From assembly GCF_020520425.1 (NCBI RefSeq), contig NC_079487.1, positions 109,774,141-109,838,140 on the forward strand: a DNA stretch of 64,000 nt. The letters are read 5' to 3'. The DNA is from Spinacia oleracea (taxonomy: Eukaryota > Streptophyta > Magnoliopsida > Caryophyllales > Amaranthaceae). This document shows, piece after piece, positions 1 to 64,000 of this stretch. Made by a program: the position numbers and the translations under genes. Numbering within the stretch: the first letter of the stretch is position 1; every line of letters begins with the position of its first letter. A model generated the notes under the pieces. That model had not been told where the DNA came from. It made no database searches and was given only the letters and a program-made list of their open reading frames with translations.

Positions 1-248
1 CAACAGACAACCAAATACAATAAAGGATCACCCCAACTCTGAACAAGTATCTTAAAATACTACCCGTTTCCTCTCCACAAAAGAGTTACAAAGAACGAGC
101 TAACTCGGCTTCTTTGATTATCAACACATGTATACACTTGAATTATAGGCCAATGTTACAGTAGAACACATAGAAGTACACTCAAGTAAACGATTAGGCA
201 AATTAAGTCCAATGACTCCGTAGATATAATTGGCGGGGGGGGGGTGGC

Positions 249-1270
249 TTACTTGCTCTCTGTGAACCTAGGGCTAGGGCGTAAGCACTTCAGGTAGCCA
301 TCCCAAGGAACCTTTTTCAGGCCTGCTCTATGAGAGATCATGTCTCTGACCCTGCAAAAAGAAATAGATACAATAGGCAACAAATTGATCCGGTATCCAA
401 CATAACATGTCTATAAAAATGTACCAGAGAGAGAAATATTCATTCACCTCTCGGCAAATTCGATGGGAGTCTCTCCAGGTTTTATTGTTTGGGGCTCTAG
501 ATACCAAACATCACAAACAACGGCCCAAGATGTCATTAGCTGAAGCAGGTGTGTATTAAATGACTCCCTGCATATACATAGTTCAGAATTTCCCCAAGAT
601 AACCAGACATTCAAAAGAGCAAAGCTATCAAAGATTACCAAACAAATTTTCAGCATGAATTTTTATGTTATCCAATCCACACAACGAGAAACTATTTTAT
701 TATATGCTCTGGATAATCAAATAAACAAATTAAACAGAAGACTAGTGAATACATGTATTCCATGATAAATCTGTAGAGTAGAAAATTAGAATATGTAATT
801 AATCTCTTTTAATTAAATGTAAAATTAACAAATCTAGCAATTCAACAGCAATATAAAAAAAAGGTCACAGTACATCAAATTCAATTCAACACTTAATTTA
901 TCATCAAATTCAAATCAATCACTTAATTTATCATCAAATGCACAGGCGCACAACGAAACTCATATAAAAAATTGAAAAAAAATACTTGAATTCACAAACT
1001 AACCAACATAACTAAACCACAAATTCATATTAAAAAAATTCAGAGCAAATTAATTAAACATGGAAATCAAGATAGGACATAGAATATACCTGAGCATCAA
1101 GGTAGCCAAGGACGGGCGACGAGTTAAACTAGAGCTCCAACACCAACAATTCGTGATCCAGTAGTGTGGTGTGTTTCACAACCTTAAAAAACTAAGCCTT
1201 TCTGCTTCAGGATGTAACCTTTCTCCCCGCGCCGAAACCTAGGGTTTCGCCCCTCTTCCCATTTTCGCAG
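249..1270 (-). pseudogene. GPAT9: GPAT9 (glycerol-3-phosphate acyltransferase 9) gene remnant
   Basis: Only the last part of an ER glycerol-3-phosphate acyltransferase is present. Exon 567-448 encodes the conserved stretch containing LMTSWAVVCDVWYLEPQ and PGETPIEFAER; exon 351-249 continues in frame with VRDMISHRAGLKKVPWDGYLK. Both have good splice sites (acceptors TGCAG, donor AG|GTGAAT). The reading then diverges from the family (RPSPRFTESK, stop at 251-249) and lacks the usual basic C-terminal tail. A leader-like exon near 1270-1090 ends in a clean CAG|GTATAT donor, but none of the many upstream GPAT9 coding exons lies between 1090 and 567. I read this as a partial duplicate with a large internal deletion, probably not functional. 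The stretch 568-1089 is AT-rich and intron-like with nothing else recognised. A spliced short transcript remains possible. Confidence 0.75.
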
Positions 1271-1507
1271 AGCTCGAATTTTCAGAATAAATAGAAAGGG
1301 GCGGCTTGGTGAGAGAAGACTTCGAATGGATAAGGTTGATTCTGAATTTTTGAAGGTGAGATGGGAGGTGTTGGAGTTCTGGCAATGGAGATTTGGAAAG
1401 GAGGAGGAGAGAGAAGGAGAGGAGGCGAAAAATTTGTTCGACCTGGATCTATGCGAGAAAATAAATGAAAAAATATAAAAGGGTCACTTGCGTTGTTCAA
1501 TTATACG

Positions 1508-1808
1508 CGTGTGTCATTTGCATCGCAGATTTGTAAATCTGCGTGGCAAATGACTCTAGGATGCTCCTAGAGTCATTTGCCACGCAGATTTGTAAATCTG
1601 CGACGCACTTGATTGAGTCATTTGCCTCGCAGCTTTGTTAATCTGCGATGCAAATGACTCTGGGGGGCATCCTAGAGTCATTTGCCTCGCAGTTTAACAA
1701 AGCTGCGACGCAAATGAGTAAATTTTATGCTAAAATTTGTTATTTGCATCACATGTTCAGAATGGCGTGGCAAATGCGGGGATGCAAATAAGCCTTTTTC
1801 CACTAGTG
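1508..1808 (-). mobile_element. CACTA (En/Spm) terminus with palindromic subterminal repeats
   Basis: Read on the minus strand from 1808, the sequence starts CACTAGTGGAAAAAGGC, a typical CACTA terminal inverted repeat. Inward of it, about 1508-1770 holds four near-copies of a motif built on TCATTTGC and CGCAGATTTG / CAAATCTGCG, alternating in orientation so that long hairpins form. Such subterminal arrays are where CACTA transposases bind in known elements. The opposite terminus is not found to the left, so the element is truncated or its far end was deleted. The base triplet just outside the end (1809-1811) is TAA. The junction lies inside the LINE ORF2, so the element replaced the LINE 3' end. 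Confidence 0.7.
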
Positions 1809-4800
1809 TAAACTTCCATTTGTCGTCAGTTTTGGGGAGGTCGTGAGCAAGCCAGGTTGCAGATTTAACTGAAAAGTCCCCAGAGTTTGTGCAGCCCCAG
1901 ATAGGAATATCCTGAAGGTTGTTCACAGGAATAGGAATCCCTCTAATCAATTGGACCGCATCAGGAGGAAGAACTGAATGTAACTTTGCAATATCCCAGT
2001 TTTTAGTCTCGTCAATGAAAAAGCTTACCGTCTTGCTATTGTCAATAAGATTCGTAGATAAACCCGGAAATTCAGCCAAGGCATATTGACCAACCCAATT
2101 GTCTTTCCAAAAATTAATGGTGTTTCCATTCCCTAGTTTCCACCTTATACCTTTTCTAAGAATCTCTCTTTGATTCAGAATATTGGACCAGATAGGCGAG
2201 TCTCTAGATTTCTTTTTCGCTGAGAAAAAATTGTTGTTTTGAAGATATTTCTTACGCATAATTTTAGCCCACGTGTTGTCTTCGTCTGTTAGGATTTTCC
2301 AACCGAGTTTAGCTAAGAAGGCTCTATTTAGCGGATAAGTTCTTCGAAGGCCGAGACCCCCTTGCTCCTTGGGTTGACAGACCTTTTTCCAGGCGATAAG
2401 AGGGATTGCATTCCCTGCTCTGCTTTGGTTCCAAAAGAATTGACGGTGAAAAACATCCATTTGATGACATAGTTTTTGCGGAATCAGGAAGGAGGAGCAG
2501 ATGTAGGCTGGAAGCGACTCAAGGTTACTCTGAATGAGAGTCATTCTTCCTGCTTTCGACAGAAAATTGGCCTGCCATGAGTTGATGCGGTTTTCATTTT
2601 TTTGCAGAATGCGCTGATAGTCTGCTTTGGTGGGGGTGAATCCCGAGAAGTGGGCGCCCAGGTATCTACCCAGCGACATAGATTTTGTCATGTTGAAAAT
2701 GCTAGCAAGTGAGTCTCTCTTTGAATGCGTGATATTTTTTGAGAAAATAATAGCCGATTTATGGAAGTTGACGAGTTGTCCCGAGAGTTGACAGAAATCA
2801 GAAATGATTTTTAGAAGGTTATGGCAAGCAGAGCTTGTGGCTTTACAAAGGAGTAGACTATCGTCTGCGAACATGAGACATGGAATTTTAGCGGTCTGCG
2901 GAGCAATTTTAAACCCCAGTCCCTGGTTGGGCCTCGTACTCGCATTGTGAAGCATAATTATAAAGACTTCCATACAGATGATGAAGAGATACGGTGAAAG
3001 AGGGTCGCCTTGTCTTAAGCCCCTAGATGGGGTAAAAATCTTGGTCGTCTCGTTATTAACTTTGAGGGAGTAAGATACTGTTGTGACCGTTGCTTTAACC
3101 CAGTTGATCCAGGTTGCCGGGAAGCCCAATTTGTCTAGAACTGCCCATAGGAAGTCCCATTCTATCCTATCGTAGGCTTTTTCCATATCTAGCTTAAGCG
3201 CACACCAGCCAGTTTTCGATTTTGATTTTTTAAAAACGTTCAAAATTTCTTGTGCCAGCAGGAGGTTATCGTGAATTGATCTACCAGGGGTGAAGGCGTT
3301 TTGAAAGGGGCTAATGTGATTCTTAAGAAAAGGGCTTAGCCTAGTGACTAGGAGTTTAGAGATAGCCTTATAGATCGTATTACAGAGACTGATTGGCCTA
3401 AAATGGTTGGGATTCTCAGGATTGTCATTTTTAGGGATAAGGGCTATCAATGTGTGATTAAGAAAAGGCGGTAGATGACCATGAGAGAAAAAGCTCTTGA
3501 TCGCTAAAGAGATCTCTGGCCCAATAATTTTCCAGTAAGTTTGGAAGAATTTCGGACCAAACCCGTCTGAACCTGGAGCCTTAAGTGGATTCATACTAAA
3601 GAAACTTTCCTTGATTTCATCCTCAGAGAAGGGGGCAACTAGGTTTTCACTCTCTGTACTAGTAACTAATTGTGGCAGAAAATCCAGATTAAAAGTCCTG
3701 TCATTTTGGACGGCGGACTTAAACCTTTCTTTAAAAGATTCGTAAAGAATGTTTTTAACATTTTCCTGACCTTCTTCCCATGCATTGTCTTTATTTTTGA
3801 GTCTGTAGATATGATTTTTAGCCGCTCTATGCTTCATAATCTGATGGAAAAATCTGGTATTCCTGTCGCCTTGGTTAAGCCAAGTTTTCTTTGCTGCGCT
3901 TTTCCAGGCATACTGTCTATGAATAAGAATTCTTTCTCGTTGCTTTAGCATTCTGAGAAGGTGATTTTTCCATATAGGGTTGAAGGGTTGTGAAATCAGT
4001 TTATCTTCCAATTCTTGGATTTTCTCTGCGTTTGCTTTAAGTTGCATGGTTTTATGGGAAAATCTTTCCTTGGCCCATAATTTTAGGTCATCTTTAATAT
4101 TAGAGAGTTTGGTTCTTATTCTAAAGAATCTTGAACCTTGAATATTTGAATTCCACTTTTGTTTAACAATTTTAGTTGGTTCTTCATATAGAGTCCATGA
4201 GTTCTGGAATCTGAAGATTCTGTTAGTCGGTAACGCCTCTGCGTTTGTGTCGAAGAACATGGGGGCGTGGTCTGAGCTCGTGAAGGTACCATACTTTATA
4301 AAAGCGTTCGGGAATTTATGGGCGAAGCTAGTGCTAGCAATTGCTCGATCTAGTCGTTGATATAATCCTGGGTGGGATTGGGATTTCCAGGAGAAAGACT
4401 GTTGCAGACAAGCGATGTCTGTAGCAATGGTTCTATTGATAAATCTGGGAAGTCTTTGACATTGGTTTAGAGTGACCGGGTTACCTCCGAGCTTATCTGA
4501 AGGTTGTAAAAGTTCGTTGAAATCGCCGACAAGAATCCAAGGGGTGTGGATATTTTCGTAAAACGTAGACATTGACTCCCAGAAAGGGTCTTTGTCTGGG
4601 TTTTGAGCGGGAAAGTATGCCCCTGATACTAGAATCTGTTCGTTAGTTGGTTTGTATAAAACGTTAAGGTGAGCACACCGATCCACAAGCGTGTAGTTTT
4701 GAACCAGGATTGAGTCGTTATTCCAGCAGACCCAAAGTCCACCACTATGCCCCATAGGGTTGATGATTATATGTTTTTGGAAACGAAAACCTCTGATAAC

Positions 4801-4938
4801 ATTTCTACTAGTGGAATTAGTCGTCATAGTTTCAAGAATGAATAAAATATCTGGTTTAAAGGTGGTGATGTAGTGGTTGATATCACCAATTGCTTGTAGT
4901 TTTTTACCTCCTTGAATATTCCATGTGAGAATCTTCAT
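1809..4938 (-). mobile_element. L1-type LINE, ORF2 (endonuclease / reverse transcriptase), 3' truncated
   Basis: One long open frame (4938 to 1678) starts MKILTWNIQGG and shows the apurinic endonuclease domain first (GDFNELL near residue 139, SDHAPMF near 221). The reverse transcriptase follows (LIPKNDNP near 496, AYDRIEWDFL, GLRQGDPLSPYLF, FADDSLLL near 690), then a C-terminal zf-RVT-like start (IWGCTNSGDFSVKSATW). This order is that of plant L1 elements: target-primed reverse transcription by an ORF2 protein. LINE homology ends at about 1811; the last 40-odd residues of the frame are translated CACTA terminus, and the rest of the zinc-binding region, the 3'UTR and the poly(A) are missing. 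The endonuclease and RT frame has no stop, so the insertion is fairly young, but the element cannot be complete. Confidence 0.9.
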
Positions 4939-4947
4939 AATTATGAA

Positions 4948-5649
4948 TTAGCATAAATAAAAGGCCTTTAGCCCATACGTTTCAAAGCGGAGCAAAGTCC
5001 GGTTCCAGTTAGCCCAAGCAATGGAGGCTAAGATCAAACGAAAAAAAGCAACAACTTTGTAATGAAAAGGAAAACTTATTACATAACCAAAGTTAAGAGG
5101 AACATTATTAACATTCCAGGAGAAGGGGCAAAAGATGTTCGAAGCCCAGGAGTGGAAACGCCATACTTGTGCATTGAAGGTATGAGTAAAATACCAACTG
5201 AGAATGCAAAAAACAGAAGAGAGAGTTAGCCAGAAGTTTCTAAACAACATTTGCACAGTTGACCAAGACCCCAAGTAAGGGAGCCAAATTGACATGAGGA
5301 GGTGCTGGTTATTTAGAACAAAAAGGTCCTCAGGTAGGAAACATGTAATGTTTCTTACAACATCATAGGAGATGAACCAAAGGCTATCTTTGGACTCAAC
5401 CAAAAGGCACCAAGCAAAGAGCTTCCTGAAACTTAGGTTCCTCCATTTGAAAGGGAACCAAGAGGTGGTCCAAAGACTAACCTTGATTCTGATCAAGGCA
5501 AAAGAAATGTTCCACGGTTTAAAGTCCAAGATAACATGAAGCCAAGGCAAACAACGAAATAAGGAGAGCCAACACAGAACAAAATCCATTAAAGTCAAAT
5601 TATCATTAATATTACAATTATCATTATACATGCGTTTAGTGTTTATCAT
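4948..5649 (-). other. Unrecognised 233-codon open frame just upstream of LINE ORF2
   Basis: The frame ends 9 bases before the ORF2 start on the same strand and is probably the LINE 5' portion. The translation is very rich in Trp, Phe and Leu and has no CCHC zinc knuckle or other ORF1 signature that I can see, so it is unlikely to be a normal plant L1 ORF1. It may be an open stretch of leader DNA without coding role, or a captured fragment. The 5' limit of the LINE could not be fixed; about 5650-5700 is the likely area. Confidence 0.25.
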
Positions 5650-6080
5650 TAGACCAAGACTTCATTAACCGTAATATATACTTTCCATTCCGTAAGTATA
5701 AGTTGTTTTTCTTAATTGTAGAAGTGATGAGATTTTAATGTAGCTGGGCCTTCAAAGTTCAAACACAGCGGATAGCCGTTGACATGAGTAGGCAAAAGAG
5801 CAACTTTAGTTTTATTAGTTTTGCACGCACAAACACACAAACACAGAAGGATCGGAGAGAGATCCGTGAATGTAGACGTAAAAGACAAATACACACAACA
5901 AAAGTATTCTTTTCAAACACGTACTACTCAGATTCATCCACATGCACACACCACACTTTTTATTTTATTTTTTATTTTTCTTAATTAATTAGTGCATGCA
6001 ATGCCACCTAGTTATATACTTCTTTTCACGGGATTTATTATGATAAGTGATCGAACCCCATTCTCTCGCAATTTAGAAGG
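5650..6080. other. Intergenic stretch between LINE and G2-like gene
   Basis: AT-rich DNA with no frame, RNA gene or repeat boundary I can support. It probably includes the 5' limit of the LINE. Confidence 0.4.
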
Positions 6081-6275
6081 GGACCATGGTGCATATAGAG
6101 CATGGTGCACCTTAAAAACACTAGTATATAATTGAAAGAACATCTGGTTACGAGAAAAGAACATAACAAAAAAGTGAAATATTATATCGCATGTTCTTTT
6201 ACCGTTAGTGTCATGTTCTTTTGCTTATGCACATATGTTCTTTTGGTGCACCATGCTCTATGTGCACCACGGTCC
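6081..6275. repeat. Short TIR element (MITE) in the promoter region of the G2-like gene
   Basis: The ends are near-perfect inverted repeats of about 35 bases. The left begins GGACCATGGTGCATATAGAG; the reverse complement of the right begins GGACCGTGGTGCACATAGAG, and both continue CATGGTGCACC. The unit is 195 bases with an AT-rich middle. The superfamily is not assigned because no clear target duplication was seen. Confidence 0.65.
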
Positions 6276-6904
6276 ATAGTCCACGGATTGCCATTCTCTA
6301 GCCTTTGTTCACAAACAAAGGCAATACAAATACATATAATTTCCCATCTAAATATCTAATCCTTAATATATAGAATAAACTAATTAAGGCGAAATGGTAT
6401 TCCCGTGTTTACCTACCGACGATGAAGGTTATAGTGTAACGACTTTTACTGTGAACGGTTAACATATACTTATCTCTTATACGTGTAAATTAATCACTTA
6501 TGTCGTGTTAACTACATCGATGAAAGAATAAACCTTATTCTTAATTTGTATTTCCCCCATGATAATCCAACCTAAATGGGAAATTGTAATAAATACTTAT
6601 TGAATTGGTTTAAAAATGAAATAATTAATTAATAAAGTAACACCCCTTCAAACTACACTTTACCAGTTAAGCTAGTTGACATCTACTATGAGCAATTACA
6701 GTTTAAATGAAGTCCAAAACATATGACGTATATGTAACGCAATATTGATATACTCTTTCCAGTTTCCATATATCTCCTTGAATTGCCCTAGCTTAGCAAG
6801 CCAATTAAAGCATCATGCAATACAAGCCATACAGCTCACATAAAGAAAGACTTGCTAGCTAGACAGAAAGAAAGAGAGTAGTTAGACTTAATTATCAACT
6901 AATT

Positions 6905-6930
6905 ATTATTATACTATATATAAGCAAGAG
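6905..6930 (+). promoter_or_regulatory. Probable TATA box of the G2-like transcription factor gene
   Basis: ATACTATATATAAGC lies about 210 bases before the start codon at 7134, after a GA-rich stretch (AGACAGAAAGAAAGAGAG, about 6862-6880). This implies a leader of roughly 180 bases. There is no experimental support; placed by sequence and spacing only. Confidence 0.45.
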
Positions 6931-7133
6931 TATAAGGGTAGGAATAATTTCTACAAATTCTATGCAACACCTCACTTGCTTAATTTCATGCTCAAAAGAA
7001 TTATTCCAAATCCTCTTTTTTAATTAAATTATTACTCCATTTTTATTCTAAATTAATTAGTCCTCAATCATATATAGAATTTGGAAAACAACATATAGTT
7101 GAGGCCAAAAGGGGAAATTAGAGAGCTTTAATC

Positions 7134-8942
7134 ATGATTAGGGCAGGAAGTCCTAACACACAAGGATCCAAAACAAGCCTTTCCAATAATCATAAAGTTG
7201 ATGAGGAGTCTGAGGAGGATGACAAGGTATTATTATTAGAGGAAGAAGAAGAAGAAGAAGAAGAAGTTGGGGAAGAGGTGGATGACAACAGTAACAGTAA
7301 CAGCCGGGTGATGATCAAGATCAATGGTTCGAGTTCGAGTACGAGCACCGTCGAGGAGGACGATAAGAAGGGGCCTAACTCCTCGGGATCCGTGAGGCCG
7401 TACAACCGCTCGAAGATGCCACGGCTCCGGTGGACCCCGGATCTTCACCTTTGCTTTGTTCATGCTGTTGAGAGGCTAGGAGGACAAGAAAGTAAGTAGC
7501 ACAACTTGTACTATATCAAATTAATTGAAGTAGTATTAATTAACAATTTAAGGGTATTTAATTTAATTAATTTACTAAGGTTTTATATATGTGATGTGGA
7601 AATTGATGCAAATGTGTAGGAGCAACACCTAAGTTGGTCCTTCAGATGATGAATATCAAAGGCCTAAGTATTGCTCATGTCAAAAGTCATCTTCAGGTAA
7701 CTACTAAATTCACTCAAATTAATAAGTTTAGATATAATCTGTTTAATAATTAGTTAGTTTATTAATTAATTAAATTAAGTCCTTTCTAATTAATATCTAT
7801 CTTGACATTGAAATGAATTATTTATCAGATGTACAGAAGCAAAAAGATTGATGAATCAAATCAAGGTATATTTAATTTGAATCTTCTATTGAGATTTTAT
7901 AACTTTTTGATTAGGGTTTTGCAATCTTTAGTTCTTTGTGTATTAATCAAATCATTATTTTCTAATTTCAATTCGATGTTTTCGATCAACCACTTTTCTG
8001 CAGCAGCTATGAGCAATCAAGGGATATTCAGTGATAATGGAAGAGATAATATCTACAATCTCAGCCAGTTACCTATGTTACAAGGCTACAATCATCAAAG
8101 ACCGCCTTTTAGTCTAAGGTACAAAAATAAATTGCCCTAAAAGTTATAGGAAATAAAAATACAATTGAATCTTTTATACTCCGTACTTACTTTTCTTTTT
8201 CATTGCAACGTACTTACGTAATAGATATGGTGATCCTTCTTGGAGAGGTCATTCCAACCAAGCGTATGCTCCTTACAACGTTGGGACTTCATCATCAGAA
8301 AGATCTAGAAACGGATTGAATTTCAGTTCACTCCCGGAAAGGATGATATTTTCAAGTAGTAATAGCAATATCTTCCAAGGGCAAATGTCAAATTGGAGAA
8401 ACCAACAAACACTAAAAAAAACCCCAATAATACTATCTCATCAAAGCAATGGATCATCATCATGTCAATCCACTAGTAGGCCAATTAGGTCTAACATGGA
8501 GTTAAATTTAGCAATTAGTCCAATTCAACAAGTAGTACCGCGTGATCAAGGAAAAGATCATCAAAGATCTAACTCTTCAAACTTCCTTAAACCCTACTCG
8601 AACATCATCGATATCAAACAAGGTTCAACAACCACAACAAGTAATCATTTGAAGAGGAAAGCTATGGATTTGGATCTCTCCCTTGCCCTAGCTCATCCAA
8701 AAGATATCGACAACAACGATCCATTAACCAAGAAAAACACAAAGGACAAAGAGGTAATAATAGGAAGTAGTGATAAATTATTATCACTTTCATTACAATA
8801 TCCACCACCACCATTATTATTATCGTCTAGCTCGGAACACGATAACCAGTTCATAATTAGCAAGTTGAAGGAAGGAGATGCAAGTAGTAGTAGGATGAAT
8901 AATAAGCAACAAACAAGGACGAGTTTGGATCTGACTTTATGA
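7134..8942 (+). CDS. G2-like (GARP) MYB-related transcription factor, EAR-motif type
   Basis: Five exons: 7134-7491, 7620-7696, 7829-7865, 8004-8118, 8225-8942, giving 434 residues. All junctions are GT-AG and in frame. An acidic N-terminus (a run of about eight Glu) leads to the G2-like DNA-binding domain at about residues 95-155: KMPRLRWTPDLHLCFVHAVERLGGQ, then ATPKLVLQMMNIKGLSIAHVKSHLQMYRSKK, including the diagnostic SHLQMY. Closest family I recognise is the Arabidopsis At2g40260/At1g14600 group. The Asn/Ser-rich C-terminal half has four LxLxL-type EAR motifs (ELNLAI, DLDLSLALA, LLSLSLQ and the terminal SLDLTL), so a nuclear repressor is inferred. The acceptor of exon 4 could shift 3 bases (tandem CAGCAG). 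The function of this subgroup is little known. Confidence 0.9.
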
Positions 8943-9585
8943 TTGAATGAAGACAATTTACAAGTGAGATCTTGATCATGTACTTTTTTTTATTTGCAAA
9001 AAGTAGATAAATATATCTATTGCATATAATATAACTAAGGTAATATAATGCCAAATTTAAATTGTCCTTAAGCTCTAATTTTGTTGTTGTTATACGTAGT
9101 ATATCATAATCTAAATATTCTAAGTGTCTAGGAAATCGAATATTATTAGCTAGGAGTTACATAAAAGAAGGACCAGTTACATTAGTTAATTAACCATAAT
9201 TATTTTTAATTTGATTTTTGTAATTTTCTCGAACTACTTCATTACTCAGAAATCAGAATCCTTGCATGATCGATAATTATATAGTATATTGTTTTTTAAT
9301 GTCTTACACAAGACAAATTTGCCATCAAGAATCTTGCTTGCATTCAAATGTTGTGTTTTTTATTTTTATTTTCGAAGCCAATATATAACTATTATTTCTG
9401 AGCCACACAAGATTTTTGTTCGATTTTTTTAGAAAATAATTATATTTATGGTTTACAATTATTAGATGCTTATAGAATTGATGTTCAATTGAAAACAAAA
9501 ATTATATTATGCTGCTTAGAAGAAAATAGGAAAGTCTTTGCATTCTTATTTTAGTTGTCATTTCCTTTTCTTTTTTCTTTTCCTT
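8943..9585. other. Downstream region of the G2-like gene
   Basis: AT-rich 3' flank with the likely 3'UTR and polyadenylation region just after the stop. No other feature is recognisable here. Confidence 0.4.
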
Positions 9586-9589
9586 TTCT

Positions 9590-10008
9590 CCTTCATCCTG
9601 ATTTATATTTTCGTTAGAATAATGCTCTGAATCGGTCAATCCTCTTACTACGACGCCCCCAGCACGGGATCTCACTGGCCGATCAGGGGCGACGCCCCTA
9701 GTTTAGAGGTTCGGGGATGCAACGTGGTCCCCGATGGGAGTTCGGGGGCAACTTCACGATTTATGTTATTCTGGACTAGGGTTATTTGTTTTGGGCATTT
9801 TTTTTGGTTTTTTCGCATCTGTCTAGAGATTACTATATAAACTCTCTTGGTCATAACCTAGTTGAATTCTGTAATATGTACTCCTCAAGATCAATAAAAC
9901 TTTCATCCCCTCTGCCTGTGGATGTAGCTAACATATTGTTAGTGAACCATGTTAAATCTATGCGTTCTTTATTTACGTTATTTAATATTTCTTTGCTTCC
10001 GTTATAAC
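9590..10008 (+). repeat. LTR fragment, probably Ty1/copia type
   Basis: A GC-rich block with ACGCCCC, GGGGCGACGCCCC and GGGGGCAAC motifs is followed by TATAAACTC (about 9837), AATAAAACTTTC, and then CTGTGGATGTAGCTAACA with GTGAACCATGTTAAA. That arrangement resembles the U3-R-U5 layout and conserved tail of many copia LTRs. The right end is placed at the terminal ACA near 10008. No partner LTR, gag or pol is nearby, so this is a solo or truncated LTR; the left limit is approximate. Confidence 0.45.
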
Positions 10009-10056
10009 AATTGTTAATGGTTACTCCGTAATTTTTCATGTTGTTGTTATATATTA

Positions 10057-10315
10057 CTTCCTCTGTTTCATAATAGATGCATCATATTGTTTTTCTACAC
10101 TATTTATATATTAACTTTGACCATCAATATCTTTAATTACATAATAATAAATTTTACAAATATTAGATGTTCTGATAATATATTAAGATTAACCCAGTAA
10201 TAATTAAAAATACAAAAAAAAGAATTTACATGTTGTTATTAATAAATGTGATCGAAAGTTAATAAATGAATAATGTAAAAGTCAATATAATGCATGTATT
10301 GAGAAATATAGGAAG
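10057..10315. repeat. Stowaway-like MITE
   Basis: Flanked by TA on both sides (10055-10056, 10316-10317). Left end CTTCCTCTGTTTCATAATAG; right end reads, reverse complemented, CTTCCTATATTTCTCAATAC. The TA target duplication and CTCCCTCYGT-like ends fit Tc1/mariner-derived Stowaway elements. Confidence 0.75.
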
Positions 10316-10495
10316 TATTGTATTACTATGTAGGACGATGATAAAGGTCGCAAGTTGCGATGATATTTAGTTGTCGCATACGTGTCACAGTTTAATTGGT
10401 ACATATAGGCGTCACGTAGGCTACGCGTCATCATAATATTTTTACTATCAATGCAATATTTCTACTATGAAAATAAGGTAATCGATATGAATAAG

Positions 10496-10818
10496 AGCAT
10501 CTTCAACGGTAAGCTAATTGCTAAATTAGTTTGTCATGCCACATAATATATCAAGCTACTTTCCTTTTTGGCTAGTTGGTATCCCAATGTTTAGCTAATA
10601 GCTTGATATTAATGTATTTATATTTGCCAATCAATATTTTAAATATAATTTAATTTAATATTATTTCATTGGCCCATTTTTTCAAGCAAATTAGTTTGTT
10701 TAAGCTAATTTGCTTGGGCAAGCTAATTTATCATTTGAACTCCAATGGTCAAGCTAGTAGCTTGGAATTTCTAAAAATTGCAAACTAGTCCCTAGCTACA
10801 ACCATTGGAGATGCTCTA
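10496..10818. repeat. MITE with GAGCATCT termini (Harbinger/Tourist-like)
   Basis: Left end GAGCATCTTCAACGG and right end CCATTGGAGATGCTC are inverted copies, with TAA just outside both ends, matching the 3-bp duplication of Harbinger-type elements. The interior repeats AAGCTAATTT and related motifs in both orientations. Confidence 0.6.
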
Positions 10819-10923
10819 AGGAAACAAATTAGAATATTAAGATTTTTCTACCTTTTTTATAACATGTATAATAAATAATATAAGTTAAATATTTTAATTT
10901 TCAATTTAAATCATGACACATAA

Positions 10924-11202
10924 CACTACAAGAATTTGTATCTTTAACGACAACCTAATTACGACGGGTTAAAAATCCCGTCGCAAAAGCCTTTTGCGAC
11001 GGGGCTAACAACCAAACAATGACGGGAATAACCGTCACAAATGTCTTTTACGACAGGTTTACGACGGATTTACGACGGGATTTCTATTAACGACGGCCCC
11101 CTTTTATGACGGGCTCACGATAGGAAATCCCGTCGTTAATCAACGATTATTGGCCTTTCGCGATGGGATTTCCCGTCGTTAATAGTACAATTTCTTGTAG
11201 TG
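10924..11202. repeat. Complete 279-bp CACTA MITE
   Basis: Starts CACTACAAGAATTTGTA and ends with the inverse TTTCTTGTAGTG, with the 3-bp duplication TAA at 10921-10923 and 11203-11205, the CACTA signature. The interior carries many copies of GACGGG/CCCGTCG, typical subterminal repeats. No coding capacity, so it depends on a transposase elsewhere. Confidence 0.9.
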
Positions 11203-11488
11203 TAAACATGTCATGTCATCATTGTGACACGGCTTAAAAATCGCATGTTGCGACCTTTATCATTTTCGTACTACATTACGTTTATCATTTTCGGCATTAT
11301 CCTACTCTTACCAATAATTATGCATGTACGCGCGTAGTATACATATAGGATACTACTAGTACATGATCAGACTATATCTATGTATAAGTATGTCTAAGAA
11401 GCTAGCTATTATCTAAACATCGATCTGTATGATTAATCACTACTCCGTATTGTCGATCCTGTGCGTACGTGTTAATTAACAAGAGTAT

Positions 11489-15861
<4,373 letters not shown>

Positions 15862-16630
15862 GGTTTTAGTTTGTGTGAGATTGTGAATTTTGTGATTATG
15901 GATACGTTTGTATTTTCGAATGATTTATAGGGAAAATAATGAAATTAAAATTTTATTATTTATCATGTTTTTTTTGAAGGATTTATCATTAATTATTTGA
16001 GTGTAAACTTATACACCACTTAGGGATTATCTTTTTTAGTTATTTTACATAATTATATGTGGACTAGATTGTTTTAATTAGGGAATAATATCACTGTAAT
16101 TGCTAGTTGATTGAAATTAGCTAGAATCCCACAACTCCAAATGTTCAAAATTTGGTGTTAGTGATGCTAACAATTTAGGAGTCCAATTTCTTGGGACACA
16201 TGATTAAATAAAAAACAAAAATATAGAGAGGAAAAGAGAGCAAAATTTTCGCAAAAGAAAAGAAATATGAAGAGAAGAAAAGTTGTACTTGAGCGGGAGA
16301 TTTAGCATGCAAAGACGATGTTTTCTTGTTATTTTTACAAGTTGGTTTGGTTACTTGTTCCTCATGCAAGAATAATTGGGCTAAGTCAATGGTTTTTCTG
16401 TATTGGGCCCATTAAGAGCGTCTTTGAATCCCTTGATCTTGCCCGTCAGCCCATAAATTCTTTGGACCCTCAACACCATTCTAAACTACGTAGGAGAGGG
16501 AGGCTACATCGATGGTAATCAGCGGCACAATTACCCCATACCCGGGGTAAAATGGTAATTTCATCTCATGAGTTGAAAAGTCAAACAAAGTACTGTATAT
16601 GGGCAACAATGACAGTAATTAGTACAACAA
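15862..16630. other. Upstream region of the GDSL gene
   Basis: Divergent, AT-rich 5' flank of the GDSL gene up to the Helitron end. No firm promoter element stands out and there is no gene. Near its right end, the target of the Helitron contains ACAATGACAGTAATTAGTAC-type sequence. Confidence 0.4.
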
Positions 16631-19600
16631 CTAGTATAGTACCCGTGCGATGCACGATTTATTATATGAATATTAAATTTGCATATCTAAAATATAGCTA
16701 TATGCAACTATTACCAAATAGAGCTTATAGATAATCTTCTTATTAAAACATAATCAGTAGATATGTTATTATCCCATTTCGTGTCTTATTTATTTAACAA
16801 ATAAAAAAAAAAGGTACACAGATAAATTTACGTTCTTCCCCTTTCATAACTCATGTAAAACATAAATTTATTCTCACCCGCTCTTTACTTCGAAAGTCAT
16901 ACCCACTTAATAATACTCCCTTATCATCTACATCATTACCCGAACATTTAACACCTACCCCACCATATTCTTTATTCAGCTATAGATAAGTTCGAAGTGG
17001 ATTAGGGTTGGTCCCTCAACACATGTACTTGCCTAAAATTCTCATCCCCATGATAGTCCCCACAATAGGTACGAATACTCATCCCCGTCCTAATCCCTAC
17101 CTTGCGGGCGGAAAATAAGATCAACCCCGCTTCATAACCCGTCCGTGTATCCACACCCGTCTCAAACCAAGCCCTAAACGGTTGGACCCGACATTATTTT
17201 TTGATAAGAGAGTTTTGAATTTTAAAACTTTAAAAGTATTTGAAATTTTGGTTGTCTGATTAAGATTACATTATACGTGCTTTGGACACATATAGCTTCT
17301 AGATATTTTGCTAATTAAAATTAACCATTGATTTGTTATTTCCCCATTCGATGTCTTATTTATTAAAAAAAAGAAAACAAATAAGGGTACATAGACAAAA
17401 TTAATTTTCTCCCTATTCATCCCATTTGTCAAACCTAGCCCTATACGGCTGGACCCGACATTATTTTTTGGTATGGGAGTTTTAAATTTTAAAACTCTAT
17501 TCTAGAGTATTTGACAATTGGTTGTCTTATTACATTATACTTTGACACATATATCTTATAGATATTCTCCTATTTAAAGCTAATGATGATTAAATTTGTT
17601 ATTGCCCCATTTGTGTCATATTTATTAAAAAAAGGAAACAAATAAGGGTACATAGACAAAAAAAATTCATCCTCACTCATCACACGTGTCAAACCTAGCC
17701 CTAGACCGCTGGACCCGGCCGACATTATTTTTTGGTAAGAGAGTTTTGAATTTTAAAACTATCTTCACAATTTGGTTGTCAATTACACTATTCTCTAGAC
17801 ATATATACCTTATAGATATTTTATTAATTAAAATTAATGATAGACAAATTTGTTATTGCATTCGGTGTCTTATTTATTAAAAAAACAAAAAAGGGTACAA
17901 AAACAAAAATTATTTTCATCTCCATTCATCACATGTGTCAATCATAGTGTTATTCTCATCCACCCTTCACTTTTATAGTCATACCTACTTAATCATTTTA
18001 TATTTACAATTCATTACCCGTTCACTTAACACATATTCGACTATTTACTTTATTCAGCTAGTCATGACTTTGAGACTGGTCAGGGTCTCCACACTCGTAC
18101 AAATCTAAAATTCTCATCGATCTTATCCCCATCACCCACGATAGGAAAGATACTCACCCGTACCCCTTCTATTCTCCTTCTTAACGGGTAAAAAATAAAA
18201 CTCATCCCCGATCTATCACTCACCCATGTATCCACGTACACTCGCTTAAAACCCACCCCTGGACTCAACATTTTATTTTGGTGAGAGAGTTTTGAATTTT
18301 AAAATTCTACTATAGATTCTTCTACAATTCCAGTGTCTTATTAGTATAATTGAGTAAATAAACAAAATATTATGATATGTACTCACCGGTCCGAATTTAA
18401 TCGTTGCAATAGTCTTTTCACGAAATTTTATGCGATATTGTAAGCTTATGTATTATAATTTGATAGAAAAATAAGTATGATGAGAGATAGTGGGAATTAT
18501 TTTTTATAGAATCAAGTGTAAGAGGTGAATCATAGAGCGACATAGCTCCACATCGATTTTCATTATCCGGAATTGCGCGCAAAGATTTTTCATTAGATTA
18601 CAATGTAAAATAGAGGCAAATATATTACCCGTCAAATAATCAAAGGAAAAGAAACTAATAATGTAAAATGAAACTAAAAAGACTCTTCATGAGATTAAGG
18701 AACTATTAAATAAAAGGATAAGTAGAAAATATATATTCGAGAAAGAAAATATACAAGGTTATTAAACAAATTTTTTCAATAAGCATGTTTTACACAACCT
18801 TAATAAGTACTGCTTCGAATATTAAAGCAAAGATAAATATTTGTTATACATATCCATAGGCAATATAAGACATATATTTTAAATAAAAATTGACAATACA
18901 TACAGTTAGTCATTAGTAAATTTAAGTTAAATATATTAGTACATGATAAGAGATGTTAAAATATTTTAAATAAAAAAATATTTTTGACAACCTTGTTAAA
19001 ATATTTTTATTATTATTTTAAACAGATCATTGTCATATTGTAAATATTGTGATATTGAAGTAGATTTTTAGTATAATTTTTTTAGTCAATAATCTTGATG
19101 TATATACACAATATATTTCAACATGTTATTTTAGTAGTATATTTAAGTTAAGAAATTTATTTCCATAAGTAAATAAGTAAATAAGTAAATAAGTATTTAG
19201 TAGTGTAATTGATTTATTACTATAAGTAATTAGAAAGTTTAAGTAAAAAATAAACGAAGTATATTATATAATTATTTTATTTTAAGTTTAATTATTTATA
19301 TTAAAAGAGAGACGAAACATAGATTGACATTTGTCATCACCACACTGATTTCCCCTCTTTTAGTATATTATATAAAAACGAAAGGTACATTTCATGCAAG
19401 AATTAACTTGCAAAGGTATTATAAGATTTCTATACGGAATATTGGTTATCAGAAATTGAATTCAGTGGATTATAATGTAAAATTACATTACCTACCAAAT
19501 GATAAAAAATAAAGAAACAAAGAATATAAAAATGAAACGAAAAAATTATTGAAATTGTTTCTCAAATTTCATATTAGATGATTCAATCAGTACGCACGAT

Positions 19601-20406
19601 CAAGATCTATTAATTATAAATTAGCTTTAGGGGGAGAAATATTTTATACGGAGTAAACAATATGGCCGGTCAAATAATAATTTTAGAATATATGTGCATG
19701 CATGTGATATAATCTAGTGATGGATAATTTATTGTTAACTGGTGATGAATCAATTATATTTGTTAACTGACAATTTATTTTATATACTACATATGTTAGT
19801 TAAACTTAGAATAACAGTCAAATGTCGGTTAACAGTTTAGGCTAAACGTATAAATGGTAAACTCCAGATTAGTGCATAAACTAAATGGATTATATGATAG
19901 TTATTGTTATAAGTGACTAATTTCTATGGTATATATTAGCTGTTATGAAGCGTATAAATTTCAAATATTTAACCTAACATATACGATGTATGTTTGAATT
20001 AGACTATATGTAAAATTTGATTATATATACATTATAGAAAATGCTCTATAGTAATATATATGTGCCCCAATTGGTAACCACTTCCATTATACGGAAATAT
20101 ATATGTGCGCCAATTGTACTTAGTTTTAATGATTGAACTCAACTAACTCTTTGCATTGCTTCTCTACATACATATGTGCGCCCATTGATAACCTTCCAAT
20201 ACACGGAAATATTGTTAGTAAAGACATTGATGAATCTTTTAATTTTTTATGTATTTTTTCGTATTGGTTATTGTTACCAAAAATACAATAAGTTAAATAT
20301 GACAAAAAAAATTATATATTAATTAATATTAAAAAAGAGGCCAATCAATGAGTGACATTTGTCATCACCACATTGATTTCCTCTCTTTTAGTATATTATA
20401 TATAGA
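16631..20406 (-). mobile_element. Non-autonomous Helitron with internal tandem units
   Basis: Reading on the minus strand, the element starts TCTATATATAATATACTAAA after an A at 20407, and ends with the hairpin CGTGCATCGCACGGG, a short spacer, and CTAG before a T (16631). This matches the Helitron 5' TC, 3' hairpin plus CTRR, and A/T insertion rule. It has no Rep/helicase. A second 5'-type terminus, TATAATATACTAAAAGAGGG followed by the same GTGGTGATGACAAATGTCA motif, lies at about 19320-19375, so one element may sit in or abut another. Units beginning GTCTTATTTATTAA recur at 16778, 17349, 17609 and 17865 with about 260-base spacing. Confidence 0.75.
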
Positions 20407-20660
20407 TGACAGTATTTTAATACAACAATGACAGTATTTATGCAAACGATGACAATACTTATATAACACTTGTATACATACTTTTACCCATTCATTTTAT
20501 ATGCAACACTTTTATCCATTCATTTAAGTGGTCTGTTTACTTTTTATATTTCATTACAGTTATATACATAATTTCCTTTTTTTGGGTGATTGTGACAGTA
20601 TTTTAATATAGCAATGACAGTATATATACAACAATGACAATACTTATATTAGAAATGACA
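20407..20660. repeat. Short-period repeat based on TGACAGTATT
   Basis: Variants of ATGACAGTATTTTAATACAA recur several times at 20407-20460 and 20593-20660. The same motif (ACAATGACAGTAATTAGTAC) borders the other end of the Helitron at about 16608, so the Helitron appears to have inserted into this repeat. Confidence 0.6.
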
Positions 20661-21619
20661 GTATATAACAAGTTAACAACACTTTTACACATTTATTTAA
20701 AGGTGGGCCATGTTTTCAATTTTTTTTATTTTTTAAATTGGGTATGGGGTCCTTATATCGCTGGTTACCAGCGATGTAGACAACCTCAACTACGTAGTAT
20801 ATTGAACTCACAGAAGTACATTACTTCGTCTATTAAAGTCTTAATTAATGAATGGCGCATCTAGTCTTTTTTCACTTTTATTAACAAAAACAGGGAAATC
20901 TTTAGGGACGGAGAGAGCATATACGAAGTATATTATAACAGAGTATAGATTATTGGACAATTTGTGATGACGTGTCTAACAATTGTTGATTTGTTGTATA
21001 TATAGACGTAAGCTAGCCATAATGAAGCTAATGTTGTCACATGATATAATATCGCTAGAGTTTCGACCTGCATCGTAATACTTACAACCTTTTTACCGAG
21101 GCTACAACAAGGTTGCCTCCCGTAAATTCAAAATTCATTTTTTCCAATCGTAAAAAGGATAGGACTATATTTAAAATAGTATCCTCGATGATAGACTAGA
21201 TGAAATCAAAACAAGTCTATTTTTTATTGTCGGGATAAAAAAACTAGTTAATTCATGGAGCAAACGGAGTGTTTGCACCAACACCTTCGCAATGGCCTTG
21301 ACCGGTTGACTGTTGAAGACTTGAAGAAATACCAGAATCCGGAATATCCAAATGAAAATACCATAAAAAATTATGATCAGAAAAAAAAAAACAGACAGAC
21401 CCCTAAAAATAAAACCAGAATAAATGAAGCCAATCGAAAAGTAGCAAGTAAGATATGGTTTTGGAGTCACCCATTTTCTCCAAAATTGCCTTCATTTTCC
21501 CACTTTTATCTGCAGTATATGCTTCCAGCATCTCCCCAATTATCCCTCCTTCCACTGTCTTCCCCCCTTTAAAACTCCACCATCGTTAACCTCCATTTTT
21601 CTCTCTCCTCATATCAACA
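20661..21619. other. Upstream region of UGP3
   Basis: AT-rich DNA, then a pyrimidine-rich leader (CTCCATTTTTCTCTCTCCTC) just before the UGP3 start codon at 21620. No other gene is supported; the open frames here are short and unlike known proteins. Confidence 0.4.
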
Positions 21620-24600
21620 ATGGCGTCTTCACTCCCTCCACACACCAGCCATGTTGCCTCATCCTCCTCCCACTACAACCGAAATTCTCTGTCCACCTTC
21701 ACTGATCATCACACTTCCACCTTCCTGCACTTTCGGAAACATCACCTCTTTTCTCTATCCTCTTCCCACTCTCTCTCTTCCTCTTCCTCTACCTCCTCCT
21801 CTCCTTCCTCTTCTTCGCAGCTACTTACTCGCGTTTCGACGGTGCCGGTGGAGTACGCGCCACCGGCGCCGGATTTTGATTTCGACAAGGAAATTGCTCG
21901 GCTAAGAAGCTTGAAGCTGAAGCTTTCAAAAGCAGGGAGTCTTGAGAGGAAGCACCGAGTTATCGACAGTGATTCACTAGTTAACCGATTCTTCAATTCG
22001 AGTCAGAATGGGTTTGCTAGGGTTTCGGAATCAGTGGAATTGGACTCGTTTGAGATGTATTTGATTAAATGCGTTATTGCGGCTGGGCAGGAGCATGTGA
22101 TTAACTATGGATTTGAAGAAGATGAGGAGAGAGATTTTCAGAGTAGTCGGAGTTCGTTGAAGAATGCATTGTTTTCGTTGGCGGAGATGATAGAGAGTTG
22201 GGATATTGTAGGTGGCGGTGCAGGGAATGGTAAGATGGGGATGAGTAAATTAATGGAGGAGGAAATTGCAGCTTTGAAGAAGCTGTTGAAGACGTTGGCA
22301 GAAATGGAAAGGTTTTATGATTGTATTGGTGGAATTCTTGGGTAAGCTGCTTCATCTGGAAACTTTATATTTTTCTTGGTTAACATTTTGCAATTTCATT
22401 ATCTTGTCTTTCTGGCATTTATGCATTAGCACTATTTTTTTAGTTATTTTGGATGATGACAAATGAATGATGAAGATAGCGGGAATGTGTATGTACAGAA
22501 AATGAGTTAAGGTAGAGGATTCTTTTAATTTAAACTATGCCTTTTTATTTGCAGTCTTATAATAGTCTGTTGCAGTGAAAATCAGATTCAACTGCAAACC
22601 TTTTAATTTAAATGGCATCTTAAATGGTGACGTTTAAAGTAACTTACACGAATGCTCAAAGATTTAGATCATAGGAGAGCCAATTGGAGATGAGATAGGA
22701 GGACATTGTCGAGAGGATTGCTATGTACGGAGTATTTACTAAGCTGTTATTGATCTTGTGGATCATGTTGTTACATGCGTGATGGATAACATCAGATGAG
22801 GATTACAAGCACAATGGAATAGTTTGTATGAAATGTTGCAATTGGCAATAAGTAAAATTGTGTCAAAGTGCTTCATGTAATCTGGATATTCCTTTTGGTT
22901 ATATGTGTGGACCAACAAACTTATCTCTAATGTGTTGTAACCTTGAGGATCGAGACTTCACAATTAGTTCCACTACTATTTTGAGTGTTATGCTCTTTTT
23001 TGAACTAAGATACATTTTGGATGCTAAAGAGAGCATGTCTTAATAGAATACAATGAGATGACAAATATGAAATTATCGGAAGTTGTAAGAACATGCATTT
23101 ATTATTTTTTAAAATCTTAGGTTTTTGTTGAGTTTCATATTTATATTTAAGTAGAATTGTACAACTTATCCTGCTTTTATGTGTTTGATGGTTGCGTTTC
23201 GTAAAGATAGTTTCTAATTCTAGTTTATCTAGACTTAGGTGGATGAGTCGTTATTTGGTGTAAGCAAGGTGCATGAGATCTGAAGATGACTAGCATGTGC
23301 ATGGGTGCTAGGAATAGTCACGCGGGGGTATGCTCAAGTTGGAGGCGACTTATGCTGGAGCTGTGGATAGTGTAGTGCTGCATGCATGGATTTTATCCAT
23401 GGTGTATAGTTGTATACTCAAGTCACAAACGACATATGCTCCAGCCTCCAGCTATTAATCCTAGTGTAGAATGAATGGATTAGACGAACAGTGAATTACA
23501 CGTGTGGTGTATCAGTGTATGCTTGTCAGTTGGCGTTCTCAGGATTACTCCTCATTGTATGATATGTTACTATCTTTATCAATAAGATTGTGGAGTGGAG
23601 ATTTGTTCTTTCACTTTAAAATAAATGTGCTCCAATAATTTTGGATTTTCTCACAATTAGGAGGATGTCCTAAACTCTAAAAAGTGGAATTAAAGCTGTA
23701 TGAGTTCATAACATAGAGTTTGTGAGCCAATTATGATATTAGGGGAGGGGAGGGGGTAGTTAGAGTTAGTAAGCTTTGATTAGGGTTGTGTTCTGATGAT
23801 GGATAAGTGGGCATTTCACCTTCAGGGAGTACTGTTTGGTGCAAGTTTTGTGACTGGTTATTTATATTTATATAATGTATTAATGTGTCATATCCAGAAC
23901 AATGTGGTCAGTCAAAATGTTGGTGAACGTATGCTTTAAGTTATTAAGATTTGCAAAGTTCTGCTTTGTGCTGTTTTGGGTGATCAATTACATTTGTAAA
24001 ATTATAATCTCAACATGCCATTGTTCTACTTAAATTTTTGAGTAACGTGGAGCACATATTGGTTGGCAGATACCAGTTAACAGTGTTGGAGCTTCTTGCT
24101 GAGTCAGTTACAGGGAAAACCATGAATAGTTCCCAGCACATGAAAGAGTCGATGAATTGCCAATTTGTGGAAATTCATTCTCCCCAGGGGGTTGACCTTT
24201 CAAAAAATACAGAATATGCATCACAAGCAGCTATGTGGGGAATCGAGGTTGGGATTTTGTTGCTGATTTCTTTTTTCTATTGAAAGATGAATATTTTAAA
24301 GAACTTAGGATCTTTGTCACTTGATGTATTTCAGGGTTTGCCACACCTTGGTGAAATTTATCCTCTGGGTGGCTCTGCAGATAGGCTTGGCTTCGTTGAT
24401 CCTGACACAGGGGAATGTCTTCCTGCGGCTATGCTCCCTTACTGTGGACGGACTCTGCTGGAAGGACTTATTAGGGATCTCCAGGTAATAAGCTGTGTCT
24501 TACGTTAGGAACTTAGCAATCAATCTCATATTTTTTCCGCTTAGATTTGATTTTACCTATTTTGAATGTATTTTCTCTCCAATGGTTCAAAGTTCAAACC

Positions 24601-27600
24601 TTCAGTTTACTTATTGCATTTCCAGTAATATTTGTCTTCTTTTTATGTTTAAGGCTAGAGAATATCTGCACTTCAAGCTATTTGGAAAACAATGCATCAC
24701 CCCTGTTGCTATCATGACAAGTGCTGCAAAGAATAACCATGAACACATTAGTTTACTTTGTGACAAACTTCAATGGTTTGGAAGAGGTCAATCAACATTT
24801 CAACTTTTTGAACAGGTTTATATTCAAGTATCTTCTGTTTAGTTCTTTGGATGTTGTGGTTGTCGTATTACCTTAAGAAATATGATGGTATTGTCAGCCT
24901 CTTGTTCCAGCCATCAGTGCCGAAGATGGAGAATGGTTGGTTTCTGAACCATTCACGCCAGTTTGCAAACCTGGAGGTCATGGGGTAATATGGAAGCTTG
25001 CTTATGACAAGGGCGTCTTCCAATGGTTTCACAATCATGGACGGAGAGGTGCAACTGTTCGGCAAGTCAGGTATGCTAGTGAATCTTATCTCTATGATCT
25101 GAGCTCTGACATATTTCTTTCTCCTGTTAGCTTTATTTCCTTCCTCTCCTCATCCTGCTCATATCTGGTTTAAAACACGGTATTTTGGGTGTTTACTGAT
25201 ATTGGTAAGCTTGCAGTAATGTTGTGGCTGCAACAGATTCTACCCTACTGGCATTGGCAGGAGTTGGTTTGCACCAAGGAAAGGTTTGTTTTTCTTTTAG
25301 CTTCCCGTAATGTTGTGGCTGATTGTGGGATTTGAAGTCTTTTTTTCCCCCTTCTTTTTGTCTTCTTCTGATACATCTTATCAACTGATCGTTATTCACT
25401 TTTCATAACATACATTGCGGCATTTCGCGCCTGTACTTTTTGTCTTGTGTATTGCTTCCAACTAAGGTTATATCCTCTTTGGTATAAGTCCAATTTTATA
25501 TTGATTCGAACATTTGATTCTAATTGTAATCGGGTTCTAGGAGAGGTTGAGGGAATTTTTTTTTTTGAGGTGAATTAGAGGTTTGAATTTTTGAAAAGCT
25601 AATTGGAAGTGTTTGGTTAGGAGGTTTGGAAGAGAGTTTTGGGGTGAAAAAGCTAATTCTTTTTGCAACTAGAGGTTTGAGAAAGTGAAGGTGACTACTT
25701 TGTCCTAAGACTGCCTAAAATTACAACACTTACCAAACTTAGCACCCTACATTATTTCCCTCCTAAAAACATTTTCTCACGCCGACTTCTTCATTTCACC
25801 ACTTTTGCTACTCGTTTCTTGTTGTAATAAGTTTTATATTAGTACTTTGAAGCACTTGAAGACTATTGCAATCATGCTTGTAATATCATTAAATTAAGAA
25901 TAATTTTTTAAGAAACTTTTTTTTTAATATTGTTTGAAGGGACAATGAATTTGTTTTATTTATTCAATGTTTATTCAAAAATTAAAGAGAAAATAATTAA
26001 CATAATAAACTTTTGTCTAATATTAAGAAGAAACAAAGTACCCAAGGTACCATTGTCCTTAGTGGTTATTTTACATATTAAACCGCTAATAGCTAACAAC
26101 TAATTTACCAAACACTTTTACACAAGCAACTAATTTAACCAGCTAGTCAAACTAGCTAATACAAACAGCTAAGAACTATTCGAACCAACTAACAGCTAAC
26201 AACTCCTAACCAAACAGGGCCAATATCTTTAACCTGGATGCGATTTGGGGCTCCACTGAACTATAGACACCTAACTGCTGCAATCCAACTTATGTTTCTA
26301 TTATCTATTGAAATGTAATCCAACTTCAATGCCTCGACTTTGTTTTAAATTAAATCTAAGTTCCTTTACTTAATAGATGATAATGTATTCTAGAATCTTG
26401 ATAGCTATTCTCTGGGTTTTGTGTCCAGGAAGGAATTTGTAAGATAATTTAAATTAGGTCCATAAGCTATTAGGTTGTAAACCTTTGAAGATAGACTGAT
26501 AGAGTAGTCTGTCTTACTTTCCTTTATGGTTACTCCGTGGGCGGGTTTGCTGGGGTTATCTCTCAATAGTGTAATTCGTGATTGGGAGACGAATCTCTGT
26601 TCACTTGGTTTACTGCTGAGATGACATCTGTTGAACAAACTTCAAAAATAGTTGTGAAAAGATAAGGATTTGGGTTGCAGATGATATTGAAATCTCACTT
26701 GGCCAATAGTGGTTTGGTACCTGGTAGGGGTTATGCTGTTATGATATTAAGATCTTAGGTTTATTTAAGAATCCATGTATGCTATTCCCCCAAGCTTATG
26801 CGTTGACACTGTTGTATGTGCAATTTGTCCAGAAACTAGGCTTTGCATCTTGTCAGAGGACTGCTGGGGCTACTGAAGGTATTAATGTTCTCGTTGAAAA
26901 GAAGGAAATAAGTGGCAAGTGGGCTTATGGTTTTTCATGCATTGAGTACACTGAGTTTGACAAATTTGGAATTCCAGGGGCTTCTTCATCAAAGAGGTAT
27001 ACATTTTGTTAATAGATGTAGTTAGTTCTTCTAGTGAATTAATTAAATAGTATCATTTATACTACTCCCTCCATATATATTAAAGTTGACTACATTCTTC
27101 ATTATTTTGATTTTATATATCTCCACCATACCATTGTAGTCTTACTTTGGAATTCTTATATGGTTATCGTTAATGCTTAATGGTAATACGGGAAGGTTTG
27201 AGATTTATTTTACCAAATTAAGAAATCGACCTACTTGTATGGGACAAACTACAATAAAAATTGTAGCCTGTTGTTTTGGGACAGAGGTAGTATAACTGTA
27301 AAATTACATGAAACAATCATGTTTACTTCTGTTACTCTTCTCAGAATAATGTGAGATTTTGTAGACGTGACTCGTTGTGGTGCCTATTAAAAAATGTAGC
27401 CTGTGGTTTTGGGACAGAGCTAGTATAACTATAAAATGTTACATGGAACAATCATGTTCACTTCTGTTACTCTTCTCAGAATAATGTGAGATTTTATAGA
27501 CGTGACTCGTTGTGGGCCTATTATAGGGCTGGAGGGATATTGAAAAGTTAATTCTTTAATAACATAATTCCAGAATCAAACATCACTTGATGGATTGGGA

Positions 27601-30153
27601 GACCAACATCTCAGCGTAGGATTATAATGTCAGATTCTATTCTATTGCTTTGTTCTGATGCTCATCAAAAGTATTTCTCTATGACGTTTGGGAAGGGGGT
27701 TTGAGGTCTCTATATATCTTTACCGTGATCATGTTAAGGCTATATATTTATGGCTACAGAATATAGACACTGTTACCCGTCAGAACTCAGAACCGATGAT
27801 TGGAAGCAGTTGGAGCTCAGTTTGTACTTTCTTATGCTGTGTTTCTTATATATCAACATTTTTTTATTGCAGCATTGCCTGTTTTTCCATCCAATTTTAA
27901 TGATTGCTTGTTATTTTATCCCCATCCTTGTCAAAAAATATTTTCCCCTGATGTGAAGTTGTCAACCATCCACAGCTTGCTAGCAGAGTTCCCAGCCAAT
28001 ACAAACATTTTATATGTTGATTTGCATTCTGCGGAGCAAGTCGGATCACGCAATGATGAGAGCAGTTTACCTGGATTGGTTCTAAATATTAAAAAGCAAA
28101 TTGAATATGTTGACCATTATGGCATCAAGCATAGGTATGAACCAATAATACTTGCTTCAAATTTGCAAATATGTCATTCCAAACAGTGGGGAAAATAAAT
28201 TTGAAGCATATGGGTGCTCCTATGCACAGATTGCACACAGATATATGCAGGCGTGCAGTAGGATGGCGAAGGTAAACTGAAGTTATGGCTCTCTTAAATC
28301 TTATCCTTGTGTGCATGTTGCAGTGTTTCTGGTGGAAGGCTGGAATGCACAATGCAAAACATTGCTGACAACTTCTGCAATACATATCCATCTCGGTATT
28401 ATGGAGTAAAAGAAGGTTTGCTATTTTCACTTCTCAGTAATGAGTTTAGTCTTACCTACATTATCACATTTCTGTTCCCTTTATCCATGTTGCTAAATTA
28501 AATCGACAATGGCAGATGTACTGGATACATTTATGGTGTATAATGAACGAAGAAGGGTCACCTCATCTGCCAAGAAAAAAAGAAGGCAGGGTGGCAAGTC
28601 GTTTCACCAGGTAAATTACTTCTTCTTTCGAAAATAATGTCTGGTTCCAATTTTAGAACCCGAAGTCTGTTGATTTTTATCATTGATCTGTTAAAGATAC
28701 TTCTTATATAGATTTGTAATGTGCAAATGGTATCATTAGAGGATATGAAATTACAAATTCTATCTCGGTTGGACATGTATTTTTATTTCTGAATTCTACT
28801 ATTATTATTATTATTATTATGCTTTATGATAAACAAAATAAAAGTAATGGCTCTTAAAACCTCTTCGCTTCCTTTCCATGAAGTAGAAGATGGTCGTCCC
28901 GTTATCGCTTTTGGGTCATTTGGAAACAACCTCTCTGCAATTGCAGGGGTAAGTTTGCGTACACCCAACCCCCCCTTACCCGCTTCTTGCGGGAGCCTCT
29001 TTGAGGCAATGGATAATGATAATGATAATGGTAATTTTGACCTGGAAGATCACAATTTTTTTCAATGAGCCTACTTTTATTGGACTGGAGGAATATAACC
29101 TTTGTAGATGCAACAATGTATCGTTTGGCTTAAACACGGGCCTTTGAGTTCTTAGGCACGACTTTAGTCTTAAAGGAACTAATACTCTTTTCTGCTTCTT
29201 GCAGACTCCAGATGGAGCGTTGTTGGACATCACGAGGAATGCCTATGATCTCCTTTCCTACTGTGATATAAAAATTCCTGAAGTATGCCAGCTTCAGTGT
29301 TGACTTCTATTTTCTTATGATAAATAATTTAACCATGGTGCTCTTAGTTCATGAATTTCCTAAGGAAAGTTAATTCTTAAGAAAGTTGCTCAAAGTTGTG
29401 GGTTAATTTGCCGCTATCCCATTGAATTGTTGCTCACCAAACATGGCATAATACTCTGTGCCTCTTTATATGGACCTGGATTTTCCCTTGGTCTGGAACG
29501 GTGGAACCCTACACTTACTAAGTAGAGTTGGTAGAAAAATATGAGTGGGAAATTTCTTCTTTAGGAAAGTTACTCAGACTTTTGCCCTTTGTTGCCAGTT
29601 TCAAATGGATTCATTTCTAAGTTCCAGCCAAGTAACAAATTCTCTTTTTCCTTGGAACTCATTTCATTTTCTGTCAGGGACCTGAGGTCCCCGACTAGTT
29701 TTTCTTCTCCATGAAAAAATACTTTAGTTATAAAGGAAGAGTGAATACATCCCTTAATTTGGAAACCTTAGGAAACTATCTAAGGCATCACAAATGTTGA
29801 AAATCTTGAGACCCTAAATCTTAATATTCTTTGACATGATTTATCTTGATTATTTTTCACTGATTGGAACTCATTCTTTGTATCCTGCAGGTGGGAGGAA
29901 ATGAAAATTACATTAAATCTGGTCCACCATATCTCATATTTTTGCATCCTGCTTTGGGTCCTCTTTGGGAGGTTTCGAGGCAAAAGGTTAGCTCAGATAC
30001 TCCATGCTCCTTGAATCTATTGAGAACAGACTGTAAGATCAACATTATCATTTTTCAGAAGCTGTAGTGAATATTTTTTATAAAGGCAAACAAGCGTGCG
30101 TGTGTGTGTCCGTGCGTTGGTGTGTGTGTGTGCTTGTGTGTGTGATCACTATC

Positions 30154-30194
<41 letters not shown>

Positions 30195-32089
30195 CTTGTG
30201 TGTGTGTGAACTGGGGCGTAATTATTAAATCCCGGTCCCCCAAGAAGCTTAATAGATCTTACTAAATTCATTAGTCAAACAACCCAATTTTGCAAATTCC
30301 AATTATGGTTCTGCCTTCTGTCTCCGTCCCCAGTTTCATGGAGGTTCCATCTCCAAGGGCTCAGAGTTGCAAATCGAGGTTGCTGAGTTCTTCTGGAGAA
30401 ATGTTCAGGTGGTACTTGACAGAAAGTTAGTAAATTGTATCTCGAGAATGAAGCTAACTTTGATATCCTTTTTCAGCTTGATGGCAGCATGATTATTGTC
30501 GCTGAAAATGTGATGGGCGCTATGAAGACTGATGAAACTGAGGAACCTCTGTTAGAGTATGGTCACAGGTGATTTCTGCAACCTTTTTTTTATTTCCTTA
30601 CCAAGACCAAATGGGTGCAAACACAGCTCATGTATGTTGTGGTTTCTTAGATGTGCAAGGTGTAAGTTGCAGAATGTCAGGGTACTGAACAAAGGAATTG
30701 ACTGGGAATCTGGAGGGAATATTTACTGGAGGCACGAGGTGCATCGGAACGAATCTTTGAAAGTTATGCTGCATGGAAATGCTGAATTTGAGGCTACTGA
30801 TGTTACTATTGAGGTGATTTACATGATAAACATATACTGTATGATCGTATGTTATTTTCATAGCTGGTAACTCGATCTTTAAATGAGAAAGAGCGACACA
30901 TGGTTGTCATTTGTCATTTGTCGTGAGTGGATCTATCTTGGCTGTCTGATTCTGAAAACCAATATTCCATGCATGTTGCATGAGCAAAGAACTTGTTTTT
31001 GATGCAATATATTGTGTGAAGCATATTGTCTAATAGGTATTCGGCATGGATAATGTTTGCCATTCAGCTTTGATGTTGTATGTGTGATGTTAAATTGTTA
31101 ATAATTTTTCTGACTGAGTGAGTTTGACTTTAGATGATATAACTAACAAAATATCTTTGGTTAATTTAGATCTTAGCACAACCTCTTGTTATTTGTTGTA
31201 AAGCTTCTATCTATACCCGATTTTGCAGTTCCATGATGTACAATTAGTTGTTCTCGCATAATCTACCATGTACTGATTTTTGTTCGCATGGTTTCTCATG
31301 TAATGTTTGTGATTCAGGGAAATCATGTCTTTGAGGTTCCTAATGGTTACAGATTGAAGGTTACATCCGCAAATCCAGGTTTGTGGTGGCAGTTTTTGTA
31401 ATGTCTGGTAGTTGCATGCTCATAACGCCCCTCTGTCCCAGAATAAATTCTGCCACGAGGTTTATTTGTAGTCATATAATGCAAATAATAGAAGTTTGAT
31501 AGTAGGGAGAGAGTAGAGAAAAAAGGTAAGAGCTAGTGCTTTAGAGAGGGAGGGTGAAGGGCGATGAGATGGAGTGAGAAGAGAAGACATATATTTAATG
31601 TTGGGATGCAGGGAGTAAGATTGTATTGTTACTTGCATTATTTTTTGATGCAGATTGTATTGTTACTTGCATAATGCATATGTGCCTGCCTGTCTAGCAT
31701 TTTCTTTCATGTCGGAGAGGAGATCTTAATGAATCGTCATATAACAAAGACGTGTTTTTTCAAGGAATACTAATTGTATTATCTTTGTAATTCTTGTCTA
31801 TGAGGAAAATGATGCATTATGGAAAATTGAGGTATACCTTAACACAGATTTGATAAAGAAGCTGTTCAAATCAAAATTTAAGATCTTACACTGAAAAACA
31901 TCATAATGTTTTGCTGATTTTGTTCACTTATCTGCGTCCTGGAGATTCATATAATGAGGTTATTTGCTAATTTCAGGTATATCGTTGCTATTAGACCCCA
32001 TTGAAGACTCGAAGAAAGATACTGGAAGCTGGTTTTGGAGTTACAAGATGGATGGAGCACATGTAAAGTTGGAAATGGTAGACTTATAA
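21620..32089 (+). CDS. UGP3: UDP-glucose pyrophosphorylase 3, chloroplastic
   Basis: Seventeen exons: 21620-22341, 24070-24247, 24335-24484, 24654-24815, 24898-25070, 25217-25283, 26833-26996, 27976-28134, 28324-28415, 28516-28610, 29205-29282, 29891-29986, 30334-30408, 30477-30568, 30651-30813, 31318-31378, 31977-32089. They total 2640 bases (879 residues), with frames kept at every GT-AG junction. The enzyme makes UDP-glucose in plastids for sulfolipid (SQDG) head-group synthesis. A Ser/Thr-rich transit peptide (about 1-70) precedes a plant-specific N-terminal region. The nucleotidyltransferase part has [33 protein letters not shown] and [20 protein letters not shown]; the C-terminal region has [20 protein letters not shown], a beta-helix-like tail. 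Introns carry a MITE, a 130-bp duplication and GT/ATT microsatellites; intron 6 also holds a repeat ending CCTAACCAAACAGGGCC. Confidence 0.95.
27065..27290. repeat. Stowaway-like MITE in UGP3 intron 7
   Basis: TA at 27063-27064 and 27291-27292; left end CTCCCTCCATATATATTAAA, right end inverse CTACCTCTGTCCCAAAACAA. Ends are diverged but fit the family. Confidence 0.6.
27264..27535 (+). repeat. Tandem direct duplication of about 130 bases in UGP3 intron 7
   Basis: Two adjacent copies (about 27262-27393 and 27396-27526) share TGTAGCCTGTTGTTTTGGGA (T/G variant), ACAATCATGTTTACTTCTGT and CAGAATAATGTGAGATTTT with a few differences. The first copy includes the right terminus of the MITE at 27290, so the duplication came after the MITE insertion. 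Confidence 0.8.
30096..30208 (+). repeat. GT microsatellite in UGP3 intron 12
   Basis: Interrupted (GT)n run of roughly 110 bases, between exons 29891-29986 and 30334-30408. A (ATT)n run is in intron 10 near 28798-28820. Confidence 0.9.
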
Positions 32090-33209
32090 ATCACTAACAG
32101 CATTTTACACTTCCGCTGATGTGAATAATTGTTCACGGAAGAACTTGGGGTGAAGAATGTTCTGCTTATCCTCTGATTGGTTGAACAGAAGTTGAACCTT
32201 CACAAGGCATTCTTTTCTAATGCGCTGTAAAAGAGAGTAGGAAGCTTGTTGTAGCTCCTTTTCTTCTACTCTCTATCTCTCTCACACGTTTTCCTTGTTG
32301 TATCCCCCTACTTGTACATGATATGTAAAATATCATTTTTATATATTGTAAATTTTATTTATTAATGATGTAAAGTTATTTAGTGCAAGTGGAATTATAT
32401 TAAATTCCCTCTATCCTACGACATCGATGTGCGTTTTTAATCCGTTATTTGATCAGCCGCGAAGAGCTCTAGAGTAGTTTCTGTCATATATTAGTTATCA
32501 TAAACTCGATCTTTGAGTTCGGCTATGTATTTTCACCTTCTCTTTCCATAAGGGTACATGTTAGACAGTCATTATAATTCATGTACGCAGAAATAAGGAC
32601 TGGTTGTCTTGCTGTAAGTGAAGGAGATGAAGCTTCAGTTATTGCACCTTCCAAATGAGCATTATGCCAATGTTCTGTCAGGTGATATATTTTCTTTTAA
32701 TCTAAGTAACTCTTTTCTCTACCCCTTTTTCTTTGTGCATTTTCTTTTCTGTTATTTTTCTGAAAAACTATTGACATCAATTATCATACAAGAGCTACCT
32801 ATTAAAAAAAAAAAATTTAATATATTTTTCTCTGTTTTTTTCTATCAAGTTTTATTTATACTGCTTTGAAGTATAAGCCTCCTGGACTACTTTTCTTGTT
32901 GTGATTATAACGATCCATTCATAGTGGAGAAAATGGACAATCACCCCCCTGCCCTCCTGAAATTAAATAAGGATAGAGAGAAAAGAACTGTTTGTATTTA
33001 TTAATGGCATGAAGAACAAAGGATCCCCATCACCTAAACTGTTCTAATTTGTACCTTTGTGATGCCTGGTCACAAGACTCTGAACAGGAATTGCTAAAGT
33101 TCAGTAGTGTAGTTTGAGTTTTTACTTTTTTCCAAAACTTTGATGCAGAAAATGGATTATGAGCCTGATTTCATAGTTGCCCTTGATTTTCATTCATCTT
33201 GAGTCCATG
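32090..33209. other. Shared 3' region of convergent UGP3 and U-box genes
   Basis: Contains both 3'UTRs. No further gene is recognised; the short frame at 32618-32869 is low complexity. Confidence 0.5.
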
Positions 33210-35228
33210 CTAAAGGTTTGCAGGATTGGAGCAGCATTTGATCAGTAACCTGAGCAACAGATTAGCTCTTTCTCGAGCTTCAGGTGATCCTTTAGCTCCC
33301 AACCTCCGAAGTAATGAGAAGCTTTGGTGATCCAAATGTCTCACTAATTCAGCTCCATCTTTGTTCAAAGCCAGAAGAAGACTGACTGAATTCTCTTTAC
33401 CTCTCTGGGATCCAAATTTTAGGAGATCAACCAGAAGGGTAACGAGATCTTTACTTCTGGTTCTGGTGATCTCCTCCATCCCTTCAGAGCATCCTGAAAG
33501 CAATGTGAGCAATGCCAAGGCATCATCTGTTATTCCTGCCTTCTCATCCGTCAATATACCGATAAGCAAAGGTACTGCCCCTTCATATACTACTGTCCTC
33601 TGGATTGGATTATAAACTGCAAGATTAGTTAGCGCTGTTGCAGCATCTCTTTTAGCTGTTGTGGTGCCTTCTTGCAGGAGACTTATCAAAGCTGCTACAA
33701 CTCTTGGTTGGACACCAATACTTGCCTTGTAATCATCAATGATTGACAAACTTGAAATTGCTGCAGCTGCATTTCCCTTTGCCGCCATAGTTTTTCCAGT
33801 TTCTAGAACTAAAAGTATCCTTTGAAGTGCTGCAGCTTCCATAATCAAAATTTTGTTGTCACTGTGGATGGAAAGGTTCAACAGTGCAGTCACAGCATTT
33901 TCCTGCATTGCTGGTTCATGAGAACTTAATGAGTTCACCAGAAATGGAATTGCTCCAGCCTCAGCAATTATTTTCCTATTGTCCATGCTGCTTTTTGCTA
34001 GCAGTCGAATCTCATAGGCTGCTCTACATTGCATTTCTGGAGATGCAGTTGCAAGTTTTCCTACTAAATATTCTGATGTCAATCTGACAGCACTGTGACC
34101 TATATCTTCCCTTTTGTTACTTCTATGAAGCACTGAGGAACATGGTGTGAATTCATTGAAAGGGATATTGTTGTCCTGATGCCATTGGTGGATCATACTC
34201 TTCAGGTTGTAGTTGGGTATTAGAGCCATGTGAGTCAGCTTCCACCCAGACTTCGGGCATGTTCTATGCCCTGAATTGACCCACTTAGAAATCGAGTCTC
34301 GGTCATAAGTGTGTCCAGTTGCTACAGTGACAGGCTCTCTCATTATCTCATGTGAAATTGGGCAGCGGAATTCATTGGGAACGTCTGTCAGCATGGCTCG
34401 AGAAGACGAAGATGCTGGTGCAGTAAGGTTTTCTTTAACAATTTTTTGCTTCAAAAGTTCAAGAGTGATTTCATTCTCTTCAAAACTAAAAACCATAGAC
34501 CTGAGATATGAAAGTAATGAGATTATGTTATGAATTCTTGAAACAACTATCGGCCCACCTGTACCACCCTGATTTGTTGCTTCTGCCTTCAGTTTGGATA
34601 TTTCCTCAGAAAAGTCTACTGAACTTCTCAAGCCAATGCTGCTCAAAATCTCTCTTGCCCTTGCAACATCAATGACACCATTCCCCTTATCATTATTTTC
34701 CTTACTAGTAGCTATTATTTGAAGAACTTCTTTTCTTCTTTCCAACTCCTTGGGGTCGACTACCAAATCTACCCTTTTCCCCAGCTTGCACAAGAGTTCC
34801 ACTTGTTCTTTAACATCTATACTTATGTTCATCATTTGTAGAGGTAATAATATATCAAGAGCCCTGCTGATTTCCTTCACTATTGCATTAAATTCCTTTG
34901 ACAGGACTTCTGTTTGAATAAGGCTCCACAGGTAGCTACTTTCAGTGCATCCTTGGATCAGAAGCTTTGCTCTCACCATCAGAGACAAGAGCTCAGTAAA
35001 ACAAAGGATGGCAGAGGGAACAAGCGGGATTTTTAGCTCTTGCATCTCTGTAAACAGAGGAGAAAGAAGTCTGATTCTCCTAGTCAGGACTAAGATGTTT
35101 TTCACTTGTACAGGAGGGAGATTACTTATTGAGGAAATCTCGTCAGATATCGTGATAAGTGATGCTATCAAAGGCTCGATTGGAGGAAATCCTGCAAACA
35201 TCGGAAGAGGCTGAAAAGGTTTATCCAT
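33210..35228 (-). CDS. U-box E3 ubiquitin ligase with ARM repeats, PUB18/19-like
   Basis: A single exon encodes 672 residues from the ATG at 35228; an upstream in-frame TTG is not a credible start. An N-terminal UND-like helical region (about 20-230) is followed by the U-box at about 282-355 (VPNEFRCPISHEIMREPVTV, HTYDRDSISKW, CPKSG, LIPNYNLKSMIHQW) and by armadillo repeats (about 395-655, e.g. QENAVTALLNLSIHSDNK, RDAATALTNLAVYNPIQ). The U-box recruits an E2 enzyme and ARM repeats bind the target, so the protein is an E3 ligase. Intronless structure, length and domain order match the PUB18/PUB19 group, known in Arabidopsis for abscisic acid and drought responses; the same role here is inference. 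A TATA-like TATCTATATAAATAAA (minus) lies at about 35357-35372. Confidence 0.93.
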   Translation of the reverse strand: MDKPFQPLPMFAGFPPIEPLIASLITISDEISSISNLPPVQVKNILVLTRRIRLLSPLFTEMQELKIPLVPSAILCFTELLSLMVRAKLLIQGCTESSYLWSLIQTEVLSKEFNAIVKEISRALDILLPLQMMNISIDVKEQVELLCKLGKRVDLVVDPKELERRKEVLQIIATSKENNDKGNGVIDVARAREILSSIGLRSSVDFSEEISKLKAEATNQGGTGGPIVVSRIHNIISLLSYLRSMVFSFEENEITLELLKQKIVKENLTAPASSSSRAMLTDVPNEFRCPISHEIMREPVTVATGHTYDRDSISKWVNSGHRTCPKSGWKLTHMALIPNYNLKSMIHQWHQDNNIPFNEFTPCSSVLHRSNKREDIGHSAVRLTSEYLVGKLATASPEMQCRAAYEIRLLAKSSMDNRKIIAEAGAIPFLVNSLSSHEPAMQENAVTALLNLSIHSDNKILIMEAAALQRILLVLETGKTMAAKGNAAAAISSLSIIDDYKASIGVQPRVVAALISLLQEGTTTAKRDAATALTNLAVYNPIQRTVVYEGAVPLLIGILTDEKAGITDDALALLTLLSGCSEGMEEITRTRSKDLVTLLVDLLKFGSQRGKENSVSLLLALNKDGAELVRHLDHQSFSLLRRLGAKGSPEARERANLLLRLLIKCCSNPANL

Positions 35229-35356
35229 GGTGATCTTCAATTCCTATGCTACAGCTAATTCGATCTTAACTTCTTTGGCTGCTTGTTGTTGACCTTCTGA
35301 ACTGCTAAGATGAATTATAATATGAATTGTTGTTCAGAGTATGACTAACTATAATT

Positions 35357-35372
35357 TATTTATATAGATAAG
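35357..35372 (-). promoter_or_regulatory. Probable TATA box of the U-box gene
   Basis: TATATAAATA on the minus strand about 130 bases before the start codon, at a spacing that fits a short leader. Confidence 0.45.
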
Positions 35373-36469
35373 TGGCGAGAGCTTTGTTTGGCTGGTGCAA
35401 CAAGCAAGAACCATGCTGCCATAAAAACAAAAACAAGAGCTACAAATTTGTCAGCCTGTGGTCAAAGTATTTGAATCAGGTGACTGTAATAAGCTTATCA
35501 GCTGTTGTTCGTCGTTGTTGTGAAGTTGTTTAGTTTTTTTTATATGATTTTGGTAGACTTTGGAAGGGACTTTGCAATACGCATTAGATTATAAAGGCCT
35601 TGAAAAATCAATGGTCAAACATAACTCAAAAATGCACTTCAACAAATTTAGTAGTTGTAGATTCATGCCCATGAGATCATTTTATGAGCTATTAGAAAAA
35701 TCACAACTAATTGAAAACCTCTTTGACTTTTCTCTGGAATTGTGGATTGACTATATGAGACGAAACCCAAAATCAAAGTCTTTCACCTTAAGGTTATATG
35801 TCATCTCTGAAACTTGAACTTGAGAAGCTCGCTATCATATGAAACGGTAGACTTTACTTATCTAAATCCGCAAATAGTTAGAATGAGAAAATCAAATCCG
35901 AATGAAGGCCTTATTCTCTTCACCTAATTTAATTTTATGGAACCAAGATTGTTTTAACTGAATAAAACTGATTTTTGGTTTGAAGCCGGTATTGTGAAAA
36001 TATATTTTTGGAATTTTCCATCTTCATAAATAAAAATCAATTACAAAGCCCCATAACCTTTTCTGCTCACCAGCAGCATACTACCATGCCACATTATCGG
36101 CAACACTCACAGCAAAGACGTTTTCTTCCTTTACAAGAAACATCACATTGAGTTCCCTGCATCATTAGTTAACTTCTGTACCGAGCATCGGAAGAGCCAC
36201 GCCCTACTGGACCTGTAGCTTAGTTAGATGCTTCTATGTCTCCAGGCCTTTTACTGGTAGCAAGTATAGTTTCCTGAAATCCAGTCCTTCGGAAAACAAC
36301 CCTAACAATTCCAACTTATAATGAATATGAGCAGCAGAGTTCTTAATACTCAACAGAACATAATATTACCCTGAACAAAAGTTTCTGGATGAAGCTAAAG
36401 AAAATAAAGATAACAGATGTCGTGCGTTATTTGAATAACCAAGGCCCTAATATTCGTTTTTCTGTATAT
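35373..36469. other. Upstream flank of the U-box gene
   Basis: No gene, RNA or clear repeat was found. The 85-codon frame at 35560-35817 has no recognisable similarity and is not supported. Confidence 0.4.
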
Positions 36470-36478
36470 TTAATTCTA

Positions 36479-38560
36479 CGGTTTTTTCATGAAATACCCC
36501 TGAGATTTCACGAAATTCACCAAATACCCCTGTTTATTTCAAAATACATAGTATACCCCCTATTTTTTCAAACTGTTCACCAAATACCCCTATTATGACT
36601 TTCCGTTAGTCCTCCGTTAAGTCATGTTTATAATTCACCAAATGCACCTATTTGTAAAATTATTTGCACCAAATACCCAAACTAATTTTAAATTGCAGAA
36701 TTTGAATCTAACGGCTAGTTTCCATTTCTAATTTTCCTAGCAATGAAGTAGAGCAGTTTGTAACGAACTTTCAACAATAACAAGGATTATATTCCATCAA
36801 TAAACATGGATCATGTAAAGTTAAGCCTCCCGTAAATTAAGAGTGATATATGAGTTAAAATCAAATTGCGTATTGTATTCTTCCAAGTTCACTTCAGATA
36901 TATGACATTGCTTAAAAAGCTTTACAAAAATGTGTAAAATAGAGCTGTAAAATGCTGTAAAATGTAGAGCTGTAAAATGCTGAGGTGTTGCATATTACAA
37001 GCATCTTGAATGCTCATCTATGCGCCAGGACTGCCATGCCTATGTTTGGATCAGACTGGTTGTACCCTCGACCTTCATACAAGTGCTTACTTAATATCAC
37101 TTGGCCTTCATACAAGTGCTTATCAAACCTACTTAGGGAAACATGTCGCATTCTTAACAAAACAATGCAAACAGGTAGAAAAAGAAAGGCTCAAAACATC
37201 AACTAACATAGCCCAGCAGCCTGCAATCAGGCTCGGCACTCCCAGCAGATAACACAGAAGACTTATCTTAAACATAACTTAAAACCGGTATTCTTTAATC
37301 GTTAGCAGGTTTATTATAACAAAAGCATGCTTGCAACAGAAAAATATTATCAACCAGTAATTCTGGAAATATCATATTTTGAAAGCCAAATAGTAAAAAA
37401 ACAAAATTAAAAAAATAGGATAAAAGAGTCCAGATATCTAAGGATGCTTCACAGAATTTCTAGAATTCAACCCTTTTTCTTTAATTTTAATTTGCTGTCA
37501 CTTATACAGTTATACCCCATATTCAATCAAACATCTTGCCTTCTGAAAATCCTTTATACGCACAAAGCTATAAGTTATCAGCAACCAAATATAATTTCAG
37601 CTCTGAAGCACGAAGATGTTAACAGCAAATGTACAAAGGCATATTTGAGTAGAGTATAAAATACAACTGATATTGCTCCTTAACTCGAAGATAAAATTCC
37701 TAGTTTCTGCAAATTAAGTAAATTACTCCTAACAATTACAAAAAAGCATCAGATTTAATTAGCATTCCAATTCAAATAAAAACAAAAACTTGTCGTTATG
37801 TATATGATGATTATGAATTAAATCACAAGGATCCAACATCAATTTAATTTCAATTCTAGAAACACTAAAAACATCAGTAATTATCAAATCAACCTAAATT
37901 TCACGAAAATCAAAGGATTAAATCTACAATTAAGTCACAACCTTAATTCCTATACTTCGATTCATGATCACTCTGAAAAGCAGGACAAACCTAAGTCTGA
38001 AAGTAACCACCCGCAACATTATTTTCGGGTGTTTGTCCCTCCTCCGTCATCTCCGCCCAACGACGGTGGCAGCTCCTCTTCCTCCACAAACCCGATTTGT
38101 TCTACTTCTCTCTCCTCCGCTCCGGGATCGGCTCCTTCCGCCGTCTTCTCCTCCCCTTAATCAACGTCTCTCGCCTTAACGAAATCTCACTCATCAACAA
38201 CGCCAATGGAGGAGATAGAGAGTTGACCTGGTCACCGATTTCATTGACGGTGCAACGAGGTTGGCGACGGTAGCGAGGGTGAAGATGGTGACGGCGGTGA
38301 GGAGTGGTGTTGGTTCAGTGGGAGGAGAGAGAAAGTTTGGGTGGGTTGGGGAGAGGAGGGAGAAAGATTGCAGATGAAGAGGGACTTAAGCAACATAAGG
38401 GCAAAAATGTAAACTATTACTAACAGAGGACTAACGGACGTTAAGACCAAGTGCATTTTATGAACAGTTTGAAAAAATAGGGGTATACTATGTATTTTGA
38501 AACAAGCGGGGATATTTGGTGAATTTCGTGAAACCTCAGGGGTATTTCATGAAAAAACCG
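36479..38560. mobile_element. Mutator-like element (non-autonomous MULE), complete
   Basis: Long terminal inverted repeats of about 150 bases: left CGGTTTTTTCATGAAATACC, right its inverse, both continuing with CACGAAATTCACCAAATA-like and TAGTATACCCCTATTTTTTC-like blocks. A perfect 9-bp duplication TTAATTCTA flanks it (36470-36478 and 38561-38569), as expected for Mutator transposition. Length is 2082 bases and no transposase is present. The right part (about 37960-38400) is pyrimidine-rich and gene-leader-like, so a captured gene fragment (Pack-MULE) is possible, but no protein could be identified. Confidence 0.9.
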
Positions 38561-38777
38561 TTAATTCTATTATACAATATCCACAAATCAAAATTTTGGA
38601 TCACAGCACCTATTCCTCAAATGTTCCTAGAAAATGAACACAAAGTCAGTGATATAGAGAATAATAACAACTCCCCTTTCTTTAACTGCTACATGCATAA
38701 CTAAATGGGAACAAGACCTACGTCTCCATCATCACTGCAAATCATAATCTGTAAATTTGCAACACCCAAAATCATTG

Positions 38778-39270
38778 CTAACTTTGTCCGGCAGTTTCTT
38801 TCCTCTGCGCTAGTAAATTTTCCTTCAGTTTTTTGCTCTGTTCAAAGTTTGCCTTTCGCTTTACAGCTTTCTGAGGAAAAACATGACAAAATTTTTATGT
38901 ACATTCATCCAACCAAACCAGAAAAAATAAAATAAGTCCCTAAAAACGGTTTTTGGTGCATGAGATATGGAGAGAGGAACCACCTCCTGCCTGAAACAGC
39001 GGTCAAGTTGAACTTTTAGGTCAGTGCAATTGCCAAAAAATTTGCCAACGGGGTGTTCCGCATGACATTTTTGGAAAGCCTCAATGACCTGCAAGATATA
39101 ATGAAAATCTTTTGAATGTGGGGTGGCTTAAGATAAAAAATACAACATATAGTCATGATGCTAAGATACTAACAAACACATCATAAGACCAGAAAGTGAC
39201 ATCATAGAAGAAAGTGTCAACTTACTTCAGCACACATTGGGTGCCGGTGTAATGTCAATGGAGGATGCAT
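38778..39270 (-). CDS. CMC2: COX assembly mitochondrial protein 2 homolog (twin CX9C)
   Basis: Three exons, 39270-39226, 39088-38984 and 38870-38778, give 80 residues. Exon 1 encodes MHPPLTLHRHPMCAE, exon 2 VIEAFQKCHAEHPVGKFFGN through CTDLKVQLDRCFRQE, exon 3 KAVKRKANFEQSKKLKENLL and a short basic tail to a TAG. The cysteines form CX9C pairs (Cys13 with Cys23, Cys37 with Cys47), the signature of intermembrane-space proteins imported and oxidised by the Mia40 relay. The yeast and human relatives help cytochrome c oxidase assembly. The sequence before exon 1 ends in TTACAG (about 39291), so a 5'UTR intron is likely, with a donor ACT|GTAAGT near 41785 and a leader exon up to about 41850. Confidence 0.92.
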
Positions 39271-39291
39271 TTTGGTGCAGCACACTGTAAG

Positions 39292-41785
39292 AAGTTGGCA
39301 AACAACGCATTCCAAATTAATTGAAGCTTAAAATTTTCAATTCAGCATAAATATACTTGAGGAAACACATAAAACACTTATTTGAGTTGGTTAACTTGAA
39401 CAAACAGAAGGGGCTGGGAGGAGGCCCTTACAGCCCGTTTGATAGCCGGTAATAAATGGTGGGAATGAGAATAAATCTAAGTGTAATTTGGCAAGAAAAT
39501 TGCATCATGATGTCCATGGTAATGAAATTTTGTCTCAAACTTGGTGCTTTTCTTCATAAATTTGCATTCTCACCTAATACCTCTCCCCAAATGGTAATGG
39601 GTGGTAATGAAAATTTATAAAGAAAAAGACATAATTTTGAGTGAATTTGCATTACCATGGGAATGAATATTGATTTTCCTCCCAAATTTACATACAAATT
39701 CATTCTCATTGACACCATTTATGGCCGGCTACCAAACGGGCCGTTAAGGGATTACTGGGTACAGGGAATAGAAAAGGAAGGACCACTAAACACCACTAAA
39801 ACTTGACCTTTCAAATGGTATGTCACATTACTTTATCCCCTAGATCAAGCGCCAAAATCCCGCACCCGAACAGGGCACCTCTCACTTTTCCTACATTTTC
39901 CTCCAAAAGCTGTATAAAAACATTGAAAAGAAATTTCAAGAAATCACATATGCATGAGAAGCAGGCAAGGGGCTCATGTTACAGACACCTGAACATTTAA
40001 GTCTATCGGACTCTTCTGAATAAAACTATCTTAAACTCATTTTCTCTTTCTTGTTCTCAAAAGTTAAAAACTTGATAAACTTTCATTCTCCATCTTGATA
40101 ACCCTACTCCTTTCTCCCCTACTCTCTAAGTCTCTATGCACTCATCTTTCTCTCATCCAGCAGAACCTTTTCATCCCATTTTACGAAAATCAACTGAACA
40201 ACAACATATGAACAAATCCAACTATCAGCCAATACCACCAACACCTGTCCATCATCTACAAAGAGTCAAAGACTATGTTCACATATTTTCACCATGCAAA
40301 CTACATCAGAATTTTCAAGTACTACAATACTGAAATGTAAACTAAATTTAGATGATATCACACCAACAAACCATAGTACGAAAAATATGAAAGAGAAACA
40401 GTGACAATTTATAAACCATGGTTTCATCAGGCTCATGAACAATCAACTGACACCAATTGTGCAAAAGTTTAGGCTCATGAAGAATCACATGTGTTAGATG
40501 GTCCATCACAAAACAGTAGGATTACACGATGATTAGTATTGTCATACTTGCTTTGCAGGGTATTGAAAATATACTTCTCTGTCGACTTATTCATCTAATA
40601 ATTATCAATAATGAAACCTGTGCTAAAAGAAGATAAGGGAGCAAGGTAAGTTAAGATACTAGAGAGAAAATCAGAGCAACATAGGAGATGAAGAAAACTA
40701 CAACCTAGGGATCAGCTGTTACAAGCATGTTTGAATGAAGTATGCAAAAAAAGCAGAACTCGGAATGTAGAAGAACACTACCCTTCATCATAGCACTGAT
40801 AAACCTCAAATTTCCTCCATATGGGTATCATAAAACAAGAAGAGGAACAGAAATGTAACTTAAACAACCTTCATATAATGACCATTGATATGTTAGCTCG
40901 ATTATATTATAGTCACACCAATTATAGTTAATTTATCAGCTTTTGTCACTATTTGATGATTTATAACAAGGATAATTTATCAACCTGCATTTAGTCTGAA
41001 AAAAAAACTCTATGATGATCTAAAACTGAGAGCATAAGTTGAAGGGTCCTAAGTTGAAGTGGTATGTCTTATCCTTGTTAGAAATGAGAAAGCAGTCCTC
41101 CCGGATTATTAGCATACCAAAATCGGAAGAATGCCATGGCTCTCATGCCTTCCGAACCTGCTTCATACAGCTTCTATTTGCAATCAATTGTATCTGAAGG
41201 GTGCTTATGTTGACAGTACCATCATTGCATTTGGAGAAGAAAAAGGCAGGATGGTTTCAATACTTGCCCAAAAACTATTACTTCGTATTACGTAAACTTA
41301 TACTATACCAAACAACTAATACTGAATTATTGACAAGAGTTAACATATCCCTTTCCCATTCTTATATAATCAATCAAAAGCATGATCGATCAAAACAGAA
41401 GAAATAAATCATCATAAATATCGATAAACAATCCCGATTAAATTATAATTATACGCATATTTATCAATTTGCAGTTCAAGCACCAAACTTGTAAGCTCAA
41501 CACATCCACATTCAAAAGAAATTAGATAAAACTAGATCTTCACCTCAATAATAGTTTATCAAAAACCAAGAAAATCAATCCAAAGAAGCGGCTACAAATA
41601 TGAGTGTCAACTAAAACCCAAAAAAAACAAAGGGGAAATGGGGAAATTTTCTTGTTGTACAAATCTGAAGCACAACAACCCAATTGAAAATTAGGGTTGA
41701 TAAAATCCGGAGATTAAAGAGCAGTTCAAATTGAAAGCACGAAGTTCACAAATTTAAAAATTATGACAAAATAGAAAACTTACAG
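39292..41785 (-). other. Probable 2.5-kb 5'UTR intron of CMC2
   Basis: Bounded by an acceptor TTACAG before the CMC2 start and a donor-like ACT|GTAAGTTTTC near 41785. Apart from the MITE at 39431-39743 I see only AT-rich DNA and short meaningless frames. The intron is inferred from splice-site sequence alone. Confidence 0.45.
39431..39743. repeat. MITE with 3-bp TTA duplication
   Basis: Inverted ends CAGCCCGTTTGATAGCCGG and (inverse) CGGCCCGTTTGGTAGCCGG, with TTA at 39428-39430 and 39744-39746. The TTA duplication fits Harbinger/Tourist elements; the CAG/CGG start is less typical. It lies in the putative CMC2 leader intron. Confidence 0.7.
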
Positions 41786-42147
41786 TAAATGAAACGTTGC
41801 CCCAATTTGATTTTCTAGAACAGCGAAAAATGTGTGCCTTCGTTTGGGCGTGAGCTTGAAGGAGAGAGGGGGGAGGACGATGGGATCAGACTATCAAATG
41901 ATTCAGATGTGTGCCTTTGTTTGAGGACAGAAAATGTAGCAATGAAGATGACGAGTTCGACTCTTTCTATGCAAAATTTTCTCTACTATGGCAGGAAGCC
42001 AGGAAGCTGCTGCTGGTGTGACTGGTTGTGGTTTAGCCACATAAGGGGTCATTTGGTTCAACGGTTCAACTATAGAATCAATTTCGGGTTACAGATTGGG
42101 TCAATCGGGTCGGGTTTTTGGGTCCGGGTCAGTTTTGCCAGGTCTAG

Positions 42148-42235
42148 AGAGTTATATACTGAACTGAACTGATTGTTCATGAACTGAACTGAACTGAATT
42201 GAATGCTCCTGAACTGAACTGAACTGAACTTAACA
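42148..42235 (+). repeat. GAACT pentamer repeat
   Basis: Interrupted tandem copies of CTGAACTGAACTGAACTGAA, broken by ATTGTTCATGAA and GAATGCTCCTG. A simple repeat of about 90 bases with no coding role apparent. Confidence 0.8.
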
Positions 42236-42258
42236 TAATATTACTGAAATAAATAATA

Positions 42259-42942
42259 CTCCATCCGTCCCGGAATACTTGACCTGTTTTCCTTATCGGG
42301 TCGTCCCTTAATACTTGACCTGTTTCTAAAAATGAAAATATTCTAGCAATATTATATTATTTCTCACTCCACCCCTATTAACCCACATACCCCCTACTCC
42401 ATACAAAAAATGATTAAAAATTCAACCCCTACTCTCCCCCAACCCCACCCCTTTACACATTTCCCACTAACTACATTAAAATAATACCCCACTATCAACT
42501 ACTACTCCCTCCGTCTCTTTTTGTTTTTTACGTTTTGTATTTTTCACGCGTTTTAACGAATAATTAATTTGCATTGAAATCCCTCAATTTTTTTATTTAA
42601 ACGAGATACATTATGTTTATTTATAATGGTTCACTTTTATCAAAATTCTGATATTGGGAAATGAGAAAAAATTTAATGTCCCAATGAAAAAGTGTGAGAG
42701 ATTAAATGACCCAATTAATTTGATTGGTTAAAATAATAATTGGAAACAAATTTTGATAGAATACTAAATTATTTATGTGATAATATAAAAGGAAATGTAA
42801 AGAACATTTTGAAATACCCAAAAAGGAAAACGTAAAAAACAAAAAGAGACGGAGGGAGTACCTATTAAATTAAATAAGTCAATTCAAGTCCCTTAAACTC
42901 TGTGCCGGTTAAACCGGGTCGAGTATTCCGGGACGGAGGGAG
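42259..42942. repeat. Stowaway MITE interrupted by another Stowaway MITE
   Basis: Outer ends CTCCATCCGTCCCGGAATAC and (inverse) CTCCCTCCGTCCCGGAATAC, with TA at both borders (42257-42258, 42943-42944). The interior is split by a second complete MITE at 42505-42857. Confidence 0.88.
42505..42857. repeat. Inner Stowaway MITE
   Basis: Ends CTCCCTCCGTCTCTTTTTGT and its inverse, continuing TTTTTACGTTTT, with TA duplications at 42503-42504 and 42858-42859. It is a different subfamily from its host MITE. Confidence 0.9.
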
Positions 42943-43012
42943 TAAATATTAATAAATAATTCATAATTAATAATTAATAATTAATAATCCGTAATTAATT
43001 AATAATAATAAT

Positions 43013-46000
43013 AATGCGCTAATGGTCGTTTAGGGCAGTTCCACGGCCATCTCCGACGGCTATTCCGGCACGGCGAAGTTTCGCAGCGGCGCGCAGGACT
43101 CAGGCAGGGTTTAAGCAGCGGTTACTGGCGGTTTTTCAGGCGGTTACCACGACGTTTGGGTGCAGTTTCGGTGATATTCTGGTGCAGTTTCTGGTGCGGT
43201 GTTTCTGGGTTGTGGTTACAGCGACGACCGAGGCTGTTTATAGGGCAATTACCGGCGAGTTTGGCAGGCGGTTTTGGGCGTTTCTTGATCAATTCAGGCG
43301 AGTTGTTTCTTAGTCGTTTCAGGCGAGTTGTTGATAAGTTCCGGCGACATTCACGCTGTTACGTGGAGTGTGTTTGGTGTTTGGATTCACTGCTATTACG
43401 TGGGTTTCTGGCCGGCTGCTTCCTTTGTCCGACGACTTTGGAAGAGCTTCCAGTTGAGTGATCGACGCATCCTTATTGAATTGGGGTTGGTGTAACTTGT
43501 TATTTCGTGAGCAGTAGAGCGAAGGGTGTTGGGGTTCTGGTTATTTGTTTGTTGACAAGCTGGTTGCAGAAGGGTGTAGCTTTCTTTAAAGTCAAAAGTT
43601 GTGTTGCGGTGGTGGAGACTAGTTTTCTCGGCGTTGTGTTGAGGTTAGTGGGGCAGTTTACCGGTAGTTTTTGGTGCAGTTTCCGGCAGTTTTTGGTGCA
43701 GTTTACCGGCAGTTGTTTTGGTGAATTTTCGATCGACGTTCGACGGGGAATTTTTGGTGAGTTCCGTTTCAGATTCAGTGCGGTTGAAGTGCTTTGATAT
43801 GGTTACTTCCGTGGAGAAGTTTCATTGCCCTTTTGTGGGTCTTAGCGGGTGCCAGGATGGAGGTGGGCGTGGTCTGGTGAGGAGTTCTCTGATCACTCAC
43901 TTACAGGATCGTCATTGTTGCACTGGAGTGCGGGATGTAACCCGTCATTCCCTTACTACCAATTTGCAGGTATTTTCTACGGCTGAGGTGACCTTTCGTC
44001 GTATGGGAATTTGGCTATGTGGAGATTGTTTCAAGACGCATACTCATCGTATTAGGTGTCGACATGGCAGTGGTTCTAGTATTGTTTTTGTGGACCCACC
44101 TGATTCCGGGGATGGTACTATTCGTTTTATTCTCTACGGTATTTAAAAACCGCAAGCTCCTACTTCCGAGCTGTCTACCTCTGATGCGCCTCGAGAACAT
44201 CATTTTTCTTTTGATGTTGCTCTTCTAGACACTTTATTGTCTTAGCGGTTGCGTTCTGTGAAATCCATCCCTCCTAAATGTCGTTTGGGTTTTTCGCGAG
44301 TTCTAAAAGGGGTGCTTGATAAGGTGATTTGGAGACCAGATGACATTGCTTGTTGGGTTCAGTTGCTCGTGTTACCTCTTTGTGTCCTGAAGACTTTTTA
44401 TCCGCGAAGTAATCGTGAGTGTTCCTCCGGTGTTAGGCGGCGACTACAGGAAGAAAGTATCACCTCTGCTATTCGTTCTTGGGGTGTGCCTGGTGGTTCT
44501 GAGCAACTTGTCGTAGACACATTGGCTAGCGTGTCTCCCCCTCTATTGGATGTTGATGAAGACCATGATTTGGCGGAGCGTAATATTAAGCAATGTAAGA
44601 GAAAGATTTCTGGCGGTCACTACACTGCTGCCGTTAGAGTTCTTTCGTCCTCAGGTCTTGCCCCTTACAATGATGCTACTCTTGCAGATTTGCAAGCAAA
44701 GCACCCTTCAATTCCGGTCCCTACCTTACCGGATATCCCTGTTGATCATCACCTTACTGCTTCCTCCGCTGTTGTGTTGGAGCAGATTAGGGGCTTTCCG
44801 TGTGGTACTTCGTGCGGTAGAGATGGCTTACGTGCTCAACACCTTTTGGATTGCTTGGGTGGTGCTGTTGTAGCTGTTTCTGATGAGTTGGTGGACTCTA
44901 TCACTCGGGTAGTTAATCTCTTTCTTGTTGGAAAGTGTCCTGCTGAGCTTTGAGGATATATTGCTAGTGCTCCTCTTACGCCACTTGTTAAGCCTGGTGG
45001 TGGTATTCGGCCTATTGCTGTGGGCACTATTTGGAGGCGCCTTGTTTCTAAGGCCGGGGCTGCTGTGATTGGTCCGCGTTTAGGGAACTACTTAGGAGGG
45101 CTTCAGTTTGGAGTTGGGGTTCCAGCAGGTGGTGAGGCCATTCTCTATGCTGTCAATCGTTTGGTTGAGGCTCGTGGGGCCGATGTTGGCCTCTCTATGT
45201 TATTGGTGGATTTTCAAAATGCATTCAATTTGGTTGATCGATCGGCTTTGTTGCGTGAGGTTCGGCTACATTGTCCTGCTCATTCGCGTTGGGTTGAATT
45301 CTGCTACTCTTCTCCAGCGCGGTTGTATTATGGGGAGCATACCTTGTGGTCTTGTTAAGGTGTGCAGCAAGGGGATCCTCTCGGCCCTTTGCTATTTTTT
45401 TGGTTCTACATCCATTGGTGTGTCGAATCAGAGACTCTTTTGATCTATCTCTTCAGGCTTGGTACTTGGACGATGACACTATCGTTGGTGACACTTTGGT
45501 GGTTGGAAAGGTCTTGGAATTGATTTTGGAGGAGGGTCCTCATTTAGGTCTCCATGTTAATGTTGAGAAGACAGAGGTTTTCTGGCCTTCGGAGGATCCA
45601 CGCAGTCGTCTAGAGGGTGTCTTTCCTACGGATATTGTTCGTCCTGCGCTTGGTGTTAAGTTGCTTGGTGGTCCAGTCAGTACGGATTCCTCTTTTTGCA
45701 AGGAGTTGGTTTCGCGACGGGTGTCGAAGACTGTTGTGTTGATGGATGCTGTAGCTAAGCTTAATGATCCCCAGTGTGAGTTGTTGCTTCTTCATGCGTG
45801 CACTGGAGTTTCTAAACTCTACTTTGCTATGCGCACTTGTCCGCCTCATCTTTTTGAAGCGGCATTATTCTTATGGAGGGTTGGGTGTTTATTCAGCTGG
45901 TGATGTTCGACATTATGCTTTTCTTGCATCCCGTTTGCAGTCTTCTGGTTTGCAGGATTCGCTTCTTCGGCTTTCGGGTGTTGATGGTCCGGGGTCGGCC

Positions 46001-48235
46001 TTTGATGATGCTCTTGGTCTTTTCAATAGGACCGTGGAGCAGGGGAGGACCTATGGATACCCCATAGGGTCCATAGGGACCCCCATTATTTTTTTTAAAA
46101 AATTAGAAAGTATTTAAAATTTGAATTAAAAAAAAAAAATGTACTTGTGGTCCCCCAATAAAGTCAGCAATAATATGGGAAGGAAAAAAAAGATGGAACA
46201 AAATTCCAACTTTGAAAAAAAGTCACGTGAAACCTGTAAAAGGAGAGGAAAAGTTAGGCTTTTTACTAATTCCCAAAATTGTAATACTTCCAAGACTAAT
46301 TATTATTGAATAAAAAATTAAAAACCCACATTTTCTTGTTTTTTACCAATACAACGACTCTTTGTTTCCCTGACTTCTGCTTTTTTGTTCATTGCTAATG
46401 GGTTTCAATCTTCTCACTCTCTTTCTCATGAATCTCTCATAATCAATTAACATTGGATTTTTATTTTTCAAATTAAAAAAGTAGGAAGCAAATAGCACTG
46501 CAGTGCCGCCGTGCCGGAGTGCGAGCTGCGGCTGCGGCGCTGCGCTTCAAGAAAGTGCCGCCTCCGACGGTCCGACCTCCGTTACTGCCCAATTCGACGC
46601 GGCGGCGCCACCGCCTACTCACGGCCTCACGCGGACTGGTATTACCTTCTTTAATCTTTACTCTTTCATTTTTTAAATAATCAATTTATAACATTTTATG
46701 GTTCAATTTAATTAGGTTTAAGTGTTAACTATTTTGTAAATTAGATTTTGGGTAATTTCAAATTTCATTCATAAAATTGAATTTATTGGTACTTTGGTAG
46801 TGTTTGGTACTTGGTAGCTTGGATGATTTATGATTGAGTGTTGAATTTAAATATTTAATTAAATAATTGAATACTTGTTTATTTGAATTATTGAATTAAT
46901 GGAATCCTTGATTTCGAATTTCATTCATAAAATTGAATAAATTGGTAGTGTTTGGTTGTTTTGATGATTGATTGTTGAATTTAAATATTTATTGAATTAT
47001 TGAATACTTGATTTTTGAATTATTGAATACTTCATTATTAAATATTATTTGAATACTTCACTATTATGAAGCGGTTTCAAGGAATGCAAAATCGTCGAGG
47101 GAAAATGTAATTTATTTATTTATTTTTTAATATTTTCATTAGTTTTATTGTATCTTATGAACGAATTTATTATTTTGAGTTTTCAAATTTTTAGTTGACT
47201 TTTAATTTTGACTTTTATAGTTGACTTTTATAGTTGACTTTTAATTATTTTTTTGCAATGAAGTTGTATTTAATTTTGGACCCCCATTTTATAATTCCTG
47301 GGTCCGCCCCTGCCGTGGAGACCGACTTTATGAGTAGCCCTAGTGAGATCGCTTCCCCCACTCTCATGAAGAAATTGGCAGACATATATTTCACGAAGGT
47401 TACTGCTGATGCGGAATCCGCCTACTCCTTATCTTCACGTCATGTTGCCCTTTGGAAATCACAGCAGGGGGATCACTCCTCAGCTTGGTTGCGGGTAGTC
47501 CCCATATCGGGTTTAGGCCAGACTATGAACGGTAAGACTTATCGTTCGGTTCTTTGCTATCGGTTGGGTATTCCGTTGTTCTCTGATTCGACGCCGTGTT
47601 CTGCTTGCTCTCGGGTTTTCGATGGGGACATTTATGGGGATCATGCCGTGTCTTGTGCTGGGATTGTGGGTATCAAACATCGACATAATGTTGTTCGTGA
47701 TACCCTTTTGGATATTTTCTATCGGTCGGGGATTTCTGCTCGCAAGGAGGTTGATGTTGGGCTGACTAGTGAGAGTGATGGAGCTCTTCGTCCTGCAGAT
47801 ATATTTCTTTATTCATGGGATGGCGGTCTAGATGTGTGTGTTTACTTGACTGGGTCTTCCCCTATGACGCAATCTGGGTTGTCAGACTTCGTTCCGGGTC
47901 GGGTTGTGGCGGTTGCTGCGCAGCGGAAGCAGGATAAGTATGCGGCACGTTGTAGGGCTTTGGGTTACGGTTTCTTTCCTTTTTCCTTCTCTTCTTTTGG
48001 GGAATTAGAGAAAGGGGCTGTTTCGTTGCTGAAGCGGGTCCAGACGTACTCCAGGGCTCAAGACATTGGGGCCGGGCAGCTACCCACATTTTCAGCAGGA
48101 TCGGGTTCGCCATAGCTAGAGGAGTGGGGGCCCAGATTGTATCTCGGCTCCCCACCAACTTCTTGTAGTTTACTTTATCTTTGTAGCTTGTTAAGATTGT
48201 AACGTTTTGGTGGTTTCCCATAATAATAATAATAA
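43013..48235 (+). mobile_element. RLE-type non-LTR retrotransposon, copy 1 (defective)
   Basis: The element lies between (TAA)n tracts: AATAATAATAATAAT precedes it (about 42998-43012) and the tail at 48221-48235 is TAA repeats. A GC-rich leader of about 780 bases precedes the ATG at 43799. Coding order: N-terminal zinc finger (Cys-Cys-His-His, FHCPFVGLSGC to THLQDRH, with a second WLCGDCFKTH motif); reverse transcriptase (LVDFQNAFNLVD, GVQQGDPLGPLL, AWYLDDDTIVGD); CCHC motif (CSACSRVFDGDIYGDHAVSC, about 47597-47660); then RPADIFLYSW and LDVCVYLTG, fitting a PD-(D/E)XK restriction-like endonuclease. This order matches R2/R4-type elements, not L1. Several stops (44146, 44248, 44951, 45356), frameshifts, a deletion near 45870 and a hAT insertion at 46040-47312 disable it. 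Confidence 0.8.
46040..47312. mobile_element. Non-autonomous hAT element inside copy 1
   Basis: Inverted ends CAGGGGAGGACC and (inverse) CAGGGGCGGACC with a perfect 8-bp duplication CCGTGGAG (46032-46039, 47313-47320). Removing the insert makes the host reading frame continuous. The interior is 1273 bases, AT-rich apart from a GC-rich block at about 46495-46640; no transposase is visible. A subterminal palindrome, ACCCCATAGGGTCC, lies near the left end. Confidence 0.92.
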
Positions 48236-48368
48236 CTATTGCTATAGCCAGGGGAGTGGGGGCCCAGATTGTATCTCGGCTTCCCACTAACTATTTGTAA
48301 ATTTTTTGACTTTGTAAGCATTTTATTTATAATAATAATAACAATAATAATAATAATAATAATAATAA
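48236..48368 (+). mobile_element. Copy 3: 5'-truncated 3' end of the same non-LTR element
   Basis: Begins CTATAGCCAGGGGAGTGGGG, equivalent to the last 18 codons of copy 1 (GAQIVSRLPTN and a stop), continues with the shared 3'UTR (TTGACTTTGTAAGCATTT) and ends in (TAA)n. It directly follows the TAA tail of copy 1. Confidence 0.8.
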
Positions 48369-48799
48369 TCTATTACTATATATACTAAAAGAGACACCAG
48401 GAATGACACGTGTCAATTCCTGGTGCGATTTTCCCCATTCAAAAACCACTTTCCAAAATAGTGTATCTGTTTTATTTTATTTTTATTTTATACCTTTTTT
48501 TTATAAACTATTTATGTATGGAAGCAAAATTTAGTTTATAAATTATGGCAATAATAGATACGACGTAATAATAATTATTCTAAATGGGTAATATTTTAGT
48601 CAAATCGCTATATTAATAATGGAAAATATATCACTCAATATTTTGGTCAAATTACCATATTTTAAATATGCACATTAGATGAATACATTTAAACGAGTAT
48701 GTTAAAAATGATATAACTATGCAGTAGCTTAGGAGATATTCAGTTAATATTTTGTGAAAAAAATGATCAAAATCCGTGCGTGCACGGGATTTAATCTAG
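48369..48799 (+). mobile_element. Complete small Helitron (431 bp) in the TAA array
   Basis: Starts TCTATTACTATATATACTAA, ends with the hairpin CCGTGCGTGCACGG, spacer and CTAG, then T. Flanks read ...TAATAA | TAATAATAA..., so the TAA repeat is restored on removal and the A/T insertion rule holds. No coding capacity. Confidence 0.88.
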
Positions 48800-48810
48800 T
48801 AATAATAATA

Positions 48811-48888
48811 ATCGATCGAGGAGTGCTGGGGGCCCAGATTTTTCCCACTAACTATTTGTATAATATTTGACTTTGTTAGCATTTGATT

Positions 48889-48925
<37 letters not shown>

Positions 48926-48932
48926 TATTATT
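48811..48932 (+). mobile_element. Copy 4: short degenerate 3' end of the same non-LTR element
   Basis: GGGGGCCCAGATTTTTCCCA and CTATTTGTATAATATTTGAC match the tail of copies 1 and 3 with a small deletion, then TTGATTTATAATAATAATAA into a (TAA)n run that meets the inverted (TTA)n of copy 2. Confidence 0.7.
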
Positions 48933-48934
48933 AT

Positions 48935-50345
48935 TTTTATTATTATTATTATTATTATAAATCAAATGCTAACAAAGTCAATCATTTTACAAATGATTAG
49001 TGGGCAGCCGAGATACAATTTGGGCCCCCATTCCTCTAGGTATAGCAAAACCTATCCTGGTGAAAATATGAGCAGCAGCACGAGCCTCAATGTCTTGTGT
49101 CCTAGAAAACTTCTGGATCCGCTTCAGCAACGCAACAACATCCTTATCCAACTCACCCAAAGAAGAGAAAGAGAACGGAAGAAAGCCATAATCAATGGCC
49201 CTGCAACGTGCTTCGTACTTGGCCCGCTTCCGAATAGCCGCATCAGTCACAACCCGACCTGGGGCAAAGCCAGACAACCCAGGTTGTGTCAAAGGAGAAG
49301 AACCCGTCAAGTCAACACACACATCACAACCCCGATCCCAAGAGTAGAGCAACACGTCTGCTGGTCGGAGAGCTCCATCGTTCCCTCCAGATAGACCAAT
49401 ATCAACCTCTTTCCGCGCCGAGATCCCAGACCGGTAACAAACATTAACAAGGGTATCCCGAACCACATTATGACGATGTTTAATACACACAATGCCAGCA
49501 CATGACACCGCATGATCACCAAATATGTCTCCCACAAAGACCTGGAGCAAGCAGAACATGGCACCGTAACAGAGAACAAAGGAACCCCCAACCGGTAACA
49601 CAACACACATCGATAAGCCTTAGCATTCATCGTCTATCCCAAACCTGATATGGGGACCGCACCGAGCCAAGCAGAGGTGTGATCTCCCTGCTGCGATTTC
49701 CGCAACGCCGACTGCCGAGACGATAAAGAGAAGGTGGATTCTGCAGTTGCAGTAACCTTTGTGAAATATATATCTGCCAATTTCTTCACAAGTTTAGGGG
49801 CAGCGACCTCACTAGGGTTACTCAGAATGTCATACTCCACCGTTCCACTAAATAGACTCAACGCATCTTCAAATGACTGACCAGGACCAACAATATTAGC
49901 ATGCCGTAGAAGCTGTGTCTGCAAACCAAAAGACTGCAACCGAGAGGCAAGAAAAGCATAATGCCGAACATCACCCGCGGAATAAACACCAAGTCCGCCA
50001 AAAGAAAAAGGTAAGGTGGCAAGTCGCCACTGCCAATCGCCAAAGCCAGGCCTCGAAGCAGTAACAGTACGCTCCAAAGAAGATCGAAGAGCCTCATCGA
50101 AAGTGCGATGCGCAGCCTCAAAAATACCAGGAGGACAAGTACGCAAAGCAAAGTAGAGTTTAGAAACTCCGGTACATGCCCTAAGCAACAACAACTCACA
50201 CTGAGGATCATCAAGCTGAGCAACCTTATCCATAAGCCCAATGGCTTTGATTACCCTTTGCATCACAAGCCCACCACTAAAAGCACGATTGGAACTAGCG
50301 GGACCGCCATGCAACTTAACACCATGCAAAGGACGAGCATGATTG
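48935..50345 (-). mobile_element. RLE-type non-LTR retrotransposon, copy 2 (5'-truncated)
   Basis: Minus-strand copy with its (TAA)n tail at 48935-48958 facing the tails of copies 3 and 4. Coding begins mid-thumb near 50329 and continues in one frame (CELLLLRACTGVSKLYFALR, GLGVYSAGDVRHYAFLASRL, ADIYFTKVTATAESTF) to a stop near 49634, then in other frames. It keeps GDIFGDHAVSC, HRHNVVRDTL, RPADVLLYSW and CDVCVDLTGSSP, the acidic residue that copy 1 has lost, and ends VSRLPTNHL at 48987. The region equivalent to the copy 1 deletion is intact. The loss of everything upstream is typical of incomplete target-primed reverse transcription. Confidence 0.82.
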
Positions 50346-51135
50346 CATTCTCTTTTTTTTTTCTTTGATTGATTGGTGCATGATTGAAGTTGTGAATTGA
50401 TTGGTTTCTTTTGGAGTGAGTATGATGTAGCAAATTACTTGGCATAAGTGAGAAGGGAGTATTAGGGGTTTTCTCACCTCTCATTAATCACAACTTTGCT
50501 TTAATTATATAGATTCAAAATGACACCAGTAATTTATAACCGAAAAAGCTATAATTTATATTTTCTGGTAATTTAGAACATATAATTTACTACATATATT
50601 TATATGAGTTCTAACCTAAACTTAAAAATAAATTTAAATATAACAATGATGTAATTATATGCATTTTAATCTACAACACGAGTCCTAACCTAGACCCGGA
50701 TTATTTTTGAATACAATATAAGCGCTAAAGTTATATCAACTAATCTAACTCGGTCTCGTTGCTTAAATCCCTAAATACATGAATCCAATTTTACAAAAAG
50801 TTGTTTGAATTTTAACCCCTAATAAGTTAGATATATTAGGTAGTATCTTTTATGTTTCTTAAACTTAATTTATTTTCTTAAACATAATTTCTCCCTAATA
50901 TTCCCCAAAAAAGTGAAACAATGTTTAAAATAAAAAAATTATATATTGTACGTACATAGTATAACGCACACCGTGCTTAATTGACCAATTTGAATTAATT
51001 ATATTTTACAGAAATAATATTTTTCTACGTCATTATTTTTATTTTTCATCTCACTTTTTCTCAATCACACATAACAAATTACAAATAAAGTTTATATTAT
51101 AAAAATATTTCCAATTGTAAGTTAGTACTTCGTAA
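50346..51135. other. AT-rich flank of copy 2
   Basis: No gene seen. It includes the junction where copy 2 is truncated and possibly the body of the Helitron-like element ending near 51177. Confidence 0.35.
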
Positions 51136-51139
51136 ACAA

Positions 51140-51177
51140 ATTTAGTAACACTCGTGCGTTGCACGCGTCCTAAACTA
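51140..51177 (+). repeat. Helitron-like 3' terminus
   Basis: A hairpin CGTGCGTTGCACG followed by CGTCCTAAACTAA and T resembles a Helitron 3' end (hairpin plus CTRR). A matching 5' end was not found with confidence, so limits of the element are unknown. Confidence 0.4.
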
Positions 51178-51279
51178 ATAAACAATAATAATAAACAATA
51201 AACATTAGGAAGAGAAGTAATAACATCTGAATAAAAAAATTAAAAAAAACATTAGATGTAACAAAACTAATCAAGTCTA

Positions 51280-51754
51280 TCTAACAAATCCGACCAGTCA
51301 TATCTTTTGTAAACAAGATTGATATTGGATTCTTTGGTCCATGCTTGTTCCACTGTGCTTCCCATAACTCCTCGTCGCCAGGTCCGTGAATGTTCCACTG
51401 TGTTTCCCATAACCCCTTATTATTCCGATATGACATTGCGGAAAAGCTCTCGTCGTAACTTGGAAAATGCGAAGAATACTCGTGTATTAATCTCCGCACA
51501 TAAATCACGAAAATATGGTACTTGTATGTGTTAATTCCGTTGTCATGAAAGATAAATCTGTACGTCCTCCACACAGTGACGCTAAACATGAAGATATTGG
51601 TATGCCTCTTAGAAATATTATTCCGTAACTCAATGACAAGTATGACAGATTCAAAGGCAAAGAAACACGAAAAGTGGACCCCATTAACGAAAAATTTAAC
51701 AGTTTCAGTTGTAGTTTGAAGGTTTGTCATTTTACGAGGCAGAAGGAATAGCAC
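51280..51754 (-). other. Unrecognised 157-codon open frame
   Basis: An open frame with no domain I know. Near its C-terminus it contains a duplicated motif, LWETQWNIHGPG and LWEAQWNKHGPK, encoded by two similar DNA units at about 51335-51410. It may be part of the neighbouring retroelement fragment or a captured gene piece. There is no evidence of expression. Confidence 0.25.
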
Positions 51755-51849
51755 GCGGTACGGAAAAAACCGCAGGTGCCTAAGAAGACAAAGGCCAGAG
51801 CTTTAGTCCTCGACTCACGAAAAATAAATCAGAAAACTCGAAGTTACGA

Positions 51850-52796
51850 AGAAAGAAACTTACCGGATCTGAAGACGTCACAAGAGAACGAGGGACAACG
51901 TTCAAAGGAATCGCGTCTCTGGACTTGCAAGATTCCAGGGATCAGCCCTCACGCTCCTAGCCCGAGCAAGCTGGTCCTCGGAAAGATGGTATTGCTCTAT
52001 CTTTGGATTCCGAGGATTTCCCCTCCCGAACTTGTAGTAAGGATTCCGGCAGAGTATCTTCTTTAGATCCAAAGTGATTCCAAGCTTCTCATGATCAATA
52101 GCTGAGCGACCAGTCTCTATACCAAAAGAGGAAACAAGCGTCAGAAACAAAAAATATAAAAGTGGAGATCAAACTAATGAAACAGGGTCTCAGCCGAAGA
52201 AAACCTCACCCTTATCAAAAATGATCCTGAGACCGGCGGCAGCAAGGATGACCTCCAAAAAGACTTAATTCAGATTTGGAAGCCAATTCTCTGGCTCGGG
52301 GTACTTCATGTTGGTCCTGGCCAAGAACCACAACAGAAGATCGTTGTAAGTCTTGTCATTTCTGTTAGGGGCACCCACTCCAGTCATGTCCCGATCTGGC
52401 TTAACAAACCACTTCGGGGGCCGATAAAAGTGAAGGTGCCTCGAATCCATTGGGACACGAACAAGAAGCCATTCCCCTTTCCACACATGATCCTAAGAAA
52501 TGTAGGGATGAGATGTGGTATAAGAAGGCTAACCCATGTCTATTGACACCTGCAACAACGGTATTTTTCTGCAATTCATGCAGATCTATGAAGACGACCA
52601 CAGACAAGGGAAAGTTTATGAAATCGCACACATATCGTAAGTCGATGATATGCCTCATAGACTTTGGGGTCAGTTGAGCCAAGGAGATGTTGTAGGCAAC
52701 CAACACGTCTGCAACAAAAGGATCCAAGGGGAATCGAAGGCCATACTCAAAATGATGAGTGTAGACCGCGATGAAACCACTCGGAGGATTCGTCAC
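51850..52796 (-). pseudogene. Retroelement gag-like fragment (downstream half)
   Basis: Frames at 52796-52401 (GFIAVYTHHFEYGLRFPLDP), 52486-52265 (WKGEWLLVRVPMDSRHLHFY) and about 52140-51915 (HEKLGITLDLKKILCRNPYY) resemble the gag-like or plant-mobile-domain-like proteins common in Caryophyllales retroelements. The first two are offset by a frameshift. The upstream half lies at 60065-60492: the two are separated by the 7.3-kb element, and the 5-bp duplication GTCAC marks the break. The exact retroelement family is not identified. Confidence 0.6.
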
Positions 52797-53215
52797 TGTA
52801 ACACCCCCAATTTACTACTAGAAATAAATAGAAATATAAAAGACTTTATAATAAATTGCGGAAGCTTATACCTAAATCGGAGGTATCACCGCCACACTTG
52901 ATCACATTGTCAAGTGCTAAGGCTTACAAAACTCAAACTATTACAACTCGATTACTAGGTGGTCTATTTAAACTAAAAGTATTAAACTGTCATACAAGAC
53001 TAAACGATAATATTGAGCTCCTTCAACTTGCATGTAATTGCGTCTTTTACGATCGATCTTCTCCAGTCAGTCTTGACTGCTCACCATAGTGGACAAATTC
53101 CAAAAGGATCGTCGCAGGGCCACCATAAGAAAAAGACATGGCCGCAAACACACATAACAAATAAACACACACGTCAGCAAAAACTGAGTAATCATCGCTT
53201 ATTGAATAACCAGAC

Positions 53216-53217
<2 letters not shown>

Positions 53218-53280
<63 letters not shown>

Positions 53281-53300
53281 TAATATAATAATAATAATTT
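53218..53300 (+). repeat. TAA microsatellite
   Basis: About 22 uninterrupted ATA units followed by a short degenerate stretch. The predicted poly-Asn frame across it is an artefact. Confidence 0.95.
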
Positions 53301-54466
53301 AACAAACACATAAGTACAAATTGATAAACAATTCTTATAAAACTAGTACCTATAACCATAAGTAACAAGGGTTTATTGTTAATTTCTTATAAGTTCACCA
53401 TTTGAGGAATGTGGATCGCGTCCACCACCCATTAGTATATATTAAACTATTGGATGTAACCACCAGAAAAATATGAATCTAGTCCACCACCCAATAGTAT
53501 TGGACTATTGGATGTAACCACCAAACAGGTCTTAGTCTTTAAGTGTGCACACCCCCCGGTGAATGTTTTTAACTCAAAGGAGTAGATTAAGCCTAGGGTC
53601 GTGCTCATGGCTCCGACCAAATAATAAAGCACAATGTGCTATTTAACCGGTTCATACAATATCTTAGAGAAAAAGGAATTAGGAGATGATCAATTATCAT
53701 CCCAAAATAGTACCAGTAACACTAATACTCAATATGAACAATACCACTAATTCCTTAATAATAAACTTATGGGAATCATCTTAGTACCATCAACGTACTC
53801 ATGGTAAGAGAAAATACAACACTAGCTTTGATATAAAATAAAATACATAACAAGCAAGAATATATAAAAGATAGATACTAGCAGATAACCATATATTCCA
53901 AGTGGGTCATATATATCACAAAACACACAATTCTAATAAACTCATAAAGAAATCAGTGCGATTACAACTGATTAATATAAACACCTCTAAAGAATATGCG
54001 TAATTACACATAATAAATAATATACACAAACAATATAAAAGGACTATGTGCGCGTGATTACAACTAATAATATACAAAAGGGACTAAGCGTAATTACTAA
54101 CTATTAATTAATAAAGCCAAGAAACTCTATAACAATCTAAACCTCTAGAATATATAGATTGACCCATTCCAAATTTCCAATATCAATCCACAAATAAACT
54201 AGACCCTTAGATATCTACACATATACTAAATAACAGTGACTAATATAATAAGAAATCTAAATCAACAATATTATCCATGAGTTGAGCATTTATCCAATAC
54301 ACGTTATCACATTATTAACTTATAATTAGACATAAAATTTATACTATATATAACAAACAACTCCAAAGACCTATACATGATTATATATAATAATCAATAC
54401 TTAATTATGAATAATTTAAAGAGACTAAGTGTGCGTGATTACCTTCCCGGAAATGAGAAAAACATA

Positions 54467-54726
54467 CTCCCTCTGTCCCTTAATACTCGACCTGTTTTGA
54501 CCGGACACGCTTGCCGATGCACAACTTTGACCACCTATTTCTTTAACTACATATTATAAAAACTTATAAAAATATTAATATTTTGAAATTATATATTAAG
54601 ATGAAGCCAACAATATATTATATACTAACATTTATTTTCATATACTAGAAATAAAATAGGGTCAAAGTGAATTATGTGAATAGTACAAAAAGTCAAAACA
54701 GATCAAGTATTAAGGGACGGAGGGAG
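54467..54726. repeat. Stowaway MITE inside the LTR-type element
   Basis: TA at 54465-54466 and 54727-54728; ends CTCCCTCTGTCCCTTAATAC and (inverse) CTCCCTCCGTCCCTTAATAC. Same family as 11735-11993, in inverted orientation (both share CGCTTGCCRATGCACAACTT or its inverse). Confidence 0.9.
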
Positions 54727-55947
54727 TAGTGCTCAAATTATCTCACTGAAACTCATCGATCAGCCAATGATTTATCAAGAGGTAGATTAAAGCGTGTATG
54801 GTAGAAAATATTGTTTGGGGCTCGATAACGAAAATCAAATAAATTGCCAAAAGAAATCATGTGTGACAGTTTGAGGTATTTATGTCATTAGCAAATGATG
54901 ATTTGATGATTAGGTGAAAAACAATGAATTTGATACCAATTGGTTTCAGTCACGAAGGGAACGAAAAAAAATTAAGACGGCAAAACAAGATAGTTTTTCT
55001 ATGGAAATAATATTAGGGTTTATGGTATTTATAGATACTCATATAATAGATTTTCATAACCAGTAAAATAGGTTTTAAACTTTACGAAAATATTAATGGG
55101 GACTAATTAAAATGGAAATAATTATATTTTGACTATAAAATATATTTTATAAAATTAAAGAATATAATAATTTATCAACCTTCTCATAATCTGTTCAATA
55201 TACCCACAATGGGTTTCAAAATAAACTTATCAATAATGGCAAAAGATCCCAAAATCATATACGGAGTAACTCATCTCTATTATATAAAGGAACAGCTGAG
55301 AGCATTTTGGTAACTCCACTTTTCGTGTCCCCAAGCAAAAAGACGAATATAGCCTTTACACTTCAGTTGCAACACAAACCCTTCGGCCTTCCGCCTTCGC
55401 TTTCCCCTCCCGTTTCCTTCTCTCTCCTCCCTCCCTGCAACACAAACCCTTTGCTCTCCCTCCCGTTTTCTTCTCTCTCCTCCCTCCAGTTCGTTTTCTT
55501 CTATCTCCTCCATCAGATTTTGTCCTTCAATCTTATTCATCGATCTTCTGCAAAATCAACATGATCGAAAAAATCCATAAAAAAATAATCGAGATCTAAT
55601 TGGTGAATGGCGGGTTCCAATTGTCTGGGGTAGAAATGGGGAAGAACGAGTTCAGAATCACGCTACATCCCTCTCTCTTAGGTAAAACATTCAAATTTTC
55701 TTATTTCTTAAATCTTTCGATTTCAAATTTTTAAGATTTGGGGGTTTAACTTTGTTCCAACTCCATTGATTGATGATTAAGATTTGGCGAAGAAATCGAG
55801 TTACAGAATCACGATCTTTCTCTCTCAGGTAAATCACTCAATTTCTTTACTATTATTGATAGTTGTAGTTGATCAAGGGAATACTGGGATTTGCTAACAT
55901 TAACTGAGCTGTGTTATAATCCCGTAAAAGTGTTATATTACCAACCT

Positions 55948-56170
55948 GTATTTTTGTGTTAATTCTTTGAATTTGGTTGTTTAATGCCATTGTGTTTGAA
56001 TTTTTGATTACATTTTTGTGTTAATTCTTTGAATTTGGTTGTTTAATGCCATTGTATTTGAATTTTGATTGCATTTTTGTGTTAATTCTTTGAATTTGGT
56101 TGTTTTATGCTATTGTGTTTGAATTTTGATTGCATTTGTGTGTTGATTCTTTGAATTTGGTTGTTTGAAT
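55948..56170 (+). repeat. Minisatellite, about 60-63-base period, four copies
   Basis: Units of TTGTGTTAATTCTTTGAATT followed by TGGTTGTTTAATGCCATTGT repeat at about 55953, 56013, 56073 and 56134, inside the Helitron intron-like DNA. Confidence 0.85.
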
Positions 56171-56196
56171 TGATTGGTTGCTGCCACTGGACTTAT

Positions 56197-56307
56197 GATT
56201 ATTGGGGATGATTTATCCAATCTGGTTCTGAGGCTTCATGGTGGAATTATTGAGCCTTCTCTGGCCCTGGCTAGGAAATTCAACCAAGAGAAGATTATAT
56301 GCCGCAA
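56197..56307 (+). pseudogene. RPL40: Captured exon of a ubiquitin-ribosomal protein L40 fusion gene
   Basis: The reading [20 protein letters not shown] then [10 protein letters not shown] crosses the ubiquitin C-terminus (LRLRGG in the real gene, LRLHGG here) into the L40 ribosomal protein start IIEPSL. It ends at AA|GTAAGT, a plausible old intron donor. Gly-Gly is kept, but the Arg before it is changed to His and one Met after SL is missing. Only about 35 codons remain, so this is a gene piece carried by the Helitron, not a working gene. Confidence 0.88.
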
Positions 56308-59300
56308 GTAAGTATCTCGGAATTGATTGACTGCTTGATGCTTTTTTCGTTTTAGCAAGCTTTCTATGGTGATTGGCATTGAGATTATCTATTGTGTAGT
56401 CCTTTTGCAATCCTCTTCTTACTATCTTGCAATGAGTATAGTAACTGTTGAGCTTTGACTCAGTAATTTTGGTTGAATCCCATAAAGTCATGAGCATATA
56501 TATGTACATTATGTGTTTGGTTATCAATTGTTATTGTATGCCTTGGCCTTGATGTTGCTTCTAAATTTTCTTTGACTTGGATTCTTTCAATCCCAAACTT
56601 GACTGATGCATGATCATGTGGTAATCCCAAACTATCAGTCTTTGTTTTCATATTATCTATGGAGTCGACAGTTTTCTCTGGTATTTAAGACCTACGAATT
56701 TAAGACCTTGGTGATTCTGCAAGTTGAACGGAAGCTATCATACATGTGTCAAACCACACCTAAAATCGTAAAAATAGTTTATTTACAATAACAGGTAATG
56801 AGAGCAGAGCAACGATATAATTAGATCCAATCTAATAACTAAGAAAAAATAAGAAAAATAATCCATTTTGGTATACACTTCGTGTATAATAAGCAAGTAT
56901 AGAGTACTCATATTTGCAATCTAGATTCTAGAATAATCATCTCTAAGCTACTTCTGAGAGTTTGAAATAGACATAAACTACTCCGTCTGAATGATGTTCA
57001 TTTTTTGTGCAATGTAACTGAGGTAAATGATTTGACAAAAGGAAAACATGACTTTGTTCATCCACTTCTTCCTTGAGCTTAATTTTGTAATGATGATTGT
57101 TTGACAAATGAGGAGACCAAGCTTTTTTAAGATGCAAGATCAAGAAAGGTGTCTGTTTTGTACAGAATAACTAGCGTCCTTTATAATAGTCTAGGCAGCC
57201 TGATGTCTACATACGTATGTTTTGCTTACTTGGAATTCAGAGAATTCTACATTGAAACAATCTCTTTTTCTAAGTCACAGTTATCTTAATCTGAAAATTG
57301 ACCGGTAATAACGTATCTCACAACGCCTTAGGCATGTAACCATGTATGTAGTCAAGAAAAGTTCTTCTCTTTTTTCTTTAAGAACTATGATGATCCATTG
57401 ATCCCAACTTCTCTCCCTGTTCTTTTTACGTGCTAATTTCAGAAAACATCATTATCGTTTTTGTTTTCCTGTTTGACCTGGTTTTGCAATTTGTATGATA
57501 ACACTTTTGCTTGATGATACTGCCTTAAATATTAAGTTTTACTTTGATTATCTCATATTTTTTGCATTAAGGACCCTATTTTTAAGATTAGAACAATATT
57601 AAAACATGCACTCGAAAATATTTAAAACGGCCCTATGTGTGGTTTATATTTAATTCCCAACAAATTGTAATCGTAGGCCGGCAACTTGGCATCAGAATGA
57701 TAGTCTTATATACAACCCCAAAGTCAGGATGCCATCTGAATATGGGGTTGTATTGGAACTCAATCCTTATAGTACATGGAAATTTGACGTAGTGTATTGG
57801 ATATGGGGATGAATTAGGACTTACTGCTTTTGTCTTGCACGGATCATTGAATTGTGAAATGAGAGGGGAACTTTAAAATGTGTCTCGGGTGGATTCTATG
57901 ATCCAGGGGAGAAAGGAGAGGGGGATATTATGACGTCTTTATCACTGCCAGCTTGAGGATATATTTATGTAATACTGATACAGAGCACAATGTGTTTTCA
58001 TAACATTAGTTTTAGCTGACACATGACCACAGTGCATGTTCTGATCGTTTATTTTTGTTGTCAAAGGGAGATGAAGATGGAAAGTCAGAGAATTGAAGCT
58101 GAGAAGAGAAGGGTAAGTGTAGTATTTCTTGGTAACATGTATTATTGTTGGTTTTGAGTTATCATCTGCGTAATTCAATTTATGTTGTGGAACTTTGTAT
58201 CTTAGTTGCTTTCCTTTAAGGTGTAGCTGGATACATTTGCTTAACTTAATATTTACTAGCAATAGAAGTCTATGAGTAAAACAATGACAACTTCACTGTT
58301 CATGATACTTACAACTTGCTTATCGGAGCATATATTCTTCCGTCCTTATTGGTTGGCATCCCCTAAGCGACAAAGGAACTGGTAGCCGAAAATGATTAAG
58401 CAAGATGGAATGCAGTATAATTTCTGTTTTAGAAGTTTCAGTCTGGTTTATTTTGAGAAAATTAATCTGTTATTTTGATGTTTGCCGTGATTTTATTTTT
58501 AAGTGTTTATTTGCAAATTCAGGGTACTCGATCTGTTTCCCATTTGATTGTTTATGTGAGATTGTGTGTATTCATCTTATTTTGTTGATTCATACAAATT
58601 CTGGTGCATATAAGAGGCTCTGTTGTAGACCATCTTATGCATAACTTCATTGAGCTAATCAACCTATGCAGAACTTCATTAGACAATCAACCTATGCAGA
58701 CCTTCATTGAGCTAATCTCATGTTTACTCAAATTTCTAGCTACAAAGCCACAAACTGTTACTGCTCACTCTGCTATTAAAGAACTGTTGTTGCTGCTGCT
58801 GCTGCTTCTGCTCACTCTGCAAGAAAGTAGACAATTCTGGTTCAACCTGCATCAAGAACTCAGGAAGCATGCATTAGGTTCTAGAATAAATTGTTTGCAT
58901 ATTCAATTATTTGTTAATCATGCTGTCATTTGGTTGATTGCTGTAGAAAGTTTTTCAAAGAGTTTGATAAATGATGTTCATAAATGGGGTTAATGAAACA
59001 AAATGGAGCAACTCTTAGATTCCGGAATTAAGATTTAATGATGTTCATGATGGAATTTTGGAATTTATATTTTGGTACTAAGATATAGATTCTTTGTCAT
59101 GTAAAGGCATGATTACTCTGTTTCACTATTTAGATGTATAATCGTATAGTTTAACCTTAATTTTTTTTAAATACGAACTTTGTGAACATTTTTTTAATCT
59201 AATATTTATATTTAGTGGTTGTAATACAATTTTAAGTTTTTATATACTCCCGCACGCAACGCGTGCATAAAATACTAGTTCTATAATAATCTCACTCCTC

Positions 59301-60064
59301 TACTGCAATATATGAAACTGTACCCAATATAGCTATCGATCAATCCCATAATTTGATACGATCAACCTCGATATTAATACCTGTATTGAGTTATCCAATA
59401 TAGACACCAAAACCTTACTAATAAATCAATTGTATAACCATATGCCAATATAATCTACGAGAATAACATAAATTTGTTACTACTATAAACTAATATCCTA
59501 TCTTGCAATACAATTAAGAGTAAATAAAGCAAAAGCCACACAAATAATTTACGCGCCACTATCGTAACTGTGAATATATATAATGATATGAACACATGAT
59601 CGAATCATTAACGCTTAATTACAATTAGCTAATGAATAGGCGTGATTACCTATTCCATTAATATCGAGAAACCAATTGAAACTTGCAGCAAGAATCACTA
59701 GCACACGAACTCGCAGATTCACATACGACGAATTACAAATTTGGTCTGCATGCTTGATAACCGAAGCATTAAGGGATGATGCTAATTATGATACATAAAT
59801 ATTTTATCAAGGATTAACTAATATTCTCTTCAATCAAGAACACACTCATGCCTAAACTCACGACGGCTGAACTATAAAATAATAGGGTTTAAGAGTATTT
59901 ATAATGTTTGTAAAAAGAGTACTACTAAAACTAAAATAGGTTTTATTCAAAAATATAATTAGGCTATTTAATTTAGGACAACATTCATAATAGATAAATA
60001 CTACTCTAACCTTATTCTGGCTAAAAATATATTTTATAAAATCATAAAATATTGGGGTATTACA

Positions 60065-60492
60065 GTCACCCGATGACGCTCTTGGTTAGGCAATTCGCAC
60101 CAATACCCATGGGAATACTGGATGTCGTATAACTCTTCAGCCACCCGATATGATGATAAAGACCCCTGCCGACTTTTACCAACCAGTCGCCGTTGGGAGC
60201 TTTATTCATTGGCCCACCAAGGTTGGAGACCTCATGCAGAATTGGCGCAAGCCTCGAATGTGGATTCGCTTCCTTGAAAAAACGAGGATAAACATGATAG
60301 CTTTCCGAGGAACCAGCTCGTCTGCTCGACCCAACACGAGCAGAACCCCCGGATCCACCAACAACGGTGCTCCCCGAAGCGACCTTACCCCGAGAAGCCT
60401 TCTTCGATTTCCTCAGAGGAACTTCATCCTCCTCCCTCTCACTGGAGGTTTAAACTAGAAACTTCTTCTTAGCTCTATCTACATCCATGGCC
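60065..60492 (-). pseudogene. Retroelement gag-like fragment (upstream half)
   Basis: Starts MDVDRAKKKFLV at 60492 with an early in-frame stop, continues VPLRKSKKASRGKVASGSTV, ESYHVYPRFFKEANPHSRLA and GGPMNKAPNGDWLVKVGRG, then shifts frame before the break at 60069. Beyond the inserted element, reading resumes at 52796. The Ser/Gly/Lys-rich N-terminus and the context suggest a retroelement gag-like protein. Too damaged to be functional. Confidence 0.6.
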
Positions 60493-60529
60493 GGAAAACC
60501 TAAATCTAGGGTTTAGACGGTGGGGGTAG

Positions 60530-61942
60530 TGTTAGGTTATGATACATATGATATTACATAAATCATGCGGAAACAACCATTAACCCAGGAATACATATTA
60601 TTTACACATAATCATATAGCATAATTTAGATGCATACTCTTTGTTGCGTGCCTTCCCTAGCTGCGCCCGAACCGAACAAGAACAAGTCTTTAGGACTCCA
60701 AGTGTCGTCCCTCCGTAGATAGTCCACAGCACGTCCGGATCCGCCTTAAGATTGACCAACTAGAATCGCCCTTAAGGTACTAGAATTTTCGGCACTTTTG
60801 AGCAAGATGTGTGACTGAATTTTTCTCTCAAAAACTCACTTTGAATACTTTGAAACTCGTTATAAATTGTGAACCCAGGCCACATATTTATAGGGGTATG
60901 GAAAGGGAATTGGAATCCTATTAGGATACGAATTAATTAAACTTAGAATCCTACAAGAACTCTAATTAATTAATTTATCAAATAGAATTAGGAATTTAAT
61001 CATTAACCGAACTCTGCACGTTTTAGGAATCGTGCATGAACACAAACACTTACGCACACACACACGGCAGCCACGATGGGCCGCCCATGCGCGTGCGTGC
61101 GAGCAGCAGCCCACGCAGCGAGGCCTACGCGAGCTACAAGCCCACGCAAGCATCTGCGCGCGCTGCGCGCGCTGTGCGCGCTGCCACGGCCTGCTGGGCC
61201 TGGCCTTGCGCTGTTCGTGTGGCGCGCTGGGCTTGCTGGGCGATGGCCTGGCTTCGTGCTGGGCCCTCGTCCGGCAGGCCTCGTCCGATGCTTATTCGTA
61301 CGATACGCTTCCGATTAAATTTCCGATTCCGGAATTCATTTCCGATACGAACAATATTTAACATTTTCGATTCCGGAATTAATTTCCGTTTCGAACAAAT
61401 ATTTAATATTTCCGTTTCCGGAATTATTTTCCGATTCCGATAATATTTCCGATTCTGACAATATTTCCGTTTCCGGCAATATTTCCGATTCTGGCAATAT
61501 TTCCATTTCCGATAATATTTTCCGATACGTACCATGTTTCCGTTTCCGGCAACATCTACGACTTGGATAATATTTATATTTCCGATACGATCCATATTTC
61601 CGTTTCCGGCAATATCATCGTTTCCGGAGTATTCATTTCTTGCCTGTGACGATCTCAGCTCCCACTGAAACCAAGATCCGTCGATTCCGAATATCCATAG
61701 ATAGAGTATCTAATGCCTTTAAATACTTGATCCGTTTACGTACTATTTGTGTGACCCTACGGGTTCAGTCAAGAGTAAGCTGTGGATTAATATCATTAAT
61801 TCCACTTGAACTGAAGCGGCCTCTAGCTAGGCATTCAGCTCACTTGATCTCACTGAATTATTAACTTGTTAATTAATACTGAACCGCATTTATTAGACTT
61901 AACATAGAATGCATACTTGGACCAAGGGCATTATTTCCTTCA
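60530..61942 (-). mobile_element. LTR of a retrotransposon, probably Ty1/copia, 3' LTR
   Basis: On the minus strand it begins TGAAGGAAATAATGCCCTTG at 61942 and ends CATAACCTAACA at 60530 (TG...CA). Immediately inward is GACAAGTGGGAGAC, a good polypurine tract, so this is the 3' LTR of a minus-strand element. Features inside: a GC-rich block at about 61060-61290 with repeated GCGCGC, and a minisatellite at about 61300-61640. The other LTR and pol lie outside the window; copia is suggested by the LTR and tract style and is not proven. Confidence 0.75.
61300..61640. repeat. Minisatellite of TTTCCGATTCCGG-type units in the LTR
   Basis: Many variants of ATATTTCCGTTTCCGGCAAT and TATTTCCGATTCTGACAATA in tandem, unit about 20-30 bases. 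It makes spurious long open frames on both strands. Confidence 0.88.
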
Positions 61943-64000
61943 GTCTCCCACTTGTCCTTAGGGACAAGTGTGCATTTCCTAATTCCTTTGTCGCTCGATG
62001 CTTGCTCTTGAACATAAGGTAAGAGTTGTCATCCTTATTATGTCCAGAGGTGTTTCTCGGTTTCAGAGTTCAACTGATCAAATAAACAGATAATCATAGC
62101 CTATGATTCATCCGAGCACGGCCATGCATTTCACAGTTTCTAGCTCTCCGAGTGGCCTTGTACAACTTTTAAGCATCTCATCCCGATTTATGGGAGGACA
62201 ATCCCAATCTTGCGATCTTGAGATTAGACTTCGTTTGATAGGTGATTACCTGAGCGTTGCCTTTATATCCTCCTTTTACGGTGCGACGGTTGGTCAACGT
62301 CAAAGCAACCAGTTCTCAAACAAGTAATCTCAAATCACTCAGGTATTGAGGATTTAGTGTCTAATAATTTTAATGAAATTTACTTATGACAGATTTTCAT
62401 CTCTTACAGTAAAGTTTCATAGGTCTTGTCCGATACTAGTCTTCCCAAAGTAAGTATCTATGCAAATGATTATGACATTGCCATGTCCACATAGTTCAAG
62501 AAACAGAACTACTAGTCATCTTGCATTCTAATCGTCTAACGTTTTCTATGCGTCCAATTTTATAGAAAACTCCGACTAGGGACCATTTTCAACCTTTGAC
62601 ATTCAAGTTCACTTGATAGACATTTCTTAGTCACAGGACTGGTCCTGACAGTCTATCTTGAATATATCGTCAAATTTGAAGGGACTCATCATTTAATACT
62701 AAACCAAGATTAAATGGAATATGAAAATACATTTCATATATGATAAATGTTCAACCCCAATGTTTTATAACCATGGGCCTCAAACCCATCTTCTAAAACA
62801 ATTCATGGAATTCAAAGCTATGCTTGATTTCCAGTGCTACAACGTGAGTGTTGCTTCTCACTTGTTGCATAGGTTTAGTTATCATGCTTTGCCAATCTTA
62901 ATATCCTTTTCATCGAATGTTCTTCGAGATATGATGATAAGATCTTTTCGAGTTTTTTTATTATGTGATCTAGTCTTTCTTACTTCGATGGTGGTTTTAC
63001 TCATTTTTCAATGAAGAACCATCAAGTTAGCAGACGTTTTTCTTGCTTCAAGAGTGGTTTTACGCATTTTTCAATGAAGAACCATCAAGCCAGCAGATAG
63101 GTGATCTACCCAAGTTCAGTGAAGAACTTTAAACAACCCTGTTTTATTGCTTCTTAGGCAATAATTACTTTTACTTCAACTGTATAGGTTGCTAGTGATG
63201 CTTTGTTTGGATTTACCTATCCAGGCAGTTCATAGATATGTGGAAGATTCTCCAACTATATCTTGGAACATAGAAATTATTATTTTAATTTCCCACGCAA
63301 CAACTCATGGTCTCCAACCCATGTTGCCATTTTCAAAACACGATGCTCTATAGCTCGTCCTTATCAATGGTTAACTCCAAAGGGTCTTGCTTGATCCTTT
63401 GCCAGTGTTTATGTGTGTAGCATCAATATTTAGCATATCTTTATTTCCTTGAATCAAGAACTATTCCTATGTACCTTTTCAAGTACCATAAGTATTCTTG
63501 ATCTCAATCTAGTTGATCTTTACTTAGATCAATAGAGATTGGTATATGTTCGTCATGGCTAAAGTCATACGATACGTTTTTGGCGATCCTCATATTATAT
63601 CATACATGATTAATTCTTTTGCAGAATAATTCCCAATTGAATTCTATTCATGTAACTTTAGCTCATTCAATTTCAGCAGATACTGAATCCAGCTAAATTC
63701 TTTGACATATAATATAGGTTTAAGAATCTCATTTAGACTCTTTGATGTTTAACTTAGTAAATGCTTATACATAGTTCAAACATTCTTTACTTAGATTTAT
63801 TCACATGGGTCGAATATCTCCAATGGAGTCATTCGTGTTTGATTTAGTAAATGCCATTACTTAATCTAAAACATTAATATAAGATCTTTGTAAATAGATC
63901 TTAATACCCAGTATGCACTAAGTTTCGCCTTGGTCCAACATTGATGAATAATTTCAAACCTAAGTTATTATCATTTGAATGTTATTTCACAATAGAGAGA
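61943..64000 (-). mobile_element. Noncoding internal region of the same retrotransposon (partial)
   Basis: From the polypurine tract to the window edge there is no integrase, RT or gag that I can read. In many plant LTR elements a long noncoding stretch lies between pol and the 3' LTR, or the element is a non-coding LARD. Two near-copies of TGGTTTTACTCATTTTTCAA TGAAGAACCATCAAG-like sequence (about 62991-63028 and 63054-63091, given here in parts) form a short tandem repeat. Confidence 0.6.

Follow-up and report, generated by a model that had tools for sequence, protein, structure and literature searches.

Organization of the locus

The window analyzed here is the whole 64,000-nt stretch of spinach DNA (G000:C1:109774141-109838140), and the positions of the features below are positions within it. 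Copy 1 of a non-LTR retrotransposon, a near-full-length, broken element on the plus strand (43015 to 48219, the start being approximate), lies between a TAA/TAAT-rich repeat on its 5' side (42950 to 43014, plus strand, with a pure TAA run at 43000 to 43014) and a downstream (TAA)n (48220 to 48234, plus strand). Its parts are a 5' UTR (about 43015 to 43798), a protein region (43799 to 48159), and a 3' UTR reaching 48219; short internal repeats occur in the 5' UTR at 43649 to 43723 (TGGTGCAGTTTACCGGCAGTTTT). The tblastn match of an intact relative, P0002, starts at 43799, and an N-terminal Cys2His2-type finger at 43826 to 43918 corresponds to P0002 residues 10 to 40. The finger is followed by a reverse transcriptase (RT) region in broken frame (44903 to 45864, with YLDD at about 45463), matching RVT_1 at an E value of 6.2e-14 in P0002, by a zinc knuckle of the form C-x2-C-x11-H-x3-C (47597 to 47656), and by the core of a predicted restriction-like endonuclease (RLE; 47684 to 48046, RPAD ... 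DVCVYLTG), all on the plus strand. Stops, one frameshift, and an insertion of foreign DNA about 1.27 kb long (46040 to 47312) disrupt the frame; the insert is missing from the related copies L044 and L039.

Two further 3' ends on the plus strand, each flanked by TAA on both sides, are copy 2 (48235 to 48328), with (TAA)n downstream of it (48329 to 48370, plus strand), and copy 3 (48812 to 48889). Between copies 2 and 3, a piece at about 48371 to 48801 (TCTATTACTATATATAC ... CTAGT), which we take to be Helitron-like, splits one TAA run. Facing (TAA)n and (TTA)n tracts (48890 to 48959) separate copy 3 from copy 4, the 5'-truncated C-terminal half of a member of a second subfamily on the minus strand (48960 to 50338). 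Copy 4 shares 73 to 77% DNA identity with the coding part of copy 1, and its RLE domain (48990 to 49541, minus strand) has intact RPAD and DVCVDLTG motifs. As the original prediction had described, copy 1 is bounded by TAA repeats on both sides, and the 3' ends of all four copies run into (TAA)n, those of copies 3 and 4 facing each other. The finger, RT, knuckle, and RPAD that it had listed are likewise present; its DVCVDLTG in two copies has to be corrected, since copy 4 retains this motif and copy 1 reads DVCVYLTG, a loss of the second predicted catalytic Asp. The truncated 5' end of copy 4 (about 50340) has no flanking TAA and is an exception within the window itself. TAA at the copy ends is beyond chance: the 55,152 flank bases that do not adjoin junctions contain 14 TAA/TTA runs of at least 12 bp. 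A TAA run of about 80 bp at 53218 to 53313, beside which no family member was found, is a potential unoccupied target.

A multi-copy family with an intact protein

The genome searched is an 894-Mb assembly of 242 contigs, six of which are 115 to 189 Mb long. The C terminus of copy 1 has at least 143 genome matches among the best-scored of 1938 candidates, and that of copy 4 has at least 150 among the best-scored of 2107, with possible overlap between the two lists. Twenty long copies (L039 to L058) were fetched from the matches to the copy 1 C terminus, mostly for their long open frames; they form a nonrandom sample defined by long frames and similarity to copy 1, in which the copy 4 subfamily is not represented. 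Counted from the first Met, the frame is 1063 to 1064 amino acids long in 16 of the 20 copies and 957 to 1061 in the rest. Intact members encode a single protein of about 1063 amino acids that consists of the finger, the RT (YLDD), the C-x2-C-x11-H-x3-C knuckle, and the C-terminal nuclease. YLDDG, RPAD, DVCVDLTG, and the knuckle were each found in all 20 long copies, and the finger was found in 18, as was a C-x2-C-x-K-T-H-T-H motif.

Nearest-neighbor divergence of the open frame among these copies (190 pairs) ranges from 0.12 to 4.44% and is at most 0.27% in 13 of the 20; the median over all 190 pairs is 1.7%. The family is multi-copy and recently mobile. The 5' UTRs of long copies with close coding parts differ strongly, far more than the coding sequence does between lineages, and a start motif near GGCGATTAGGGC recurs in them. 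The 5' UTRs may have been exchanged between copies.

Domain comparisons and predicted nuclease fold

Plant LINEs are, to our knowledge, generally described as L1 and RTE elements with an apurinic-type nuclease. In a Pfam scan at an E value of ≤1 of P0002, one unaltered example of the intact protein, RVT_1 was the sole family (6.2e-14), and there was no match to the apurinic-type endonuclease family, which in the L1 clade occupies the N terminus. When P0002 was compared with the PDB by sequence, R2 proteins were the top chains (5.3e-6) and L1 ORF2 followed at 0.54. A four-row profile gave nearly equal values for R2 (1.7e-15) and L1 (2.8e-14), so that R2 and L1 are not separable by the RT alone. 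Among the five chains reported for this profile, both R2Tg chains align through the knuckle and nuclease, a part that is nonsignificant by itself (E values of 12 and 15); no alignment over that part was obtained with the L1 chains.

Modeling of the C-terminal domain, proposed as a check with the original prediction, yielded a PD-(D/E)xK core with R2 as the best match. The model of the copy 4 nuclease domain (pLDDT, 69; pTM, 0.70) contains this core, and in a Foldseek search all seven PDB matches at an E value of ≤0.001 were R2 retrotransposons (1.2e-6 to 4.5e-4); the ends of the models are of low confidence, and the first model was weak overall. The C-terminal domain is thus predicted to be a restriction-like endonuclease of the PD-(D/E)xK fold. 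The predicted catalytic residues are D941, D956, and a conserved lysine, the last lying on a predicted helix that follows the third strand. This arrangement of two Asp motifs and a helix lysine is as in the R2 protein of Bombyx mori, for which D996, D1009, and K1026 have been described (PMC10499050). The order finger-RT-CCHC-RLE is also common to the family and to the R2 elements of B. mori, Taeniopygia guttata, and Platysternon megacephalum. The family differs from R2 in having RPAD where R2Tg has KPD, an Asp-Asp spacing of 15 instead of 13, and a knuckle of the form C-x2-C-x11-H-x3-C. It also differs in target: R2 inserts into 28S rDNA, whereas the spinach copies occupy dispersed (TAA)n sites.

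TAA repeats at insertion sites

In 19 of the 20 long copies, a sense-strand (TAA)n run adjoins the 5' end or lies a short way upstream of it; 18 have a run before the element, and L040, with a run of 15 bp, is counted as the nineteenth. L045, the sole such case of the 20, has no TAA at its 5' end and joins the coding region of an older copy (at about 1640, oriented). A second copy confirms the edge in 15 of 20, homology between copies stopping at the TAA run itself in 14 and within 8 bp of it in L048; in L039, L040, L052, and L058, TAA lies upstream of an element-like start, an edge without confirmation by a second copy. For comparison, 288 of the 53,242 positions in the flanks that served as the control (0.54%) have a sense TAA run of at least 12 bp no more than 10 bp away. 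Edge runs read TAA on the sense strand of the element at all 19 of the 5' edges and all 20 of the 3' edges, with no antisense case. After the 3' end, a strict TAA run is present at 28 of 30 loci matched by the copy 1 C terminus, the window copy included, and L031 and L012 have interrupted runs.

L053, L054, and L056 form head-to-tail nests, each lying downstream of an earlier copy's TAA tail. The sequence just upstream of the 5' TAA of L047, L051, and L058 resembles, by eye, the 3' UTRs of other, diverged families, and several families may share these TAA sites.

Empty sites were available as paralogues of one repeat family rather than as orthologues. On their 3' sides, L046, L049, and L054 are flanked by members of this repeat family, interrupted at one point; at L054, two insertions are nested, first an older 3' end and then the long copy in or beside its TAA. 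With the joined L054 flanks as the query, 42 matches were obtained, two of which are the flanks of L054 itself. Twenty of the 42 span the junction (query positions 200 to 212), starting at or before 135 and running past 400. The eight junction-spanning paralogues that were read all lack the element and have, at the junction, a TAA/AAT-rich tract that varies in length and purity. The microsatellite therefore belongs to the repeat and was not brought by the element, so that TAA is a target and not just a tail. Copies of the L054-family repeat at C5:109131465-109131687 and C6:46932226-46932476 (G000) adjoin listed members of the element family, and the TAA site of this repeat has probably been hit further times there.

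Relatives and phylogenetic placement

A scan of GTDB contigs for QQGDPLGP returned 91 loci, 7 of which are relatives (L081, L090, L103, L112, L117, L135, and L148). These are short contigs with RLE-type retrotransposons, filed as bacterial MAGs and probably representing eukaryote contamination. Three of them (L081, L090, and L112) match along the RT and the C terminus. TAA was found 3' of the frame in none of the five relatives whose 3' side was readable, and the TAA target is therefore possibly convergent.

The RT tree has 15 rows that include the family, six of the MAG-binned relatives, R2, and four spinach L1 elements, with R4/Dong, CRE, HERO, NeSL, and RTE outside its sampling. The family and the six relatives group at 91/93 (not starred). 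The L1 rows (L001, L002, L006, and L008), non-LTR RTs of the same genome, form their own group at 99/99 with the family outside. For this 15-row tree with its narrow L1 sample, AU P values were 0.285 for the family with R2 and 0.284 for the family as sister to L1, neither placement being rejected.

Dong, an R4-clade element that we take to be of the RLE type like the spinach family, is hosted by an insect, B. mori, whereas the host here is a plant. Insertion into TAA repeats, as described for Dong (PMC3774820), is common to both. Dong is also described as having an HDV-like ribozyme (PMC3774820), whereas an Rfam search of the 5' ends of nine family loci found none, returning only weak CrcZ and sR30 rows below gathering scores. 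Five RLE clades, CRE among them, have been named; microsatellites serve as insertion sites for some HERO families and, among NeSL relatives, for the Togen of fish, which uses (TG)n (PMC4640811). Microsatellite insertion is shared by description with these HERO families and Togen, which have other hosts, and the repeat of Togen is (TG)n and not (TAA)n.

Proposed mechanism and alternative explanations

We are confident that this family, whose domain order, predicted fold, microsatellite location, single orientation, and recent spread were established by computation, is an autonomous, recently mobile plant RLE-type non-LTR family that encodes one protein of about 1063 amino acids and uses (TAA)n repeats, including those at the ends of earlier copies, as insertion sites in a single orientation. 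The mechanism is most likely an R2-like TPRT at (TAA)n, working like that of Dong. By analogy with R2, the RLE would nick the TTA strand of the repeat, and the freed (TTA)n 3' end would anneal to the terminal (UAA)n of the element's RNA, priming reverse transcription. Synthesis that stopped early would leave 5'-truncated copies, and the target may be read by the finger, the RLE, or both.

An ordinary plant LINE whose RNA ends in (UAA)n would also leave sense-strand TAA after its 3' ends, at sites that are unselected, the TAA being a 3' tail such as that of the I factor. The original prediction had named this outcome as one that would speak against it, and we consider it highly improbable: a tail would account neither for the TAA that borders or closely precedes the 5' edge in 19 of 20 copies nor for the TAA/AAT-rich tract of the eight uninserted paralogues. 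As to the other such outcome, an RT firmly within L1/RTE together with a C terminus not folding as PD-(D/E)xK, the C terminus is predicted to have this core, and the RT lies outside the four spinach L1 rows of the 15-row tree. The predicted fold and the TAA at the 5' edges support the proposed plant RLE lineage with microsatellite targeting. The enrichment might still be a by-product of survival or chromatin, in which a weakly specific nuclease is combined with insertions that persist in microsatellites or with old TAA tails that seed a growing nest. Such a history would fit the insertion of L053, L054, and L056 into the tails of older copies, the tail-like sequence of other families seen by eye upstream of L047, L051, and L058, and the window itself, which is a nest of copies in TAA tails. 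We nevertheless judge it improbable, in that 12 of the 13 young copies (nearest neighbor at ≤0.27%) have 5' TAA and 1 (L045) does not, and most other 5' flanks have no similarity to the element.

Simple membership of the R4 clade (the Dong lineage), here in a plant, would fit the TAA-repeat target (PMC3774820) and the kind of domain order that the family has in common with Dong. This assignment appears to us rather unlikely, given that the family groups with the MAG-binned relatives (91/93, not starred, in a tree without an R4/Dong row) and that none of the five readable relatives shows 3' TAA, so that the target may be convergent. We tentatively put forward, as possible rather than probable, that the family represents, in plants, a deep RPAD-signature RLE lineage that extends across unrelated eukaryotes and is distinct from CRE, R2, R4, NeSL, and HERO, that its TAA targeting evolved independently of Dong, and that it is a prominent, recently active LINE. 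If true, an independent deep RPAD lineage of this kind would contradict the view of land-plant LINEs as L1 and RTE only.

Earlier records of spinach LINEs

No RLE LINE with a TAA target was found described for a land plant in the open-access literature. The spinach family indicates that elements outside animals also target TAA. With its many copies, recent activity, and defined repeat site, this RLE family offers a plant system for sequence-chosen TPRT. By read clusters, LINEs make up less than 0.1% of spinach, a share that counts against our main reading, and they are given as present in Spinacia and absent from beet (PMC7840529). A 2019 survey with MGEScan-nonLTR listed 642 full-length "CRE" LINEs in spinach (2.98 Mb, about 4.6 kb each) and 22 "R2" LINEs, non-LTR elements amounting to 2.4% of the genome (PMC6337768). 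In its accessible text, this survey gives neither a nuclease nor a target for the "CRE" LINEs, the label being a program assignment (PMC6337768). These 642 LINEs probably include the TAA-targeting RLE family, and the earlier suspicion that the family is already in databases under generic names was in part correct; the published "CRE" label may conceal an element whose target rule can be tested.
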